The notes under the pieces were generated by a model. That model saw nothing but the letters and a program-made list of their open reading frames with translations, was not told the origin of the DNA and did no database searches. From Paraglaciecola sp. L3A3 (GTDB lineage Bacteria; Pseudomonadota; Gammaproteobacteria; Enterobacterales; Alteromonadaceae): a stretch of 64,000 bases of DNA. The number at the start of each line of letters is the position of its first letter. The first letter of the stretch is position 1. The stretch covers positions 372,001-436,000 of the forward strand of contig NZ_CP047023.1 of the NCBI RefSeq assembly GCF_009796765.1, given 5' to 3'. Shown here piece after piece: positions 1-64,000 of the stretch. The position numbers and the translations under genes were made by a program.

Positions 1-2
1 GG

Positions 3-215
3 TTATTGTTGGTTGAAGAGGCAGTCAGTCAGTTGCAAGGCGCAGATAACAGTAGCCAGCCAATACTAGGTATGCAATTTAACTCAGAATGGGAAAACTC
101 TCGTAAAGGTGCCGTAGGGTTAATCATGGAATATGTTAAACAATCACTCAAACCCACTGTGGCTTATCCTCATGTTTTGCTGCTTTTATTGTGCCTAGTC
201 ATGATGTTTTTGTAA
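3..215 (+). CDS. C-terminal end of an unrecognised protein (partial)
   Basis: The frame is open from the window edge, so this is most likely the tail of a gene beginning outside the window, not a 69-residue gene starting at the TTG at 6. The last 20 residues are strongly hydrophobic (PHVLLLLLCLVMMFL at the very end), suggesting a C-terminal membrane anchor. I recognise no family. It lies just upstream of the toxin island, separated by about 280 bases without a gene. Coding status is only moderately supported. Confidence 0.4.
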   Translation, partial: LLLVEEAVSQLQGADNSSQPILGMQFNSEWENSRKGAVGLIMEYVKQSLKPTVAYPHVLLLLLCLVMMFL

Positions 216-494
216 TATCGCGCAATTAGATGACGACTCTAAATAGGCTACTTTAACTGCATAGTGGACATCCGAGTTGGAAAAATCACTAGCTCTACCG
301 TGATCAATAATGTCATCTTTTACTTGCTGTTGTGCACTAGTTGATACCCTAAGTTATTTGCTTATTTGCTTATTTGCCATGCTGTTTATTATTAAGTTCG
401 GTTATTAATTTGATATACATTTCATGCTCGTGGCTTGTTAATTTTTTAATAATCGAGCGAAGATTTTCTATGATCACAGGGACAGTTATCTTAA
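216..494. other. Gene-free stretch before the toxin island
   Basis: No ORF of note. It contains three exact copies of the 8-mer TTATTTGC in tandem (354-377). At 479-494 lies GGGACAGTTATCTTAA, which in my memory resembles another class of transposase-associated repeat seen in marine gammaproteobacteria. Directly after it, from about 495, recognisable Rhs-core coding sequence begins. No promoter is evident for the fragment that follows. Confidence 0.4.
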
Positions 495-542
495 CTTAGT
501 AACCTCACTCTTAGCACCACCCGAGGCTACACAGGCCATGAA

Positions 543-1391
543 ATGTTAGATGAAAGTGGCCTTATTCATATGAATGGTCGGGTCTACGACCCTGTAGCAG
601 GAAGATTCTTAAGTGCGGATATTTACATTCAAGCGCCTACCAATACTCAAAGCTATAATCGCTATAGTTATGTGCTGAATAATCCGTTGAGTTTTGTAGA
701 TCCTAGTGGGTATACGGCTGAAACGAATGAACCCGTTTGTGGTGCAAGTGAAGGGTGCATTGTAGTTACTGGCTCAAGGCAAGAGCAAATTAGACATGAA
801 TTGGATGTACAAAACGCATTAGCTGATTATTATAATAGGATGGATCGTGGAGAAAGCACTTCAGGCAGTCCGATGGATTTTATTCAATATGATTATGGTG
901 GTGTAACTAAGTTTAACCCTAGAACTGGTGGGGTAGACTTGGTATTTCGCGAAAATATGACAACACTTAATCGAAAAGTAGGTAAACAAACTCGAAATAT
1001 ACTGGGTAAATATAAAAAGGGTAAGTTTAGATTTGGTAAAGGTGAAAAAATGACCTACGCGCAAGCTGTATGGTTATGGCGCTATGGTGGGGGTAGAGGA
1101 GTGGTTCTAGATGGTAACAACTATTCAAATAACAATATATATACTAAGACAGGGTTAGTTTCTCTAGTAACGGCTGTGGACGTTTATTGGCATCCTTACG
1201 GAGATGCAACTAAAGTTTTCGGGAGTGAGAATTTTTCGAATGGTAGGCTTGTTGGTACAAGTACCTACGACTTTGATTTTAAATCCTCTGGTCCCGTTAA
1301 TCTTTTATTTAGAAATCCGCTTAATCAAGCTGCTATTTATGAACATGGGGCGGGAATGCCATTTGATATAGGCTTCAAATATGATTACTAA
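543..1391 (+). CDS. Orphan Rhs-core fragment with C-terminal toxin domain (copy 1)
   Basis: Residues 1-57 are the end of an Rhs-repeat-associated core ([15 protein letters not shown], then the [19 protein letters not shown] stretch). About 225 residues of variable C-terminal domain follow. Rhs homology extends upstream of the ATG in the same frame ([10 protein letters not shown]) to about 495, where it meets an in-frame stop at 492-494, so the gene is a 5'-truncated fragment. The toxin-like part has a W-x-W-R-Y-G-G-G-R motif and a Tyr-Asp-Phe near the end. It is closely similar to the tail of the protein at 2538-4283. A membrane-anchored putative immunity gene overlaps its stop codon. Expression without its own N-terminus is doubtful; it may be a silent cassette. 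Confidence 0.75.
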
Positions 1392-1965
1392 ATTTGGAAA
1401 TAAGTATTTTTTATTTCTTGTGATTATAGTAACAGGAATGTGTTTCTATTTTTTTAGTGGATTGCCCAGAGGTTATTCTTACTTAGATTATTCGTCTTAT
1501 GTGAATAGAATTGAGCTTAATGACAATACGGTTATTGCGCCTATGGTATTGGATATTGATGATGCAAACGGGTTTATCGTAGGCCTAAAGCTCCCAATTG
1601 ATTATAGAAAGTGTTTTACCGATAGCTCAAGGGAAAGTTATCATGGAGATGTTGAAGTTTTATATCTCCCTGAGTTTTTTATAATATTTAGTGACTCTGG
1701 AAGGGTGTTAAGGTTTAAGAATAAAAGTCAATTTGAGCTGGCACTATCAGAGGAGGGCATACTAGAAGATATTTTCCTCGACTACTCGGCATTTGATATT
1801 TTTTGGGAGCGAATTCCGCAAACAGCAAAATGGGATGATTTTGCTGGACAAGACTGTCCAGAGCCGAAGGAAGGAGAACATGAATATTCACTATCGATAA
1901 TGGCAGATATTGAAAGTGGATTTAGAAATATTGCCGAGTTAAGGAAAATAAAAGGCAAAGAATAA
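1381..1965 (+). CDS. Putative membrane-anchored immunity protein (copy 1)
   Basis: This gene starts inside the last codons of the preceding toxin fragment (11-base overlap), the usual layout of an Rhs toxin and its cognate immunity gene. It has one N-terminal membrane segment (about residues 9-26, [16 protein letters not shown]) and a soluble domain of about 165 residues predicted to face the periplasm. It is clearly homologous to the product at 4296-4883 (shared DYSSY near residue 38, PQTxKWD near the end, and SGFR). The immunity role is inferred from position and pairing; I recognise no named immunity family. A periplasm-facing immunity protein suggests the toxin acts in the periplasm or at the membrane. 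Confidence 0.65.
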
Positions 1966-1980
1966 AAGGGGGCAGAGCCG
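1961..1980 (+). repeat. Half copy of RAYT-associated palindromic repeat
   Basis: AATAAAAGGGGGCAGAGCCG, the left half of the repeat seen in full directly downstream, with GGGGGCA in place of GGGGTCA. It overlaps the stop codon of the preceding immunity gene and abuts the full copy at 1982. Confidence 0.8.
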
Positions 1981-1981
1981 T

Positions 1982-2054
1982 AATAAAAGGGGTCAGAGCC
2001 GAATTAAATAGTTCTGGAATGTGTTGAATAAAACGGCTCTGACCCTATTTGATT
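1982..2054 (+). repeat. RAYT-associated palindromic repeat, full short copy A
   Basis: Perfect 12-bp inverted repeat GGGTCAGAGCCG (1990-2001) and CGGCTCTGACCC (2034-2045) separated by 32 bases. The left flank AATAAAAG and right flank CTATTTGATT match the outer ends of the transposase locus at 5931-6797, with the gene replaced by about 17 bases. This looks like a non-autonomous derivative of that element. Confidence 0.85.
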
Positions 2055-2076
2055 TCTTCTATTTGATTTCTTATTA

Positions 2077-2388
2077 CGTGCCAGAGAAGTCAATACTCAA
2101 AATGGCGCACCTTGGTGGAGTAATGGGCCTGCACGTATTTGGCAGGCAGGCAAGCAGACGGTGGATAGCCAGCATAATATGAGTCATGGCATGTTGTTTG
2201 GTAATCAAGTGGTAAGCACCACCCACACCTCTGGCAATGGTTACTATATACAAAAAACTGCAGGCAAATATCAAAACGGCAACCTTAACAGCGAATTACA
2301 ATCGGCTCGTTATTTGTTTAATACCTCAGGTGCGTTAACAACACGAGAAGAGACCCATAATAAAAGGGGTCAGAGCCGAATTAAATAG
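2077..2388 (+). pseudogene. Truncated Rhs fragment (first unit of the tandem duplication)
   Basis: Encodes the same Rhs-repeat segment as the second unit (ending SGALTTREET), then runs into the next palindromic repeat and stops after ten repeat-encoded residues. There is no N-terminal Rhs region and no toxin domain. It is a by-product of the 377-bp duplication and most likely non-functional. Confidence 0.8.
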
Positions 2389-2431
2389 TTCTGGAATGTG
2401 TTGAATAAAACGGCTCTGACCCTATTTGATT
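2359..2431 (+). repeat. RAYT-associated palindromic repeat, full short copy B
   Basis: Inverted arms at 2367-2378 and 2411-2422. The sequence matches copy A and it is part of the 377-bp duplication. The Rhs reading frame downstream opens right after this repeat: an in-frame TGA at 2427-2429 lies inside its right end. Confidence 0.85.
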
Positions 2432-2537
2432 TCTTCTATTTGATTTCTTATTACGTGCCAGAGAAGTCAATACTCAAAATGGCGCACCTTGGTGGAGTAA
2501 TGGGCCTGCACGTATTTGGCAGGCAGGCAAGCAGACG

Positions 2538-4283
2538 GTGGATAGCCAGCATAATATGAGTCATGGCATGTTGTTTGGTAATCAAGTGGTAAGCACCACC
2601 CACACCTCTGGCAATGGTTACTATATACAAAAAACTGCAGGCAAATATCAAAACGGCAACCTTAACAGCGAATTACAATCGGCTCGTTATTTGTTTAATA
2701 CCTCAGGTGCGTTAACAACACGAGAAGAGACCCAAAGTGTCTTAAGCGGCGGGTTTGACTTAAAAGAAAGATTTACATACGACACCCTTAACCGGGTTAA
2801 ATCCAGTCATGTTTACCGCAAAAATACCAATGCAAGCCAGCAGTTAATCAACAGTGCCAATTATCGCTACGATGATTTAGGTAACCTTAACTATCGTTCA
2901 GATAAAGGCGGCACCTTTTATTACAATCAAACCAACGGTGCCAGTGTGCATGGTGTCACTCAAGCCAATGGCCAAACCTACAAATACGATGAATATGGCA
3001 ATGTGACCCAAAAAGGCAATAGCCAGATTAGTTACAACATCTTTAACAAACCCAGCAATATTGATGGCCAACTGTTTTATTACGGCGCTGACCATAAGTG
3101 CTATAAAAAAGTCGATGCAGATGGCACTAAAACCTATTACTTAATGGGTGGCATGTATGAAGAAATTGTCAAAGGCCCCAAAGTCATTCATAACAGCTAT
3201 GTAGATGGGGTGTATTTACTCCAAGAAACCGTCTCTTATGGCTACATGGGCAATACCAAGCGCCGTTATTTACTGCAAGACCATTTAGGCTCCACCTCTG
3301 TCATCACCAATGAATCAGGCTTAATTGAAGAGCGTTTAAGCTTTAATACCTGGGGTGAACGCCGAGCCAGTGATTGGAGTACCAATAGCGTTAGCCTAAA
3401 CGGCCTGACCAGCACCCGCGGCTTTACTGGCCACGAGATGCTAGACGACAGTGGGCTAATTCATATGAATGGCCGGGTATACGACCCCACAGCAGGCCGA
3501 TTCTTAAGTGCTGATATTTTAATCCAAGCCCCTAGCAATACCCAAAGTTATAACCGCTATAGTTATGTGCTGAATAATCCTTTGAGTTATGTCGACCCTA
3601 CTGGGTATGAGAGTGAAGAGAATAGTGAAAACCCTCCAGTATGTAATGCAAGTGAGGGGTGTATAACTGTTACAGGCTCTAGACGAGAGCAAATTAGGCA
3701 TGAGATGGATGTAATGAATGCCTTAGCTGATTATTACAATAAATTAGACCGAGGGGAGGTGACATCAGACTTCCCTACTGATTATGTTTCATATGATTAT
3801 GGGGCAGTAACGAAATTTAACCCCAGAACAGGTTCTGTAGACATTGCTTTCAAACAAAAGATAAGTAGGTTAAATCGAAATGTACGTAGGCAAACTCGAA
3901 ATATGCTGCGTAAATATAAAAAAGGTAAGTTTAGATTTGGCAAAGGGGAAAAGATAACATATGCGCAAGCTGTATGGTTATGGCGCTTTGGTGGGGGGAG
4001 AGGAGTTATTGTCGATAATGACATGTATACAAATAATAACATATTCAGTAAAGTTTCTGGGCTTTCATTAATAACAGCTGCGGGAGACCATTGGAGCCCC
4101 TATGGGGACGCAACTAAAGTTTTTGGTAGTGAGAAGGTTATAAATGGCAGAATGACTCGGAGTACTTATGACTTTGATTTTAAAACTTCAGGTTTTATAA
4201 ATTTAACGATTAGAAACTACTTAAACCAACAGGCAATATACGAGCATGGCGCAGGCACTCCATATGATATTTCTAGTTTTTAA
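2538..4283 (+). CDS. 5'-truncated Rhs protein with C-terminal toxin domain (copy 2)
   Basis: Residues 1-230 hold YD-type Rhs repeats (for example FNTSGALTTREE, YRYDDLGNLNYRSD, YDEYGNVTQKG). Residues about 230-355 are the Rhs-associated core (LLQDHLGSTSVITNE, then [15 protein letters not shown] and the NPLSYVDPTGY end). Residues about 360-581 are the variable toxin part, homologous to copy 1. Rhs coding continues in frame upstream of the GTG at 2538 to a stop at 2427-2429, so the protein lacks the large N-terminal part of a normal Rhs effector (usually well over 1000 residues). The toxin tail keeps [14 protein letters not shown] and STYDFDF near the C-terminus. Whether the fragment is translated is unknown; it may act as a donor of toxin tips for a full Rhs gene elsewhere. 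Confidence 0.8.
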   Translation: MDSQHNMSHGMLFGNQVVSTTHTSGNGYYIQKTAGKYQNGNLNSELQSARYLFNTSGALTTREETQSVLSGGFDLKERFTYDTLNRVKSSHVYRKNTNASQQLINSANYRYDDLGNLNYRSDKGGTFYYNQTNGASVHGVTQANGQTYKYDEYGNVTQKGNSQISYNIFNKPSNIDGQLFYYGADHKCYKKVDADGTKTYYLMGGMYEEIVKGPKVIHNSYVDGVYLLQETVSYGYMGNTKRRYLLQDHLGSTSVITNESGLIEERLSFNTWGERRASDWSTNSVSLNGLTSTRGFTGHEMLDDSGLIHMNGRVYDPTAGRFLSADILIQAPSNTQSYNRYSYVLNNPLSYVDPTGYESEENSENPPVCNASEGCITVTGSRREQIRHEMDVMNALADYYNKLDRGEVTSDFPTDYVSYDYGAVTKFNPRTGSVDIAFKQKISRLNRNVRRQTRNMLRKYKKGKFRFGKGEKITYAQAVWLWRFGGGRGVIVDNDMYTNNNIFSKVSGLSLITAAGDHWSPYGDATKVFGSEKVINGRMTRSTYDFDFKTSGFINLTIRNYLNQQAIYEHGAGTPYDISSF

Positions 4284-4295
4284 TATTGACTATTT

Positions 4296-4883
4296 ATGAC
4301 TAATAGCAACTATAAAAAATGGCTGATTTTATTAGCTACCATTCCTATGATTACTTATTTGATACTTTCGCCCCAGCTGCCAAATGGTTACATATATATT
4401 GATTATTCTTCGTATTTTAATAGTATTGAAAGAGAAGGAGAAGTAATTGTTGCGCCTGTAGTGATAGATATTGACAGTACATCAGATTTTATTGTTGGTA
4501 TAAAGCTCCCTTTAGATTATAGAAACTGCTATAAGAATAAAGAAGATCTTGATATACCTACTCCACTTACAGCACTCGGCGTTTTAAACCTCTCTGAATT
4601 TTTTATTGTTAATACGGAGAGTCATAAGGTTTTAAGATTTAAAGATAAACAAAAATTTGAATCCGCTATGCTTGACTTGGGTATATTAGCGAAAATTGAA
4701 TTAGACTATAGCCAACTAAATAAATTCTGGGAAAATATTCCTCAGACATCTAAATGGGATAGTACCCTTAGTCCTGAGTGTCCACTTATTAAGCAAGGAG
4801 AAAGTGGTTACAAATTTTCAATCGCTGCTGATTTAGATAGTGGGTTTAGAACCATAGAAGAAATTCCTTACTTGAAAGAATAA
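4296..4883 (+). CDS. Putative membrane-anchored immunity protein (copy 2)
   Basis: Starts 12 bases after the toxin fragment. N-terminal membrane segment at about residues 8-25 (KWLILLATIPMITYLIL), then a predicted periplasmic domain. It is a paralogue of the product at 1381-1965, with the same spacing of DYSSY, PxxxDID, LPxDYRxC, FWExIPQTxKWD and SGFR elements. The two toxin/immunity pairs therefore arose by duplication and divergence of a whole module. The immunity function is inferred from linkage and topology. Confidence 0.65.
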   Translation: MTNSNYKKWLILLATIPMITYLILSPQLPNGYIYIDYSSYFNSIEREGEVIVAPVVIDIDSTSDFIVGIKLPLDYRNCYKNKEDLDIPTPLTALGVLNLSEFFIVNTESHKVLRFKDKQKFESAMLDLGILAKIELDYSQLNKFWENIPQTSKWDSTLSPECPLIKQGESGYKFSIAADLDSGFRTIEEIPYLKE

Positions 4884-4895
4884 ATAAGAATCGAT

Positions 4896-5029
4896 AGGGT
4901 CAGAGACTGAGGGATCCCAAATAAAAGGGGTCAGAGCCGAATTAAATAGTTCTGCAAATAAAAGGGGGCAGAGCCGAATTAAATAGTTCTGGAATGTGTT
5001 GAATAAAACGGCTCTGACCCTATTTGATT
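4896..5029 (+). repeat. Cluster of palindromic repeats between toxin modules
   Basis: Three consecutive pieces: a degenerate copy around 4896-4912 (AGGGTCAGAGACTGAGGG), a partial copy at 4920-4954 ending after AGTTCTG, and a full short copy at 4957-5029 with a G in place of the T in its left arm and a right arm CGGCTCTGACCC at 5009-5020. The cluster sits between immunity gene copy 2 and the third toxin remnant, and the remnant's coding frame opens inside it. Confidence 0.8.
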
Positions 5030-5355
5030 CAGGAGGTTATCAAACTGCAGCTCAAATTCTTAACAATACACTTAACTCCCCAAGGCATAAGATGCTTACT
5101 ACAAAGGGCTTTGGCTCTATGCATTTGGCAGGGCAGTCAATTAATTACGGTGCTATTCGAGGAAGGGAGCAGCAGCTGATTGATTATCTAGGTGGTGCGC
5201 TTAGTATTGGTGGTAGTGCTAGAAATAAAATTAATGGAATTGCTGACTTTAACCCTAATAGACCTTTTTATTTTTCTGATGCTATTGCCGAGTTTGGCGC
5301 TCTTCCGGATAATTCGCCTTATAGATTAAGATTTGGTGGTAATTATGGACTTTAA
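4996..5355 (+). pseudogene. Toxin-domain remnant fused to repeat sequence
   Basis: The frame opens at GTG 4996 inside the palindromic repeat; the first 11 residues (through LTLFD) are repeat-encoded. From about residue 12 it reads like the tail of a polymorphic toxin: G-R-E-Q-Q-L-I-D-Y near the middle and G-G-S-A-R-N-K-I-N-G-I after it. I associate that pattern with C-terminal domains of Rhs-type toxins but cannot name the family. No Rhs core precedes it, so the N-terminal part has been lost. It overlaps the start of the next gene, as toxin and immunity genes often do. Confidence 0.6.
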
Positions 5356-5851
5356 GAATATGAAACGTACGAAATATGATATTAATAGAAGCATTTACGA
5401 ATCATTAATTAGTAAATTAAACGACACCTCTGATCCTCAAGTGAAGCGATTGATTGGTTCTTGGACTGTTTCGTTACGTCAGATGGATAGTTGGTTGTCA
5501 GACCCAAAAACAAAAATTAAAAAATCAGCATTGGCAACTGGTTTAGAGCAGGGTCTAATGGATGCTTATTTGATGCTTATTCAAATTAATAATGAAGAAA
5601 GTACTGAAGCATGTCGTATTTTTCTGAGTGTGTGTGAAAATATTGATGAGGCTTTTATACTAAAAAGAAACAACCGAATTAGTAAAATTCTATCTAGAGG
5701 AAAAATTAGAAATGAACAAGATTACTATTTAATTCGCAATAAAATAGATGAGTTATCTTTGTTGTCACCTTCTTCTCACAGTGAAATAGCTTCATATGAT
5801 CAATTATTGTATGAATTTGAAAATAAAAGGGTTCAGAACAACGTTAAATGA
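5345..5851 (+). CDS. Putative immunity protein for the third toxin remnant
   Basis: About 168 residues, soluble, helical-looking, with no signal peptide or membrane segment. ATG 5345 is preferred over the in-frame TTG at 5333; GGTGGT lies just upstream. It overlaps the end of the toxin remnant by 11 bases. Unlike the two immunity proteins upstream it appears cytoplasmic, fitting a toxin with an intracellular target. The last codons run through a repeat-like stretch (AATAAAAGGGTTCAGAACAA from 5822), so the C-terminus may have been altered by an insertion. The family is not recognised and the immunity role is inferred from position. Confidence 0.55.
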   Translation: MDFKNMKRTKYDINRSIYESLISKLNDTSDPQVKRLIGSWTVSLRQMDSWLSDPKTKIKKSALATGLEQGLMDAYLMLIQINNEESTEACRIFLSVCENIDEAFILKRNNRISKILSRGKIRNEQDYYLIRNKIDELSLLSPSSHSEIASYDQLLYEFENKRVQNNVK

Positions 5852-5869
5852 AATTAACTTTTACGCCAG

Positions 5870-5886
5870 CCCGGTTTTCTACCGGG
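5870..5886 (+). other. Short hairpin upstream of the transposase element
   Basis: CCCGGT / ACCGGG stem with a five-base loop, followed by GGAGGT and a start-like ATG with only a few codons (stop shortly after, near another repeat-like stretch AGGGTCAAAGACG). It may be a remnant of another transposase leader. No run of T follows, so it is not a terminator. Confidence 0.35.
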
Positions 5887-5930
5887 AGGTAAAGCATGAA
5901 TCGTCAGGGTCAAAGACGTTGATTTAGTAA

Positions 5931-6030
5931 AAGAATAAAAGGGGTCAGAGCCGAATTAAATGGTCTATATTGTTGAGGTAAAGAATAAAAGGGGTCAGAG
6001 CCGAATTAAATGGTCTATATTGTTGAGGTA
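5931..6030 (+). repeat. Two tandem 50-bp units in the transposase leader
   Basis: Units 5931-5980 and 5981-6030 are identical by eye, each starting AAGAATAAAAGGGGTCAGAG and ending TGTTGAGGTA. They duplicate the left repeat half and part of the leader. Confidence 0.9.
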
Positions 6031-6042
6031 TAGACTTTTTTT
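6013..6042 (+). terminator. Terminator-like hairpin just before the transposase start
   Basis: GTCTATA (6013-6019) pairs with TATAGAC (6029-6035) over a nine-base loop and is followed directly by seven T. It ends a few bases before the AGGAGG ribosome binding site (6048-6053) and ATG 6059. It would attenuate read-through into the transposase gene. Only the second 50-bp unit completes the stem. Confidence 0.6.
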
Positions 6043-6058
6043 GTTTTAGGAGGCATTT

Positions 6059-6769
6059 ATGCCAAGAAAACCTAGGGCTTCAGCGGCAGGTGTGCCAGAG
6101 CATATTATTCAACGAGGTAACAATCGTCAGGTTACTTTTACCAGTGAAGAAGATATGAAGGCTTATGTCACATGGTTGAAGGAATATGCGAAAAAGTATG
6201 AAGTGAACATTCATGCCTGGGTGCTAATGACGAATCATGTGCATTTATTATGCACCCCAATGACAGCAACAGGTATTTCTCAAATGATGCAGTCATTGGG
6301 GCGTATGTATGTGATGTATTTCAATAAAACCTATCTTCGCTCAGGTACATTGTGGGAAGGCCGCTATAGGTCTTGCTTAGTGCAAGAAGAAACCTATCTT
6401 TTACAAGTCTATCGCTATATTGAACTTAACCCCGTTAGGGCCGGTATGGTAGCAGACCCAGCAGACTATACCTGGTCGAGTTATCAATGTAATGCTTTGG
6501 GTAAAAAGAGTGATTTGTTGTCGGCCCATCCATTATATTTGGCTTTAGGATCAAGCAAGGTGAAAAGACAGGAAAGTTATCTTGACCTTTTTAAGTATCA
6601 TGTTGAAGGTAAACTGTTAGATGATATCAGGCAGGCTACGAATAAGGGATTGGCATTAGGCAATGAACATTTTATTGCAGATGTCGAGGCTGTGACAGGT
6701 AAGCGTTTGGTTGAAGGTAAAAGGGGGCGTAGAGTGGGTTGGCGAAAGCCAAAAGAGGGAAAGAGTTAA
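6059..6769 (+). CDS. REP-associated tyrosine transposase (RAYT, Y1/HUH family)
   Basis: 236 residues. The HUH metal-binding motif is at residues 60-62 (T-N-H-V-H-L-L), and a Y1 catalytic tyrosine candidate lies in V-Y-R-Y-I-E-L-N-P-V-R-A (Tyr118 or Tyr120). The N-terminus MPRKPR and the GTLWEGRYRS segment are typical of the RAYT branch of IS200-type transposases. The C-terminal extension is basic (RGRRVGWRKPK). Such enzymes cut single-stranded REP DNA at the foot of the hairpin. Strong AGGAGG ribosome site; a terminator-like hairpin precedes it. The key residues appear intact, so it is probably active. Confidence 0.9.
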   Translation: MPRKPRASAAGVPEHIIQRGNNRQVTFTSEEDMKAYVTWLKEYAKKYEVNIHAWVLMTNHVHLLCTPMTATGISQMMQSLGRMYVMYFNKTYLRSGTLWEGRYRSCLVQEETYLLQVYRYIELNPVRAGMVADPADYTWSSYQCNALGKKSDLLSAHPLYLALGSSKVKRQESYLDLFKYHVEGKLLDDIRQATNKGLALGNEHFIADVEAVTGKRLVEGKRGRRVGWRKPKEGKS

Positions 6770-6856
6770 AATAAAACGGCTCTGACCCTATTTGATTCAC
6801 AATCAATGAGTTACAGTCTAGCGAAACAGCTAGTGTTTCTATGGGATAAAGTATAA

Positions 6857-7714
6857 ATGGCTATGCATCAAAAACTAGATGCCATTAATCAAATCAATCA
6901 ATACGTTTTTGATAACATGGCTACTGCAATTTCGGTCGATCAACTAGCCAATCTGGTTGGCCTGTCAAAATATCACTTACACCGTATTTTTGCTGCACAA
7001 ACTGGGTTTGAAATAGCTGAGTATATTCAACGCAGAAAAATGGAGACGGCATTATCACTTTTGAAGCAAGGGAATAGATCTGTCATTGATGTGGCTTTGG
7101 AGGTGGGTTATGAATCCCATTCTTCTTTTTCTAGAGTATTCAAAAAGACCTTTGGGATAGCGCCTAGTCAGAGTAGTCAGCAGCAATTAGATAGTGCTCT
7201 TATTTTATATAAAAAATCGAATAAAGACATAGATGAATATATAGAAACACGTTGGCTTTCATTGCCCGAGCGAATTTTATATGGGTGTTATTGTAAGGCA
7301 TTCGAAAAACAGAGCTTTGCGAATATAGCCACCGAAAATTTCAATTATTTAACTGATTTAAGTGAGCAGAAAGATTATTTATTATCTAGACCTGTGGGGG
7401 TTTCACTAAATAACCCATGGGTAAATGACAGTCAGAGTAGTGACTTCTTTTGTGGTTTTCTTTCTGGGCTTGATGAGCAAACTCAATTAACACAATTAGT
7501 GTGGCCCAAAGGGAATTATATTTACACTGAATATGTTGGCCCATATCAAGGTATGTGGCAGTTTATTTCTAAATTACACAGTATTTGGGCCAGTGAAAAA
7601 AAGATTAAACTCACGGTGCGCAAAGTGTATCAACGTTATTTAAATAGCCCTCAGAATACTCCTCCAGAACATCTTAAAACTGAACTTTATTTCCCAGTAG
7701 AAGAAATTTTATAA
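6857..7714 (+). CDS. AraC-family regulator with GyrI-like effector domain
   Basis: Residues 1-108 form an N-terminal AraC/XylS DNA-binding unit with two helix-turn-helix segments (VDQLANLVGLSKYHLHRIF and VIDVALEVGYESHSSFSRVF). Residues about 125-285 fit a GyrI-like small-molecule binding domain (YTEYVGPYQG near residue 220; ELYFPVEE at the end). This is the architecture of Rob/SoxS-like multidrug or stress regulators. It lies directly after the transposase element and upstream of an exported hydrolase on the same strand, 89 bases apart. Target genes are unknown. Confidence 0.85.
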   Translation: MAMHQKLDAINQINQYVFDNMATAISVDQLANLVGLSKYHLHRIFAAQTGFEIAEYIQRRKMETALSLLKQGNRSVIDVALEVGYESHSSFSRVFKKTFGIAPSQSSQQQLDSALILYKKSNKDIDEYIETRWLSLPERILYGCYCKAFEKQSFANIATENFNYLTDLSEQKDYLLSRPVGVSLNNPWVNDSQSSDFFCGFLSGLDEQTQLTQLVWPKGNYIYTEYVGPYQGMWQFISKLHSIWASEKKIKLTVRKVYQRYLNSPQNTPPEHLKTELYFPVEEIL

Positions 7715-7803
7715 AAATAAGTGCTTGGCAGCACTTTCTGCACAGCTAAAGAAAAATTGATAGTGGATAATATTACTATACTAAATTGAAATAGAAGGTT
7801 CTT

Positions 7804-8763
7804 ATGTTGCAAAAAATGTGTTTTTTATTATTCCTTGGCTGTACTTCAAGTCTAGCTAAAACAGTTTCAACAGAGCTAGATTTTTTTGATGCAGACAGAG
7901 AGCGCCCAGTAAAAGTCAGATTTTGGTATCAGTCCTCAGGTAATTGCGATGAAAAACTGTGTATCGCAACAGATTCTTCTAATCAAAAAATGCCTGTTGC
8001 TGTCTTATCTCATGGTGCTTTTGGTTCACCTAGAGAAATGAACTGGTTAGGATATAGCTTGGCTTCACAGGGCTGGTTAGTTGCAGGCGTTGCGCATTAC
8101 CAAGAGTCTTGGGTCTATGGTACTGAGACCATTGAACACTCTAGTGTGTCAAAGCCTTGGTTAAGAGCACAAGACGTGAGCTTTGTACTTGACACGTTAT
8201 TGCTTAATAATTTAAGCGATGCTCTGGTGGATGATGAAAATATTATTGCTATTGGTCATTCTTCAGGGGGGTATACTGCATTGAGCTTAGTGGGCGCTGA
8301 TTTAAACTTTATCGGGATGCAAAATTACTGTGCTAAATTTATTGCCAAAGATATAGGCTGTAGGTATGGAAGTGCTAAAAATAATAAACCGACTACTAAC
8401 ATTGATGTGACTAAGGTCACGGATCCAAGAATTAGAGCTGTTATTGCCCTCGACCCTGCACTAGGACCTGCGGTGACAAAAAGTGCATTAAACAAGATAA
8501 ATGTTCCAGTGTTAATCGCGGGATCGGTAAATAATGATTTTCTAATTTTTGAACATCATGCCAAATACTACAGTGAAAATATCCCTAAGGCTGAATTGAT
8601 TGAAGTTGGCAGCGGCGCGGGACATTTTGTTTACTTGGATAAATGTGAACATCAGCATAAAGCAATGGGCGTATCTCTATGTGCTGATAGAGAAGGCGTT
8701 GACCGGCAAGAAGTACAACAAGAGTTGGTTAGAAAAATTCTAAACTTTGTTGTTCATATATAA
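7804..8763 (+). CDS. Exported alpha/beta hydrolase (dienelactone hydrolase-like)
   Basis: The signal peptide covers about residues 1-18 (MCFLLFLGCTSSLA). The alpha/beta hydrolase fold has a nucleophile elbow G-H-S-S-G-G (Ser153), an oxyanion-region VLSHGAFGS, and a probable catalytic His in GAGHFVY near residue 276. Paired cysteines suggest periplasmic disulfides. Length 319 fits the predicted dienelactone hydrolase / PAF-acetylhydrolase-like group. Substrate unknown. AGAAGG lies before the ATG. It follows the AraC gene and may be under its control, though nothing in the sequence proves this. Confidence 0.8.
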   Translation: MLQKMCFLLFLGCTSSLAKTVSTELDFFDADRERPVKVRFWYQSSGNCDEKLCIATDSSNQKMPVAVLSHGAFGSPREMNWLGYSLASQGWLVAGVAHYQESWVYGTETIEHSSVSKPWLRAQDVSFVLDTLLLNNLSDALVDDENIIAIGHSSGGYTALSLVGADLNFIGMQNYCAKFIAKDIGCRYGSAKNNKPTTNIDVTKVTDPRIRAVIALDPALGPAVTKSALNKINVPVLIAGSVNNDFLIFEHHAKYYSENIPKAELIEVGSGAGHFVYLDKCEHQHKAMGVSLCADREGVDRQEVQQELVRKILNFVVHI

Positions 8764-8769
8764 AGATTT

Positions 8770-8822
8770 GACCAATTCCATTAAATTCTTGAAGAGGGAG
8801 CATTTATTTATTGGAATTGGTC
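8770..8822. terminator. Inverted repeat between convergent genes
   Basis: GACCAATTCCA (8770-8780) and TGGAATTGGTC (8812-8822) are perfect inverted copies around a 31-base loop, between two convergent genes. It could act as a bidirectional terminator, but the loop is long and no T run follows, so it may be a dispersed palindromic repeat. Confidence 0.5.
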
Positions 8823-8839
8823 TTCAGAAACCTCTAGGG

Positions 8840-9451
8840 CTAGAGAGGCGGTAATATTATAACTTTTTTCAGGATGATTTTTTCTACAGGCACATCTGAC
8901 CAACCGTACTTAGGATCAAAGTCTGTTTTGACTTCAGCCATTTTATCTAGCACTTCGTAGCCTTCTTGTACCGAACCAAACACTGTATAACCCCAGTCTC
9001 GACCAGGATCTAAACTGTCATTGTTGTTCATATTAAAGAAAAACTGACGAGTGGCAGAATGGGGATCATTCTTGCGCGCCATAGTGATATTGTACATTTT
9101 GTTTTTTAGGCCGTTACCTGACTCATTAAATATGGGGGCAAAAGAGGGTTTTTCGATAAAGTCAGTGTCATAGCCGCCGCCTTGAATGACAAATTCTGGC
9201 ACAATTCGATGAAATATTGTGTCTTCGTAACTGCGTTTATCTACGTAACGTAAGAAGTTATTCACTGTTATTGGTGCTTTGTTGCGATCGAGTTCAACAA
9301 TAATGTCGCCCATAGTGGTCACCAATTTTACTCTAGGGTAATAATTATCAGCTTGGATCTGTGAGCCGTCGTCTTTTGGTTTGGCGTTAAGTATATTGCT
9401 GAACAATAAAGTAATGGCAATAAAAGTTGCGAGAATGGGATTTTTTAGCAT
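8840..9451 (-). CDS. Exported cyclophilin-type peptidyl-prolyl isomerase
   Basis: Signal peptide at residues 1-23 (cleavage near LNA-KP). The cyclophilin domain has the active-site FHRIVPEFVIQGG, the MARKNDPHSATRQFFFN block, and GYTVFGSVQEG. 203 residues, like periplasmic PpiA. It catalyses cis/trans isomerisation of prolyl bonds in exported proteins. It lies 12 bases downstream of rlmG on the same strand, so the two may be co-transcribed. Confidence 0.9.
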   Translation of the reverse strand: MLKNPILATFIAITLLFSNILNAKPKDDGSQIQADNYYPRVKLVTTMGDIIVELDRNKAPITVNNFLRYVDKRSYEDTIFHRIVPEFVIQGGGYDTDFIEKPSFAPIFNESGNGLKNKMYNITMARKNDPHSATRQFFFNMNNNDSLDPGRDWGYTVFGSVQEGYEVLDKMAEVKTDFDPKYGWSDVPVEKIILKKVIILPPL

Positions 9452-9463
9452 GAATAAACCTTT

Positions 9464-10618
9464 TTATTTTGTTGCAGATAAAATACTGAATTTTCTGTCT
9501 GTTGCAACTATTGTAACCTTCGAAAATAATCTTTTTAACTTTGCAGGGTAGTCCAAATGTCGATTACCAATAACAAAAATCTGTCCCCCTTTTGTTAATA
9601 AGTCTTTTGAGTCTTTGAACATTTGCCAAGCGATATGATCGGTAATAGTGTTTTGTTGATGGAAAGGCGGATTACACAGAACTAAATCTATTGTTTTGAC
9701 TGTCGATTTTTCAGCAAAATCATCTAAACAATTATTCACGATAAACTTACAGTTATCCAAAAGCTGTGGATGATTATTTTCTACATTGAGTTTAGACGAA
9801 GCAATAGCCATATAAGATTCATCGGTAAATATTACTTTAGCGCTTTGGCTTTTTTCAAGAATATGCAGCCCCAACACACCATTACCACATCCCAAATCTA
9901 CAATATTCTTATTATCAAAAGAGGGCAGTTTACTGAAGTGCTGTAGCATAAATCTAGCGCCAATATCGAGCTGTTGCCTGGCAAAAACATTGGCTAAATT
10001 ACTGATCTCAAACCGAGGGTTTTCCGTGTGCCAAACAGTTGGGTATGGGCTATTATCAGACTTATCCCCCATCGGTTGACAGAAAATTAATCTAGACTTC
10101 TTTTTAGCCAAAGATGTTTTACATGGCCCCAAGTACTTGTCAAACAAAGCTTGGGTCGACTTTTGAATTAAATTCGCTTTACCGCCTGCTATAACTTGTG
10201 TGTTAGCCGTCACAAATTTCTGCATATCAATTAATTGCTGTTCTAACAAAGCTATGGTTTTTGGGATCTTAATTAGAATGACATCCGCATTTTTCTTCAC
10301 TTCAGTGACGGAATCGTAAAAGTGATGGTCTTGAATGCTTAAATTATTTGCTGCCAGATTCTGTTTACAGGCCTGAAGACTGACATAAGAGTCACTGATC
10401 CAACTAGGTTTAGCATCTGCAAACCAGCAAGCTAATGTGCCAAAATCATCATTATAAATATGTATGGAGCATTGATTAATATTTTCAATATGTTGCTCCA
10501 CATGTTCAATAATATATTCGTCTGCAGCATCCCAAGCTTGCCAGCTAGGGTGTTGTAAATTTTGCGGATATCTATGTAACTGCAAATTGCGATTTAATAA
10601 GGTTAAACTAGTGTTCAT
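9464..10618 (-). CDS. rlmG: 23S rRNA (guanine-N2)-methyltransferase RlmG
   Basis: 384 residues, as expected for RlmG, which methylates G1835 of 23S rRNA using S-adenosylmethionine. The degenerate N-terminal methyltransferase-like half is followed by an active C-terminal half with the SAM motif DLGCGNGVLGL and catalytic NPPF (L-C-N-P-P-F-H-Q-Q). The start is 35 bases from the divergent AlkB-like gene, so their promoters overlap. Confidence 0.9.
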   Translation of the reverse strand: MNTSLTLLNRNLQLHRYPQNLQHPSWQAWDAADEYIIEHVEQHIENINQCSIHIYNDDFGTLACWFADAKPSWISDSYVSLQACKQNLAANNLSIQDHHFYDSVTEVKKNADVILIKIPKTIALLEQQLIDMQKFVTANTQVIAGGKANLIQKSTQALFDKYLGPCKTSLAKKKSRLIFCQPMGDKSDNSPYPTVWHTENPRFEISNLANVFARQQLDIGARFMLQHFSKLPSFDNKNIVDLGCGNGVLGLHILEKSQSAKVIFTDESYMAIASSKLNVENNHPQLLDNCKFIVNNCLDDFAEKSTVKTIDLVLCNPPFHQQNTITDHIAWQMFKDSKDLLTKGGQIFVIGNRHLDYPAKLKRLFSKVTIVATDRKFSILSATK

Positions 10619-10653
10619 AAATTCCTGGTTTGTGCCATTTACTATTTTGAGTC

Positions 10654-11283
10654 ATGCAACAATCTTTATTTGATAACGCTTATGATAACACGCCTGTACG
10701 TCTGAACATGCCTGATGCAGATGTTGTCTATTACCCCAATTTTGTAGATGGGCAACGGGCGACTGAATTAATGTGTATTTTACAGCAGTCATTAGCATGG
10801 AGAAAAGAACAAATCACTGTTTACGGCAAAACCTTTGATGTGCCTAGATTACAAGCATGGTACGGAGATACGGAAGCTGCTTATCAGTACTCTGGTATGA
10901 CCATGCAGCCTCAGAGTTGGACTAAACAATTATTAAGCTTAAAAGAAAGTTGTGAACAAGTTACACAGACTTATTTTAATTCTGTTTTAGCTAACTTATA
11001 TCGTGATGGTCAAGACGGCGTTGGACGGCATGCCGATGATGAAGAAGAGTTAGGGCGTGACCCTGTTATTGCATCATTAAGTTTTGGTGAAACTCGTAAT
11101 TTAGATTTTTATCACAACTGTTTACCCAATAAATTAAGGCTTCCTTTGTTATCTGGAAGTTTGTTAGTTATGAGCGGAGAAACACAAGCGCACTGGCAAC
11201 ATTGTGTGGCAAAAACAAAAAAGCAGTTAGCGCCTCGAATTAATCTAACTTTCAGATATATAAAGAAAAATGCAGCCATTTAA
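10654..11283 (+). CDS. AlkB-like 2-oxoglutarate/Fe(II) dioxygenase
   Basis: 209 residues. Iron ligands are visible as H-A-D-D (HxD) and the later His in HWQHCV; the 2-oxoglutarate-binding Arg region is PRINLTFR. The pattern QPQSW...NLYRDGQDGVGRHADDE matches the ALKBH2/3-like bacterial branch, which repairs alkylated bases by oxidative demethylation. It is transcribed divergently from rlmG with a very short shared promoter region. Confidence 0.88.
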   Translation: MQQSLFDNAYDNTPVRLNMPDADVVYYPNFVDGQRATELMCILQQSLAWRKEQITVYGKTFDVPRLQAWYGDTEAAYQYSGMTMQPQSWTKQLLSLKESCEQVTQTYFNSVLANLYRDGQDGVGRHADDEEELGRDPVIASLSFGETRNLDFYHNCLPNKLRLPLLSGSLLVMSGETQAHWQHCVAKTKKQLAPRINLTFRYIKKNAAI

Positions 11284-11487
11284 TACTTTTTGGTATATAA
11301 ATTATTAAAGCTACTAGAAAAAATATATCGCTAGCACTCAATAAGTTATCTAATTACTTTTAAAATTAGTTAAGGGTCTAGTTACGTATGATACTTTTTA
11401 TAGCTAAAGTTAAAATTGAAATAAAACAATAACAACAATATTTCTTAAGAGCATTATTTGCTTACTAGGTACTGAAGAGGAACACTA

Positions 11488-11802
11488 ATGAACATTCAAA
11501 ACAATATAGAAAATAAACTTTTATCCCATTTTAAACCCGAACACCTTGAAGTGATTAACGAAAGTGCTAATCACAATGTACCAGCAGGCTCAGAAAGCCA
11601 TTTTAAAGTTGTGATTGTCACTCCCAAATTTTCAGGCGAAAGACTAATTAACAGACATAGAGCAGTGAATGCTGTACTAAAAGATGAATTACAGAATGAT
11701 ATTCATGCTTTAGCTTTACACACTTATACAGAAACAGAATGGCACAAATTATTTGGCGAATTTCCTAAATCACCTAATTGTTTGGGTGGTTCAAAACAAT
11801 AA
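11488..11802 (+). CDS. BolA-family protein
   Basis: 104 residues. A BolA fold with a central ES-N-H-(x5)-G-S-E-S-H-F-K-V segment, followed by GERLINRHRAVNAVLKDEL and a conserved HALALHTYTETEW end. BolA proteins partner with monothiol glutaredoxins in iron-sulfur handling and affect cell shape under stress. GAGGAAC lies before the ATG. Single-gene unit, with a stem-loop after it. Confidence 0.9.
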   Translation: MNIQNNIENKLLSHFKPEHLEVINESANHNVPAGSESHFKVVIVTPKFSGERLINRHRAVNAVLKDELQNDIHALALHTYTETEWHKLFGEFPKSPNCLGGSKQ

Positions 11803-11824
11803 ACGTTTCAACTTAGAATGTCCG

Positions 11825-11851
11825 AGCTTTAGCCTTAAAAAGGCTAAAGCT
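11825..11851 (+). terminator. Stem-loop after the BolA-family gene
   Basis: AGCTTTAGCCTT and AAGGCTAAAGCT form a 12-bp stem with a three-base loop, 23 bases after the stop codon. Only a weak T tract follows, so termination efficiency is uncertain. Confidence 0.65.
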
Positions 11852-11974
11852 AATTACTTATAACCGGCACTTTCTTCCCTTTTTTTGTTAATTTTGTTAA
11901 AAATCACATATTAATAACATTACTCGTCTAGCTGGCCAACAACTTCCAGCAACTGATTAAAATAAGAACCCTCA

Positions 11975-12526
11975 ATGTTTTTACAAACAACACTTCGTTT
12001 ACAGAACACTATCGATTCTATTCATCTCTCTTTATGCAAACTAGTCAGCTGGTTCACTCTATTTATGGTGTTCATCACTTTTTTAATAGTGGTGCTCAGG
12101 TATGGCTTTAATTTAGGTTGGATTGCTATGCAAGAGTCAGTTATGTACTTGCATGCTACTGTGTTTTTATTGGGAGCGGCGCATACCTTAAAAGTTAATG
12201 AACACGTACGAGTCGATATCTTTTACCGGCAAATGAGCCGCAAACAAAAAGCTTGGGTAGATACTCTCGGTACTTTGTTACTGCTGATCCCCGTCAATAC
12301 TTTTATCTTAGTGTTGAGTTTTGATTATGTGATGACATCTTGGCAATTATTTGAATCTTCGCCACAATCAGGTGGCTTACCTTTGGTTTTTGTGCTTAAA
12401 ACTTTGCTCCTTTTATTTGCTGTGATTATGAATTTGCAAGGCCTAGCAGAGTTAATACGCAATATTCTATTAATTCAAAACTCACCGCCTACTGACAGCC
12501 AATCAATTAAGTTGGGGGGCATCTAA
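11975..12526 (+). CDS. dctQ: TRAP transporter small membrane subunit (DctQ-like)
   Basis: 183 residues with four predicted membrane segments. Typical DctQ motif M-Q-E-S-V-M-Y-L-H-A-T-V-F-L-L-G-A-A, then H-V-R-V-D-I-F-Y. It is the small integral subunit of a sodium-driven tripartite transporter. Its stop overlaps the start of the large subunit (TAATG), indicating translational coupling. The three genes follow in the order small, large, binding protein. Confidence 0.9.
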   Translation: MFLQTTLRLQNTIDSIHLSLCKLVSWFTLFMVFITFLIVVLRYGFNLGWIAMQESVMYLHATVFLLGAAHTLKVNEHVRVDIFYRQMSRKQKAWVDTLGTLLLLIPVNTFILVLSFDYVMTSWQLFESSPQSGGLPLVFVLKTLLLLFAVIMNLQGLAELIRNILLIQNSPPTDSQSIKLGGI

Positions 12527-13893
12527 TGGAATATATCTCGCTCCTTATGTTTGTAGTGGTGTGTGCTGTTTTATTGCTGGGTTATCCAGTTGCTTATTCT
12601 TTGGCTGGTACAGCATTAATTTTTGCAGGTTTTGGAGTCATGACTGGGGGATTTGAAACTGCCTATTTACATGCCTTACCTAGTCGATTATATGGCATTG
12701 TCACCAATCAAACGCTAATTGCGGTGCCACTTTTTGTGTTTATGGGCATAGTGCTAGAGAAGTCAAAAGTGGCGGGAAACTTATTAAACGCCATGACCCA
12801 ATTATTTGGTCAGTATCGTGGTGGACTAGCTATATCGGTGATTCTCGTTGGAGCACTGTTAGCGGCCAGTACTGGAATAGTAGGGGCGACGGTTGTCACT
12901 ATGGGCTTGCTGTCATTGCCTACCATGCTGAAACAAGGTTACTCGCCCAGTTTTGCAACTGGCAGTATTTGTGCTACCGGTACGTTAGGCCAGATTATTC
13001 CTCCGTCTATAGCTTTGGTTTTACTTGGCGATGTGTTATCAAGCGCCTATCAGAAAGCGCAACTGAATATGGGAATCTTTTCACCAGAATCCGTTTCAGT
13101 TGGCGATTTATTTGTAGGGGCGATTGTGCCCGGTATGATTTTGGTTTCGCTATATTTATTGTATGTGGTCTTCGTTACTTGGCTACAACCACAAAAAGTT
13201 CCTTCTGTGGCACCCCAGGCAGTGAATGTTTCCGTTAAACAGTTATTAAATGCATTGTTACCTCCACTTATTTTAATTTTCTTAGTGTTAGGTGCTATTT
13301 TAGGCGGCTTTGCGACACCTACAGAAGCAGCAGGTGTGGGAGCAACGGGGGCCTTAGTTTTAGCTTTATTACAAAAAAAATTGAGTTTGAGTCAGTTAAA
13401 AGAAGTGATGTTGAGTACTACCAAAGTAACTTCTTTGGTGTTTTTGATTTTAATCGGTGCTTCTATTTTTTCATTGGTTTTTCGTGGCTATGGTGGCGAA
13501 GAATTAATTGAGCAATTATTTAGTAACCTGCCAGGTGGAGTCTTTACTGCTGTGTTGTTGGTAATGGTGGTGATTTTTGTTTTAGGATTTATTTTAGATT
13601 TTATTGAGATTACCTTTGTTGTGGTACCTTTGGTTGCTCCGGTATTATTAGCCATGGGAATAGACCCGATTTGGTTGGGTATTATGATAGCTGTCAATTT
13701 ACAAACTTCATTTTTGACTCCGCCTTTTGGATTTGCCTTGTTTTATTTACGTGGCGTGGCACCTGAATCAGTAAAAACGACAGAGATCTATAAGGGGGTA
13801 ATCCCCTTTATTGTAATTCAAATTGTGCTGTTAATCGCCATGGCGATATGGCCTAATTTAATCACTTGGTTACCTGAAAACTTATATGGATAA
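12526..13893 (+). CDS. dctM: TRAP transporter large permease (DctM-like)
   Basis: 455 residues, about 12 membrane helices. DctM hallmarks: PLFVFMGIVLEKS, the ASTGIVGATVVTMG and TGSICATGTLGQIIPPS re-entrant motifs, and GGFATPTEAAGVGATGAL. It forms the sodium-coupled transport core with DctQ, taking ligand from the binding protein encoded seven bases downstream. Confidence 0.93.
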   Translation: MEYISLLMFVVVCAVLLLGYPVAYSLAGTALIFAGFGVMTGGFETAYLHALPSRLYGIVTNQTLIAVPLFVFMGIVLEKSKVAGNLLNAMTQLFGQYRGGLAISVILVGALLAASTGIVGATVVTMGLLSLPTMLKQGYSPSFATGSICATGTLGQIIPPSIALVLLGDVLSSAYQKAQLNMGIFSPESVSVGDLFVGAIVPGMILVSLYLLYVVFVTWLQPQKVPSVAPQAVNVSVKQLLNALLPPLILIFLVLGAILGGFATPTEAAGVGATGALVLALLQKKLSLSQLKEVMLSTTKVTSLVFLILIGASIFSLVFRGYGGEELIEQLFSNLPGGVFTAVLLVMVVIFVLGFILDFIEITFVVVPLVAPVLLAMGIDPIWLGIMIAVNLQTSFLTPPFGFALFYLRGVAPESVKTTEIYKGVIPFIVIQIVLLIAMAIWPNLITWLPENLYG

Positions 13894-13899
13894 AAATTT

Positions 13900-15033
13900 A
13901 TGTTTAATCTGTCGCTAGTAGCGTCGCAAGAGCGTTTTATCAAACTAGTCATGTGTTTATTGTGTTCTGTTTTTCTACTCGCCTGTGGGAAAGAACAAGT
14001 TAGTACTGATGCTGCGACTGAAGTGCAAGCACAAAAAAACTATAAATGGAAAATGGTCACTTCATGGCCGAAAAACTTTCCTGGTTTAGGTAGAGCGCCT
14101 GAAACCTTTGCTAAATATGTAGAAGATATGTCTGGCGGTAGGCTGACTGTAAAAGTATATGGTGCGGGTGAACTCGTGCCAGGCTTAGAAGTGTTTGATG
14201 CTGTTTCTCAAGGTACGGTACAAATGGGCCATTCTGGGGCTTACTATTGGAAAGGAAAAGCAGTCGCATCACAAATTTTCACCACTATTCCATTTGGCAT
14301 GAATGCACAAGAAACCAATGCTTGGTTACACTATGGCGGCGGTCTTGAATTATGGCGTGAAGTGTATAAACCTTTTGGTTTAATTCCTTTTGCTGGTGGT
14401 AATACAGGTATACAACTCGCAGGATGGTTTAAAAAAGAAATTAATAGTATTGAGGATATCCAAGGATTAAAAATGCGCATCCCTGGTTTGGGCGGTGAAG
14501 TGTTTAAAAAATTGGGTGGAATTCCGGTCACTCTAGCTGGTGGTGAGTTATTTACCGCATTACAATCAGGAGCCATTGATGCCACTGAATGGGTGGGACC
14601 TTACAATGATTTATCTTTTGGTTTATACAAAGCTGCGGATTATTATTATTACTCTGGTTGGCATGAACCAGGTTCGACTTTAGAATTTATCGTGAATCAG
14701 CAAGCATTTGACTCATTACCCAAAGATTTGCAAGCCATAGTTGAAGTGGCTGCGCGAGCGGTTAATCAAGATGTATTAGATGAATATACCGCACGAAATA
14801 ACACGGCTATGCAGGCTTTAATAAATACCCATAATGTAGACATGCGCCCGTTACCTGATGATGTCATGAAGGCGTTAAAAACAGCTTCTAAAGAGGTTAT
14901 GTTAGAACAAGCCGCTGCGGACTCTATGTTTCAAAAAGTGTATGACTCGTATTCTGACTTTCAAAATAAAGTCAGTCAGTATCATCAAGTTTCTGAGGAA
15001 GAGTATTACAAAAATCGCTCAGCCCAAGACTAG
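13900..15033 (+). CDS. dctP: TRAP substrate-binding lipoprotein, keto-acid (TakP-like) type
   Basis: 377 residues. DctP fold with WKMVTSWPKNFPGLG at the start of the mature domain, GLKMRIPGLGGEVFKKLGG and DATEWVGPYND. The last two match the ligand-contact regions of the TakP family, which binds 2-oxo acids, so a keto-acid or related carboxylate is the likely ligand. The N-terminus ends L-L-A-C-G (Cys29), a lipobox, so the protein is probably membrane-anchored; most TRAP binding proteins are soluble in the periplasm. Start ATG 13900 follows the permease stop by six bases. Confidence 0.88.
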   Translation: MFNLSLVASQERFIKLVMCLLCSVFLLACGKEQVSTDAATEVQAQKNYKWKMVTSWPKNFPGLGRAPETFAKYVEDMSGGRLTVKVYGAGELVPGLEVFDAVSQGTVQMGHSGAYYWKGKAVASQIFTTIPFGMNAQETNAWLHYGGGLELWREVYKPFGLIPFAGGNTGIQLAGWFKKEINSIEDIQGLKMRIPGLGGEVFKKLGGIPVTLAGGELFTALQSGAIDATEWVGPYNDLSFGLYKAADYYYYSGWHEPGSTLEFIVNQQAFDSLPKDLQAIVEVAARAVNQDVLDEYTARNNTAMQALINTHNVDMRPLPDDVMKALKTASKEVMLEQAAADSMFQKVYDSYSDFQNKVSQYHQVSEEEYYKNRSAQD

Positions 15034-15126
15034 CTATAACGTTTTAACTAAGAGAGGATCTGTTCAGAGTTGTTTATCTGAATACTGCCTCTACAATGTA
15101 TATAATTTTTCGAATAGGAATTCTTT

Positions 15127-16305
15127 ATGATCATTAAGCCCAAAATCCGAGGCTTTATCTGTACAAACGCTCATCCTGTAGGTTGTGCCGCTAGCGTCCA
15201 ACAACAAATTGATTATGTAAAAGCACAAGGTGAAGTAGCTAATGCCCCTAAAAACGTCTTAGTGCTCGGCAGTTCAACTGGTTACGGTTTAGCTTCTCGA
15301 ATTGTCTCTGCTTTTGGTGGAGGGGCGAATACCCTTGGCGTGTGTTTTGAAAAACCACCCACAGAGCGTAAAACTGGTACCGCTGGTTGGTACAATACCG
15401 CTGGATTTCATGCTAAAGCTAAAGCTGCGGGTTTGTATGCTAAAACCTTGAATGGTGATGCTTTTTCTAAAGAAATGAAACAGCAGGTGATCGAAACTCT
15501 TAAAGCGGATATGGGCAAAGTTGATTTAGTTATTTATAGCTTAGCATCACCTAGACGAACTGATCCTGAAACAGGTGAAGTGTATAAATCGACTTTAAAA
15601 CCTGTCGGCCAAGCGTATACCACCAAAACCTATGATACTGATAAAGATAAAGTTCATGACATCAGTTTAGAACCAGCCAGCGAAGAAGAAATTCAAAATA
15701 CTATTAAAGTCATGGGCGGTGAAGATTGGGAGCTATGGTTAGATGCCTTAGATCAAGCAGACTTATTAGCCGATAACTGTAAAACCACTGCTTATACTTA
15801 TGTGGGTAAAGAATTAACTTGGCCTATTTATGGCCAAGCGACTATTGGTAAAGCGAAAGAAGACCTTGATCGAGCAGCTGCCGCCATTGTTAAAACTAAA
15901 GCCAGTAAAAATGTACAAGCCTATGTATCTTCACTAAAGGCTTTGGTTACTCAAGCTAGTTCAGCTATTCCTGTTATGCCTTTATATATATCTCTTATTT
16001 ACAAAGTGATGAAAGAAGAGGGTACTCATCAAGGTTGTATAGAGCAAATATATGACTTATTTACAGAAAAGCTAAATCAAGCTCAGCCTAGTGTGGACGA
16101 AAATGGTCGTCTTTACATGAATGGCAAAGAAACTAATGATGCTACTCAAGCTAAAATTAAAGCCTTATGGGATCAAGTTACCCAAGAAAACTTCCATGAG
16201 TTAAGTGATTATGCTGGATATCATCACGAGTTTTTGAAATTGTTTGGTTTTGATATAACAGGTGTGGATTATGACGCCGATGTTGAAACGTTAGCTGACT
16301 GGTAA
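15127..16305 (+). CDS. fabV: Enoyl-ACP reductase FabV
   Basis: 392 residues, full length for FabV, the NADH-dependent trans-2-enoyl-ACP reductase of fatty acid elongation, known to be less sensitive to triclosan than FabI. N-terminus MIIKPKIRGFICTNAHPVGC; dinucleotide-binding VLVLGSSTGYGLASR; YSLASPRR; and the Tyr/Lys pair in Y-G-Q-A-T-I-G-K-A-K. AGGAATTCTTT lies before the ATG. Single gene, closed by a good terminator. Confidence 0.95.
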   Translation: MIIKPKIRGFICTNAHPVGCAASVQQQIDYVKAQGEVANAPKNVLVLGSSTGYGLASRIVSAFGGGANTLGVCFEKPPTERKTGTAGWYNTAGFHAKAKAAGLYAKTLNGDAFSKEMKQQVIETLKADMGKVDLVIYSLASPRRTDPETGEVYKSTLKPVGQAYTTKTYDTDKDKVHDISLEPASEEEIQNTIKVMGGEDWELWLDALDQADLLADNCKTTAYTYVGKELTWPIYGQATIGKAKEDLDRAAAAIVKTKASKNVQAYVSSLKALVTQASSAIPVMPLYISLIYKVMKEEGTHQGCIEQIYDLFTEKLNQAQPSVDENGRLYMNGKETNDATQAKIKALWDQVTQENFHELSDYAGYHHEFLKLFGFDITGVDYDADVETLADW

Positions 16306-16343
16306 GATTAACTGACTGTATCAGTAAAATTTGCTTAAAAAAT

Positions 16344-16370
16344 AAACCGCTTAATAAGGCGGTTTTTTTA
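16344..16370 (+). terminator. Rho-independent terminator of fabV
   Basis: AAACCGC and GCGGTTT flank a short loop, followed by a run of T (16363-16369). It lies 38 bases after the fabV stop. Confidence 0.9.
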
Positions 16371-16744
16371 TTCTTTAATTTAAGTTTGGCTTTTTAATGG
16401 ACTTTTTACCCTAAAAATTGCAAAAACCTTACAAAAATAGAGATTAAATAATAATTAGCATGGAAGAACGGGGCCGGTTAATGCTAAAATTCCGAGGCTA
16501 AGCTCGGGCTATCGTATACTTCTACTCTTTTATGAGTTCGGATATGTAATCTTTTTATCGGGTTTACGGACATTTTCATAAAAGCTGTAACGAATTACGG
16601 CGGAATAATTTAACAACTAACACAGGCATAAATACTCATCACCATTAGGCTTTTACTGGATGATTTTTTATTAAATATCAAAACTCCAGCAAATATAAAG
16701 AGCCTAATGGTGCTGTGTATTAATTTAGAGTAGTGCTATTGCGT
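16371..16744 (+). promoter_or_regulatory. Long nqr leader region with inverted repeats
   Basis: About 370 bases without a gene in front of nqrA. CACCATTAGGC (16640-16650) and GCCTAATGGTG (16702-16712) are perfect inverted copies, and inside them CTGGA (16656-16660) can pair with TCCAG (16685-16689). Further upstream CCGAG/CTCGG (16492-16507) can form a small hairpin. The nqrA ribosome site lies 20-30 bases after the long stem. This suggests a structured 5' leader; the promoter was not identified. Confidence 0.55.
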
Positions 16745-18085
16745 ATGATAAAAATCACGAAAGGGTTAGATCTTCCTATTAAGGGATCGCCACAACAAAC
16801 AATTCAAAATGGAAACTCTGTCACCAGAGTGGCTATTTTGGGTGAAGAATATGTCGGTATGCGTCCAACCATGCATATCCAAGTCGGGGATAAAGTGAAA
16901 AAAGGCCAAATTCTTTTTGAAGATAAAAAGAATCCTGGCGTTAAGTTCACCGCTCCTGCTACGGGTAATGTTGTTGAAGTTAACCGTGGTGCAAAACGTG
17001 TTTTGCAGTCGGTTGTCATTCAAATTGAAGGTGATGATAGTGAAGTATTTGCTAAGTATAGCAGTGCAGAACTAGCATCATTGGACGCTGCTAAAGTACA
17101 AGAGAATTTAGTTAATTCTGGATTATGGACCGCTATTCGGACTCGTCCGTTCAGTAAGTCGCCAGAATTAGATTCTAAACCAAATTCAATTTTTGTTAGT
17201 GTAATGGATACCAGTCCATTGGCTGCTGATCCACAAGTTGTGATCGCAGAACGCAATGAAGATTTCGTCAACGGTTTACAAGTCATTAGCTGTCTAACTG
17301 ACGGCAAAGTGTTTGTGAGCAAGGCTCTTGGTGCTGATATTGCTGTAGGTGCCGCTAAAGTTGAAGTAAATGAATTTGCTGGACCACATCCTGCTGGTTT
17401 AGTCGGAACTCACATTCACTTCTTGGATTCAGCTGGTGCTAACAAAAAAGTTTGGCATCTTGGATATCAAGATGTAATGGCTATCGGTAGTTTGTTTACT
17501 ACTGGTGAGTTAGATAACCGCAGAGTGGTAGCCTTGGCTGGACCAGAGGCGAAAAATCCTCGTTTAGTCCGTACTTTGATTGGTGCTGATATTGCTGAAT
17601 TAACTGCTAATGAAGCAAATGATGGCGATATGCGTGTGCTATCTGGTTCTGTCTTACAGGGAACCAATGCTCACGGTGTACATGGTTACTTAGGCCGTTT
17701 TCATACTCAAATATCAATCTTGCGTGAAGGCCGTGAAAAAGAACTTTTCGGTTGGATTAAGCCTGGTGTAAATCAACATTCAATTACCCGTGCTTATCTT
17801 GGGCATTTAAGTCCTAAGAAGTTGTTTAATATGACAACAACTACTAATGGTTCAGATCGTTCAATGGTGCCAATCGGCAACTATGAGCGCATTATGCCTT
17901 TAGATATTTTGCCTACCTTATTACTTAGAGATTTACTTTCTGGTGATACAGACGGTGCGCAAACCTTAGGTTGCTTGGAACTAGACGAAGAAGATTTGGC
18001 CTTATGTACTTATGTTTGCCCTGGTAAATATAACTACGGTCCAGTCTTACGTGAATGTCTAGACCAGATTGAGAAAGAGGGTTAA
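16745..18085 (+). CDS. nqrA: Na+-translocating NADH:quinone reductase subunit A
   Basis: First gene of the sodium-pumping respiratory complex, which couples NADH oxidation by ubiquinone to Na+ export. ATG 16745 ([14 protein letters not shown]) is chosen over an upstream in-frame GTG at 16733 because it gives the canonical NqrA start. Features: [25 protein letters not shown] (biotinyl-lipoyl-like fold), and near the C-terminus [12 protein letters not shown]. 446 residues, the usual length. nqrB starts two bases after the stop. Confidence 0.97.
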
Positions 18086-18087
18086 TC

Positions 18088-19305
18088 ATGGGCTTAAAAG
18101 CATTTTTAGAAAAAATTGAACCCGATTTTGAAGCGGGTGGTAAGTATGAAAAATGGTATGCCTTGTATGAAGCAGCTGCCACTATTTTTTATACCCCTGG
18201 AACAGTTACTAAGTCGACAACTCATGTTAAAGATAGTATCGATTTGAAACGGATTATGATCATGGTGTGGATGGCAACATTCCCAGCTATGTTCTACGGT
18301 ATGTATAACGTTGGTGCACAAGCTCACGAAGCCATTTTAGGTGGTGCTGTTTGGGCTGATACCGCGACTGCATTCTGGCAAGCCGGTTTATTCGAAATGT
18401 TCGGTGGTCAGCTGAATGCCGATAGTACTTGGATTGGCATGATGCTTTACGGCGCATGTTTCTTCTTACCTATTTACGCCACTGTATTTATTGTCGGCGG
18501 GTTCTGGGAAGTATTATTTGCCTCGGTACGTAAACACGAAATTAACGAAGGTTTCTTTGTTACTTCTGTTTTATTTGCACTTACGTTACCCGCTACTATT
18601 CCTTTATGGCAAGCAGCTTTAGGTATTACCTTTGGTGTTGTTATCGCTAAAGAAATTTTCGGTGGTACTGGTCGTAACTTCTTAAACCCAGCCTTGTCTG
18701 GTCGTGCATTCCTGTATTTTGCATACCCTGGACAAATCTCAGGTGATGCAATCTGGGTAGCTGCTGACGGTTATTCTGGTGCTACGGCGTTAAGCCAAGC
18801 TGCAGCCGGTAATATCTCTGATTGGAGTATGAATGCTGATTGGTGGAATGCTTTCTTTGGTAACTTACAAGGTTCTGTTGGTGAAGTGTCAACTCTAGCA
18901 ATCGCTTTAGGTGGATTATTCTTAATTTATATGAGAATTGCTTCATGGCGCATTGTATTAGGTGTGTTGTTAGGCGGAGTTGCACTAAGTACATTACTTA
19001 ACTTAGTTGGTAGTGATACTAATGCTATGTTTGCTATGCCTTGGTATTGGCACTTGGTTACTGGTGGATTTGCCTTTGGTATGTTCTTTATGGCAACTGA
19101 CCCGGTTTCTGCATCTTTTACCAATCAAGGTAAGTGGGCTTACGGAATTTTGATTGGTGTGATGTGTGTCATGGTTCGTGTTATCAATCCAGCCTTCCCA
19201 GAAGGAATGATGTTGGCAATCTTGTTTGCTAACTTATGGGCACCTTTGTTCGATTATTTTGTTGCCCAAGGTAATATTAAACGGAGGATCGCTCGTGTCA
19301 GCTAA
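18088..19305 (+). CDS. nqrB: Na+-NQR subunit B
   Basis: 405 residues, multi-spanning. Carries the covalent FMN attachment site in S-G-A-T-A-L-S (Thr, phosphodiester-linked FMN) and is the main ion and quinone channel subunit. The [20 protein letters not shown] and [15 protein letters not shown] blocks are conserved. Its end overlaps the start of nqrC. Confidence 0.97.
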
Positions 19306-20053
19306 GAAAGAAACTCTAGGAAAAACAGTAGGTGTTGTTGTTGCCGTATGTTTGGTGTGTTCAATTATTGTTTCAGGCGCTGCGGTAGGCTTGAAAGAGT
19401 TACAGCTAAACAATGCAGCATTAGATAAACAATCTAATATTATTGAAGCTGCAGGTTTAACTGAAAAAGCCGCCGGTGATATTGCTGGTACATTCAATGA
19501 TTACGTTGAAGAGAAGTTTATTAATCTTGAAACAGGTGAATATGTTGAGAAACCTTCAGAAAACTACGACATGTATAAAGCTGCTAAACAGTCAGAATAT
19601 ACAGTTAAAGTTGAAGGTAGCAATGTTGGTTTTAAGCAACGTGCTAGCATCGCCAGTATTTATGAAGTAAGAAATGATGCAGGTCAAGTGACCCGTATTA
19701 TCTTACCTGTTCATGGTAGTGGTCTTTGGGACTTAATGTATGGTTTATTAGCTATTGACGCAGACGGAAACACAGTGCGTGAATTAGTTTATTACGCACA
19801 AAAAGAAACCCCTGGATTAGGTGGCGAAGTACAAAACCCTAGCTGGAAAGCGAAGTGGGATGGCAAAAAATTGTTTGAAAATGGTGAAGTCGCTATTCAG
19901 GTCAAGAAAAATGCCGGTCCTGCTGACCCATATGCTGTTGATGCGCTTTCTGGAGCAACATTGACTAGTAATGGTGTACAAAATACATTGTCTTATTGGT
20001 TAGGTAAAAATGGCTACGGTCAATACCTTAAAAATCAGACTTGGAAATCGTAA
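19295..20053 (+). CDS. nqrC: Na+-NQR subunit C
   Basis: GTG 19295 ([10 protein letters not shown]) is chosen because GGAGG lies at 19283-19287 and it gives the standard NqrC start, rather than an upstream start inside nqrB. One N-terminal membrane helix ([20 protein letters not shown]), then a periplasmic FMN domain with the flavinylation motif S-G-A-T-L-T-S. The Thr receives FMN from ApbE, encoded downstream. Confidence 0.96.
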
Positions 20054-20065
20054 GGGGTTCATACT

Positions 20066-20698
20066 ATGGCTGACATTAAAGAAATGAAAAAGGTATTGTT
20101 TGGACCCGTTCTGGACAATAACCCAATCGCATTGCAAATATTGGGCGTTTGTTCGGCTCTTGCAATCACCACTAAATTAGAAACCGCTTTAGTTATGTCG
20201 TTAGCATTAACGGCGGTAACGGCTTTTTCTAGTTTATTTATATCTATGATCCGTACTCAGATACCATCAAGTGTTAGGATCATAATTCAAATGACCATTA
20301 TTGCCTCTTTGGTAATAGTAGTTGACCAAATATTGAAAGCGTATTCTTACGAGATATCTAAACAACTATCGGTATTTGTTGGCTTGATCATTACCAACTG
20401 TATTGTAATGGGTCGAGCAGAAGCATATGCCATGAAGAGTCCGCCATTTATGTCGTTTCTTGACGGTATTGGTAATGGTCTTGGTTATTCTTTAGTACTC
20501 ATCATTATTGGTACTATTAAAGAGTTATTTGGATTCGGTACAATTTTAGGTTTCCCAATATTTGAGCTTGTTCAAAATGGTGGTTGGTATCAAGGCAATG
20601 GCTTATTGATTTTACCTTTCAGCTCATTCTTTTTGATTGGTGGCTTGATTTGGATAATACGTACTATTCGTCCTGAACAAGTAGAGCCAAAGGGGTAA
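20066..20698 (+). CDS. nqrD: Na+-NQR subunit D
   Basis: 210 residues with six predicted membrane helices. N-terminus contains [21 protein letters not shown]; the conserved [15 protein letters not shown] segment supplies the Cys for the intramembrane iron centre shared with NqrE. AAGGGG lies upstream. Confidence 0.97.
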
Positions 20699-20701
20699 TT
20701 C

Positions 20702-21310
20702 ATGGAACATTATTTAAGTATTTTTATTAAGTCTGTTTTCATTGAAAACATGGCTTTGTCTTTATTCCTAGGTATGTGTACATTTTTGGCCGTATCTAAG
20801 AAAGTTAAAACATCCATGGGTTTAGGTGTGGCAGTAGTAGTGGTTTTAGGTATATCTGTACCTGTTAACCAAGTTATTTTTGTCAATATCTTAGCGCCAG
20901 GAGCATTAGCTTGGGCGGGATTTCCGAATGCAGATTTGAGCTTTTTGAGCTTTTTAACCTTTATCGGGGTAATCGCTGCACTAGTACAAATACTAGAAAT
21001 GACATTAGATAAGTTTTTCCCTGCATTGTATAACGCGCTTGGCGTTTTTCTGCCATTAATCACAGTTAACTGTGCTATTTTTGGTGGTGTGGCATTTGCT
21101 ATACAACGTGAATATAACTTCAGTGAAAGTATCGTTTACGGAATTGGCAGTGGCTTAGGTTGGGCAATTGCCATTACCTTGCTAGCTGCAGTACGTGAAA
21201 AGCTGAAATATGCTGATATGCCAGAAGGTATCAGAGGTTTAGGATCGGTATTTATGATTGCTGGATTGATGGCACTTGGTTTCCAATCATTTACTGGCGT
21301 GTCGCTTTAA
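20702..21310 (+). CDS. nqrE: Na+-NQR subunit E
   Basis: 202 residues, six helices, a paralogue of NqrD with inverted topology. [20 protein letters not shown] start and the [13 protein letters not shown] segment carry the Cys partner of the intramembrane iron site. It follows nqrD by three bases. Confidence 0.97.
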
Positions 21311-21329
21311 GCGTTCTGGGAGAATATAA

Positions 21330-22562
21330 ATGAATTTAAATGAAGTTTATCTTGGTGTAGGCATGTTCATCGCTATCGTATTAGCGTTAGTGTTTATCAT
21401 CATGTTTGCAAAGTCTAAATTAGTGCCTGAAGGTGAAATAACTATCACCATCAACGGTGGTGATCAAGATCCTATTACAGCGCAACCTGGCGACAAATTA
21501 TTAGGCGCTTTAGCTAATGCTGGGATCTTTGTATCTTCGGCATGTGGTGGTGGCGGAACTTGTGGTCAGTGTCGTGTAGATATTAAAGAAGGTGGTGGAG
21601 AGCTTTTACCAACTGAACTTGATCACATCAGCAAAAAAGAAGCAAAACACGGTTGTCGTTTGTCTTGTCAGGTTGCTATTAAACAAGATATGGCTATCGA
21701 GTTAGAAGAAGAAATCTTTGGGATCAAAAAATGGGATTGTGAAGTTATCTCTAACGATAACAAAGCCACTTTCATTAAAGAGCTTAAGCTTAAAATTCCA
21801 AATGGAGAAAGTGTCCCTTTCCGTGCCGGTGGTTATATTCAAATTGAAGCTCCACCTCATCATGTGAAGTATAAAGATTTCGATGTACCAGAAGAATATC
21901 GTGGTGATTGGGAGCGTTTTGGTTTCTTTAACATTGAGTCTAAAGTTGATGAAGAAACTATTCGTGCTTACTCAATGGCTAACTATCCGGAAGAAGAAGG
22001 CATCATAATGTTGAACGTGCGTGTTGCTTCACCGCCGCCGAACAACTTGTCTTTGCCTGCTGGTAAAATGTCTTCATATATTTGGAGTCTTAAGCCTGGT
22101 GATAAAGCAACTATCTCAGGTCCTTTCGGTGAGTTCTTTGCAAAAGATACTGATGCTGAAATGGTATTTGTTGGTGGTGGTGCTGGTATGGCACCCATGC
22201 GTTCACATATATTTGATCAGCTGCGTAGATTAAAATCTAAGCGTAAGATGACATTCTGGTACGGTGCACGTTCACTTCGTGAAATGTTTTATGTTGAAGA
22301 TTTCGACATGCTACAAAAAGAGAATGATAACTTTACTTGGCATGTTGCTTTATCTGATCCACAACCAGAAGATAACTGGGAAGGTGATACAGGGTTCATT
22401 CATAACGTATTGTTAGAGAATTACCTTAAAGATCATCCAGCGCCTGAAGATTGTGAGTTCTACATGTGTGGTCCTCCTATGATGAATGCTGCTGTTATCA
22501 ATATGCTTAAAGAACTAGGTGTAGAAGACGAAAACATTATGTTGGATGACTTCGGCGGTTAA
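21330..22562 (+). CDS. nqrF: Na+-NQR subunit F, NADH-oxidising flavoprotein
   Basis: 410 residues. One N-terminal membrane helix; a ferredoxin domain with 2Fe-2S ligands Cys72, Cys78, Cys81 and Cys113; FAD-binding [12 protein letters not shown]-binding [12 protein letters not shown] and CGPPMMNAA; and the conserved C-terminal LDDFGG. It is the electron entry point of the pump. A terminator follows, so apbE and nqrM may need read-through or a separate promoter. Confidence 0.97.
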
Positions 22563-22588
22563 AACCAAAGTTCGTTTATATTAATTTT

Positions 22589-22612
22589 AAAGGGGCTTAA
22601 TGCCCCTTTTCT
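22589..22612 (+). terminator. Terminator after nqrF
   Basis: AAAGGGGC / GCCCCTTT stem with a five-base loop and trailing T residues, 27 bases after the nqrF stop. Confidence 0.85.
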
Positions 22613-22633
22613 TATGGATAAAAGTAAATCGTG

Positions 22634-23656
22634 ATGTCAAAAATTAGCTATTCCAAATCACTTATTTTGGCCTTTGCAATCCCACTTTTGTTGATTGCTT
22701 GTAGCCAACAAACTAGTGAAGTTCATCTCACTGGCCCCACTATGGGTACCACTTATAACGTTAAATATATTGAAACAGATACTATTACCCCGGCTGAACT
22801 ACAAAAAAAAATAGATAATGAACTGGTCAATATTAACCAACTTATGTCTACCTATATTAATGACTCAGAATTAAGTCGCTTCAATCAGTGGGATAACACA
22901 GAAGCTTTTCCTCTATCAACACAAACCCTCTTTGTAATGACAGAAGCTAAGCGACTTGGCGAGTTAAGTGGCGGCTTACTTGATGTTACAGTGGGGCCAT
23001 TAGTTAATCTATGGGGATTTGGTCCTGAAGCTCGGCCAGAAAAAATACCTACAGCAGCAGATATATTGGCTGCTAGGGAACGTGTAGGTTTAAATAGACT
23101 GATATTAAATGAGTCTTCTGCGAGTAAAACTCATCCGGATTTGTATGTTGATTTATCCACTATTGCTAAAGGGTATGGAGTGGATAGAATCGCTGAAATT
23201 TTGCAACAACACAATATCCACAATTATCTAGTGGAGGTAGGTGGAGAGATGCGCTTATCTGGTGAAAAATCGAATGGTAAAAATTGGCGTGTAGCGATTG
23301 AAAAACCATTAACTACAGAACGAGCTATAGAACGTATTATCAGTGTAGGAAATAATGCTATTGCTACATCCGGTGATTATCGTAATTATTATGAAGATGA
23401 GGGGGTACGGTATTCACATCTAATTAATCCTCAGACTGGCACTCCCATTAGTCATAATTTGGTGTCAGTGACAGTTGTCGCTCCATCTTCGATGACTGCG
23501 GATGGATTAGCTACTGCTTTAAATGTGATGGGTAAAGAAAAAGCATTAATTTTGGCAGAAAAGTATGACTTAGCCGTTCTATTGATTACTAAAGAAAAAC
23601 AAGGTTTTAAAGAGTATACTAGTAGTATGTTTGACCAGCTTGTCACTGTTCACTAA
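22634..23656 (+). CDS. apbE: FMN transferase ApbE (lipoprotein)
   Basis: ATG 22634 gives a lipoprotein signal ending L-I-A-C (Cys23). The ApbE fold shows T-G-P-T-M-G-T-T-Y-N, DVTVGPLVNLWGFGP, DLSTIAKGYGVD and a DG-A motif near the C-terminus (MTADGLATALNVMG). It attaches FMN to Thr of NqrB and NqrC, and its position after nqrF fits that job. Confidence 0.95.
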   Translation: MSKISYSKSLILAFAIPLLLIACSQQTSEVHLTGPTMGTTYNVKYIETDTITPAELQKKIDNELVNINQLMSTYINDSELSRFNQWDNTEAFPLSTQTLFVMTEAKRLGELSGGLLDVTVGPLVNLWGFGPEARPEKIPTAADILAARERVGLNRLILNESSASKTHPDLYVDLSTIAKGYGVDRIAEILQQHNIHNYLVEVGGEMRLSGEKSNGKNWRVAIEKPLTTERAIERIISVGNNAIATSGDYRNYYEDEGVRYSHLINPQTGTPISHNLVSVTVVAPSSMTADGLATALNVMGKEKALILAEKYDLAVLLITKEKQGFKEYTSSMFDQLVTVH

Positions 23657-23686
23657 AACCAGCATATATTTAATAGGAGACTAATT

Positions 23687-23920
23687 TTGAGTACCTTTAT
23701 TCTCGCATTTGTATTTTTTATCGTAGTTGTTGCTGCTATGGCAGTGGGTTATATCTTTCAACAAAAAACCATTGCAGGTAGTTGTGGTGGTTTAGGCGCT
23801 TTGGGTATCGATAAAGCATGTGACTGTCCAGAACCCTGCGATCGTAAAAAAATGCGCATGGAAAAAGAGCAAGCTAGAGAGAAAAAACTAAAAGAGTGGA
23901 AAGAAAATCAGATACTTTAA
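23687..23920 (+). CDS. nqrM: NqrM, Na+-NQR maturation factor (DUF539)
   Basis: 77 residues from a TTG start at 23687, with TAGGAGA upstream. One membrane helix (LAFVFFIVVVAAMAVGYIF), then four cysteines in C-G-G-L-G-A-L-G and the CDCPEPCDRKK block. It is required for assembly of the intramembrane iron centre of NqrD/NqrE, and its place at the end of the nqr cluster is typical. Confidence 0.93.
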   Translation: MSTFILAFVFFIVVVAAMAVGYIFQQKTIAGSCGGLGALGIDKACDCPEPCDRKKMRMEKEQAREKKLKEWKENQIL

Positions 23921-24216
23921 ATTTGAACATTTATGCTAAAACTGATTTTTTACAACAAGATTGTATTTAAATTATAGTGATAAATTGTCTAGTTTATTTA
24001 CAACTTTAGTGGGATATGTCAGAAAATCTTACACTTTTTCACCTGTAATTTTTTTCAATATTTAAAAAGTATTATATTTCATGTGCTTGCGGTTACATTG
24101 TGAAAATACGGAACGGAAATTGCTGCAATCTAGACACGTTGCGGGATAAAAAATCACAATAGCTTTGATTATGTCCCAAAGTAGTTACTTTAAGAACACA
24201 CACATAGGACATACCC

Positions 24217-25674
24217 ATGTATAAATCAAATAAAAATATCCAAGCATCCGCTATATCTTTAGCGGTTGCATTTATTTTAGCAACTCCTGTGGCATCGGCG
24301 ATACAGATCACATCAACGCTTGATGCTGATGAATTAGCAAACGCTTTAATTATTCCTAACTCTGGAATTACTATCACTGACTCAAGTTTGTTTGGAGGCA
24401 TTCAAGGTGAATATGGCGGAGATTATGGCGGTGATTACGGTGGCGATTATGGCGGTGGAATCCCCAGTATAGTAGCATTGGCAGTAGAATTAGATGCCCT
24501 TTCAGCTGAACCTTTCGGTCAAGCGGGGATTTTCACCAATAATTCTGGAGTTTACGGTTTACCCAGTGGTGGCGGTGTTGTTTTTAGTTCTGGCTATGTT
24601 GAGGATTATCAAGACGGTGAAAATACATCTTCAAGTAACTCTGGCGGTGATGGTAATGCCGCGACTGATGAACAGAACGATGTCTTAAGCGAAATTACTG
24701 GGCGCTCCGAACATTTTGATCCTGTCCAATTAGATATTACTTTTGATGTTGACGATGACGTAAGTGTAATCACCTTTATTGCAGCTTTTGGCTCTGAAGA
24801 ATACCCTGAGTATGTTGGGTCACAGTTTGTTGATGGTTTTGGCATGTTTTTAAATGGTGAAAATGTAGCGGGCGCTTTACCTACGGGTGATGTGGCGGGT
24901 GAAGACCCAATATTGCCAATCAATATTGATCACCCAGATTTTCAGGATGTACCTGGGACCGAACTTGATGGAGTCATTGCCCCTAATGGTATTCCATTGC
25001 TGAGGTTTGATGTGCCTGTAACACCTGGCAGTACTGGCAATACTTTTAGTTTGTTATTAGCCGATGCAGGTGACAGCGGATATGATAGCACTATATTTTT
25101 AAGTAGTTTTGGTAATTTTGATTCTGAAAGTGGCGAGTCTGAGTTTACTCCAATTTTACCAGACAGTAGTAATCCCACTAATGATGAAGGCGCTTTTGTA
25201 TTTTTATTACCTGAGGTTGTAGCTAATGAAACGATTTGGATTGATCCAGATGTATCTACAGGTTATACCTATACCGCTACAGGTGGTGGCTTATTTGCAA
25301 GTGTCACAGCGCCTACTAAATTAAGTGTAAATGATGAAGATGGCTACTGGCTAACCTATTTCGATGGGACAAGTTCTGTCACTGTGGCGCTAACTGCTGG
25401 GCAAACTTTTGATTTTGCTATCCCTGTAGGCGAATTTACTATTGATGGGATTGACCCTGACTTAGGTTTAGATCCAACGGATCCGACTATGTTTGTTACA
25501 GGAGTCTCGTTTAGCGAGTCTGGGACTGGTTTTGGAATCGAACAAACACCTATCACTACCTTTGTTCCTGACCAGCCAAATACCGTTGGAGTGTCAGCAC
25601 CTACTTCTGTTGGTTTATTTGGTTTGTCTCTGATGGGAATGGGTTTGTTGAGAAGAAAACTAAAGACTAAATAA
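24217..25674 (+). CDS. Exported choice-of-anchor-L protein with PEP-CTERM-like tail
   Basis: 485 residues. Signal peptide at about 1-28 (AVAFILATPVASA). A choice-of-anchor-L domain spans about residues 30-290 (TLDADELANAL at the start; ITFIAAFGSEEYPEYVGSQFVDGFG). There is a GGDY tandem repeat at about residues 67-78. The C-terminus (VSAPTSVGLFGLSLMGMGLL then RRKLKTK) has the short hydrophobic stretch plus basic cluster of a PEP-CTERM sorting signal, although the PEP triplet itself is replaced. It is probably secreted and sorted to the outer surface by an exosortase system encoded elsewhere. Function unknown. Confidence 0.8.
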   Translation: MYKSNKNIQASAISLAVAFILATPVASAIQITSTLDADELANALIIPNSGITITDSSLFGGIQGEYGGDYGGDYGGDYGGGIPSIVALAVELDALSAEPFGQAGIFTNNSGVYGLPSGGGVVFSSGYVEDYQDGENTSSSNSGGDGNAATDEQNDVLSEITGRSEHFDPVQLDITFDVDDDVSVITFIAAFGSEEYPEYVGSQFVDGFGMFLNGENVAGALPTGDVAGEDPILPINIDHPDFQDVPGTELDGVIAPNGIPLLRFDVPVTPGSTGNTFSLLLADAGDSGYDSTIFLSSFGNFDSESGESEFTPILPDSSNPTNDEGAFVFLLPEVVANETIWIDPDVSTGYTYTATGGGLFASVTAPTKLSVNDEDGYWLTYFDGTSSVTVALTAGQTFDFAIPVGEFTIDGIDPDLGLDPTDPTMFVTGVSFSESGTGFGIEQTPITTFVPDQPNTVGVSAPTSVGLFGLSLMGMGLLRRKLKTK

Positions 25675-25694
25675 TAAGCAGATGCTATAAATGA

Positions 25695-25732
25695 AAAGCC
25701 TAAGTTTGTTGACTCATCTTAGGCTTTATTTT
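25695..25732 (+). terminator. Terminator after the choice-of-anchor-L gene
   Basis: AAAGCCTAAG (25695-25704) and CTTAGGCTTT (25718-25727) form a 10-bp stem, followed by ATTTTT. It lies inside what would be the 5' extension of the next ORF, supporting the later start at 25754. Confidence 0.9.
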
Positions 25733-25753
25733 TGTCTGTCGTTTGGGGAAATT

Positions 25754-26350
25754 ATGTATAGATCTTTAATTGTGACTATATTTTGCTACTGTGTTTTTGC
25801 TGCGCCATTACAGGCTGCTGACAAAGAAGGAAAATTTGCCGTTAAGGGGGCGGGGAAACGTGATTGTAGTAGTTTTGTGCAGGCAGCTGATGATAAGAGT
25901 ACTGATTATTACCTTTATGGTGGTTGGCTTGAAGGTTATATAAGTTCTTATAATGCTTTTCAAACACAGAATTATGATTCTACACCTTGGCAGACAACAG
26001 AACTACTGCTCACTTTACTGAAACGTCATTGTGTCAGTCACCCTAAAGTAAAGTTTTTAAGTGCCGTAAATGGGTTACTTAAAACCTTGTACCCTATTCG
26101 TTTAGAAAGAGAGAATAAGCTGATAAAAATTAGTGTAAATGGTGCTGATACTTATTTTTATGAAGATATTTTGCTAAGAGCAAAAGAACGCTTACATAAC
26201 CTTGGCTATATAACTGATGAGGTTACAGCAGATTTTGACGAGGGCGACATACATGCATTTGAAAAATATCAAAATGATATTGGTCTTTCGGTCACTGGTG
26301 TACCAGATCAAAATACTCTGCTTAGCCTTTTTTTAAAGAAAGTTAAATAG
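25754..26350 (+). CDS. Exported protein with peptidoglycan-binding-like C-terminus
   Basis: ATG 25754 follows GGGGAAATT and gives a clean signal peptide (MYRSLIVTIFCYCVFAAPLQA). A longer start at 25691 would translate the upstream terminator, so it was rejected. Mature protein of about 177 residues. The last 60 residues (A-K-E-R-L-H-N-L-G-Y, then DIHAFEKYQNDIGLSVTG and PDQNTL) fit a peptidoglycan-binding domain 1. The N-terminal part has YGGWLEGYI and conserved Cys. The glycosyltransferase gene begins four bases after its stop, so the two are probably co-expressed. Confidence 0.75.
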   Translation: MYRSLIVTIFCYCVFAAPLQAADKEGKFAVKGAGKRDCSSFVQAADDKSTDYYLYGGWLEGYISSYNAFQTQNYDSTPWQTTELLLTLLKRHCVSHPKVKFLSAVNGLLKTLYPIRLERENKLIKISVNGADTYFYEDILLRAKERLHNLGYITDEVTADFDEGDIHAFEKYQNDIGLSVTGVPDQNTLLSLFLKKVK

Positions 26351-26354
26351 TAGT

Positions 26355-27557
26355 TTGCTGGCGTCGTCTAGAGTTGCTTATTGCTGGGAATTGGGGGGCG
26401 GTTTGGGTCATGTGACCCGTATGAATTCGATATGTAACCGGCCAGAGTTTTCATCTACCAGTTTCTCGTTTGTCTTAAAAGATACAAGTAAATCACAATA
26501 TATCAGCAAAGCCTATAAGCAAAATGTATATGTTGCGCCATGTTATATGAAGAGTCCCAGTCTGCAGATTTCACCTAATTTTGCACACATAATGTGGCGA
26601 TGTGGCTGGCAAAACGATGATAATGCCTATGATTTAGTGTTGGCTTGGGTACAGATACTTAAACGTTTAGATCCCCACTACGTTTTTATTGATTATGCTC
26701 CGTCAGCCGCAGTAGCCGCAAAATTGTTAGATATCCCATATTTATTTTTAGGTAACGGTTTCGAGTTTCCACCTGCTGAATCACCGTTTCCCTCGATTCT
26801 GCATAACCAGAAGGTAGCTCGAAAAGATTTATTACATTGGTATAATAAAGTTAATAAAACACTACGGGTAGTTTGTAAAAAATTTTCTAAGACAATTGAG
26901 CAATTTGATTTAAAGGATATTTTCGAACCTCAAAAAGGATTGATTCTTGCCCACCCTATGCTCGATCATTATCTTAACCGCCAAATCCAAATTTTTTATT
27001 TACCTACCCTTACACAAGTTAATAGTGAAACAAAAAATGTTAATAATGATTTGTTCTCTAACAAACCTTATTTATTTGTTTATCTAAATGCAAATACTCC
27101 CAATTTAGTTGAGTCGATACGTATGCTTTCGGCTCAGTTTCGGATTGAAGGGTATATACCGAACTTAAATTTAGCCCAGCGTAATGCCCTAAGGTTTATT
27201 GGTGTCAGTATTTCTGATGTACCAGTGCCAGTATCAAACATTATCGCAAAAAGTCAGATAGTCATTTGCCATTGTGGTATCGGTGTGGTGAGCCATGCCA
27301 TTGATAGTGCAGTACCCATGGTGTTGCTGCCGACGCAAACTGAACAATCTATGTTGGCCCATACGTTATGTAAATTGGGTGTTGCGATATCGATTCCCAA
27401 AGCTGCGTCTTCTCATCAATTTGTAAATACAGTTAACTTAGCAATAAAAAACCGAGAAATAATGCAAGCTAATATTCGAACTCAAAGCAATAAGTACTGG
27501 GAAAATCGACTCATTTGGAAAGAGGGCATTGGAACATATATTAAAGAATATTTTTGA
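26355..27557 (+). CDS. GT-B glycosyltransferase, UDP-glycosyl type
   Basis: 400 residues from a TTG start. N-terminal YCWELGGGLGHVTRM is the glycine-rich acceptor loop of MurG/UGT-type GT-B enzymes. The C-terminal half has IVICHCGIGVVSHAIDSAVPMVLLP, the usual nucleotide-sugar binding region with the His-Cys-Gly variant of the HxG motif, followed by T-E-Q near residue 330. No signal peptide; cytoplasmic or membrane-associated. Sugar and acceptor unknown. Its tight linkage to an exported wall-binding-like protein suggests an envelope glycoconjugate. Confidence 0.78.
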   Translation: MLASSRVAYCWELGGGLGHVTRMNSICNRPEFSSTSFSFVLKDTSKSQYISKAYKQNVYVAPCYMKSPSLQISPNFAHIMWRCGWQNDDNAYDLVLAWVQILKRLDPHYVFIDYAPSAAVAAKLLDIPYLFLGNGFEFPPAESPFPSILHNQKVARKDLLHWYNKVNKTLRVVCKKFSKTIEQFDLKDIFEPQKGLILAHPMLDHYLNRQIQIFYLPTLTQVNSETKNVNNDLFSNKPYLFVYLNANTPNLVESIRMLSAQFRIEGYIPNLNLAQRNALRFIGVSISDVPVPVSNIIAKSQIVICHCGIGVVSHAIDSAVPMVLLPTQTEQSMLAHTLCKLGVAISIPKAASSHQFVNTVNLAIKNREIMQANIRTQSNKYWENRLIWKEGIGTYIKEYF

Positions 27558-27647
27558 TCTGCTATCAGTAGTAAGATTATCTAAAAATCCAGAATTTGAT
27601 ATTCTTAAACTTTTTCTATTGACCTTGAGAAATAGATAGGCAGAATA

Positions 27648-27663
27648 CTGTATTAATAAACAG
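27648..27663 (+). promoter_or_regulatory. LexA (SOS) box of dinB
   Basis: CTGTATTAATAAACAG fits the CTGT-N8-ACAG consensus exactly. The AT-rich middle (TATTAAT) could serve as the -10 element. It ends four bases before the ATG at 27668, so LexA binding would block the promoter. Confidence 0.88.
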
Positions 27664-27667
27664 TGTC

Positions 27668-28735
27668 ATGGTCGGTCGTATTTTGCGCAAAATTATTCAT
27701 ATTGATATGGACTGTTATTTTGCTGCCGTTGAAATGCGAGATAACCCTGAATACCGAAATTTACCATTAGCTATTGGTGGTAGTTCTGATAGGCGTGGGG
27801 TGATTTCAACTTGTAATTATATCGCTCGACAATTTGGTGTGCGCTCTGCTATGGCTACAGCACATGCTTTAAAACTATGTCCTGAACTGGTTTTAGCGCC
27901 AGGGCGAATGGAACTATATAGCGAAATTTCGCAACAAATCCGTGAAATATATTCCCGATATACCAACAAAATTGAACCCTTATCGTTAGATGAGGCTTAT
28001 TTAGATGTCACTGATTGCGAGTTGTTTGCAGGCAGTGCCACCTTAATTGCTGAGGATATTCGCCGTACTATCTTTCTAGAAACTCAGCTGACAGCTTCAG
28101 CTGGGGTAGCACCTTGTAAATTTGTTGCGAAAATTGCCAGCGATGAAAATAAACCGAATGGTATATGTGTGATTACCCCAGATAATTTAGATGACTTTGT
28201 GGTGAAACTAAAGTTAGGCAAAATCCCTGGTGTAGGTAAAGTCACTTTAGCTAAGTTAAATGAGATAGGGTTGTTTACTTGTGCTGATGTCCGCAAGTTT
28301 CCTTTTGAAAATTTAATAAAACGTTTTGGTAAATTTGGTTCGGTGATATGGGCCAGAAGTCACGGTGAAGATGATCGGGGCTTGAGTATAGAAAGGCAAC
28401 GAAAGTCTGTAGGTGTTGAGCGTACTATGCCTGAAGATATTTATAGCCTAGAAGACTGTTGTAAAATGATTGATAATCTATTTCCCAAATTACAAGAAAG
28501 GTTAAAAAGGTCGAGTCCTGAACTTGCAATACAAAGCCAAGGTATTAAATTAAAGTTTGCCGATTTTCAACAAACTACAGTTGAACATAAATACCAGAAA
28601 TTAAATAAAGACTATTTTTTTGAGTTGTTAAACGAAGGGCTTGCTAGGCAGGACAGCAGAGGTATTCGTTTAGTCGGATTACATGTAGGCCTAGTGGATA
28701 AAGTTAGCCAACAGCAATTAACTTTTTCTTTTTAA
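27668..28735 (+). CDS. dinB: DNA polymerase IV
   Basis: Y-family translesion polymerase. Catalytic residues lie in [12 protein letters not shown] and SLDEAYLD; the thumb has [12 protein letters not shown]; the C-terminal QQLTFSF resembles a beta-clamp binding motif. 355 residues, normal. Because the LexA box and likely -10 lie right against ATG 27668, translation may start at TTG 27683 (L-R-K-I-I-H-I-D), which matches the usual family N-terminus better. Confidence 0.94.
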
Positions 28736-28829
28736 GTTGATGCAAGGTTGGGTTATGGTCTGTTATATTTTTCGGCATAGTTTGTCGAAACACAATCAAT
28801 TTATTCTTTAATTAAGGTGGTAAAAATAC

Positions 28830-29039
28830 ATGGCTTTAAAAATAGGTAAATATCGCCACTATAAAGGTAATGAATATGAAGTTATTGGTGTAGCTCGTCA
28901 CTCTGAAGACGAGAGTGAATTAGTGGTTTATCGTCCTTTGTATGGTGAACGAGATTTATGGGTTAGGCCTTTAGATATGTTTGTAGAAACTGTAGAAATT
29001 GGTGGAGTGATTAAACCTAGATTTGAATACCTAGGTTAA
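28830..29039 (+). CDS. DUF1653 protein
   Basis: 69 residues beginning G-K-Y-R-H-Y-K-G-N-E-Y and containing ELVVYRPLYGERDLWVRP and F-E-Y-L-G at the end, diagnostic of DUF1653. Small soluble protein of unknown role. AAGGTGG lies before the ATG. It ends two bases from the convergent gene on the other strand, with no terminator between them. Confidence 0.85.
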   Translation: MALKIGKYRHYKGNEYEVIGVARHSEDESELVVYRPLYGERDLWVRPLDMFVETVEIGGVIKPRFEYLG

Positions 29040-29041
29040 AG

Positions 29042-29425
29042 TTATGATTTGCAATCTAATAAAGCATTGACCAGTGCTACAGAACCAGTGCGACGACTGA
29101 CTAGTTGCCCTTTTATATTAAATACAATGGCTTGATTTGTGTCTTTAGGTAAGTCAAAGGTAGTGCGAATTTGATTTCGTTGGCGACCATTTAATTGTAT
29201 GTGAGGAGGCAATTTTTGCCAATTATTCAAATCAATCAATGCCACGTTTTGTTTAGTTATTTCACGTTCTAGTAGTGCGATATCTTGAGAAAAGTCAGAA
29301 TTTGCTGAATGCTTTAGAGAATAAATGATAGTACAGTTTGCATCAGCAAATAAAAGTTTATCTTGGCTCGCCGAAGTGGCAAAACTGATTATGATTAGCA
29401 GAATACTAACAGACCACATTCTCAA
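29042..29425 (-). CDS. Exported DUF4174-like protein
   Basis: 127 residues with a signal peptide (VSILLIIISFATSAS). The C-terminal portion (AIVFNIKGQLVSRRTGSV) resembles the DUF4174 / thioredoxin-like fold without its redox cysteines; two cysteines remain, one near residue 32 and one at the C-terminus. Function unknown. Confidence 0.6.
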   Translation of the reverse strand: MRMWSVSILLIIISFATSASQDKLLFADANCTIIYSLKHSANSDFSQDIALLEREITKQNVALIDLNNWQKLPPHIQLNGRQRNQIRTTFDLPKDTNQAIVFNIKGQLVSRRTGSVALVNALLDCKS

Positions 29426-29510
29426 TGTTTGATTTCCTTTTTCTTCTTTTTATATTTTATCTGACGATAGGTATTTATCATATCAGTTGCCCGCATTGAT
29501 TGCAGGTGAA

Positions 29511-30506
29511 CTAAAGCAATAAACTCGGGATTTCTTGTAAGTAATTTTGTTGCCAAATTTGTTGCATTTTTTGTTGATCGATATTGCCACCGGACAAAAC
29601 AACTAACACCTTTTGTCGCTTTTTTTGAACTTTTAACCAATTTATTAGCGCAGCCATACTCATTGCACTTGTGGGCTCTAGATGAATTTTTAACAGATGT
29701 TGTAGCCACTGACACCAATAGACTATCGGTTGTTCTGGGATTTCATAAATATCATCTAATTGTTTTATATAGTTAAAAGTTTTTTCGCCCACAGCTAAGG
29801 TTGCAGCACCATCTGCTAGAGTTAAAGGCTGCTGAGGCAATGATTGAATTGTGCCAGTGCGCCGTGATTCAGCTGCGTCATTGGCTAATAATGGTTCTGC
29901 CCCTATTACCTGAATGTCAGGATATAGCGTTTTACTGCATATAAATGATCCAGAAATTAAACCTCCGCCACCTATTGGGGCAAATACACTGTCTACTTGG
30001 CCAATTTGTAGTAATGCGTCATATACAGCGGTACCTTGACCAGCGATTATATCTTCATGGTTAAAAGGAGGTACCCAAACTGCGCCCTCTTTTTCTGCCG
30101 CTTGTTGTGCTTTTTCATCTGCTTCTTTACGGGTTGCACATAATTTCAACTTGGCGCCATAAAATTGTGTGGCTGCCGCTTTTACTTTGGAGATATTTTG
30201 CGGACTGTAAATGGTTGCTTTTACCCCGAGCTCGTTTGCAGCATAAGCAACGGCTTGAGCGTGATTACCTGAACTGCTGGCGACCACCTTTGTACCTAAA
30301 GTTCCCTTTTCCTTGGCTTTTAACATCATGTTTAATGCCCCACGAATCTTAAAAGAACCAGTTTTTTGCAGACATTCAGCCTTAAATAAAATTTCATGGC
30401 CTAACCAGTTATCAAGTAAATTAGAATGTAAAATTGGAGTTTGGCTAATATATGGCTGTATGCGTTGTTTTGCAGATTGAATATCGGAAAGTGTCACGGG
30501 CGGCAT
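29511..30506 (-). CDS. Threonine/serine dehydratase-like PLP enzyme
   Basis: 331 residues, fold type II. PLP lysine Lys53 in T-G-S-F-K-I-R-G-A; S-S-G-N-H-A-Q-A; phosphate-binding GGGGLISG; and the C-terminal VLVVLSGGN. It lacks the ACT regulatory domain of biosynthetic IlvA, so it is a catabolic threonine/serine dehydratase or a serine racemase. The sequence alone does not decide between them. Confidence 0.88.
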   Translation of the reverse strand: MPPVTLSDIQSAKQRIQPYISQTPILHSNLLDNWLGHEILFKAECLQKTGSFKIRGALNMMLKAKEKGTLGTKVVASSSGNHAQAVAYAANELGVKATIYSPQNISKVKAAATQFYGAKLKLCATRKEADEKAQQAAEKEGAVWVPPFNHEDIIAGQGTAVYDALLQIGQVDSVFAPIGGGGLISGSFICSKTLYPDIQVIGAEPLLANDAAESRRTGTIQSLPQQPLTLADGAATLAVGEKTFNYIKQLDDIYEIPEQPIVYWCQWLQHLLKIHLEPTSAMSMAALINWLKVQKKRQKVLVVLSGGNIDQQKMQQIWQQNYLQEIPSLLL

Positions 30507-30622
30507 AAAGTTTGGTATACAAAAGTTAGGGAGTTAAGTTTATACGGATAGTATCCTTATGTTGCTAATTTCGCATTAACATTTATGATATTTCCTCTAG
30601 TTATTAAGAATAGGATCAGAAC

Positions 30623-30997
30623 ATGGGATTACTTGATGGGCTTTTAGGCAATGCATCTGAAATAGATGTTGGTGAAGTAGCTGAAGAACTTGCCCCAATA
30701 ATTGGTGATACAGAAAGTGTACAACAAGTTTTTAAAGTGATTAGAGATATGTATGTATTTACTAACAAAAGGCTAATTTTGATCGATAAACAGGGCATGA
30801 CTGGCAGGAAAGTAGACTATCATTCGATTCCTTATCGCGCTATTACCCAGTTCAAAATTGAGACCGCAGGCCATTTTGATTTAGACGCTGAGTTAAAAAT
30901 TTGGATATCAGGACAAGATAACCCTATCGAAAAAGAACTTAAAAAAGATACAGTAGTCGGCATCCAAAAAACACTTGCCACCCATATGTTTGCATAA
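30623..30997 (+). CDS. Bacterial PH-domain protein (bPH_1 / DUF1696)
   Basis: 124 residues. MYVFTNKRLILIDKQGMTGRK, then the YHSIPYRAITQF block and KIWISGQ, are typical of the small PH-like family. Cytosolic, forms oligomers in known members; role unclear. It stands alone, divergent from the dehydratase. Confidence 0.85.
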   Translation: MGLLDGLLGNASEIDVGEVAEELAPIIGDTESVQQVFKVIRDMYVFTNKRLILIDKQGMTGRKVDYHSIPYRAITQFKIETAGHFDLDAELKIWISGQDNPIEKELKKDTVVGIQKTLATHMFA

Positions 30998-31091
30998 ACT
31001 GTCATTAAGTAGTTGATAGGGAATCGTTCTTAAATCTTATCACCAGATCAACTCGTGGGGCTGGAGAACACTTCCAGCTGCTCGTCTTTGT

Positions 31092-31571
31092 TTACTTTGT
31101 AAATTCAAAACATAAATCAAAGGACTCATTATTCATATTTCCGGCGCTAAAAGTGGAATGTGCGGGGAGATCTATATTTTCAACCTGCCAGTGAACTTTG
31201 TATTTATTAACAAGCAACTTCCAATTAGAATTTTGCTCAATTGTGAGTACTTTAATTTTAAGATTTGAATCTAGTTTTATTTGATCCTTAATATGTCTAC
31301 TTGAAACATTATCGGAAGGCTTGAGCGTATAACTTTCAATTACACCGTTATTATCAAAATTTTGCCAACCAATAAGATACCAAGATTGAGCGATCGTACA
31401 GGTTTGACCGGTTAGTTTTTTTAATGAATTTTTTGTCGAAATTGCAGAATATTCAATTTCATAGAATGATGAGGTACATGCACTTAAACAAATAATGCTA
31501 GCTAATAGCGCTGTTAAAGATACTTGAAGGTTCATATTTAATACTCGCGGTAAACTTAACAGTTTGTTCAT
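31092..31571 (-). CDS. Unrecognised lipoprotein
   Basis: 159 residues with a lipoprotein signal ending L-S-A-C (Cys32 from the first ATG, Cys20 if the ATG at 31535 is used). A mature domain of about 125 residues with two further Cys. No family recognised. The upstream ATG is preferred because AAGGT lies before it. Confidence 0.6.
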   Translation of the reverse strand: MNKLLSLPRVLNMNLQVSLTALLASIICLSACTSSFYEIEYSAISTKNSLKKLTGQTCTIAQSWYLIGWQNFDNNGVIESYTLKPSDNVSSRHIKDQIKLDSNLKIKVLTIEQNSNWKLLVNKYKVHWQVENIDLPAHSTFSAGNMNNESFDLCFEFTK

Positions 31572-31889
31572 GTGACCTTATAAAATAGCTACTGTTATTG
31601 AATAGGAATTAGCGAAAACTCTATTTCAAACTATATACTAGCCAAGTACAAACGTAACCAGATTTATACCAGAGACCATTTTGCCGTTAGCTAGGTTCAT
31701 AACGGAGCTGAAATGATTACCGAGCTAACCAAAGAGCTTCTGTTTTTACTGAGCCCTATCTGAAAAACGAATTACTTTTATTTATTTTACCGCGGATAAA
31801 AACGTTTAATTTCCGTGATACTTTCGGGATATCCATTTTTCATACTTAAACTCGTAAATACAAACTAACTATTTAAGCGAGAATGAAAA
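31572..31889. other. Divergent intergenic region before the spondin genes
   Basis: 318 bases holding the promoters for the minus-strand lipoprotein and the spondin pair. No ORF, RNA or strong repeat seen. AAGCGAGAATG lies before the first spondin gene. Confidence 0.5.
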
Positions 31890-32594
31890 ATGATAAAAAT
31901 AAAACCAACTTATTTAGCTGCGCTATTAGCCGTTAGCAGCGCAGGTCTGAATGCAGCAGAACTCAATGTTGAGATTCAAAATTTAACTCATGGCTTATAT
32001 TTCACACCAATAGCAGTCGTTGCTCATACTCCTGAGAGTAGTCTTTTTGAGGTGGGTGAAGTCGCCAGTACTGAGTTACAAATGATGGCCGAAGGAGGAT
32101 CTTTGGATGGTATATCTACTATTGCTACTTCTGTTAGTGCGGATGTATTAGCTAATCCAGCAGCAGGTTTGTTAGCCCCTTCGGCTAAAGCTTCTGGCAC
32201 CTTGAGTACTGCTGCAGACAATACAGTGTTATCTGTTGTTGCTATGGCTTTACCAACTAATGACGGCTTTATTGGTTTAGATAACTGGCCGATACCGACA
32301 GAAGCAGGTACTTATACTATTTACCTAAATGCATATGATGCCGGTACAGAAGCAAATGACGAATTACGGGGTGGCGGAGCGCCAGGTGTGCCAGGCATGC
32401 CAGTTCCTCCTCCACTTGAAGGTTTGGTGGGGACTAATGGTAGTGGAGTGGCAGGTGCAGACACTAACACTAGTGTGCATATTCATCGTGGCAATATTGG
32501 TGACGAGTCTATGACCGAAGGCAGTAGTGATGTGTCTAATACAGTTCATCGTTGGTTGAACCCTGTCGCTAAAGTCACTGTTACTGTTAACTAA
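31890..32594 (+). CDS. Exported spondin-domain protein
   Basis: 234 residues with a signal peptide (LAALLAVSSAGLNAA). The spondin_N pattern reads VEIQNLTHGLYFTPIAVVAH, then G-E-V-A-S-T-E-L-Q-M-M-A-E-G-G, ALPTNDGFIGLD, NAYDAGTEANDE and VHIHRGNIGD. The fold is known from animal extracellular matrix proteins; bacterial members are common in marine gammaproteobacteria and uncharacterised. Tandem with a related lipoprotein 10 bases downstream. Confidence 0.85.
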   Translation: MIKIKPTYLAALLAVSSAGLNAAELNVEIQNLTHGLYFTPIAVVAHTPESSLFEVGEVASTELQMMAEGGSLDGISTIATSVSADVLANPAAGLLAPSAKASGTLSTAADNTVLSVVAMALPTNDGFIGLDNWPIPTEAGTYTIYLNAYDAGTEANDELRGGGAPGVPGMPVPPPLEGLVGTNGSGVAGADTNTSVHIHRGNIGDESMTEGSSDVSNTVHRWLNPVAKVTVTVN

Positions 32595-32604
32595 GGGGAT
32601 AATT

Positions 32605-33342
32605 ATGCTTAAGGTTAAAAAACTATATCTAGTTTCCTTAGTAGCCAGTGCTTTACTGCTGACTGCCTGTAATGATGATAAAATTGTTGAGGTTATTAAA
32701 GAGGTCGAAGTAGAAGTTCCGGCACCTGTACCTACACCCGTTGATGTGAGTTATGAAATCAGTGTCACCAATTTAACCAACAGCCAACCTTTGTCACCTG
32801 TTGCTGTGATACTTCACAAAGAAAGTCATATATTTGCGGTAGGGGATATTGCTTCTCTTGCTTTGGAGCAAATGGCTGAAGGAGGTGACAATTCAGGGTT
32901 GATGAATTGGGGATTTGCTTTAGCAAGTGCTTCTGGTGCCGCACCCATAGGACCAGGTGCAAGTGAAACTATTAAGGTCACTATCCAAGATATGGAAGAT
33001 GCTAATCTGTCTATTGCTTCTATGTTAGTCAATACTAATGATGGTTTTAGCGGTCTTGATGCATGGAGTCTTAGTCAACTCGCTGTAGGCGATAGCTGGA
33101 CGACAAACGCATTTACCTATGATGCAGGCACAGAAGCCAATACTGAAGCTGCAGGGACAATCCCTGGGCCTGCCGATGGTAGTGATGGGGCTGGTTTTAA
33201 TACTGATAGAGATGACAGCGGTTATATCTCTATGCATCCAGGTGTGGTGAGTAGTGATGATGGATTAAGCACATCGATACTCACTCAAGATCATAAGTTC
33301 GATAATCCGAGTATACGGATCCAGGTAACCCGCATAGAATAA
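32605..33342 (+). CDS. Spondin-domain lipoprotein
   Basis: 245 residues. Lipobox L-L-T-A-C (Cys22), a Pro/Val/Glu-rich spacer (residues about 26-48), then a spondin_N domain with the same landmarks as its neighbour (NLTNSQPLSPVAVILH, LEQMAEGGDNSG, NTNDGFSGLDAW, YDAGTEANTE). It is a paralogue of the upstream gene, probably held on the outer membrane while the neighbour is released. It ends with a strong stem-loop. Confidence 0.85.
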   Translation: MLKVKKLYLVSLVASALLLTACNDDKIVEVIKEVEVEVPAPVPTPVDVSYEISVTNLTNSQPLSPVAVILHKESHIFAVGDIASLALEQMAEGGDNSGLMNWGFALASASGAAPIGPGASETIKVTIQDMEDANLSIASMLVNTNDGFSGLDAWSLSQLAVGDSWTTNAFTYDAGTEANTEAAGTIPGPADGSDGAGFNTDRDDSGYISMHPGVVSSDDGLSTSILTQDHKFDNPSIRIQVTRIE

Positions 33343-33376
33343 TGTAGTAGGTATTCTATTTGGATTAAGCATATTG

Positions 33377-33400
33377 CGCGCCCACTAATGGGCGCGTTTG
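33377..33400 (+). terminator. Stem-loop after the spondin pair
   Basis: CGCGCCCA and TGGGCGCG form an 8-bp GC-rich stem with a four-base loop, followed by TTTG. It separates the spondin pair from the response regulator gene. Confidence 0.75.
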
Positions 33401-33431
33401 TGTTAATAGCAAAATATAAGGGCAGTTAATT

Positions 33432-34154
33432 ATGACAGACAAGGTATTGGTGGTAGAGGATGATAACGATATAGCCAATCTTATTCGAGTTAATTTGCTT
33501 GAAATAGGGATAGAGATTGAGCATGAAATGAATGGTCAACTTGCTCTGCAAAAAGCGATAGATAGTCACTACTCTTTGTTGTTGTTAGATATTATGTTAC
33601 CGGGCATGAGTGGCCTAGATATTTGCCGGCAGATCCGCGATAAAAAACCAGAACAAGCCATTATTATGTTAACGGCAAAAAATTCTGAAACTGACCGTGT
33701 TTTAGGTTTAGAGCTAGGCGCAGATGATTATATGACAAAGCCCTTTAGTGTTCGAGAGTTACAGGCTAGGGTACGTTCCCAATTACGTAAAGTTCACTTT
33801 TTACAACAAGCGACACAAGACCAAGGAACCAGCTCAGAAAAAACATTAAAGATTGGTCGCTTAAGCATTGATCAACAAACTCATCAAGTGATGCTGGCAG
33901 AACAAATCTTGGATTTAACCGCCACTGAATTTGAGTTGCTTTATCATATTGCCAGTCACCCCAATCAAGTTTTTAGTCGTAGTCAATTATTAGAATCGGT
34001 GTGGGGATATCATCATAGTGGTTATGAACATACAGTTAATTCCCATATCAATCGTTTACGGGCCAAAATAGAATTAGATGCAACTGCTCCGCAAATAGTG
34101 CAGACAGTATGGGGGGTAGGGTATAAATTTAATCCACAAGGGGTTGCTCCCTAA
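33432..34154 (+). CDS. OmpR-family response regulator, no kinase adjacent
   Basis: 240 residues. Receiver with Asp53 as phospho-acceptor (LLLLDIMLPG), acidic pocket EDD near residue 9, and Lys in MTKPFSV; C-terminal winged helix (LTATEFELLYHIASHPNQVFSR and WGVGYKF at the end). GGCAG lies before the ATG. The next gene downstream is an unrelated oxidoreductase, so the cognate kinase is missing here. A small palindromic element follows immediately. Confidence 0.92.
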   Translation: MTDKVLVVEDDNDIANLIRVNLLEIGIEIEHEMNGQLALQKAIDSHYSLLLLDIMLPGMSGLDICRQIRDKKPEQAIIMLTAKNSETDRVLGLELGADDYMTKPFSVRELQARVRSQLRKVHFLQQATQDQGTSSEKTLKIGRLSIDQQTHQVMLAEQILDLTATEFELLYHIASHPNQVFSRSQLLESVWGYHHSGYEHTVNSHINRLRAKIELDATAPQIVQTVWGVGYKFNPQGVAP

Positions 34155-34186
34155 ATTGTGTTTTATCAACTTCTTGTTTAACTATT

Positions 34187-34240
34187 ATACCAATCCGCAT
34201 TGATAAGTGTGAGAGATCAATTATCAATATGGATTGGTAT
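34187..34240. repeat. Short palindromic element of the ATACCAATCC family
   Basis: ATACCAATCCGCATTGATAA (34187-34206) pairs with TTATCAATATGGATTGGTAT (34221-34240), with one mismatch and a 14-base loop. The same arms bound the 265-bp element at 61971-62235, so this looks like a minimal derivative. Confidence 0.8.
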
Positions 34241-34277
34241 TAGATTAAAACTTGTGAAATAGAATCCTAGGAGTTTC

Positions 34278-34901
34278 ATGTTAAAAACAGCTTTAGTGTT
34301 GGGGGCAACAGGTCTTGTGGGTCAAAGGCTGGTGTCACAATTGTGTCGAGATGAGCGCTACCAAGCCGTTATTTGTTTAGTACGTAAGCCTTTGTTACAA
34401 CATTTTGTAGCTGAGCATTCAACAAAATTACAACCTATTGTTATCGATTTTGAAAATTTGCAAGATTATCAAGGATATTTTGCCGTCGATCATGTTTATG
34501 TTTGCTTAGGAACTACGATTAAAAAAGCGGGCAACAAAAGCGCTTTTCGTAAAGTGGACTTTGAGTTTATCCATGTAGCTGCACAATTGGCCAGAGCTCA
34601 AAAAGTGTCAAGTTTTGTGTGGGTATCTTCGGTTGGCGCCAATGCAAAAAGTCGTAACTTTTACCTGCGAGTTAAGGGGGAGCTAGAAAATGCTATTTTC
34701 AATTTGTCAGGACTCGAAAATGCTTTTGCGGTAAGACCTTCATTGTTGCTAGGTGAGCGTTATGAGCAACGTTATGCAGAAAAAATAGCTAGCTGGTTTG
34801 GAAAAATAATTGCACCTTTTTTAATGGGGGCTTTAGCTAAATATAAACCCATACAGGCCAATGACGTGGCGACAAAAATGATTCAATTGCAGGTGTTTTA
34901 A
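34278..34901 (+). CDS. NAD(P)-binding oxidoreductase (atypical SDR)
   Basis: 207 residues. Rossmann motif VLGATGLVGQRLV at the N-terminus, YVCLGTTIKKAG, and WVSSVGANAKSRNFYLRVKGELE, the pattern of HTATIP2-like / NAD(P)H-binding epimerase-like proteins. Substrate unknown. Two bases upstream of trmN, so probably co-transcribed. Confidence 0.82.
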   Translation: MLKTALVLGATGLVGQRLVSQLCRDERYQAVICLVRKPLLQHFVAEHSTKLQPIVIDFENLQDYQGYFAVDHVYVCLGTTIKKAGNKSAFRKVDFEFIHVAAQLARAQKVSSFVWVSSVGANAKSRNFYLRVKGELENAIFNLSGLENAFAVRPSLLLGERYEQRYAEKIASWFGKIIAPFLMGALAKYKPIQANDVATKMIQLQVF

Positions 34902-34903
34902 TT

Positions 34904-35626
34904 TTGCAACATTCTGGCTTTCAATTTAAACAGTTTTATATCGAACATTCTGCATGTGCAATGAAAGTAGGTACCGACAGCATAATGTTGGGGAGTTGGG
35001 TTAATATTGAGAATACCCAGACGATTTTGGACATAGGCACGGGCAGTGGTTTATTGGCCATTATGTTGGCGCAAAAAGCTACCGTTGATTGCCGTATTGT
35101 TGGCATTGATATTGATTCCCAAGCGATAACTCAAGCTAAGTTTAATGGTGAACAATGCCCTTGGAGCAAGCAAGTATCGTTTGTAAAATCTAGCCTGCAG
35201 CAATATAACTGCGAAATAGCGTTTGATTTGATCGTTTGTAATCCGCCGTATTTTGTCATTAATCAAACTGCAAATTTGCAAAACAATAAAACGCAAAGGG
35301 TGACCGCAAGGCAAACAACTGAACTGACGCATGCCGATTTACTCACTTTAAGTGAGCAACACCTTTCACCCTATGGTCGATTTTGTTGCGTATTGCCAGC
35401 AGATATAGATAACGAATTTGTTGCATTAGCAGCAAAGGTCGGCTTATATTGTGTTAACCAGATGGCGGTTAAAAGTAAGCCTGAAGGTAAGATTATTCGT
35501 TACTTGTATGAATTTTCTAAAAAACCAAAAGAACTGAGTTACAGCGATATCAATATACATAATGTTAATGGTGGTTATTCAGCTGAATATCAAAATCTTT
35601 GTAAACAATTTTATCTGAATTTCTGA
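34904..35626 (+). CDS. trmN: tRNA1(Val) A37 N6-methyltransferase
   Basis: 240 residues from a TTG start. The N-terminal FKQFYIEHSACAMKVGTDSIMLG block is diagnostic of the YfiC/TrmN6 family; SAM motif LDIGTGSGLLA; catalytic NPPY (V-C-N-P-P-Y-F). It adds N6-methyl to A37 of valine tRNA. Confidence 0.9.
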   Translation: MQHSGFQFKQFYIEHSACAMKVGTDSIMLGSWVNIENTQTILDIGTGSGLLAIMLAQKATVDCRIVGIDIDSQAITQAKFNGEQCPWSKQVSFVKSSLQQYNCEIAFDLIVCNPPYFVINQTANLQNNKTQRVTARQTTELTHADLLTLSEQHLSPYGRFCCVLPADIDNEFVALAAKVGLYCVNQMAVKSKPEGKIIRYLYEFSKKPKELSYSDINIHNVNGGYSAEYQNLCKQFYLNF

Positions 35627-35684
35627 CAGTTTTGTATATATCGCCTATCTTTGAATAAAGCAGGTTTGAAATACAACGGGAGAA

Positions 35685-36065
35685 ATGATGAAAGCATTTG
35701 AATTACCCAAATCCATATTATCTTTAGCCGAAGAATTACAAATTATTCAAATAAGTTGGCAGGGAGTAACAGTACAAATTCCCAAATTTGCCGTTTATGC
35801 TATTATTGAAAACCCTATTTTCGACAAAATAATTCATAAAAATCAACGAGATATTGGCTTGTTGAATTTTGGGCGTTACAGTATTCCTATTCTAGATCCT
35901 TTTAGAGGAAACATAGAGCCACAACCCAATTATGCTGTAGTGATAAGTCATAGCCGAGGCAATCTCTTTGGCTTATATGGCTATCCTGCTGATTGTGTTG
36001 ATCCAGATGTGCATATTTCTTCTTATCACGGCTCAGTGCCAAGGATAGTCAGGGATTATGTTTAA
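35685..36065 (+). CDS. CheW-like domain protein
   Basis: 126 residues. The order VQIPKFAVYAIIE, GRYSIPILDPFRG, YAVVISHSRGNLFGLYGYPADCVD matches a CheW-like beta barrel (ligand loop, PILD strand, then a glycine-rich strand). No other chemotaxis gene is nearby, so it may be a stand-alone scaffold. It converges with queG with a four-base overlap. Confidence 0.6.
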   Translation: MMKAFELPKSILSLAEELQIIQISWQGVTVQIPKFAVYAIIENPIFDKIIHKNQRDIGLLNFGRYSIPILDPFRGNIEPQPNYAVVISHSRGNLFGLYGYPADCVDPDVHISSYHGSVPRIVRDYV

Positions 36066-37210
36066 GCATCTCTAGGTAAGCCTTTTTCAATACTGCGTAT
36101 TAACCGCTCAGTGAGTCGGTTTTCTGTTACTTCTTCAAGAAACAGTGACTTGTCTTCTTGCTGTTCTATTGCCCAATGAATATGTTCAGCTACTAGTTCA
36201 CTGGCATTTTTTAAGGCTACTTCTAAAGCCGCTATAATATCAGCAGAATAAGGTGCATTTCCTAAACCAACTGCTATGTTTCTCTGCCAGCGCTCATGAC
36301 CTATTCGTCTAATGGCAGAGCCTTCGGTATTTTTCAAAAATGTATTTTCGTCCCAAGCAAACAAAGCTAATAATTCTTTACCCATCAATTGTTGTCTAGG
36401 ATGAAAATCTTTTTCATCAGTAATGCTGGCATAACGATTCCAAGGGCAAATTAGCTGACAATCATCACAGCCATAAATACGATTACCTATCAGTTTTCTG
36501 TATTCTTCTGGGATTGCGCCTTTTTGCTCTATGGTTAAATAGGAAATACAACGCCTGGCATCTACCACATAAGGTTCAACTATGGCTTGTGTTGGGCAAA
36601 TCGTTAAACACGCTTGACAACTGCCGCAGTTTTCTTCGACTTTTTGATCGATAGGTAAGGGCAGGTCAATAAATAACTCACCCAGAAAAAACCATGAGCC
36701 AGCCTCTTTATTAATTGTAAGAGAGTGTTTGCCTGTCCAACCTATTCCGGCTTTTTCAGCTATGGCATGCTCTAGAACAGGGGCCGAATCAACGAAGGGC
36801 CTAAAATTAAGATGCTGGCATTCGCTACGAATTTTTTCGCCTAGTTTTTTTAAACGAGCACGTAACAATTTATGGTAATCACGACCTAGCGCGTAACGAC
36901 TAATATAGGCTTGGTTTTTATTTTTCAGGGTTTTGGCAAATTCTGCATCGGGGGGCAGGTAGTCTAAACGAACACTTATGACCCGAACTGTGCCGGGTAA
37001 TAATTCATCGGGTCTAGCGCGCTTCATCCCATGTTCTGACATATAGTTCATTTCGCCAGAAAAACCTTTATTTAACCACTCTTGTAAGGGGGTTTCATGG
37101 CGAGATAAGTCTACGTCACAAATACCAACTTGCTGAAAACCTAGCTCTTTGCCCCAAGCCTTGATATTTTCTGCTAAAGATAATAATTCTAAAGTGTTAA
37201 ATGATGACAT
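36062..37210 (-). CDS. queG: Epoxyqueuosine reductase
   Basis: Last step of queuosine synthesis for tRNA. ATG 37210 (M-S-S-F-N-T-L) is chosen over 37252, giving about 382 residues. The N-terminal cobalamin-binding part (SGEMNYM, RYALGRDYHKLLR); two 4Fe-4S clusters in C-G-S-C-Q-A-C-L-T-I-C-P and C-D-D-C-Q-L-I-C-P-W; C-terminal HEAT-like region. Its 5' end overlaps the divergent nnr gene by about ten bases. Confidence 0.93.
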   Translation of the reverse strand: MSSFNTLELLSLAENIKAWGKELGFQQVGICDVDLSRHETPLQEWLNKGFSGEMNYMSEHGMKRARPDELLPGTVRVISVRLDYLPPDAEFAKTLKNKNQAYISRYALGRDYHKLLRARLKKLGEKIRSECQHLNFRPFVDSAPVLEHAIAEKAGIGWTGKHSLTINKEAGSWFFLGELFIDLPLPIDQKVEENCGSCQACLTICPTQAIVEPYVVDARRCISYLTIEQKGAIPEEYRKLIGNRIYGCDDCQLICPWNRYASITDEKDFHPRQQLMGKELLALFAWDENTFLKNTEGSAIRRIGHERWQRNIAVGLGNAPYSADIIAALEVALKNASELVAEHIHWAIEQQEDKSLFLEEVTENRLTERLIRSIEKGLPRDA

Positions 37211-38760
37211 TACGAAACCTGTTGAACGAGCAAGCTGCCGAGATTTTAGCATATAAAGCAGTAAGTTCTGAACAAGTGAAAACTCTCGAGCCTAAAGCTG
37301 CAAAAGCTGCTAATTGCCGTATGTATGACTTAATGCTTAGAGCGGGAGAGGCTGCTTTCTCCACGTTAATCAAACATTGGCCATCAATTACCAGAATATT
37401 GGTAGTAGCTGGCAATGGTAATAATGCTGGCGATGCTTATGTTGTGGCAAAGTTAGCTAAATTAGCGGGTAAACAGGTTTCTGTTATTTGTGAAGATCCA
37501 AAACGCAAGTTATTAGGTGATGCCGGTACTGCACAAGCTGAGTGGCATAATATACAAGGCAGCACCTTTACTTTTGCTCAGATTGTTTTCACTGATTATG
37601 AACTTATTGTTGATGGGTTATTAGGTACAGGTCTCACTGGTGAGGTAAGGACTCTTTTTCAACAGGTTATCAATCAAATTAACCAAACTAGTTTGCAAGT
37701 ATTAAGTATTGATTTACCTTCAGGAATGCATGCAAATACTGGTATGCCCCTGCCTATTTGTGTCAAAGCAGATGTAACCGTTACTTTTATTGCACTTAAA
37801 CTTGGCTTAATAACAGGCAAAGGTAAGGAGTTTTGTGGGCAAGTTGAATTCACAGATTTAGCCGTCGGTGATGAATTTTATCAATTAGCGAATGTCGATG
37901 CTCAAGTTGTCAATTGGTCATGGTTACAACCAATTGAAAATAGACCCATCAATGGCAATAAAGGCACCTTTGGTAAACTTTTATGTGTAGGCGGAAACCA
38001 AGGTATGCCAGGTGCTATTCGCTTAAGCGCAGAAGCTGCTTTGCGCACAGGAGCTGGATTAGTTAAGGTTTATTGTCATCAATCGAGTGGGTTACACGTT
38101 GCATCTGGGCGGCCAGAAATTATGTTGCAGTACCAAGATCTAGAAACAGCTTTAGATTGGTGTACTAGTATAGTGATTGGTCCTGGATTAGGCCAAGACC
38201 AATGGGCGGTGCAAAAACTTGAACAATTACTGAAATATTTAGCTGTGACTCCTAAACCGGTAATAATTGATGCAGATGCATTAAATTTATTAGCCCGAAA
38301 AAAAGTCAAATTAGACGTGAAAAAAATATTAGCTAGCTTACCAGCATGTATTTTAACACCACACCCAGGAGAAGCCGCAAGATTATTGGATAGCCAAATA
38401 AGTGTTGTAGAAAGTGATCGTTATCAAGCTTGTAAAGCAATCGCCCAAATGTTTGCTTGCTCATGTGTGCTGAAAGGTGCGGGTACATTAATTTATTCCA
38501 AGCAAGAAAGTGATGAACAGCATAGCTTTATCGTTTGTAATGGTGGAAATCCAGGTATGGCCACTGCAGGAATGGGCGATTTATTAACAGGTATCTTAGG
38601 CGCATTATTGGCTCAGGGAATGTTTGAACAGCAAGCTGCTGTTTATGGAGTCTGCGCTCATGCAGAAGCAGGAGATCGAGTTGCCAGACAGTATGGTCAA
38701 CGTGGTATGATTGCATCAGATCTATTACAGCCTTTACGAGCCATTATAAACGCACTATGA
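37201..38760 (+). CDS. nnr: Bifunctional NAD(P)H-hydrate epimerase/dehydratase
   Basis: 519 residues. N-terminal epimerase ([41 protein letters not shown]) and C-terminal ADP/ATP-dependent dehydratase ([52 protein letters not shown]). It repairs hydrated NADH and NADPH. It overlaps tsaE by four bases at the end and divergent queG at the start. Confidence 0.93.
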
Positions 38761-39248
38761 ACTTATTGACTGGAACCTCATCCAATTCTGATGAATTACA
38801 ATTTGCTTTAGCTGATGAAGCAGCCACAGTTACTTTGGCTAAAAGGTTAGCTAAGTATTGCCAACAATCAATGATCATATATTTGGAAGGTGATTTAGGC
38901 GCAGGTAAAACCACCTTTAGCCGTGGATTTATTCAAGGTATGGGGCATGTAGGTAATGTTAAAAGTCCTACTTATACCTTAGTTGAGCCTTATGAATTAG
39001 ACTCCTGGCGAATTTTTCATTTTGATTTATATCGTTTGTCCGATCCTGAAGAGTTAGAGTTTATGGGAATTAGAGATTATTTCGCTGATGACTGTATTTG
39101 TCTGATTGAATGGCCTGATAAAGGTGCTGGGCTCTTGGCAGCAGCAGATTTACACATTAGTATTGAATATCAGCAAACAGGACGAACTTTATCGATGCAA
39201 GCCCTGTCTGAGAAAGGTCAGGATTTAATTAAACAGTTAGTGATATAA
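38757..39248 (+). CDS. tsaE: tRNA threonylcarbamoyladenosine ATPase TsaE
   Basis: 163 residues. Walker A in [34 protein letters not shown] and IEWPDKG. It works with TsaB and TsaD to make t6A37 in tRNA. The start overlaps the end of nnr (ATGA). Confidence 0.95.
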
Positions 39249-39256
39249 AAACAATA

Positions 39257-40594
39257 ATGCAGATGTTTTGGGTACAGAAAGTAAAAAATATAGTCACTAG
39301 CATTGTATTGTTAGTGCTAAGTTTCAGTGTTTTTGCACAAAACCATGTTGAAGGTTTGCGTATTTGGCCATCGCCTAGCACAACCCGCTTAGTTTTTGAT
39401 CTTGCTGACAGCCCCAAATATACTTATTTCACCTTGTCTAAACCCGAACGTTTAGTATTAGATATTGAAAACACTAAAAAATCATTCGATTTTTCGAAAG
39501 TTAGCAATGACAGTAATTTGGTGAAAAAAGTACGTTACAGTACGGCTAAAGATAAGCAGTCGATAAGAGTGGTGATTGAACTAAGCAAGAAGTTAGAACA
39601 AAGTATTTTTGCTTTACCACCGACTGAGCCTTATGGCGATCGATTAGTCATTGATTTAACGGATGGAGATGAACCGTCTAGCCCACAGATAGTGCTAAAT
39701 TCTAGATCCACTACTGACCGAGATATTGTCATAGTGATTGATGCCGGTCACGGTGGTGAAGATCCTGGCTCAATCGGTCGCGCCAAAAGTTATGAAAAAA
39801 ATGTCACTTTAGGTATAGCTAAACGTTTACAAACACTGATTCAGCAAGAGCCTGGTTTAAAAGCCGTAATGACACGAACCGGTGATTATTATATTTCACC
39901 GAATAAACGCCCTGAAATTGCAAGAAAACACAAAGCAGATTTGTTTGTTTCTGTTCATGCCGATGCTTTTATTACGCCACAGCCCAGCGGTGCATCAGTG
40001 TGGGTGTTGTCGATGAAACGAGCTAACAGTGAATTAGGTCGATGGATGGAAAGAACCGAACGACACTCTGAATTGTTAGGAGGGGCGGCTGAAGTGATTC
40101 AAGATACTGCCAATGAACGTTATTTAGCTGAAGCTTTATTAGATATGTCCATGGATCATTCATTAACCACTAGTTATGACTTAAGTAGAGATGTTATTTC
40201 GCAGTTAGGGCGAGTGACTAAAATGCATAAAAAAACACCTCAAGCGGCAAGTTTGGCGGTGTTAACCTCACCCGATATCCCCTCTATTTTGGTTGAGACG
40301 GGTTTTATATCTAATCCACGTGAAGAAAAAAACTTAAACTGGTCTACCTATAGACAAAAATTAGCAGTTTCAATTTTTGCTGGCATTAAACAACATTTTA
40401 GAGATTCACCGCCTGATGGTTCTTTATGGGCTAGTCAAAAAAGACAAATTCGTACCCATAAAGTACGCAGCGGAGAGTCTTTGTCTTTATTAGCTCAGCG
40501 TTATAATGTGCCAATTAGCCAACTTAAACGAGCGAATAAAATGAACTCAGATGTGGTTAAAATTGGGCAAGTTTTAACTATTCCTCGAACCTAA
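39257..40594 (+). CDS. amiB: N-acetylmuramoyl-L-alanine amidase (AmiB type)
   Basis: 445 residues. Signal peptide (about 1-27, ending VFA), AMIN domain at about 30-130, zinc amidase_3 domain with V-I-D-A-G-H-G-G-E-D-P-G, FVSVHADAF and VETGFISN, then a C-terminal LysM (VRSGESLSLLAQRYNV). It splits septal peptidoglycan during cell separation and is normally activated by LytM factors. Confidence 0.93.
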   Translation: MQMFWVQKVKNIVTSIVLLVLSFSVFAQNHVEGLRIWPSPSTTRLVFDLADSPKYTYFTLSKPERLVLDIENTKKSFDFSKVSNDSNLVKKVRYSTAKDKQSIRVVIELSKKLEQSIFALPPTEPYGDRLVIDLTDGDEPSSPQIVLNSRSTTDRDIVIVIDAGHGGEDPGSIGRAKSYEKNVTLGIAKRLQTLIQQEPGLKAVMTRTGDYYISPNKRPEIARKHKADLFVSVHADAFITPQPSGASVWVLSMKRANSELGRWMERTERHSELLGGAAEVIQDTANERYLAEALLDMSMDHSLTTSYDLSRDVISQLGRVTKMHKKTPQAASLAVLTSPDIPSILVETGFISNPREEKNLNWSTYRQKLAVSIFAGIKQHFRDSPPDGSLWASQKRQIRTHKVRSGESLSLLAQRYNVPISQLKRANKMNSDVVKIGQVLTIPRT

Positions 40595-40636
40595 TCAGTT
40601 CACTTGTCACACTTCATATTTAAGCAAGGCGAAAGT

Positions 40637-42430
40637 TTGTCAATTCAAATACTTCCAGCGAGACTCGCTAACCAAATTGCTGCCGGGGAGGTAGTAGAAC
40701 GTCCTTCATCTGTGGTTAAAGAGTTAGTCGAGAATAGCTTAGATTCAGGTGCCACTTCGATTGAAATTGAAATCGAAAAAGGCGGCCATAAACGTATTCT
40801 TATTCGTGATAATGGTTCTGGTATCCCTAATGATGAATTGGCGTTAGCTCTGAGTCGCCATGCAACCAGTAAAATAACCTGTTTAGATGACTTGGAAGCC
40901 ATTGCTAGTTTAGGGTTTCGTGGTGAAGCTCTGGCCAGTATTAGTTCTGTATCGCGCCTTACACTGACCTCTAAACCTGCAAAGCAACAACAAGCGTGGC
41001 AAGCGCATTGTGAAGGTCGAGATATGGAGGTTCAGGTTAATCCTGTAGCGCATCCTGATGGGACCAGTGTTGATGTGGCTGATTTGTTTTTTAATACCCC
41101 CGCTAGACGAAAATTTTTAAAAACTGAAAAAACCGAATTTGTGCATATAGATGAAGTGCTTAGACGCATTGCATTAAGCCGATTTGATGTCAGTTTTAGC
41201 CTAAAACATAATGGAAAAGTATTACGTAAATACCCTGCTGTGTCGCAAAGCGCTAATCAATTAAAGCGGTTAACTGCCATATGTGGAAAAAATTTTTCAG
41301 ATAATTGTATCGAGTTAAATAGCCAATATGAAAAATTTGAATTAACAGGTTGGGTGTTACCGCCAACAAATGAAATCAATGGCGCAGAGTTTCAATATGT
41401 TTATGTAAATGGCCGTATGATGCGCGATAAGTTAATTAATCACGCCATTCGACAAGCTTTTGAAACGATTGAAAATATAGAGTTTAGAGCAGCTTATGTA
41501 TTGTATCTCAGCATAGAACATGACCAAGTAGATGTGAATGTGCACCCTGCAAAACATGAAGTGCGGTTTCATCAGGCTCGTCTGGTACATGACTTTATTT
41601 ATCGGGCTTTAGACGATGCCTTACAACAATTTTTGCAAGAAAACAGTAGAGTAGGGACGACGGTTCTACCCTCAGTTGAACCTGCGCATGATTATATTCA
41701 GCCTTTGCAGTCTACAACTGAGTCTAATCTGAGTGAAAGAAATACCGAGGCATACACTAGAGATACTGATGCTTATCCATCTTCCCGTGGCAGTTTATCT
41801 GCAGGTTCTGTTGAGAATAGACAATTCGTAGGCAAGAGTAATAGCCAAGCTTTTAATGGTTATCAGCAATTAATGGCTAAGTCAGAATTTGAGACTGCAA
41901 CTTCTAGTGCAAGGGATGCAGGGCAATGGGTACGCCTTAATCATAGGCAAATTTTGTTCGCTTTTGAGGATAAACATTACCTGATGCCAATTGCCAAGTT
42001 ACAACTTGCTGTATTATCGAATATGTACCAAGACTCCCCACCAATTAGTCAACCTTTGTTGATGCCTGTTTCAATTGAAGCGGATGCAGATTTATTGGCT
42101 CAAGCTAAATTTTTATATCAACCACTTTTACGCAGTAGTGTCGAAATTGGCTGGACACCTAAAAGGGTCATATTACGTAAAGTGCCAGCTGGATTGAGAC
42201 AGTTTCGTTGGGCAGATTGTTTGCAGGGTATTTTGACTTGTACAAATCAAGATGTATTAGCGGTTCGTCAACACTTACTTGCTAAAATGGTTGAAAATAA
42301 CAATGTCAGCAATGCTCAATTGCAGGCTTTATGGTTGCAGTTTTTCAACCAAACTGGCGATTTTGCTGAGCAGATAAAACAGTACGCTAAACCTATCCCC
42401 TTAACTGAATTGTTATCTAACTATGAGTAG
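40637..42430 (+). CDS. mutL: DNA mismatch repair protein MutL
   Basis: GHKL ATPase: N-terminal [38 protein letters not shown] and [19 protein letters not shown]-terminal dimerisation domain after a long Ser/Thr-rich linker. TTG 40637 (M-S-I-Q-I-L-P) matches the family start and has AAGGCGA upstream; an earlier TTG at 40604 adds eleven residues and is less likely. About 598 residues. Confidence 0.93.
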
Positions 42431-43376
42431 TGTTAGCGAAATGCAAAAGATACAACTGCCTCAGGCCTTGTTTTTAATGGGGCCTACTGCATCGGGTAAA
42501 ACTGAATTAGCCATCCAGTTGTGTGAAAGGTTTCCCTGCGAAATTATTAGTGTAGATTCTGCATTGATCTACAAAGGCATGGATATTGGCACGGCCAAAC
42601 CGAGTGACGCTGAATTAAAAAGAGCCCCTCACAGGTTAATCGATATTTTAGATCCTGCAGAAAGTTATTCTGTAGCTGAATTTAGACGTGATGCTTTGCA
42701 GGCAATGCAAGAAATCACAGCACGGGGAAATATTCCATTATTAGTGGGTGGCACTATGATGTACTACAAATCTTTACTTGATGGTTTGTCCCCCTTGCCT
42801 GAATCGGATGCTGCTATACGCCAAGTCATTGAGCAACAAGCCGGCGAACTTGGTTGGCACGAATTACATAGGCAATTGGCCGAAGTGGATCCTATATCAG
42901 CAGAACGTATTCATCCTAATGATCCACAAAGGTTAACCAGAGCATTGGAAGTTTACCGTTTAACGGCTCGATCTATGACTGAGTTGATGGCGACTAAATC
43001 AGCGCCGATACCCTACGAAATAAAACAGTTTAGCATTGCCCCACAAGATCGAGCTGTGCTGCATGACAGAATTGCTCAACGATTTCAGTTGATGATTGAT
43101 GCAGGTTTTCAACTTGAGGTTGAAAAATTAAAACAGCGCCCCGATTTACATTTAAACTTACCTTCTATGCGTTGTGTAGGTTACCGTCAAATGTGGCAGT
43201 ACTTAGATAATGAATACGATTTTATTGAAATGCGTAATAAGTCGCTTGCTGCTACTCGACAGTTGGCTAAAAGACAATTAACATGGCTACGTAGTTGGGA
43301 AAATATTTACACTCTAGACACGTTTTGTAACGACAATTTGTCAAAAGTAATACAACTAAGCGGAATTCGACTATAG
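42423..43376 (+). CDS. miaA: tRNA dimethylallyltransferase
   Basis: 317 residues. P-loop [51 protein letters not shown] and [12 protein letters not shown]. It adds the isopentenyl group to A37 of tRNAs reading UNN codons. Overlaps mutL by eight bases; hfq follows. Confidence 0.95.
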
Positions 43377-43451
43377 TCGAGTCTATACAGCTAAATGTTT
43401 TACTGTATAATCGAATTTGCAGTAAATTTCATAATAAAAAGAAAAGGATAG

Positions 43452-43700
<249 letters not shown>

Positions 43701-43723
43701 TTTGATAGGTATAGGAGAACGGC

Positions 43724-45010
43724 TTGTTTGACCGTTATGAAGCAGGTGAGCAAGCTGTTTTAGTACATGTAGAATTTGCCGATGAAAATAGCAAAGAAGA
43801 TTTATTAGAACTACAGTTATTGGTGTCTTCTGCTGGTGTAAATGCAATTGATGTTGTGACTGGATCCCGTCAAGCGCCTCATCCTCGTTATTTTGTTGGT
43901 AGTGGTAAAGCTGAAGAAATTGCTAATGCAGTGCGAACTCTGCAAGCAGACGTGGTTATATTTAACCATAGTTTATCCCCTTCTCAAGAACGTAATCTAG
44001 AACAATTATGTCAATGTCGAGTACTTGATCGTACTGGGCTTATTTTGGATATTTTTTCCCAGCGCGCCCGTACTCACGAAGGTAAGTTACAAGTCGAACT
44101 AGCACAACTTCGGCATATCAGTACGCGGTTAATTCGAGGCTGGACTCACCTAGATAAACAAAAAGGTGGCATAGGGTTACGTGGCCCAGGTGAAAGTCAA
44201 CTTGAAACTGACCGACGATTATTAAGGGCAAGGGTTAAGTCAATTCAAGGTCGTTTAGTAAAAGTTCAGAAACAGCGTGAGCAAGGTCGTCGAGCAAGAA
44301 TTCGTGCAGAAATTCCAACGGTTTCATTAGTTGGATATACTAACGCAGGCAAGTCGACATTATTTAACGAAATGACTAATGCAGCTGTTTATGCGGCTGA
44401 CCAGCTGTTTGCAACCTTAGATCCAACACTTAGAAAAATTCAGTTACAAGATGTGGGTTCAGCAATTCTTGCTGATACGGTTGGTTTTATTCGACATCTC
44501 CCCCATGATCTAATTGCAGCTTTTAAAGCAACCTTGCAAGAAACGCAGCAAGCTAACTTGTTATTGCATGTGGTTGACTATTCTGATGACCAATTTAGAG
44601 AGAATATTGATCAAGTAAATGATGTTTTAGAAGAAATTGAAGCTGATGATATTCAGCAATTGGTGGTATGCAATAAAATCGATAGAATGGAAGGTGTCGA
44701 AGCAAAAATAGATAGAAATGAAGAAGGTGTACCAATAAGAGTTTGGTTGTCGGCACAGCAAGGGGTCGGTATCGATTTATTGCTGATTGCGATAACTGAG
44801 TGTCTTTCTGAAAATATGGTACAACATAGTCTATCTATTCCCCCCAATAAAGGTAATTTAAGAGGGGTATTTTTTGAGATGAATTGTATTGCTTCAGAAA
44901 GTTATTCTGAACAAGGAAATTGGCTGGTGGATGTACGCATGGAAGAAAGCGACTGGCTTAGATTAATTAAAAGAGTCGATGAAAATTTAGAGTCTTATAT
45001 AGTCAAATAA
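43724..45010 (+). CDS. hflX: Ribosome-associated GTPase HflX
   Basis: 428 residues from a TTG start with GGAGAA upstream. N-terminal HflX domain (VGSGKAEEIA, FNHSLSPSQERNLE), GxGGIGxRGPGE linker (KGGIGLRGPGESQLE), G domain with G-Y-T-N-A-G-K-S-T, DTVGFI and NKID. Rescues stalled or damaged ribosomes by splitting 70S. Confidence 0.96.
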   Translation: MFDRYEAGEQAVLVHVEFADENSKEDLLELQLLVSSAGVNAIDVVTGSRQAPHPRYFVGSGKAEEIANAVRTLQADVVIFNHSLSPSQERNLEQLCQCRVLDRTGLILDIFSQRARTHEGKLQVELAQLRHISTRLIRGWTHLDKQKGGIGLRGPGESQLETDRRLLRARVKSIQGRLVKVQKQREQGRRARIRAEIPTVSLVGYTNAGKSTLFNEMTNAAVYAADQLFATLDPTLRKIQLQDVGSAILADTVGFIRHLPHDLIAAFKATLQETQQANLLLHVVDYSDDQFRENIDQVNDVLEEIEADDIQQLVVCNKIDRMEGVEAKIDRNEEGVPIRVWLSAQQGVGIDLLLIAITECLSENMVQHSLSIPPNKGNLRGVFFEMNCIASESYSEQGNWLVDVRMEESDWLRLIKRVDENLESYIVK

Positions 45011-45093
45011 TAAATTTATTAGTTTGTTAAAAATAACAGGCTAACAATTACAACATTTATAAACTTATTGAATTAACTAGTTGGAGAGTAATC

Positions 45094-46245
45094 ATGGCTT
45101 GGAATGAGCCCGGTGGGAACAATAACGACCCTTGGAAAAATAAGGGCGGCAAAAATCAAGGACCGCCAGATTTAGACGAGGTGTTTAAAAACTTGATGAA
45201 TAAATTTGGCAAGTTCGGTGGTGGCGATGGTAATTCATCTGGGGGTAAAGGCCTAGGTGGGATCGGTGCAATTGTTATTATCGGAATTTTAGTGGCAGCT
45301 TGGGCTGTGAGTGGTTTTTATACTATTCGTGAAGCCGAGCGTGGTGTGGTGTTGCGTTTTGGTGAGTTTAGTCACTTTGTTGAACCTGGACTTCGTTGGA
45401 AGCCTAGTCTTATCGACACAGTCAGACCCGTTGACGTGCAAACTGTACGTTCTATGCCATCTTCTGGCTCTATGTTGACGGAAGACGAAAACGTAGTGCG
45501 TGTTGAAATGGAAGTTCAATACCGTATCACAGAACCGTATAAATATAGCTTTGCAGTCACGAGTCCTGAAGAAAGTCTAAGTCAGGCTTTTGATAGCGCT
45601 ATCCGTTATGTAGTAGGTCATTCAAAAATGGATGATGTATTAACTAGCGGCCGTGAGACTGCCAGACAAAGTGTACGTGATGAATTAACCAGTATCATAG
45701 AGTCCTATGATATGGGGATTTCTATTGTTGATATGAACTTCAAGGATGCTCGTCCACCTGAAGAAGTGAAAGAAGCATTCGATGATGCCATTGCTGCTCA
45801 AGAAGATGAGCAAAGATTCATTAATGAAGCTGAAGCTTATTCTCGTGAAATAGAACCTAGAGCTAGGGGGCAAGTTAACCGTATGGCCCAAGAAGCACAA
45901 GCTTATAAAGAGCGCGTGACTTTGGAAGCGCAAGGTGAAATTGCTCGTTTTGAAGAGTTACTCCCTCAATATACAGCTGCACCAGATGTGACCCGTAGCC
46001 GGATCTATTTGGAAACGTTAGAAGAAGTTTACTCTAATACAAGCAAAATTTTGGTGGATACTGAAGGTACCAGCAACATGATGTATTTACCTTTAGATAA
46101 AATATTAGAAAGACAATCTGGACCTACTATTCCAGCCAATATTCGTAGCACATTAGAAGGGTTACGTAATCAGGATCCCGATCCTCAACCTGTATCAAGT
46201 AATTCTAGAAGCTCTCGCAGTTCTAGTATTCGGACTGGGAGATAA
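45094..46245 (+). CDS. hflK: FtsH modulator HflK
   Basis: 383 residues. Gly/Asn-rich N-terminus (NEPGGNNNDPW), one membrane helix (IGAIVIIGILVAAWAVSGF), SPFH/band-7 domain (AERGVVLRFGEF; ARPPEEVKEAFDDAIAAQEDE), Ser/Arg-rich tail. It forms the cage around FtsH with HflC, whose gene starts three bases later. Confidence 0.96.
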   Translation: MAWNEPGGNNNDPWKNKGGKNQGPPDLDEVFKNLMNKFGKFGGGDGNSSGGKGLGGIGAIVIIGILVAAWAVSGFYTIREAERGVVLRFGEFSHFVEPGLRWKPSLIDTVRPVDVQTVRSMPSSGSMLTEDENVVRVEMEVQYRITEPYKYSFAVTSPEESLSQAFDSAIRYVVGHSKMDDVLTSGRETARQSVRDELTSIIESYDMGISIVDMNFKDARPPEEVKEAFDDAIAAQEDEQRFINEAEAYSREIEPRARGQVNRMAQEAQAYKERVTLEAQGEIARFEELLPQYTAAPDVTRSRIYLETLEEVYSNTSKILVDTEGTSNMMYLPLDKILERQSGPTIPANIRSTLEGLRNQDPDPQPVSSNSRSSRSSSIRTGR

Positions 46246-46248
46246 ACA

Positions 46249-47130
46249 ATGAAGAATTTTTTAGCTCTTATTATTGTGGCTTTAGGCCTACTTACCTTTG
46301 GTTCTTTGTTTGTTGTCGAAGAGGGTAATAAAGCCATTGTTATCCAATTTGGTAAAGTACAAAGAGATAGTAGTACTGATGAAACAACGGTTTTTGAACC
46401 TGGGTTACATTTTAAATTACCGTTTTTTGATCGTGTGGTAAAACTGGATGCACGTATTCAAACTCTAGATGAAGTGCCTGATCGTTTTGTGACTTCTGAG
46501 AAAAAAGATTTAATTGTCGATTTATACGTTAAATGGAAAATTAAAGATTTTGCAAAATACTATCTAGCCACCGGTGGCATTAAAAGTAGTGCTGAAGTCT
46601 TACTACAACAGAAAGTAAACAACGGATTACGTTCTGAGTTTGGTACACGTACCATTCAACAAATTGTATCTGGTGAACGTTCTGAATTAATGGATGAGGC
46701 AATGGAACAAGCTTCTTCTAGTTCAGATGAGTTAGGTATTGAAATTGTAGATGTGCGAGTTAAACAAATTAACTTACCACCTGAAGTACGTAATTTTATA
46801 TTCCAACGTATGCGTACTGAGCGTGAAGCTGTGGCCAGAGAACATCGTTCTGAAGGTCAAGAAAAAGCTGAGTTTATCAAAGCTGACATCGACGCTAAAG
46901 TCACAGTTATGTTAGCTGATGCAGAACGTAACCTACGTAAACTTAAAGGTGAAGGTGAGGCGCAAGCAGCTCAAATTTATGCTGAAACCTATACAAAAGA
47001 TCCTGAATTTTATAGCTTTTTACGTAGTATGGACGCTTACAAGAAGAGTTTTAATTCTAAACAAGATGTAATAGTTGTTGAGCCTGATAGTGACTTCTTT
47101 CGATACATGAAAGGTCAAAAAGGTAAATAA
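46249..47130 (+). CDS. hflC: FtsH modulator HflC
   Basis: 293 residues. N-terminal membrane helix (LALIIVALGLLTFGSLFVV), band-7 domain with GNKAIVIQFGKV, LPPEVRNFIFQRMRTEREA, and a C-terminal YKKSF...SDFFRYMK. Partner of HflK; last gene of the cluster before a strong terminator. Confidence 0.96.
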   Translation: MKNFLALIIVALGLLTFGSLFVVEEGNKAIVIQFGKVQRDSSTDETTVFEPGLHFKLPFFDRVVKLDARIQTLDEVPDRFVTSEKKDLIVDLYVKWKIKDFAKYYLATGGIKSSAEVLLQQKVNNGLRSEFGTRTIQQIVSGERSELMDEAMEQASSSSDELGIEIVDVRVKQINLPPEVRNFIFQRMRTEREAVAREHRSEGQEKAEFIKADIDAKVTVMLADAERNLRKLKGEGEAQAAQIYAETYTKDPEFYSFLRSMDAYKKSFNSKQDVIVVEPDSDFFRYMKGQKGK

Positions 47131-47151
47131 CTTTTAGTTACCAATATAATA

Positions 47152-47177
47152 AAAAAGCGCCGAATGGCGCTTTTTTT
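47152..47177 (+). terminator. Terminator of the hfl operon
   Basis: AAAAAGCGCC and GGCGCTTTTT form a perfect 10-bp stem with loop GAAT and a T run, 22 bases after hflC. Confidence 0.95.
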
Positions 47178-47249
47178 ATAATTACAGATTGGTAATACTT
47201 GTTTTGTAAACTGCGGGTTAGTCAGCGCCCGTAAATTTGTCTGGTCCCA

Positions 47250-49418
47250 TTATTCGTTGATAACGTTATCCATAGAGTCTAAAAAATTGCAAAACCCTTC
47301 GAAAGGCAGAGGTTTACTAAATAAATAGCCTTGACCTATGTTGCATTGGTTTGCGATTAAAAAGTCTTTTTGTATCTGGGTTTCAATTCCTTCGGCAATA
47401 ACACCTAATTTTAAGCTTTTGGCCATAGATATCACTGCCAAAATAATTGCTCCCTCACAGTCTCGACTTTGGTTATTTCCCGTTAAGGCCATAATAAATG
47501 AACGGTCAATCTTGATGTGATCTATAGGTAATTTTTGCAAGTATGATAATGAACTATAACCTGTGCCAAAATCATCAATCGACACACTCACACCAAGAGT
47601 ACGTAATTCACTTAATAAATAATGTATCTTGTCATAATTATCGATTAACACCCCTTCAGTTAACTCTAGCTCTAATAATTTGGGAGATATGTTTTCTTTA
47701 TTTAAGGTGTATTTAATAAATTCTAATAATTTTTGTTCTGTAACTTGGCGTGGAGATAAATTAACTGTTAGTTTTATTTCAATATTTTTCTGTTTAAGAA
47801 CAGATAATATTCTACAAGCCTCTGCTATTACCCACTTGCCAATAGGGATGATTAAGCCAGTTTGTTCGGCTAAAGGAATAAATAGATCTGGAGGGACAAG
47901 TTCACCGTTTGATAGTCGCCATCTAATTAGGGCTTCTGCTTTTACTATTTTATTAGCGGAGATATCAATTATGGGCTGAAGGAATAATTCAAACTCATCA
48001 TTTTCAATAGCATTTCTTAATGAATCTTCCATTTCAATACGTTTTAAAGAGGCTTCTACTAATTCTTTCGAGTAAAACTCTAAACCACTTTTGGTATTTT
48101 TCTTTGCAGTATATACAGCTAAATCTGCATATTTCATCAGCTCTTCAGCATTGTTTGAATCTTTCGGATAAGCCCCTGCGCCAACGTTTAATCCTACTTC
48201 ACATTTTATATTTGAATCAAAGTAAAAGGGCAATGAACAAGTACTAATTAAATCATCGACGAATCGACAACATTGGATTTGGTCTTCAGCAGAAAATTGA
48301 CTATGTTGGTGGTCGAGTTCCATTATTATGGCAAATTCAGTTCCGCCTATTCTGGCGACAACATCATCTACATGAGAGACAGATAACAAACGTTTTGATA
48401 ACTCTTTAATCAAACGATCGCCAATTAGGTGCCCATATAATTCGTTTATGCGTTTAAAGTGTTTGATATCGATATAGAGTAAATAAAAGGATCTATTTCG
48501 TTTTATCTTTTTTTCTAATTGCAGCCAAAAATATTGGCGGTTTGGCAAATCAGTTAGAACATCAAAATGAGTCAGTTTCTCATTTTGTTTCAACAGAAAC
48601 TTAATTTGTGTGACATCACTGACACTTAATAACCAATATTGAATCGCTTGGTTGGCATCTTTAATTGGGTGTATCGCGACTTTTAACCACTTACCTTGTT
48701 CTGGTGGATTGAGCCAACACAATTCTCCTGTCCATGGGCTATAAGTATTAAATACCCTTTCATATTCAGGGTATTGTTTTTTAAATAAGCTTAAAATAAG
48801 TCTATCAACAGGTAGTTGGATTTCTATGTGGGAGTCATTAAAGAGTGAACTTAATGCAGGGTTTCCCGCCACTAATTGTAATCTAGCGTCTAAAATTGCT
48901 ACCCCTAAATCTGTTTGTTCTAGGGCTTGCAATATCGGCTGTTGGATAGTTTTGGATTGATTAGTCTTAGCAAGCATAGCATTTAATTTTGTATGTAAAT
49001 GATCATGCTTTTCGGTTATTTGGTCGTTAGATATTAATAATTCTCTAGCGAGCTGTAAGGTGTGTTGTTTTTGTTCGAATTTGCTTTTGAGCCTATGAAT
49101 CACTAAGTAATATTTGTGCTGATTGACTATCGCATTGGCTTCTAATCTTAGTAATTGGTCTGGGATTTGTTCAGACCATATGCCTGATTCGATACTACCA
49201 TTTTTTGAGGTTGCCCAAAGCTCTGCTGCATCGATTAAGAAATATTCTAGATAATGAGAGTTTTGCGAAAAAGTGAATATCTTTTTATTGTGCGTTTCGG
49301 GCAACAACTGATTTAGCCATTTTCCTTGATTATACAACACTTCAAATTCACTTTCTGAGACTCGCTCAAGTATGACGCAATCAAGTAAATCTAATTCGTG
49401 AAACAATGAAATGTCCAT
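47250..49418 (-). CDS. PAS/GGDEF/EAL protein, probable c-di-GMP phosphodiesterase
   Basis: 722 residues, no membrane segment. An N-terminal region of about 170 residues with no recognised domain and a coiled-coil-like end; PAS at about 170-280; GGDEF domain about 285-440 whose signature reads G-G-T-E-F, so cyclase activity is doubtful; EAL domain about 460-705 with intact motifs E-A-L-I-R-W, NLS, ELTEGVL, DDFGTGYSSLSYL, KIDRSF, AEGIET and GQGYLFSKP. It therefore most likely degrades cyclic di-GMP, with the GGTEF part possibly a GTP sensor. It starts seven bases after the small GTPase gene, as the last gene of a four-gene unit. Confidence 0.88.
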   Translation of the reverse strand: MDISLFHELDLLDCVILERVSESEFEVLYNQGKWLNQLLPETHNKKIFTFSQNSHYLEYFLIDAAELWATSKNGSIESGIWSEQIPDQLLRLEANAIVNQHKYYLVIHRLKSKFEQKQHTLQLARELLISNDQITEKHDHLHTKLNAMLAKTNQSKTIQQPILQALEQTDLGVAILDARLQLVAGNPALSSLFNDSHIEIQLPVDRLILSLFKKQYPEYERVFNTYSPWTGELCWLNPPEQGKWLKVAIHPIKDANQAIQYWLLSVSDVTQIKFLLKQNEKLTHFDVLTDLPNRQYFWLQLEKKIKRNRSFYLLYIDIKHFKRINELYGHLIGDRLIKELSKRLLSVSHVDDVVARIGGTEFAIIMELDHQHSQFSAEDQIQCCRFVDDLISTCSLPFYFDSNIKCEVGLNVGAGAYPKDSNNAEELMKYADLAVYTAKKNTKSGLEFYSKELVEASLKRIEMEDSLRNAIENDEFELFLQPIIDISANKIVKAEALIRWRLSNGELVPPDLFIPLAEQTGLIIPIGKWVIAEACRILSVLKQKNIEIKLTVNLSPRQVTEQKLLEFIKYTLNKENISPKLLELELTEGVLIDNYDKIHYLLSELRTLGVSVSIDDFGTGYSSLSYLQKLPIDHIKIDRSFIMALTGNNQSRDCEGAIILAVISMAKSLKLGVIAEGIETQIQKDFLIANQCNIGQGYLFSKPLPFEGFCNFLDSMDNVINE

Positions 49419-49425
49419 ATCAAGG

Positions 49426-49917
49426 TTACTCCGTTAAAATATTCGCTATATAAGAAAACATCTCTTCAACACCTTCTCCAGTTTTTGCACTGGTATCAAA
49501 AGATTTAGAGTATGAATGTTTGATATCGCTTAATTCTGATTCAGTCCAGTGCCATGTAGTAGGTAGATCTTTTTTATTTAGAGCAAGTATTGCTGGAATA
49601 TCTGACACTTCTTTGACCATTCTATATATTTCAATGCCCTCAACTAATGATTGAGAGCGAGTGCAGTCTGCGACTATGATGAATGCAGATGCTCCTCTTA
49701 TATATTTAGGTTGAAACCCGCAGTATCTATCAATACCCTCTATATCCCAAATCATTAACTGCACTGATTCTTTATCCGTTTGTACCACTTTTTTATCAAT
49801 TTTTACCCCAATAGAGGTAAGGTACTTTTCAGAAAAAATACCTTCTACAAATTGTTTAATCAGGCTCGTTTTCCCTACTCCCGAAGCCCCGAGTATACAA
49901 ATTTTCTTCTGGATCAT
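49426..49917 (-). CDS. Rab/Ras-like small GTPase
   Basis: 163 residues, a single G domain: G1 G-A-S-G-V-G-K-T (residues 10-17), effector-like Y-L-T-S-I-G-V, G3 W-D-I-E-G, G4 N-K-K-D, G5 T-S-A-K. The layout is strikingly like eukaryotic Rab proteins; bacterial relatives include MglA and the uncharacterised Rup groups. The glutamine of Ras that helps hydrolysis is absent after G3, so a partner protein may supply or stimulate activity. No lipid-attachment Cys at the C-terminus. It sits between a roadblock/longin-like membrane protein and an EAL protein. Confidence 0.85.
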   Translation of the reverse strand: MIQKKICILGASGVGKTSLIKQFVEGIFSEKYLTSIGVKIDKKVVQTDKESVQLMIWDIEGIDRYCGFQPKYIRGASAFIIVADCTRSQSLVEGIEIYRMVKEVSDIPAILALNKKDLPTTWHWTESELSDIKHSYSKSFDTSAKTGEGVEEMFSYIANILTE

Positions 49918-49971
49918 AAGGTTCTCAACAGATACGTTTTTATCATAATTATTATTTTAAATGTTTGTTGG

Positions 49972-51741
49972 TTAATGACTTGCATTAAAATATACCACAT
50001 TAAATAGCACTTTTCGGGCGCCTTCGTCAGTTGTTTTTAAATCAATCACTCCTAAACCTATTGCATTAAGCCTATTGGCGTCGATACCTAGCTCTTGGAG
50101 TTTCAATTTTACATTGTCAGCCCGTTTCTGACTGAGAATATTATTATAACTTTCTGTCCCGACGGTATCGCTTGCTCCCATAATGACTAAACCGAGTGAT
50201 AGCTTTTGTTGATCGGCAACTTGGATTAAGTTATTAAATTGTTCTTTAACTTGTATCAGCGTATTTATCCCCGCAGCTGATATTTCACTTTTTCCTTTTT
50301 CGAAAGAGATTGAGACATTGTCAATTTTAGCTATGTTTAAATCTAATATGGCGCGAATAATAGTGGGATCATCAGCGGCACTACTTTTGTTGCTATTTAT
50401 TGTGATACCGTCTAGCCATTTGGCTTTAAAATTTAAGCCTAGAATTGAAGACAATTCATCTTGTAGTAGTAATTTTTCTAAACCACTGAGTTGTCCACTA
50501 AAAGTTGGCTGGTCGTTAGACCAATCAACTTCTACATTGGCAAAAGCCCTCAAGCTTTTCTGTACTTTATTTTTTATTAGCTGAGCATCTAAAGATAAAT
50601 AAGCACGTTCTGTGAAATTAATATGTTCTAGAGGGATGTTATGTGAATTTAGCCATTTTGTTATGTCAATAGCTGATGGGTCTCTTAATGCTTTAAGGTT
50701 TATTTCTTTTAACCCTGTCAATTCTAACTCAGTAACTAATATGCCCGGCTCTAGATCTATTTGTTGTATCTGTTCTACAAGGTTGCTAGATTGCCAACGT
50801 ATTGTGGCTAAATACCCTGCTGCAAGTAATATTAATCCGACTACAATCCAAGCTAACCAGGGCTTTTTTTTAGCTTGCTTTGAATCGGTTTTCAATTCTG
50901 CAATTAAACAATCTCTTAACTGGTTTTCACTATTTTCAAATGCAAATGCATCACCATTAAAATCAGTTAATTCTTTATCATAAAGTTTGTGAATTTCTTC
51001 TAAAGTAATTTGTAATTGATTCGCTACATTTTGTGGCATATTACCTGTTACTGCGGCGACCACAACAGCCTTAGGGCCCTGTTTCAGTAATAAAGTAAAG
51101 TCATCGGTACGTACTACATCTAGTTGTTGTTCACTTGAATCAGCATTAGGCTTAAAGGAATCTGAAACAAAATCATTGATGGCGGTCAACATGGAAGAGA
51201 CCATATCGGCATCAGCACCTGTGTCTATTCCCAATGAAACAGAATTAAGCAATAGACCTGTTTCTCTATGAATTAAAAATACTTGTTCTACTCGAAAAGA
51301 AAACGTTTGGCTCGCGACATATTGAGAAAAACTCACATTTGCTTGCCACGCTTTAAAACGCCATGTTAACCCTTTGATGGTTAGGCTGTTTTCAATTAAG
51401 GCATTAGTTTTTTCAAGTAATTCTGTAATGAAAGCAGTGACAGATTTTCTGACTAAACTCCCCACAAGAGGGTATAAGTAGCCGACAAATTGCTCACTAT
51501 GATTGGCTACAGATGTTTCAACTGATTTTTCGACTAGGGGTAATAATACTTTGTTAACTGAACCATCTTGTTTTTCTCGATCGTGTAATGCTTCTGAAAA
51601 AACTTCCCGTACCACTTCTCTGGCATTTTCTTTGAGCGCTTGTTTAACTACATGGCCATCTTCGCCTAACACTATTTGGCGAATTTTATCCATCTGCTCA
51701 GTGTCAGGTATTTGTGGTTGAGCCTCTTGCGAATTTGTCAT
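49972..51741 (-). CDS. Membrane protein: roadblock/longin-like cytoplasmic part plus OmpA-like periplasmic end
   Basis: 589 residues. A cytoplasmic N-terminal region opens with a motif I-R-Q-I-V-L-G (about residue 20). Residues about 148-255 (VEQVFLIHRETGLLLNSVS; AVVVAAVTGN) read like a roadblock/longin-type fold, known as a partner of small GTPases. One membrane helix at about 295-315 (WIVVGLILLAAGYLATI). The periplasmic part ends in an OmpA-like domain (SISFEKGKSEISAAG; LSQKRADNVKLKLQELGID; ANRLNAIGLG) that would bind peptidoglycan. It would connect the GTPase in the cytoplasm to the cell wall. Eight bases after the coiled-coil gene. Confidence 0.75.
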   Translation of the reverse strand: MTNSQEAQPQIPDTEQMDKIRQIVLGEDGHVVKQALKENAREVVREVFSEALHDREKQDGSVNKVLLPLVEKSVETSVANHSEQFVGYLYPLVGSLVRKSVTAFITELLEKTNALIENSLTIKGLTWRFKAWQANVSFSQYVASQTFSFRVEQVFLIHRETGLLLNSVSLGIDTGADADMVSSMLTAINDFVSDSFKPNADSSEQQLDVVRTDDFTLLLKQGPKAVVVAAVTGNMPQNVANQLQITLEEIHKLYDKELTDFNGDAFAFENSENQLRDCLIAELKTDSKQAKKKPWLAWIVVGLILLAAGYLATIRWQSSNLVEQIQQIDLEPGILVTELELTGLKEINLKALRDPSAIDITKWLNSHNIPLEHINFTERAYLSLDAQLIKNKVQKSLRAFANVEVDWSNDQPTFSGQLSGLEKLLLQDELSSILGLNFKAKWLDGITINSNKSSAADDPTIIRAILDLNIAKIDNVSISFEKGKSEISAAGINTLIQVKEQFNNLIQVADQQKLSLGLVIMGASDTVGTESYNNILSQKRADNVKLKLQELGIDANRLNAIGLGVIDLKTTDEGARKVLFNVVYFNASH

Positions 51742-51749
51742 CGGAGGTT

Positions 51750-52292
51750 TTACAAGTCTTCACCAGTTTCTAAATCACTGGCAACAGCGGCAAGTAATTT
51801 AGCAAGGGTTTTACGATCTGTTTTAGATGAGTTTAAGTCAGTGGAAACTTGATTGAGTTTTGCCAAAGTTTGATTAAGTTGCTCGGTAAAAGTGTTGCTC
51901 AGATTTTTTATTTCTTTGTCTAAGCGTTCGTGTATTTCATCATTTTCTTGTTTACTATTGGCTTCTGCCATTTCTAGAGCTGAAGCTATACGGTCTGCAT
52001 AGGCATTGATTTCACTGGCTTTTTGCTCTTGGCCTTGGTCTGCAATCGCTAATTTATCTTCTAAATGATTAAAACCATCTTCCATTTTGGTTTGTAAAGT
52101 TTGCATATTTTTTTCTAGCAACTGTTCCATTTTTCTGAAGTTTTGTTGTGTTTGTTGTTCTAAGGAATCAATACGCTTTTCGATATTATCTTGTGCGGCA
52201 CCGAATACAATTTGGCGTAAACTATCTAATTCAGACGGTTGTTGTGTTGCTTCTACATTCTTTGTATTTTCCACATCTTTTTTATCGGACAT
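51750..52292 (-). CDS. Coiled-coil protein, first gene of the GTPase operon
   Basis: 180 residues, soluble, rich in Gln, Glu, Lys and Asn, with heptad-like patterns over about residues 30-160 (QQTQQNFRKMEQLLEKNMQTL). Near the N-terminus it has L-D-S-L-R-Q-I-V-F-G, closely matching the motif at the start of the adjacent membrane protein. It may be a cytoplasmic adaptor for that protein. No family name recognised. Confidence 0.6.
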   Translation of the reverse strand: MSDKKDVENTKNVEATQQPSELDSLRQIVFGAAQDNIEKRIDSLEQQTQQNFRKMEQLLEKNMQTLQTKMEDGFNHLEDKLAIADQGQEQKASEINAYADRIASALEMAEANSKQENDEIHERLDKEIKNLSNTFTEQLNQTLAKLNQVSTDLNSSKTDRKTLAKLLAAVASDLETGEDL

Positions 52293-52352
52293 GACGCCAT
52301 CCTCTGCTGCTAGCTTAATTTATTTAATATCGATTGGTGCTACTGTAAATAA

Positions 52353-52364
52353 TTGTAATTACAA
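52353..52364. promoter_or_regulatory. Palindrome upstream of the GTPase operon
   Basis: TTGTAATTACAA is a perfect 12-bp palindrome about 60 bases upstream of the first start codon, a plausible operator position. No regulator is assigned. Confidence 0.3.
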
Positions 52365-52430
52365 GTAAATACCTTGTGTATACATAATGCACAGGTTTGA
52401 CGTTAAATAAAACAGCTTTTAGATTAATAG

Positions 52431-52460
52431 CCCAAAAAAAACACCACTTTTAAGTGGTGT
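52431..52460 (-). terminator. Terminator of the TonB-dependent receptor gene
   Basis: On the minus strand, AACACCACTT and AAGTGGTGTT form a 10-bp stem followed by a run of T, about 30 bases after the stop codon. Confidence 0.9.
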
Positions 52461-52491
52461 TAAAGTTGACAGTGGCATGTTTACTTATATT

Positions 52492-54576
52492 TTAGAATGT
52501 GGCTTCAAAGCCTATCGATGGAAATATCCCCATTCCCTCTTCACTTGCTACGGTGAAGTTGTCAGGTGTTTCTGTGCCATCAGGTTTGTAGTAATAACCT
52601 GAAACATTGCTATTGGCCAAAGCGTTAATAACGGCAAAGGTCAAGGCTGCGGGTTTGCCCATTATCTGATAGCTATATTTTGCTTGCAGATCTAACCTAC
52701 TGTATGTGGGAAGGGTTTCTGAGTTCAGCTCGCCGTAGATAGCTAGATAGTTATTAGGATAATCTGGATTGGAACGTAAGCCAACAATAGGTGTGTATTT
52801 GGCACCACTTCTGGCTGTGAAACGAAAGCCAAATTCCCATCTTTCGGTAAGGTGATAGTTAAATACGCTATTCATTATCCAGGGTGTATCTAAATAATAT
52901 TCGCTGGTGATATGAGTTAGTTCATCTGTTCTTTCACTTTCAGACCAGCTAATAGATAACCAGCCATTCCAGTTGTCTGATAGGTTTTTTTCTAATAACC
53001 ATTCCAACCCCTTTGCGGTCCCGGATAGGTCATTGGTGTAACGTTTTTCTTCAGTATCGTATTGTAAATCAATGGCTAATGGGAGTTGAGATAATGCTTT
53101 ATGGTAAAGCTCAGTCGTTGTATGCCAATTGTTGGCAAGTTGCCATTTTAAACCTGCAGAATAATGCTTGGCCTCAGGTGGTTTAATATCAGGGTTGCCA
53201 ATGAGCTTGAGTGCAGTATTTATATCAGGAAATCGACTATATGATCCCGCTTTGACAAAAACAGTCATTTTGGGACTAATTTGCCAGTTTAGTTGTGTCC
53301 TAGGATGAGTAAAATGTGTTTTAGTATAATCGTCGTATTCTGCTCTTAAGCCTAACTCTAAACTTAAGTCCGGATGCATTTGCCAAATATCAGTGATATA
53401 TAGCCCGTATAGGTTTGCCGTAATATTATCTGCACCTAGGGTACGTTGCCCCTTTTGTTCGTTACAATTATTAGTATGGTCTGTGCAAAAGTAAGGGATC
53501 ATGTCAAAGGAGTAATTAAAATCGTTGCTTTGTAAATCGAATCCGAGGCTTATAGTTTGCTGACTAAAGCGTCTTGTTTGCCCCAAAAAACGTAAGTTAA
53601 ACTGATCATTTTCAGTTTTTTGGTATTGCTCGTCACCGTAACTATCTTTGTTTTCAGACAATACATGATTCACGCCTAAGCTAATAATGTCATATTGGTT
53701 GGCAAACCATTCCCATTGTATGCCTTGACTATCAAATTTGCTGTTGACTCTGTAATCGCCAATCACGTCTGGATCAAGTTTGCCTGACTCTGACAAGTCT
53801 GAAATATTGATGCCGGCACCATCACTTGCACCATTAATATTGAAGGTAAGTTTATGATTATTGCCAATTAACCATTGGTATTTACCTTGATAGTCATCGC
53901 TTACAGGCGCATCAAATATGGTTAAACCAACGTCCTCATCTTCTCCCTCTTTCCCTTCTTTTAGAAACAAATGGATCAAACTACGGCGATATGAAAAATA
54001 AAAGGCTTGATTATCGAGAGTCTCGCCCTCAACCAAAAGACCGACTTTGAGTAAACTCGCATCTAGTTTTACTTCTATCGGTTGGGCCTTAGGGTCTCTT
54101 AATTGCACATCAAAAATGCCTCCCGTGGCATTACCATATTGACTAGAGAATGCGGCAGCTTGTAAGTTGAAATCACGTAACAAGTTTTTGTTAAAAATGC
54201 TGTCGCCGAATAGATGAAATATATAGTCAGTTGGCATGTTGTCTATATAAAAAGCGTTATCATCGGGAGAGGAACCACGAATAGCAGGCTCACCACCTGC
54301 ATCACCGCCTGCGTAGACTACACCTGGTAAACTAAAAACCGACGCTATGGGATCACCATCAATTCCCGCGACGGCTAATAGTTTTTCAGTTTCTAACGAA
54401 GGTAAACTTTGTGCTTGGTTTCTTTGCCCTACAATTTCAAATTTTTCAACTTCGACTTTTTCACCCTCTATTCCCCCAACTTCAGTTATATTTATCTGTC
54501 CTGCTAATACAGTATTGATAAGTAAACTACTAGGTATAAATATACCGATCATCAGATAACTGGGCTTGATATACAT
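52492..54576 (-). CDS. TonB-dependent receptor
   Basis: 694 residues. Signal peptide (about 1-25, ending VLAG), plug domain (DPIASVFSLPGVVYAGGDAGGEPAIRG; YIDNMPTDY; QYGNATGGIFDVQ), then a 22-strand barrel ending in aromatic F (I-G-F-E-A-T-F). No Fur-like box was found upstream and the substrate is unknown. The extracellular loops include a Cys pair (YFCTDHTNNCNE). It lies divergent from the mipA cluster. Confidence 0.9.
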   Translation of the reverse strand: MYIKPSYLMIGIFIPSSLLINTVLAGQINITEVGGIEGEKVEVEKFEIVGQRNQAQSLPSLETEKLLAVAGIDGDPIASVFSLPGVVYAGGDAGGEPAIRGSSPDDNAFYIDNMPTDYIFHLFGDSIFNKNLLRDFNLQAAAFSSQYGNATGGIFDVQLRDPKAQPIEVKLDASLLKVGLLVEGETLDNQAFYFSYRRSLIHLFLKEGKEGEDEDVGLTIFDAPVSDDYQGKYQWLIGNNHKLTFNINGASDGAGINISDLSESGKLDPDVIGDYRVNSKFDSQGIQWEWFANQYDIISLGVNHVLSENKDSYGDEQYQKTENDQFNLRFLGQTRRFSQQTISLGFDLQSNDFNYSFDMIPYFCTDHTNNCNEQKGQRTLGADNITANLYGLYITDIWQMHPDLSLELGLRAEYDDYTKTHFTHPRTQLNWQISPKMTVFVKAGSYSRFPDINTALKLIGNPDIKPPEAKHYSAGLKWQLANNWHTTTELYHKALSQLPLAIDLQYDTEEKRYTNDLSGTAKGLEWLLEKNLSDNWNGWLSISWSESERTDELTHITSEYYLDTPWIMNSVFNYHLTERWEFGFRFTARSGAKYTPIVGLRSNPDYPNNYLAIYGELNSETLPTYSRLDLQAKYSYQIMGKPAALTFAVINALANSNVSGYYYKPDGTETPDNFTVASEEGMGIFPSIGFEATF

Positions 54577-54871
54577 AATGGCTTCCTTGATGTTAAACCT
54601 ATTGTTTGCTGTTTGAATTGCTGTACATATTAAGTAGAAGTTTCTACAAGATCTGTTGTATAAGTGTGAGTAAGTGTTATTGCCATCTATGCAATGAGTT
54701 TTATTAATTAGGGTTAGCTGTCATGTCGTTAAGGTAGGTGATGCCAATAGGGATGGGGCTGATAATTTGATCAATAACTTACAATTTTTGAACATTTTAG
54801 TTGGCGCTTAGATTATTTATTAAACGCCTGCTTTGTTACTATTACAAATATCGAAATTTAGTGATAAAAAT
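54577..54871. other. Divergent promoter region of the receptor and mipA cluster
   Basis: About 295 bases with no gene. No clear operator was identified. The mipA ORF has an in-frame upstream start at 54833, but ATG 54872 gives the better signal peptide. Confidence 0.5.
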
Positions 54872-55744
54872 ATGCAAACGAGATGTTTATTTAAATTGTT
54901 GCTCGCCAGCTTTTGCTTCTGCAGTGCAGGGGTATTTGCACAAAGTAATAATCAGCCAACGGCTAACGTCCATTCTGATAACCCTGAAGGAAAATTTAGT
55001 TGGAGCTTAACCATAGCGACTGACATAGTTTTGACAGAGTCGATGTTTATTGGTGCAGAGCAAGATCAAGATTTGGATTTTGTTAATATTTCTATTTTGT
55101 TGGATCTATATTATAAGGGTTTTTTTATTCAAACGAATAAGCATAGATTTGGTGGGTATGCGAATGGTGCTGAAGTTGGTTATGAATTAGAGGTGAATGA
55201 TCAATACGAAATCGACTTAATCAATAAAATGTATTTACCCGGATTTTCGTCTTCTTATGTTGGCACAATTGATACCCGAGATATCCCAGAATTAGAGGGA
55301 ATTAAAGATCGTGAGTTTATCTCGAGTCAAGGGATCCGATATATGCGCTATTTATCAAACTCAGTATATTGGATAGATTTAGCGGCAAATATATTCGGCG
55401 ATGAACACAGTGGCTGGGTGGTAGATGGCTTTTACAGTTACATTTTGCAGAAACGGAATTGGGATATAAATTTAGGCGTAGGGGCTAGTTTTTATTCAAG
55501 CAATATGAATAATTACTATTTTTCTATTAAGCCAGAAGAAGCGACTCAGATCAGAACCGAGTATAAACCAGGGGCAGGCTATCGTTTACAAATAGAGGCC
55601 TTTGTTCAGCGGCCAATAAATGAAGATTGGTTATTCAATGGAGGACTGACGATTAGTCATTATTCTAAGAGTATTGCTGATAGTCCTATAGTGGTTCGAG
55701 AAAATGAAGTCACTGCTCAAATAGGCTTTAGTTATGTATTTTAA
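54872..55744 (+). CDS. MipA/OmpV-family outer membrane protein
   Basis: ATG 54872 gives a signal peptide (LLASFCFCSAGVFA). A beta-barrel of about 270 residues with the MipA landmarks GGYANGAEVGYELE, YVGTIDTRD and a C-terminal Phe (F-S-Y-V-F). Such proteins are linked to envelope enzymes or cation/peptide stress. It overlaps the DUF3019 gene by 11 bases and heads a cluster with a two-component system. Confidence 0.85.
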   Translation: MQTRCLFKLLLASFCFCSAGVFAQSNNQPTANVHSDNPEGKFSWSLTIATDIVLTESMFIGAEQDQDLDFVNISILLDLYYKGFFIQTNKHRFGGYANGAEVGYELEVNDQYEIDLINKMYLPGFSSSYVGTIDTRDIPELEGIKDREFISSQGIRYMRYLSNSVYWIDLAANIFGDEHSGWVVDGFYSYILQKRNWDINLGVGASFYSSNMNNYYFSIKPEEATQIRTEYKPGAGYRLQIEAFVQRPINEDWLFNGGLTISHYSKSIADSPIVVRENEVTAQIGFSYVF

Positions 55745-56144
55745 ACAACAGTTAAAATGGATTTTATTGTTGTATTTTAGTTGTTCTTCTCCATCTTTCG
55801 CTCAAGATAAGTTAATGTCATCAGCTCAGTTGCTGGTACAACCTAATAAGTGTGTTGCCCTTAATCAAGGGCGGGAGTGTTTTGCCGAGTTAACTATTCG
55901 TTGGCAACAAAATGAAACCAGTGACTATTGCTTATTTATTCAAGAGTTTAATGCCTATCCTAGATTATTGCGTTGTTGGCATGACGTTAATCAGGCTGTG
56001 TGGCAATATGAATTTCAATCAACAAACGATAGCCAATTTTTGTTAATGAAAAAAATGCCGCAAACAGTGTTAGCTTCTGCAAAGGTTCAAGTCAGCTGGT
56101 TGTATAAAGCCAGTATCCGAAAACGCAGATGGCGACTTTTTTAG
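55734..56144 (+). CDS. Exported DUF3019 protein
   Basis: 136 residues with a signal peptide (WILLLYFSCSSPSFA). DUF3019 pattern: LLVQPNKCVALNQGRECFAELTIRW, Y-C-L-F-I-Q, L-R-C-W, and the basic end S-I-R-K-R-R-W-R-L-F. Four conserved Cys suggest two disulfides. Typically next to mipA and a two-component system in Alteromonadales. Confidence 0.88.
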   Translation: MYFKQQLKWILLLYFSCSSPSFAQDKLMSSAQLLVQPNKCVALNQGRECFAELTIRWQQNETSDYCLFIQEFNAYPRLLRCWHDVNQAVWQYEFQSTNDSQFLLMKKMPQTVLASAKVQVSWLYKASIRKRRWRLF

Positions 56145-56153
56145 GAGTAAAGC

Positions 56154-56885
56154 ATGAATAGCCAAGGACGACAGCCAATCACTAGTCACTACGCACATAT
56201 TCTACATGTGGAAGATGACTTGTCGTTGGCTGAATGGGTAACTGAATATTTACAAACCAATGGTTTTAGTGTCGAGCATCTTGGTCGTGGTGATCAAGTG
56301 ATGCAGGCTGTCGCGAATAATCAGTATGACCTGATGTTATTAGATGTGATGTTACCTGGTATGGATGGAATTGAAGTCTGCCGTAATGTCCGTCAATTTT
56401 CACAAGTGCCTATTATTATGATGACGGCTAAAGCTGATGAATTCGATGAAGTGATTGGCCTAGAAGTGGGCGCAAATGATTATGTGATTAAGCCGGTGAG
56501 GCCAAGAGCTTTGTTAGCCAGAATTAAGTCAGTGTTACGTAATCATGAATCCACTAGTAGTAAGAACACTGAAGAATTAGTGTTTGGCCAGTTACAAATT
56601 AATCAACAGTTCAAACGTGTAGTTCATAATGGTAAAGAAGTAGAACTGACTAGCAGTTTATTTTCATTATTATGGTTGTTAGCCAGCCATGCGGGCAAAG
56701 TGATGAGTCGAGAACAGGTATTTCAAACCTTAAAAGGCCGAGAATATGATGGCCTAGATAGACGTTTTGATGTGCTGGTATCGACCCTCAGAAAAAAATT
56801 AGGTGATAACCCTCAACAACCGAAAAGAATTAAAACCATTTGGGGAAAAGGATATTTATTTATTGCGGATGCTTGGCATGATTAA
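56154..56885 (+). CDS. OmpR-family response regulator
   Basis: 243 residues. Receiver with Asp64 (LMLLDVMLPGMDG), EDD near residue 20, Lys in V-I-K-P-V-R-P; winged helix with LTSSLFSLLWLLASHAGKVMSRE and W-G-K-G-Y-L-F. GGAGTAA before the ATG. Co-oriented with the kinase 25 bases downstream; likely controls the mipA/DUF3019 genes. Confidence 0.93.
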   Translation: MNSQGRQPITSHYAHILHVEDDLSLAEWVTEYLQTNGFSVEHLGRGDQVMQAVANNQYDLMLLDVMLPGMDGIEVCRNVRQFSQVPIIMMTAKADEFDEVIGLEVGANDYVIKPVRPRALLARIKSVLRNHESTSSKNTEELVFGQLQINQQFKRVVHNGKEVELTSSLFSLLWLLASHAGKVMSREQVFQTLKGREYDGLDRRFDVLVSTLRKKLGDNPQQPKRIKTIWGKGYLFIADAWHD

Positions 56886-56910
56886 GCCTGATAAATTAAG
56901 ACTATAAAAC

Positions 56911-58239
56911 TTGAAAAAAATATACATTGGGATTGTTTTTACTGTTATTGGTTCACTGGTTTTTTTAGGCTGGGTGTTGGACTTAGTAGTACAAGATAAC
57001 ACTGAGCAAACTTTACCTGCTGATTTAGTGGTTTATCAAAAAATGATGGCAGGCATGGCTAAATCTTTAGATCAATTGAAAGACTTTGAATTAGCAGCCC
57101 AAGTGACAAAATTTTCTGAACAATTCCAGGTGAGTGTTGTGTTAGAACAAACGGCTAATTTAGCTCTGCCGCAAACGTTGGATAAGCAACTTACAATTCA
57201 CAACACACTTGTTTTGCAATCAGGTGAGGCGACGCATTTTTATTATTTACTCACCGCTCATCCCAATATGTTACTCAGTATGGCTATACCTAAAGAGTCT
57301 GATGAAGGTTATTTGCAGGATATTGCATTAACGTTAGTCTTGTATTTAGGTATCAGTTTGTCTCTGGTGGCATGGCTAGTGCCTTTAACTAAAAGACTCT
57401 CTTTATTAGATAAATTAGCGGCACGATTTGGTCTAGGACAACTTGATGTGCGTATTAAACCTAGTCGTTTTTCTTACATCGATGGAATCGAATCTAGTTT
57501 CAATCGTATGGCCACACAGATAGAAACCTTAGTCGCTGATAATAAATTATTAGCAGGTAGTTTATCCCATGATTTACGTACCCCAGTTGCTTGTTTACGT
57601 TTTGGGATCGAGGCCGCGCTAGATTGTAATGATATAAAGCAAAAAACAGTCTATTTGCACAGAGTCGAGCAAGAGTTAACGCGGCTAGAAAATATGCTCG
57701 AAGCCTTTTTAGAATATGCGAGTATGGAGCGCAATGGTTTATCGTTAAGTCCTGCAGAGCACGATTTAAGCCAATTTGTGACATCAATTGCCAACGAATT
57801 AACTCCCTTAGCCAATAATAAGCAGCAGCGGATTACTGTGCATAAACCAGAAAACGCTATTTCCTTGTACTTTGACGGGCACTGGATACACAGAGCTATT
57901 CTTAATTTGCTCTCTAACGGTATGGATTATTGTGTTAACGCTATTGAAATCCAATTGCAAGAGACTGAATTTGATTGGGTAATTAAGGTTCATGATGACG
58001 GAAAAGGGGTGCCGGTAGATAAACGAGACAGTATCTTTGAGGCCTTTGTCACTGCCAATACAAGTCGTACTCGAGAAAACACAAATTTTGGTTTGGGCTT
58101 AGCCATTGTTAAACGTGTGGCTAATTGGCATGCTGGCCAAGTAAAAGTAGAAACTTCGACCTTGTTAGGTGGTGCCTGCTTTTCTTTCAGTTTACCGAAA
58201 GTTTCTCCATTGATTTCTAAAGAGATTAGTCCAAAATAG
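56911..58239 (+). CDS. Sensor histidine kinase
   Basis: 442 residues from a TTG start. Membrane helices at about 5-26 and 138-160 enclose a periplasmic sensor of about 110 residues; HAMP; phospho-acceptor His220 in S-L-S-H-D-L-R-T-P; ATPase motifs NLLSNGMDYC, DDGKGVP and F-G-L-G-L-A-I-V-K. Partner of the preceding regulator. Confidence 0.93.
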   Translation: MKKIYIGIVFTVIGSLVFLGWVLDLVVQDNTEQTLPADLVVYQKMMAGMAKSLDQLKDFELAAQVTKFSEQFQVSVVLEQTANLALPQTLDKQLTIHNTLVLQSGEATHFYYLLTAHPNMLLSMAIPKESDEGYLQDIALTLVLYLGISLSLVAWLVPLTKRLSLLDKLAARFGLGQLDVRIKPSRFSYIDGIESSFNRMATQIETLVADNKLLAGSLSHDLRTPVACLRFGIEAALDCNDIKQKTVYLHRVEQELTRLENMLEAFLEYASMERNGLSLSPAEHDLSQFVTSIANELTPLANNKQQRITVHKPENAISLYFDGHWIHRAILNLLSNGMDYCVNAIEIQLQETEFDWVIKVHDDGKGVPVDKRDSIFEAFVTANTSRTRENTNFGLGLAIVKRVANWHAGQVKVETSTLLGGACFSFSLPKVSPLISKEISPK

Positions 58240-58298
58240 TAGTTTGTTCGTATGCATACTTTTCTTATCCTCGATTCACTAAACACTAAGAGACATTC

Positions 58299-59381
58299 AT
58301 GAAATACCAAGGCAATTCTGCGTTTAGCCACAAGCAAATAGATAAAGTTGGCGTGTTAATTACAAATTTAGGTACCCCAGATGCGCCAAAGAGAAAACAA
58401 CTCAGAGCCTATTTAAAAGAATTTTTATCGGATCCTAGAGTGGTTGAAGTACCCAGATTAATTTGGTGGTTTATTTTGAATCTAGTGATCCTTAATATTC
58501 GCCCTAGTCGTTCTGCTAAGGCCTATGCAACTGTATGGACCGAAAGGGGCTCACCTTTGATGTTTCATACTCAAGACCAAGCCGTCGATTTAAGAGAAAA
58601 GTTACAACAAATCCACGGTGATAACATAGTGGTTGAATTTGCTATGCGCTATGGCTCTCCTTCGATAGATTCTGTGATAGATAAAATGTTACAGCAAGGG
58701 GTACGAAAATTAGTGGTATTGCCTCTGTATCCTCAATATTGCGCTTCTACTACAGCCTCTACTTTTGATGCAGTGGCTGCTAGTTTAGGTAAAAAACGTT
58801 GGATGCCTGAATTACAATTTATTACTCATTACCACGACCAAGCTGATTATATTCAAGCAGTTGCCGACAAAATTCGCGCTCATTGGCAACAAAATGGTCA
58901 GGCAGAAAAACTAATATTTAGTTATCACGGTATACCTAAGAGATATTTAACCAATGGCGACCCTTACCATTGTGAATGTTATAAAACCTCTCGTTTGATC
59001 GCAGAAAATTTGGGTTTAGCAAAAGATCAACATTTTACTAGTTTTCAGTCGCGTTTTGGTCGAGAAGAATGGCTGAAGCCCTATACCGATTTTTCGTTAA
59101 AACAATTTGCCGCTGAGGGAGTGAAGTCTGTGCAGGTGGTTTGCCCTGGGTTCTCAGCTGATTGTCTAGAAACTATTGAAGAAGTTGCAGTAGAAAACCG
59201 TGATTATTTTTTAAATGCTGGTGGTGAAAGTTACCAGTACATTGAAGCATTAAATGCTGAACCTGCGCATATAGATGCTATGGCACAAATTCTTCAGCCC
59301 TATTTAGCTAATATGATTAATTCACCACAAAACTTGGCACAGCGAGAAAAATTGGCTAAATCTTTAGGTGCAGAAAAGTAG
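58299..59381 (+). CDS. hemH: Ferrochelatase
   Basis: 360 residues. Inserts Fe2+ into protoporphyrin IX to make haem. Conserved GVLITNLGTPDAP, MRYGSPSI, FSYHGIPKRYL (catalytic His), SFQSRFGREEWLKPYT and CPGFSADCLETIEE. CACTAAGAG lies upstream. Monocistronic. Confidence 0.95.
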   Translation: MKYQGNSAFSHKQIDKVGVLITNLGTPDAPKRKQLRAYLKEFLSDPRVVEVPRLIWWFILNLVILNIRPSRSAKAYATVWTERGSPLMFHTQDQAVDLREKLQQIHGDNIVVEFAMRYGSPSIDSVIDKMLQQGVRKLVVLPLYPQYCASTTASTFDAVAASLGKKRWMPELQFITHYHDQADYIQAVADKIRAHWQQNGQAEKLIFSYHGIPKRYLTNGDPYHCECYKTSRLIAENLGLAKDQHFTSFQSRFGREEWLKPYTDFSLKQFAAEGVKSVQVVCPGFSADCLETIEEVAVENRDYFLNAGGESYQYIEALNAEPAHIDAMAQILQPYLANMINSPQNLAQREKLAKSLGAEK

Positions 59382-59585
59382 TTTAATTTTTTGATAATGT
59401 CGTTCCCATAAATGTCAGCATTAATCATACTGGCGAAAGTTATGTCTACACATTATTCCAACCATCGTAAGCCTTCTTGCCGTTATGTTGGCGGTACTCG
59501 GTTATACTGTTGGAATTTATATGGCTTGGTTATGTGGGCAGATATTACAAGCCATTAATTGATTTAAATTTAGCTAAGGCCATCT
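59382..59585 (+). other. Intergenic region with a possible small membrane peptide
   Basis: One frame (about 59446-59562) reads as a hydrophobic peptide of about 38 residues (for example IVSLLAVMLAVLGYTVGIYM) ending in TGA, but no clear start codon with a ribosome site is seen. It may be a gene relic or chance. Confidence 0.2.
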
Positions 59586-59999
59586 ATGACAAATAAAATT
59601 CAAGCTCCGGAAGCATTATTAAAAGCACAAAAATTAGCTGATTTAACTGACACTAAGATACGCATTCCTTTTTTAGGACTCAGTTTTGGCTTAGATTTTT
59701 TAATCGGTTTAATTCCATTTGTGGGAGACATTATTATGGCCGTTGTTTCTTTGCAAATAGTAAAATTAGCCAAAGATATGGCTGTACCCGCAGAGCTAAG
59801 AACCTTAATGTATCGACATATTGTATTAGATTTTTTATTTGGTTTAATCCCAATGGTTGGGGATTTTGTAGATTTGTTTTATAAAGCCAATCAAAAAAAT
59901 GTGCGTATTATGGAAACATGGTGGGTGAGTGAAAACCATCAAAAAATAAAAGCCAGTAGCCAAGCAATGGTTAATGAATGGAATAATGTTAAACAATAA
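59586..59999 (+). CDS. DUF4112 membrane protein
   Basis: 137 residues. RIPFLGLSFGLDFLIGLIPFVGDIIMAVVS followed by HIVLDFLFGLIPMVGDFVDLFYKAN, with its doubled L-I-P-x-V-G-D motif, defines DUF4112. Two to three membrane segments. Function unknown. Confidence 0.88.
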   Translation: MTNKIQAPEALLKAQKLADLTDTKIRIPFLGLSFGLDFLIGLIPFVGDIIMAVVSLQIVKLAKDMAVPAELRTLMYRHIVLDFLFGLIPMVGDFVDLFYKANQKNVRIMETWWVSENHQKIKASSQAMVNEWNNVKQ

Positions 60000-60027
60000 A
60001 GAATTTAATCTTCATTTGTTGAGGGTG

Positions 60028-60897
60028 TTAGGGGGATAATTGAAACCATAATTTTTTATTATTAATAGGTGTCTCAATTGGCAATAAAGGGTTTGTTAAT
60101 AAATGTATCTTACGATTTTTCCAATCTATGATATTAAAGGTTTGTTGATGTGTTGGGTAGTTAGTGAATAGTTGCTCAAAGCTGCCCTGTGTAATCGCTT
60201 GCAATAAACTATATTCAATACGCTCGGCTAGTTTTGTATTATTTTTGCCAACAAAAAAATATATGGCTGTGGGGTATACCAATAGATTTTTTTTATCTAT
60301 CACTAGTTTACTCGATTTTATTTGTTCCTTTTCAGCCCACACCTCAATGACTGAACGAGGAAAGTAATCGTAAAACCCCTTGCTTAAGCTTTTGAATATT
60401 GTACTGTACCACTCACTACTAGCGACATTAAAACCATTAGCTTGTAAAATCTCATAATCCGGCCAACCAAAACCTTGAACTGCGACTAATTTTTTCAGAG
60501 AGTCTGTATTTTTTATCTCAGCAAACTTATTTATTTGATTTTCTCTTATTACCAGAACTCGGTAGCCTAACAGACCCTTTAATAGAGGAATACGAATTGG
60601 TAAAGCGCTTTCTTCTCTTTGCTTAGATGTCATGACCCACATTATATCTAGGGAGCCATCATTGATACTTTGGATTTGACGTTGTTCAGACATAGGTATA
60701 TTTAAATTTTCTAAAATAAAAGGACCATATTTTTCAGAAGAGGATTCGAGTGACAAATGCAGTAATTCGACATAATAAGATTGTTGATTATGAGCGTCAT
60801 TGTGATTTGAGTAGCGGACTTTATTGAAAGCGAAAATTGACTCAGAAAAGAGTAGAACGCAAATAATTAGGATATTGCTAATTGTCCGCATTGCCAT
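60028..60897 (-). CDS. Periplasmic substrate-binding-like protein
   Basis: 289 residues with a signal peptide (ILIICVLLFSESIFA). Fold like the solute-binding family 3 (INDGSLDIMWVMTSKQREE, LLKGLLGYRVLVIREN, AVQGFGWPDYEILQANGF). No transporter genes are nearby, so it may be a stand-alone sensor or orphan protein. Confidence 0.65.
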   Translation of the reverse strand: MAMRTISNILIICVLLFSESIFAFNKVRYSNHNDAHNQQSYYVELLHLSLESSSEKYGPFILENLNIPMSEQRQIQSINDGSLDIMWVMTSKQREESALPIRIPLLKGLLGYRVLVIRENQINKFAEIKNTDSLKKLVAVQGFGWPDYEILQANGFNVASSEWYSTIFKSLSKGFYDYFPRSVIEVWAEKEQIKSSKLVIDKKNLLVYPTAIYFFVGKNNTKLAERIEYSLLQAITQGSFEQLFTNYPTHQQTFNIIDWKNRKIHLLTNPLLPIETPINNKKLWFQLSP

Positions 60898-60968
60898 CTC
60901 ATATTCTAAGTGCTTATCGCATTAGACTTAAATTAAACAATTGGTACTATATACATAAATATAGATGA

Positions 60969-61415
60969 ATGTCAGGAAATAGTGTGTCTAAGTTACGTTT
61001 CAATTTTGCAATTAGTAGTTATGGAATATATGAAAATTGGGACGAAAAAAGTAAGCAGTTACCTAACATTCAAACCTTTACCACTAACATCCCCGCCCAA
61101 TTAGATATTGAATTTGGTTTCATTCTGCACGCCTTAAAAGCGAAAGGTAAGCGTCTTGATTGGACTATCTTTCATCCTGATTTACCTGATAAAAATGGCG
61201 TGGTCATGCCTCCTTTTGAGGGGGAAGTTTATGTGCGTAATAATGACTGGGAATTTTATTTAGGGGATACAATATGGGAGCCTATCCACAATAAAGTAGG
61301 GGATTGGCGTATGATAATTGAATGTGATGATAAAATTATCGCTGAAAAAACCTTTAGTGTATTAGTTGAGCATGGTGATGGTGAAATTCAATTTTGGAAA
61401 AAAAGAGGTTATTAG
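60969..61415 (+). CDS. DUF3859 protein
   Basis: 148 residues. FAISSYGIYENW, L-D-I-E-F-G-F-I-L, TIFHPDLPDKNGVVMPPFEGEVYVRNND and L-G-D-T-I-W-E-P are characteristic. No signal peptide. Start ATG 60969 or GTG 60984 cannot be separated by sequence. Function unknown. Confidence 0.75.
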   Translation: MSGNSVSKLRFNFAISSYGIYENWDEKSKQLPNIQTFTTNIPAQLDIEFGFILHALKAKGKRLDWTIFHPDLPDKNGVVMPPFEGEVYVRNNDWEFYLGDTIWEPIHNKVGDWRMIIECDDKIIAEKTFSVLVEHGDGEIQFWKKRGY

Positions 61416-61497
61416 CCTTTATATTAATAACAGAAAATATCTATCTAAGCCGAAAGCGAATAGATACACTAGGGTTTTGCTTTAACCATATTCTTAA

Positions 61498-61971
61498 ATG
61501 ACTCAACCATTTCACTATTCAACCAGTTATATACTGGATAAAAGCCATTTCGGCGAAACTTTTGATGAAACCTTCGTTAAAGTTGAGCCTAAAAAAGCCT
61601 ACTCTAAATCAATGATTTTAGCCCTGCTGGGAACGATATTGCTTTTCGCTACAAAGCTTGATCCCTATATCTCTTGGTTTGTAATCGTTTGGTCTGGGAT
61701 AGAGGCCTTAAGTGTGCGTTTTCACCGCTCTTGGTGGTTAGCCAGACAAATGATAAGTAAAGCAGCTAATAATGATTTAACCCTCACCCTAGATGAAAAG
61801 GGAGTGAGCACTCAGTCTAACTCGGTTAAGAGCTTTATTGCCTGGGACGATATCGTAAAAATTGAGCAAACTAAGCAAGGTTGGTTGTTGTTTTATGGCA
61901 AGGGAAAGTCTTACCTATCAAATCGTTGTTTATCGCCAGAGGCGCAAGAGTTTGTGGCAATGAAGGTCTAA
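61498..61971 (+). CDS. YcxB-like membrane protein
   Basis: 157 residues. Two adjacent membrane helices (about 38-75), then a YcxB-like cytoplasmic domain (L-T-L-D-E-K-G-V-S-T-Q-S; FIAWDDIVKIEQT; S-Y-L-S-N-R-C-L). Its stop codon touches the first base of the palindromic element at 61971. Confidence 0.75.
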   Translation: MTQPFHYSTSYILDKSHFGETFDETFVKVEPKKAYSKSMILALLGTILLFATKLDPYISWFVIVWSGIEALSVRFHRSWWLARQMISKAANNDLTLTLDEKGVSTQSNSVKSFIAWDDIVKIEQTKQGWLLFYGKGKSYLSNRCLSPEAQEFVAMKV

Positions 61972-62235
61972 TACCAATCCATATTGATAAGTGAACTCTC
62001 AGAATGCATCCAGCGGTTTTTGAACAAGGCGTCGGTGTGCAGTAATGGTTATTCCCTTTCAAATACCGAGAACGCAGGGCAAAAGCCGCTGGGGCATTCC
62101 TTTCAGGCGAGTTTTAAATGAGCTTACTCTGCGTTGCTCGAACTCAAAAGAGCACCACTATTCCTTCATTCAAGCGCCTTGATTAAGCTCATTTAAATTC
62201 TCGCTGAGTGCACACTTATCAATACGGATTGGTAT
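61971..62235. mobile_element. MITE-like element with ATACCAATCC terminal inverted repeats
   Basis: Left end ATACCAATCCATATTGATAA (from 61971) and right end TTATCAATACGGATTGGTAT (to 62235) match in inverted orientation over 22 bases with one mismatch. Inside is a second inverted pair (62107-62126 and 62184-62204). No ORF. A minimal version of the same family is at 34187-34240. Confidence 0.75.
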
Positions 62236-62239
62236 AATG

Positions 62240-62480
62240 ACTTGAAAAGCATGGCTGCGCCACTTATTCGCTGCGCTTAGTATGTACTGCGTACACTAAG
62301 ATTATTCACTGCGTTCACAAAGCATTCGCTTCGCTTACTGCCATCTCGATAACTGCGTCCTGCGGTACTCTACCTTCCGCCATCCCTGGCGATCGCATGG
62401 CTTTTACCTTCTAGTAGTCTGTGTTGCTCGGCGAACTTGGAGTCGCGACAAACCCAAAGCATGTGCTTGGTACACAAAGT
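62240..62480. repeat. Degenerate short-motif repeat stretch
   Basis: Contains many variants of a (C/A)CTGCGTNC-like or CGCTGCGC motif (for example TTCGCTGCGCTT, TACTGCGTAC, CACTGCGTTCAC, TTCGCTTCGCTT, AACTGCGTCCTGCGG) and small palindromes such as CTTAGT...ACTAAG. No ORF. Such stretches occur as dispersed intergenic filler in related genomes (from memory). Confidence 0.4.
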
Positions 62481-62592
62481 ATGGCTACTTAGATAGTTTT
62501 ATAAAGCCATTGGCAATGATAACTGTCCTGATAGTAGTGTGTTATATAAAAAATAAATTTATATATAATCTCCATTCAACATAAAAGAAAAC

Positions 62593-62754
62593 ATGAAATT
62601 ACTAAAATTAGGACTAGTGGCACTGATACTCGTATATACGAGTATCAGTGCCCAAGATATAACAATAATCCCTAAACCTAGCAATATTGAAATCAGTGAT
62701 AAAACTACTATTTTTTCTCACAATACTTGTTTATCTGCAAATAATAGTAAGTAA
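62593..62754 (+). pseudogene. 5' fragment of a GH20-like beta-hexosaminidase gene
   Basis: 53 codons: a signal peptide ending I-S-A, then D-I-T-I-I-P-K-P-S-N-I-E, which is the usual N-terminal start of GH20 hexosaminidases, after which the ORF stops. The catalytic domain is missing, so the gene is a remnant. It converges with the GH29 gene seven bases away, suggesting a rearranged glycan-utilisation locus. Confidence 0.55.
62619..62652. repeat. 34-bp perfect palindrome in the signal-peptide codons
   Basis: Arms GGCACTGATACTCGTAT (62619-62635) and ATACGAGTATCAGTGCC (62636-62652) with no loop. It lies within the coding sequence of the truncated gene's signal peptide. It could form a cruciform or an mRNA hairpin. 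Confidence 0.9.
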
Positions 62755-62761
62755 TATCATT

Positions 62762-64000
62762 TTACTTTTTATGTGCCCCGTCTAAATTTACCTTTTTAGT
62801 GCCCTTCAAAGCTTGGTCTACATCCCTTACGATGACATTAGGGTGATGTTGTTCTGCATCAGTTTTAATTTCAAAAGACCATGCATATTGACTCTTCCCT
62901 AAATCTGTCGGCGGGGTTATTCGCAGACCATTAGGAGTCATTTTCCAGGTTACTGCGGCATCAGAGCCAAGTAAACTAACATTTTCAACCTGACTCTCAT
63001 TCCAACCTGCAGTCCCAGAAATAGTAAAAGGAGCTATTGGTGCCTCTAACTTAATTGCATAAAGTTTCTTGCCATTAGTGGTAAAGACTAAGTGTTCTTT
63101 AACTTGATCAGGCACCTTCCAATAGCGACTACCGTAGATTGCTGGAGCATTTATTTTAAGCCATTTACCCATTGCTTTAAGGCGTTCAAGTTGAGGTTTT
63201 GGAACCGTTCCATCAGCCTTGGGTCCTATATTTATCAGAAAATTTCCGTTGCGACTGATCACTTCGGCCATTTCGTGGATCACACTTTCGATGGTTTTGT
63301 AGGTGTCATTCTCTAAATAGCCAAAAGAAGTACCGAAGGTTGTGCAACTTTGCCACTTGGGACCAATCACCTTCATTTTGAGGTTATCTCTTTCCAAGTT
63401 ACCTACACCATCAGGCCAATTTCTATTTCTGCCTTTATTGTTCATGTAAACCTCAGCCCCACGAGCTGCTCCGTCGTTCATAAAATCTGTTATCATGCCG
63501 CGCAACCGATCATCAAAGTACTGAACTTCAGGCGACGAAACACCTGCACGTACATTATTACCATCACGTGTATAGAGAGGGAAATCGTCCATCCATAAGA
63601 AATCTGGTTGATATTTTTCTTGAATTTCTTTCCATCGAGCCACATAGCTGTCAACGAACTCAGTAGTCGTACCAAAAGGTCCGTAAAGCGATGCAGCCTC
63701 GGGCACGCGTTTAATTTCTTCCAAGATGATTTCGTAGGGGTCGACATCTACTTTATACATTCTTTTTGCAAAAAAACTTTGATGTCTTTCTCGATGATAT
63801 GAAGGAGCAAACTTCAGTCCTTGCTTTTTAACCGCTTTACTGAGATCCCCAATTAAGTCGCGCTTAGGTCCCATGTCGGCTGCATTCCATGGCGTTAAGT
63901 CCGAATCCCAATTAGCCCAACCATCGTGGTGCTCGGCTGTCATTACGACATACTTAGCCCCAACTTCAGCGAAAAGTTCAGCCCACTCATCTGGATCCCA
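62762..64000 (-). CDS. GH29 alpha-L-fucosidase (5' end beyond window)
   Basis: Runs off the window on its N-terminal side; the frame is open to base 64000 (W-D-P-D-E-W-A-E-L-F). GH29 hallmarks: M-T-A-E-H-H-D-G near the start, P-D-F-L-W-M-D-D-F with the probable nucleophile Asp, and N-G-N-F-L-I-N-I-G-P-K-A-D-G-T. A C-terminal beta-sandwich follows (about the last 110 residues). Removes alpha-L-fucose from glycans; substrate unknown, but fits a marine polysaccharide degrader. Confidence 0.92.
   Translation of the reverse strand, partial: WDPDEWAELFAEVGAKYVVMTAEHHDGWANWDSDLTPWNAADMGPKRDLIGDLSKAVKKQGLKFAPSYHRERHQSFFAKRMYKVDVDPYEIILEEIKRVPEAASLYGPFGTTTEFVDSYVARWKEIQEKYQPDFLWMDDFPLYTRDGNNVRAGVSSPEVQYFDDRLRGMITDFMNDGAARGAEVYMNNKGRNRNWPDGVGNLERDNLKMKVIGPKWQSCTTFGTSFGYLENDTYKTIESVIHEMAEVISRNGNFLINIGPKADGTVPKPQLERLKAMGKWLKINAPAIYGSRYWKVPDQVKEHLVFTTNGKKLYAIKLEAPIAPFTISGTAGWNESQVENVSLLGSDAAVTWKMTPNGLRITPPTDLGKSQYAWSFEIKTDAEQHHPNVIVRDVDQALKGTKKVNLDGAHKK

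Follow-up and report, generated by a model that had tools for sequence, protein, structure and literature searches.

A Group 1 Rup GTPase operon in Paraglaciecola sp. L3A3 with a predicted longin membrane protein and a predicted c-di-GMP phosphodiesterase

INTRODUCTION

In the MglA/MglB systems of Myxococcus and Thermus, the small GTPase MglA, in which Thr replaces the Asp of the G3 motif, has the roadblock protein MglB as its partner. To our knowledge, the actinobacterial conservons (Cvn, Mfp) include neither an OmpA scaffold nor a c-di-GMP enzyme. They combine an MglA-type GTPase with an MglB-type roadblock protein, a DUF protein and a histidine kinase, as described in the text of Wuichet and Sogaard-Andersen (PMC4316618).

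The gene set studied here corresponds to what the same text (PMC4316618, 2014) calls "Group 1 Rup" systems, without assigning them a function. Their GTPases are said there to closely resemble the eukaryotic Rab/Ran/Ras/Rho group and to have three conserved neighbors, the genes for a coiled-coil, a membrane-type and an output protein. In the membrane-type protein, one transmembrane (TM) helix and an OmpA domain often come after an unknown domain; the output protein, usually a histidine kinase or a c-di-GMP enzyme, has an invariant Gln in its N-terminal region. Rup proteins are listed in that text as not coupled to MglB, and none had been characterized by 2014. We found no later functional study of Group 1 Rup systems in the open-access literature, which leaves out most subscription journals.

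RESULTS AND DISCUSSION

A four-gene operon of the Group 1 Rup class

We analyzed a window of 64,000 nucleotides from the genome of Paraglaciecola sp. L3A3, which is a single contig of 5.31 Mb. Four minus-strand genes, running from 52292 to 47250 with gaps of 8, 54 and 7 bases, appeared in the ORF list in the order and spacing given by an initial annotation of this DNA. They encode a cytosolic coiled-coil protein of 180 aa (51750..52292), a membrane protein of 589 aa (49972..51741), a Rup-type Ras-superfamily GTPase of 163 aa (49426..49917) and an output enzyme of 722 aa with GGTEF and EAL domains (47250..49418). The unit is flanked on both sides by terminator-like hairpins on the minus strand, each a pattern match only: one upstream (52440..52461), after a TonB-dependent receptor gene recognized by domain match, and one downstream (47151..47176), between the output gene and a convergent gene ending at 47130. 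The convergent downstream neighbors are presumably hflX-hflK-hflC, as named from their translations. Beyond the receptor gene and divergent from it, genes for a MipA-family protein and a DUF3019 protein overlap slightly (54833-56144).

The locus fits each point of the Group 1 description in the text of PMC4316618: a coiled coil, an unknown domain followed by a TM helix and OmpA, a Rup GTPase without the catalytic Gln, and a c-di-GMP output whose Gln122 is the putative counterpart of the invariant Gln. The architecture itself is therefore not a discovery. Its neighbors and G3 features mark the locus as a cassette of the Group 1 Rup type, and it is confirmed as a real, coherent member of that published class. 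New relative to the text of PMC4316618, which lists the cytosolic domain as unknown, are the prediction of a longin fold for this domain, the HD-GYP and sigma-54 outputs (some of which the supplement may list) and a motif shared by two of the proteins. With moderate confidence, we propose that a Rab-like switch gates the output, here c-di-GMP breakdown, under the control of a longin platform anchored to the cell wall. The core of the initial annotation, a scaffold acting through a GTPase on an output enzyme, survives in this proposal, with a longin in place of the roadblock. None of the present observations favors the tie to motility, polarity or adhesion that was suggested initially.

The GTPase is of the Rup type

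The window GTPase lies below the class limit of <240 aa and matched Ras with E=4e-29. It carries the motifs G1 GASGVGKT, G3 WDIEGI, G4 NKKD and G5 TSAK, which bears out its annotation as Rab-like. In G3, Asp58 is present and Ile stands where the catalytic Gln would be. A catalytic Gln after DxxG was found in 0/80 relative GTPases (the best 80 of at least 557 relatives). Rab GTPases generally carry C-terminal prenylation cysteines. No such Cys is conserved in the GTPases studied here: among the best 80 of at least 557 relatives, 3 have a Cys within five residues of the C terminus, and the window GTPase ends in IANILTE.

The initial annotation had compared the module to MglA/MglB. The likeness is that a small GTPase is genetically coupled to a partner of the roadblock/longin class. 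However, the window GTPase keeps the G3 Asp that is missing in MglA, and its partner is a predicted longin with a TM helix and OmpA, without detectable sequence kinship to the roadblock MglB. The conservons are similar in being operons with a small GTPase, a platform protein and a signaling enzyme. We rejected both an MglA identity for the GTPase and a filing of the module with MglA/MglB or the conservons, given Asp58 and the absence of a PF03259 match in the genome; the MglA-type pairing thus gave way to a Rup-type GTPase without the catalytic Gln. Separately, a 281-aa Ras-family protein with a C-terminal extension was seen without Rup-like neighbors (L079:6165-7010).

The membrane protein has a predicted longin domain

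On the basis of its ORF, Pfam-type domain scans, AlphaFold2 and fold matches, the membrane protein comprises the motif MDKIRQIVLG, a helical region, a predicted longin domain (about residues 147-283), a TM helix (296-314), a periplasmic part and an OmpA domain (480-573), in agreement with the single-helix topology and OmpA-like end annotated initially. We modeled residues 1-300 (50842..51741, minus strand) with AlphaFold2. The model has strands at 147-158, 164-169, 209-211, 216-221 and 225-233 and helices at 178-195, 237-253 and 266-276, with an extra helix (138-146) ahead of b1; helix a1 (178-195) has a pLDDT of only 62-71. This is the bb-a-bbb-a-a topology given for longin domains in the text of PMC6864590. 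Solved longin domains matched the model structurally, the nearest being those of SNAREs, TRAPP and Fuzzy-Inturned, with MglB lower. TRAPP and Mon1-Ccz1 were within the nine best Foldseek matches, and the Mon1-Ccz1 and MglB matches were tied by Z.

By sequence, the profile search yielded no convincing PDB match to the cytosolic domain. Roadblock PF03259 was not found in the source genome, and Pfam scans of 67 relatives detected no roadblock family. The best Pfam longin score in these scans was that of Fuz_longin_1 (E=0.016, in 2/67 relatives), which is not significant. Comparison by hhalign with 23 roadblock domains, taken from 23/25 loci after two near contig ends were dropped, gave a probability of 0.7-1.1%. 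A roadblock assignment by sequence was rejected on the negative Pfam scans, 23-domain comparison and PDB profile search. The cytosolic domain has no detectable sequence kinship with known longin or roadblock families, and its model predicts a longin rather than a roadblock. Of the roadblock/longin-like part proposed initially, a fold of that class is indeed predicted, and it looks like a longin, not a roadblock. The longin Rab exchange factors of eukaryotes (TRAPP, Mon1-Ccz1, Fuzzy-Inturned) similarly join a Rab-like GTPase to a bb-a-bbb-a-a longin and are among the best structural matches; in contrast, they are heterodimers or multisubunit complexes, whereas each protein here has one predicted longin domain and a putative wall anchor.

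Two findings count against the wall anchor in the proposed mechanism. OmpA wall-binding residues are canonical in 29/72 relatives, and 21/72 do not fit even a relaxed pattern; moreover, L152 and L155 encode membrane proteins without an OmpA match. The OmpA domain of the window itself keeps the canonical wall-binding pattern, by inspection.

Among the other longin proteins, those at L152:6897-7919 and L155:6726-7577 are 340 and 283 aa long and come from Dehalococcoidia and Verrucomicrobiia contigs. The N-terminal part of the membrane protein was matched twice in each of three genomes (G091, G235 and G341), in open frames of 888-982 aa.

The coiled-coil and membrane proteins share an N-terminal motif

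The coiled-coil protein, which begins with LDSLRQIVFG, lacks a hydrophobic segment and shows a helical, 3.6-residue hydrophobic periodicity. An LxxLRxIVFG/LxxLRxLLLG segment opens both this protein and the membrane protein. The strict pattern was present in 72/74 coiled-coil proteins and 52/75 membrane proteins, whereas shuffled N termini contained it at 0.2 and 0.3%. Inspection of 12 of the 23 membrane-protein misses revealed 11 near variants and 1 gene fragment. The motif pair also ranked first between the two families when all 14-residue profile windows were compared (z 5.0). Because they share this motif, we infer that both proteins dock to one common partner.

The shared motif also features in an alternative reading, which appears unlikely: that the longin binds a helix instead of the GTPase, for example the N-terminal helix of its own protein or the LRxIVFG helix from the coiled-coil protein. 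The module would then be a wall-stress sensor, and the GTPase would act on the output only. SNARE and adaptor longins do bind a helix, and the VIA matches of the model included the VAMP7 longin in complex with peptides or fragments of its partners (4afi, 2vx8). However, the Rab exchange factors among the nine best Foldseek matches and the strong coinheritance of longin and GTPase, described below, count against this reading.

The gene set is inherited together

We surveyed the best 80 of at least 557 relatives in genome contigs, a sample leaning towards Alteromonadales. The four genes, whose occurrence together in other genomes the initial annotation had made decisive, were all present within the fetched locus in 73/80 of these best relatives, as counted at any position by home-made profiles. 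In most cases, they lie next to each other on the same strand; L140 and L149 are exceptions, with coiled-coil and membrane genes that face away. The adjacency listing has no GTPase row for L146 and L161, though the four-gene count includes one. Seven loci fall outside the 73: three are cut by contig ends (L158, L159 and L162), two have no recognized output (L165 and L167), and L137 and L154 hold GTPase and output genes with no coiled-coil or longin gene found, which counts against the platform mechanism. One of the latter loci, L137, is from Paraglaciecola arctica A3R16, where this second GTPase, with an HD-GYP output, exists besides an EAL-type module (L094). These 80 best relatives (of at least 557) cover seven phyla by lineage (Pseudomonadota, Verrucomicrobiota, Acidobacteriota, Nitrospirota, Chloroflexota, Bacteroidota and Rhodothermota). 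Each of the last four is represented by a single contig, and several phyla by one metagenome-assembled contig.

In a separate set of 369 Gammaproteobacteria, the GTPase was detected in 31 genomes, the cytosolic domain in 30 and both in 29 (Fisher p 1.4e-39, kinship ignored). The exceptions are a longer Ras-family protein without Rup-like neighbors (G063), a locus on a 3-kb contig (G423) and a genome with the cytosolic domain in which no GTPase scored above threshold (G235). In G341, the longin gene and the GTPase are on different contigs (C5 and C11). Within the genus, a large membrane-protein match was present in 17/21 other genomes, in two pieces in G018; among these 21, G001, G016, G020 and G021 gave no such match.

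One type of N-terminal domain carries exchangeable outputs

The output enzyme consists of a putative PAS-like N-terminal domain, a second, weak PAS region, a degenerate GGTEF domain and an EAL domain. The EAL motifs are EALIR (495), NLS (553), ELTEG (585), DDFGTG (615), KIDRSF (636), AEGIET (675) and GQGY (695). With these catalytic motifs, the enzyme is a predicted c-di-GMP phosphodiesterase, as annotated initially. An active diguanylate cyclase needs GG(D/E)EF. The corresponding site in the window is GGTEF at 358, and a canonical GGDEF was present in 13/46 relatives, with 8/46 not readable by pattern; cyclase as the main activity was rejected on these grounds.

We modeled residues 1-178 (48885..49418, minus strand), which are predicted to adopt a PAS-like fold with a long helix leaving the core. 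Gln122 lies in this helix and is invariant in 64/64 aligned domains. The best fold match is the PAS domain 1oj5; because 1oj5 was solved with an LXXLL helix, the comparison suggests that the PAS-like domain could be the docking partner of the shared motif. In the relatives, one such domain carries varied outputs: EAL, HD-GYP, histidine kinase and, once, a sigma-54 activator. Control of c-di-GMP, which the initial annotation gave as the output, thus describes the EAL enzyme of the window and is not general to the module, since histidine-kinase and sigma-54 outputs also occur.

From the survey and a tree of the loci, we observed that outputs were exchanged while the GTPase, longin and coiled-coil genes stayed together. 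The tree, a quick search with several weak forks and two long rows, excludes the broken genes of L096 and L105 along with any locus lacking a classified output or longin protein; if its strongly supported branches alone are counted, no more than 2 changes each are required for histidine kinase and HD-GYP. The order of the host is rich in EAL and GGDEF proteins, and the locus could be an ordinary c-di-GMP phosphodiesterase operon with the GTPase as a passenger. The survey makes this very improbable: the output is the part that is exchanged, and its N-terminal domain is common to unrelated outputs.

The invariant Gln points to another reading, which we regard as possible but not probable: the N-terminal domain of the output would regulate the GTPase, with Gln122 replacing the missing G3 Gln in trans, and the longin protein would be an anchor only. 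A GTPase-activating function in the output protein was a speculation of Wuichet and Sogaard-Andersen (PMC4316618). The invariance of Gln122, the lack of the G3 Gln in 80/80 of the best relatives and the two loci with only GTPase and output genes found are consistent with it. However, a Gln in a long helix off the PAS-like core suits a structural or coiled-coil role too, and the near-perfect joint occurrence of GTPase and longin is hard to explain by an anchor alone.

In the platform mechanism that we prefer, the membrane protein would cross the inner membrane once and be fixed to peptidoglycan by its OmpA domain. Its longin domain would recruit the Rup GTPase and set its nucleotide state, by exchange or recruitment. 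The loaded GTPase would engage the PAS-like domain, and the long helix with Gln122 would relay this contact to switch the EAL phosphodiesterase. Because it has the same N-terminal LxxLRxIVFG-type helix, the coiled-coil protein probably competes with the membrane protein at one docking site or bridges it. The contacts, the direction of the signal and the stimulus are what we infer here.

The window is one compact four-gene version of the class, and the longin prediction, exchangeable outputs and shared motif provide a testable model for an experimentally unexplored group. If the partner is a longin platform, the role of Group 1 Rup GTPases becomes directly testable, as do the gating of interchangeable c-di-GMP and phosphorelay outputs from the envelope by a small GTPase and the question of whether the Rab-longin pairing is older than, or independent of, eukaryotes. 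A bolder version, which we hold to be quite unlikely, is that these are bacterial pairs of a Rab and a longin exchange factor, the wall-bound longin being a genuine exchange platform that, in at least seven phyla, links wall state to c-di-GMP breakdown or a phosphorelay via a plug-in PAS-like adaptor. If true, a GTPase/longin partnership central to eukaryotic membrane identity would also be operon linked in bacteria.

Variants of the module

The sigma-54 output is from a Nitrospirales contig (L156:9009-10796) and consists of the same N-terminal domain, a PAS domain and the activator. Two outputs (L054:310-2319 and L061:4866-6338) have an apparent tandem double N-terminal domain in the alignment. 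In nine gammaproteobacterial loci (L062, L064, L065, L068, L069, L072, L073, L074 and L076), the module is extended towards a phosphorelay: an OmpR-type response regulator, confirmed by Pfam for L064 and L076, precedes the coiled-coil gene, a hybrid histidine kinase follows the GTPase, and some loci include an HPt protein. In L062, an HPt-receiver-GGDEF protein adjoins the kinase.
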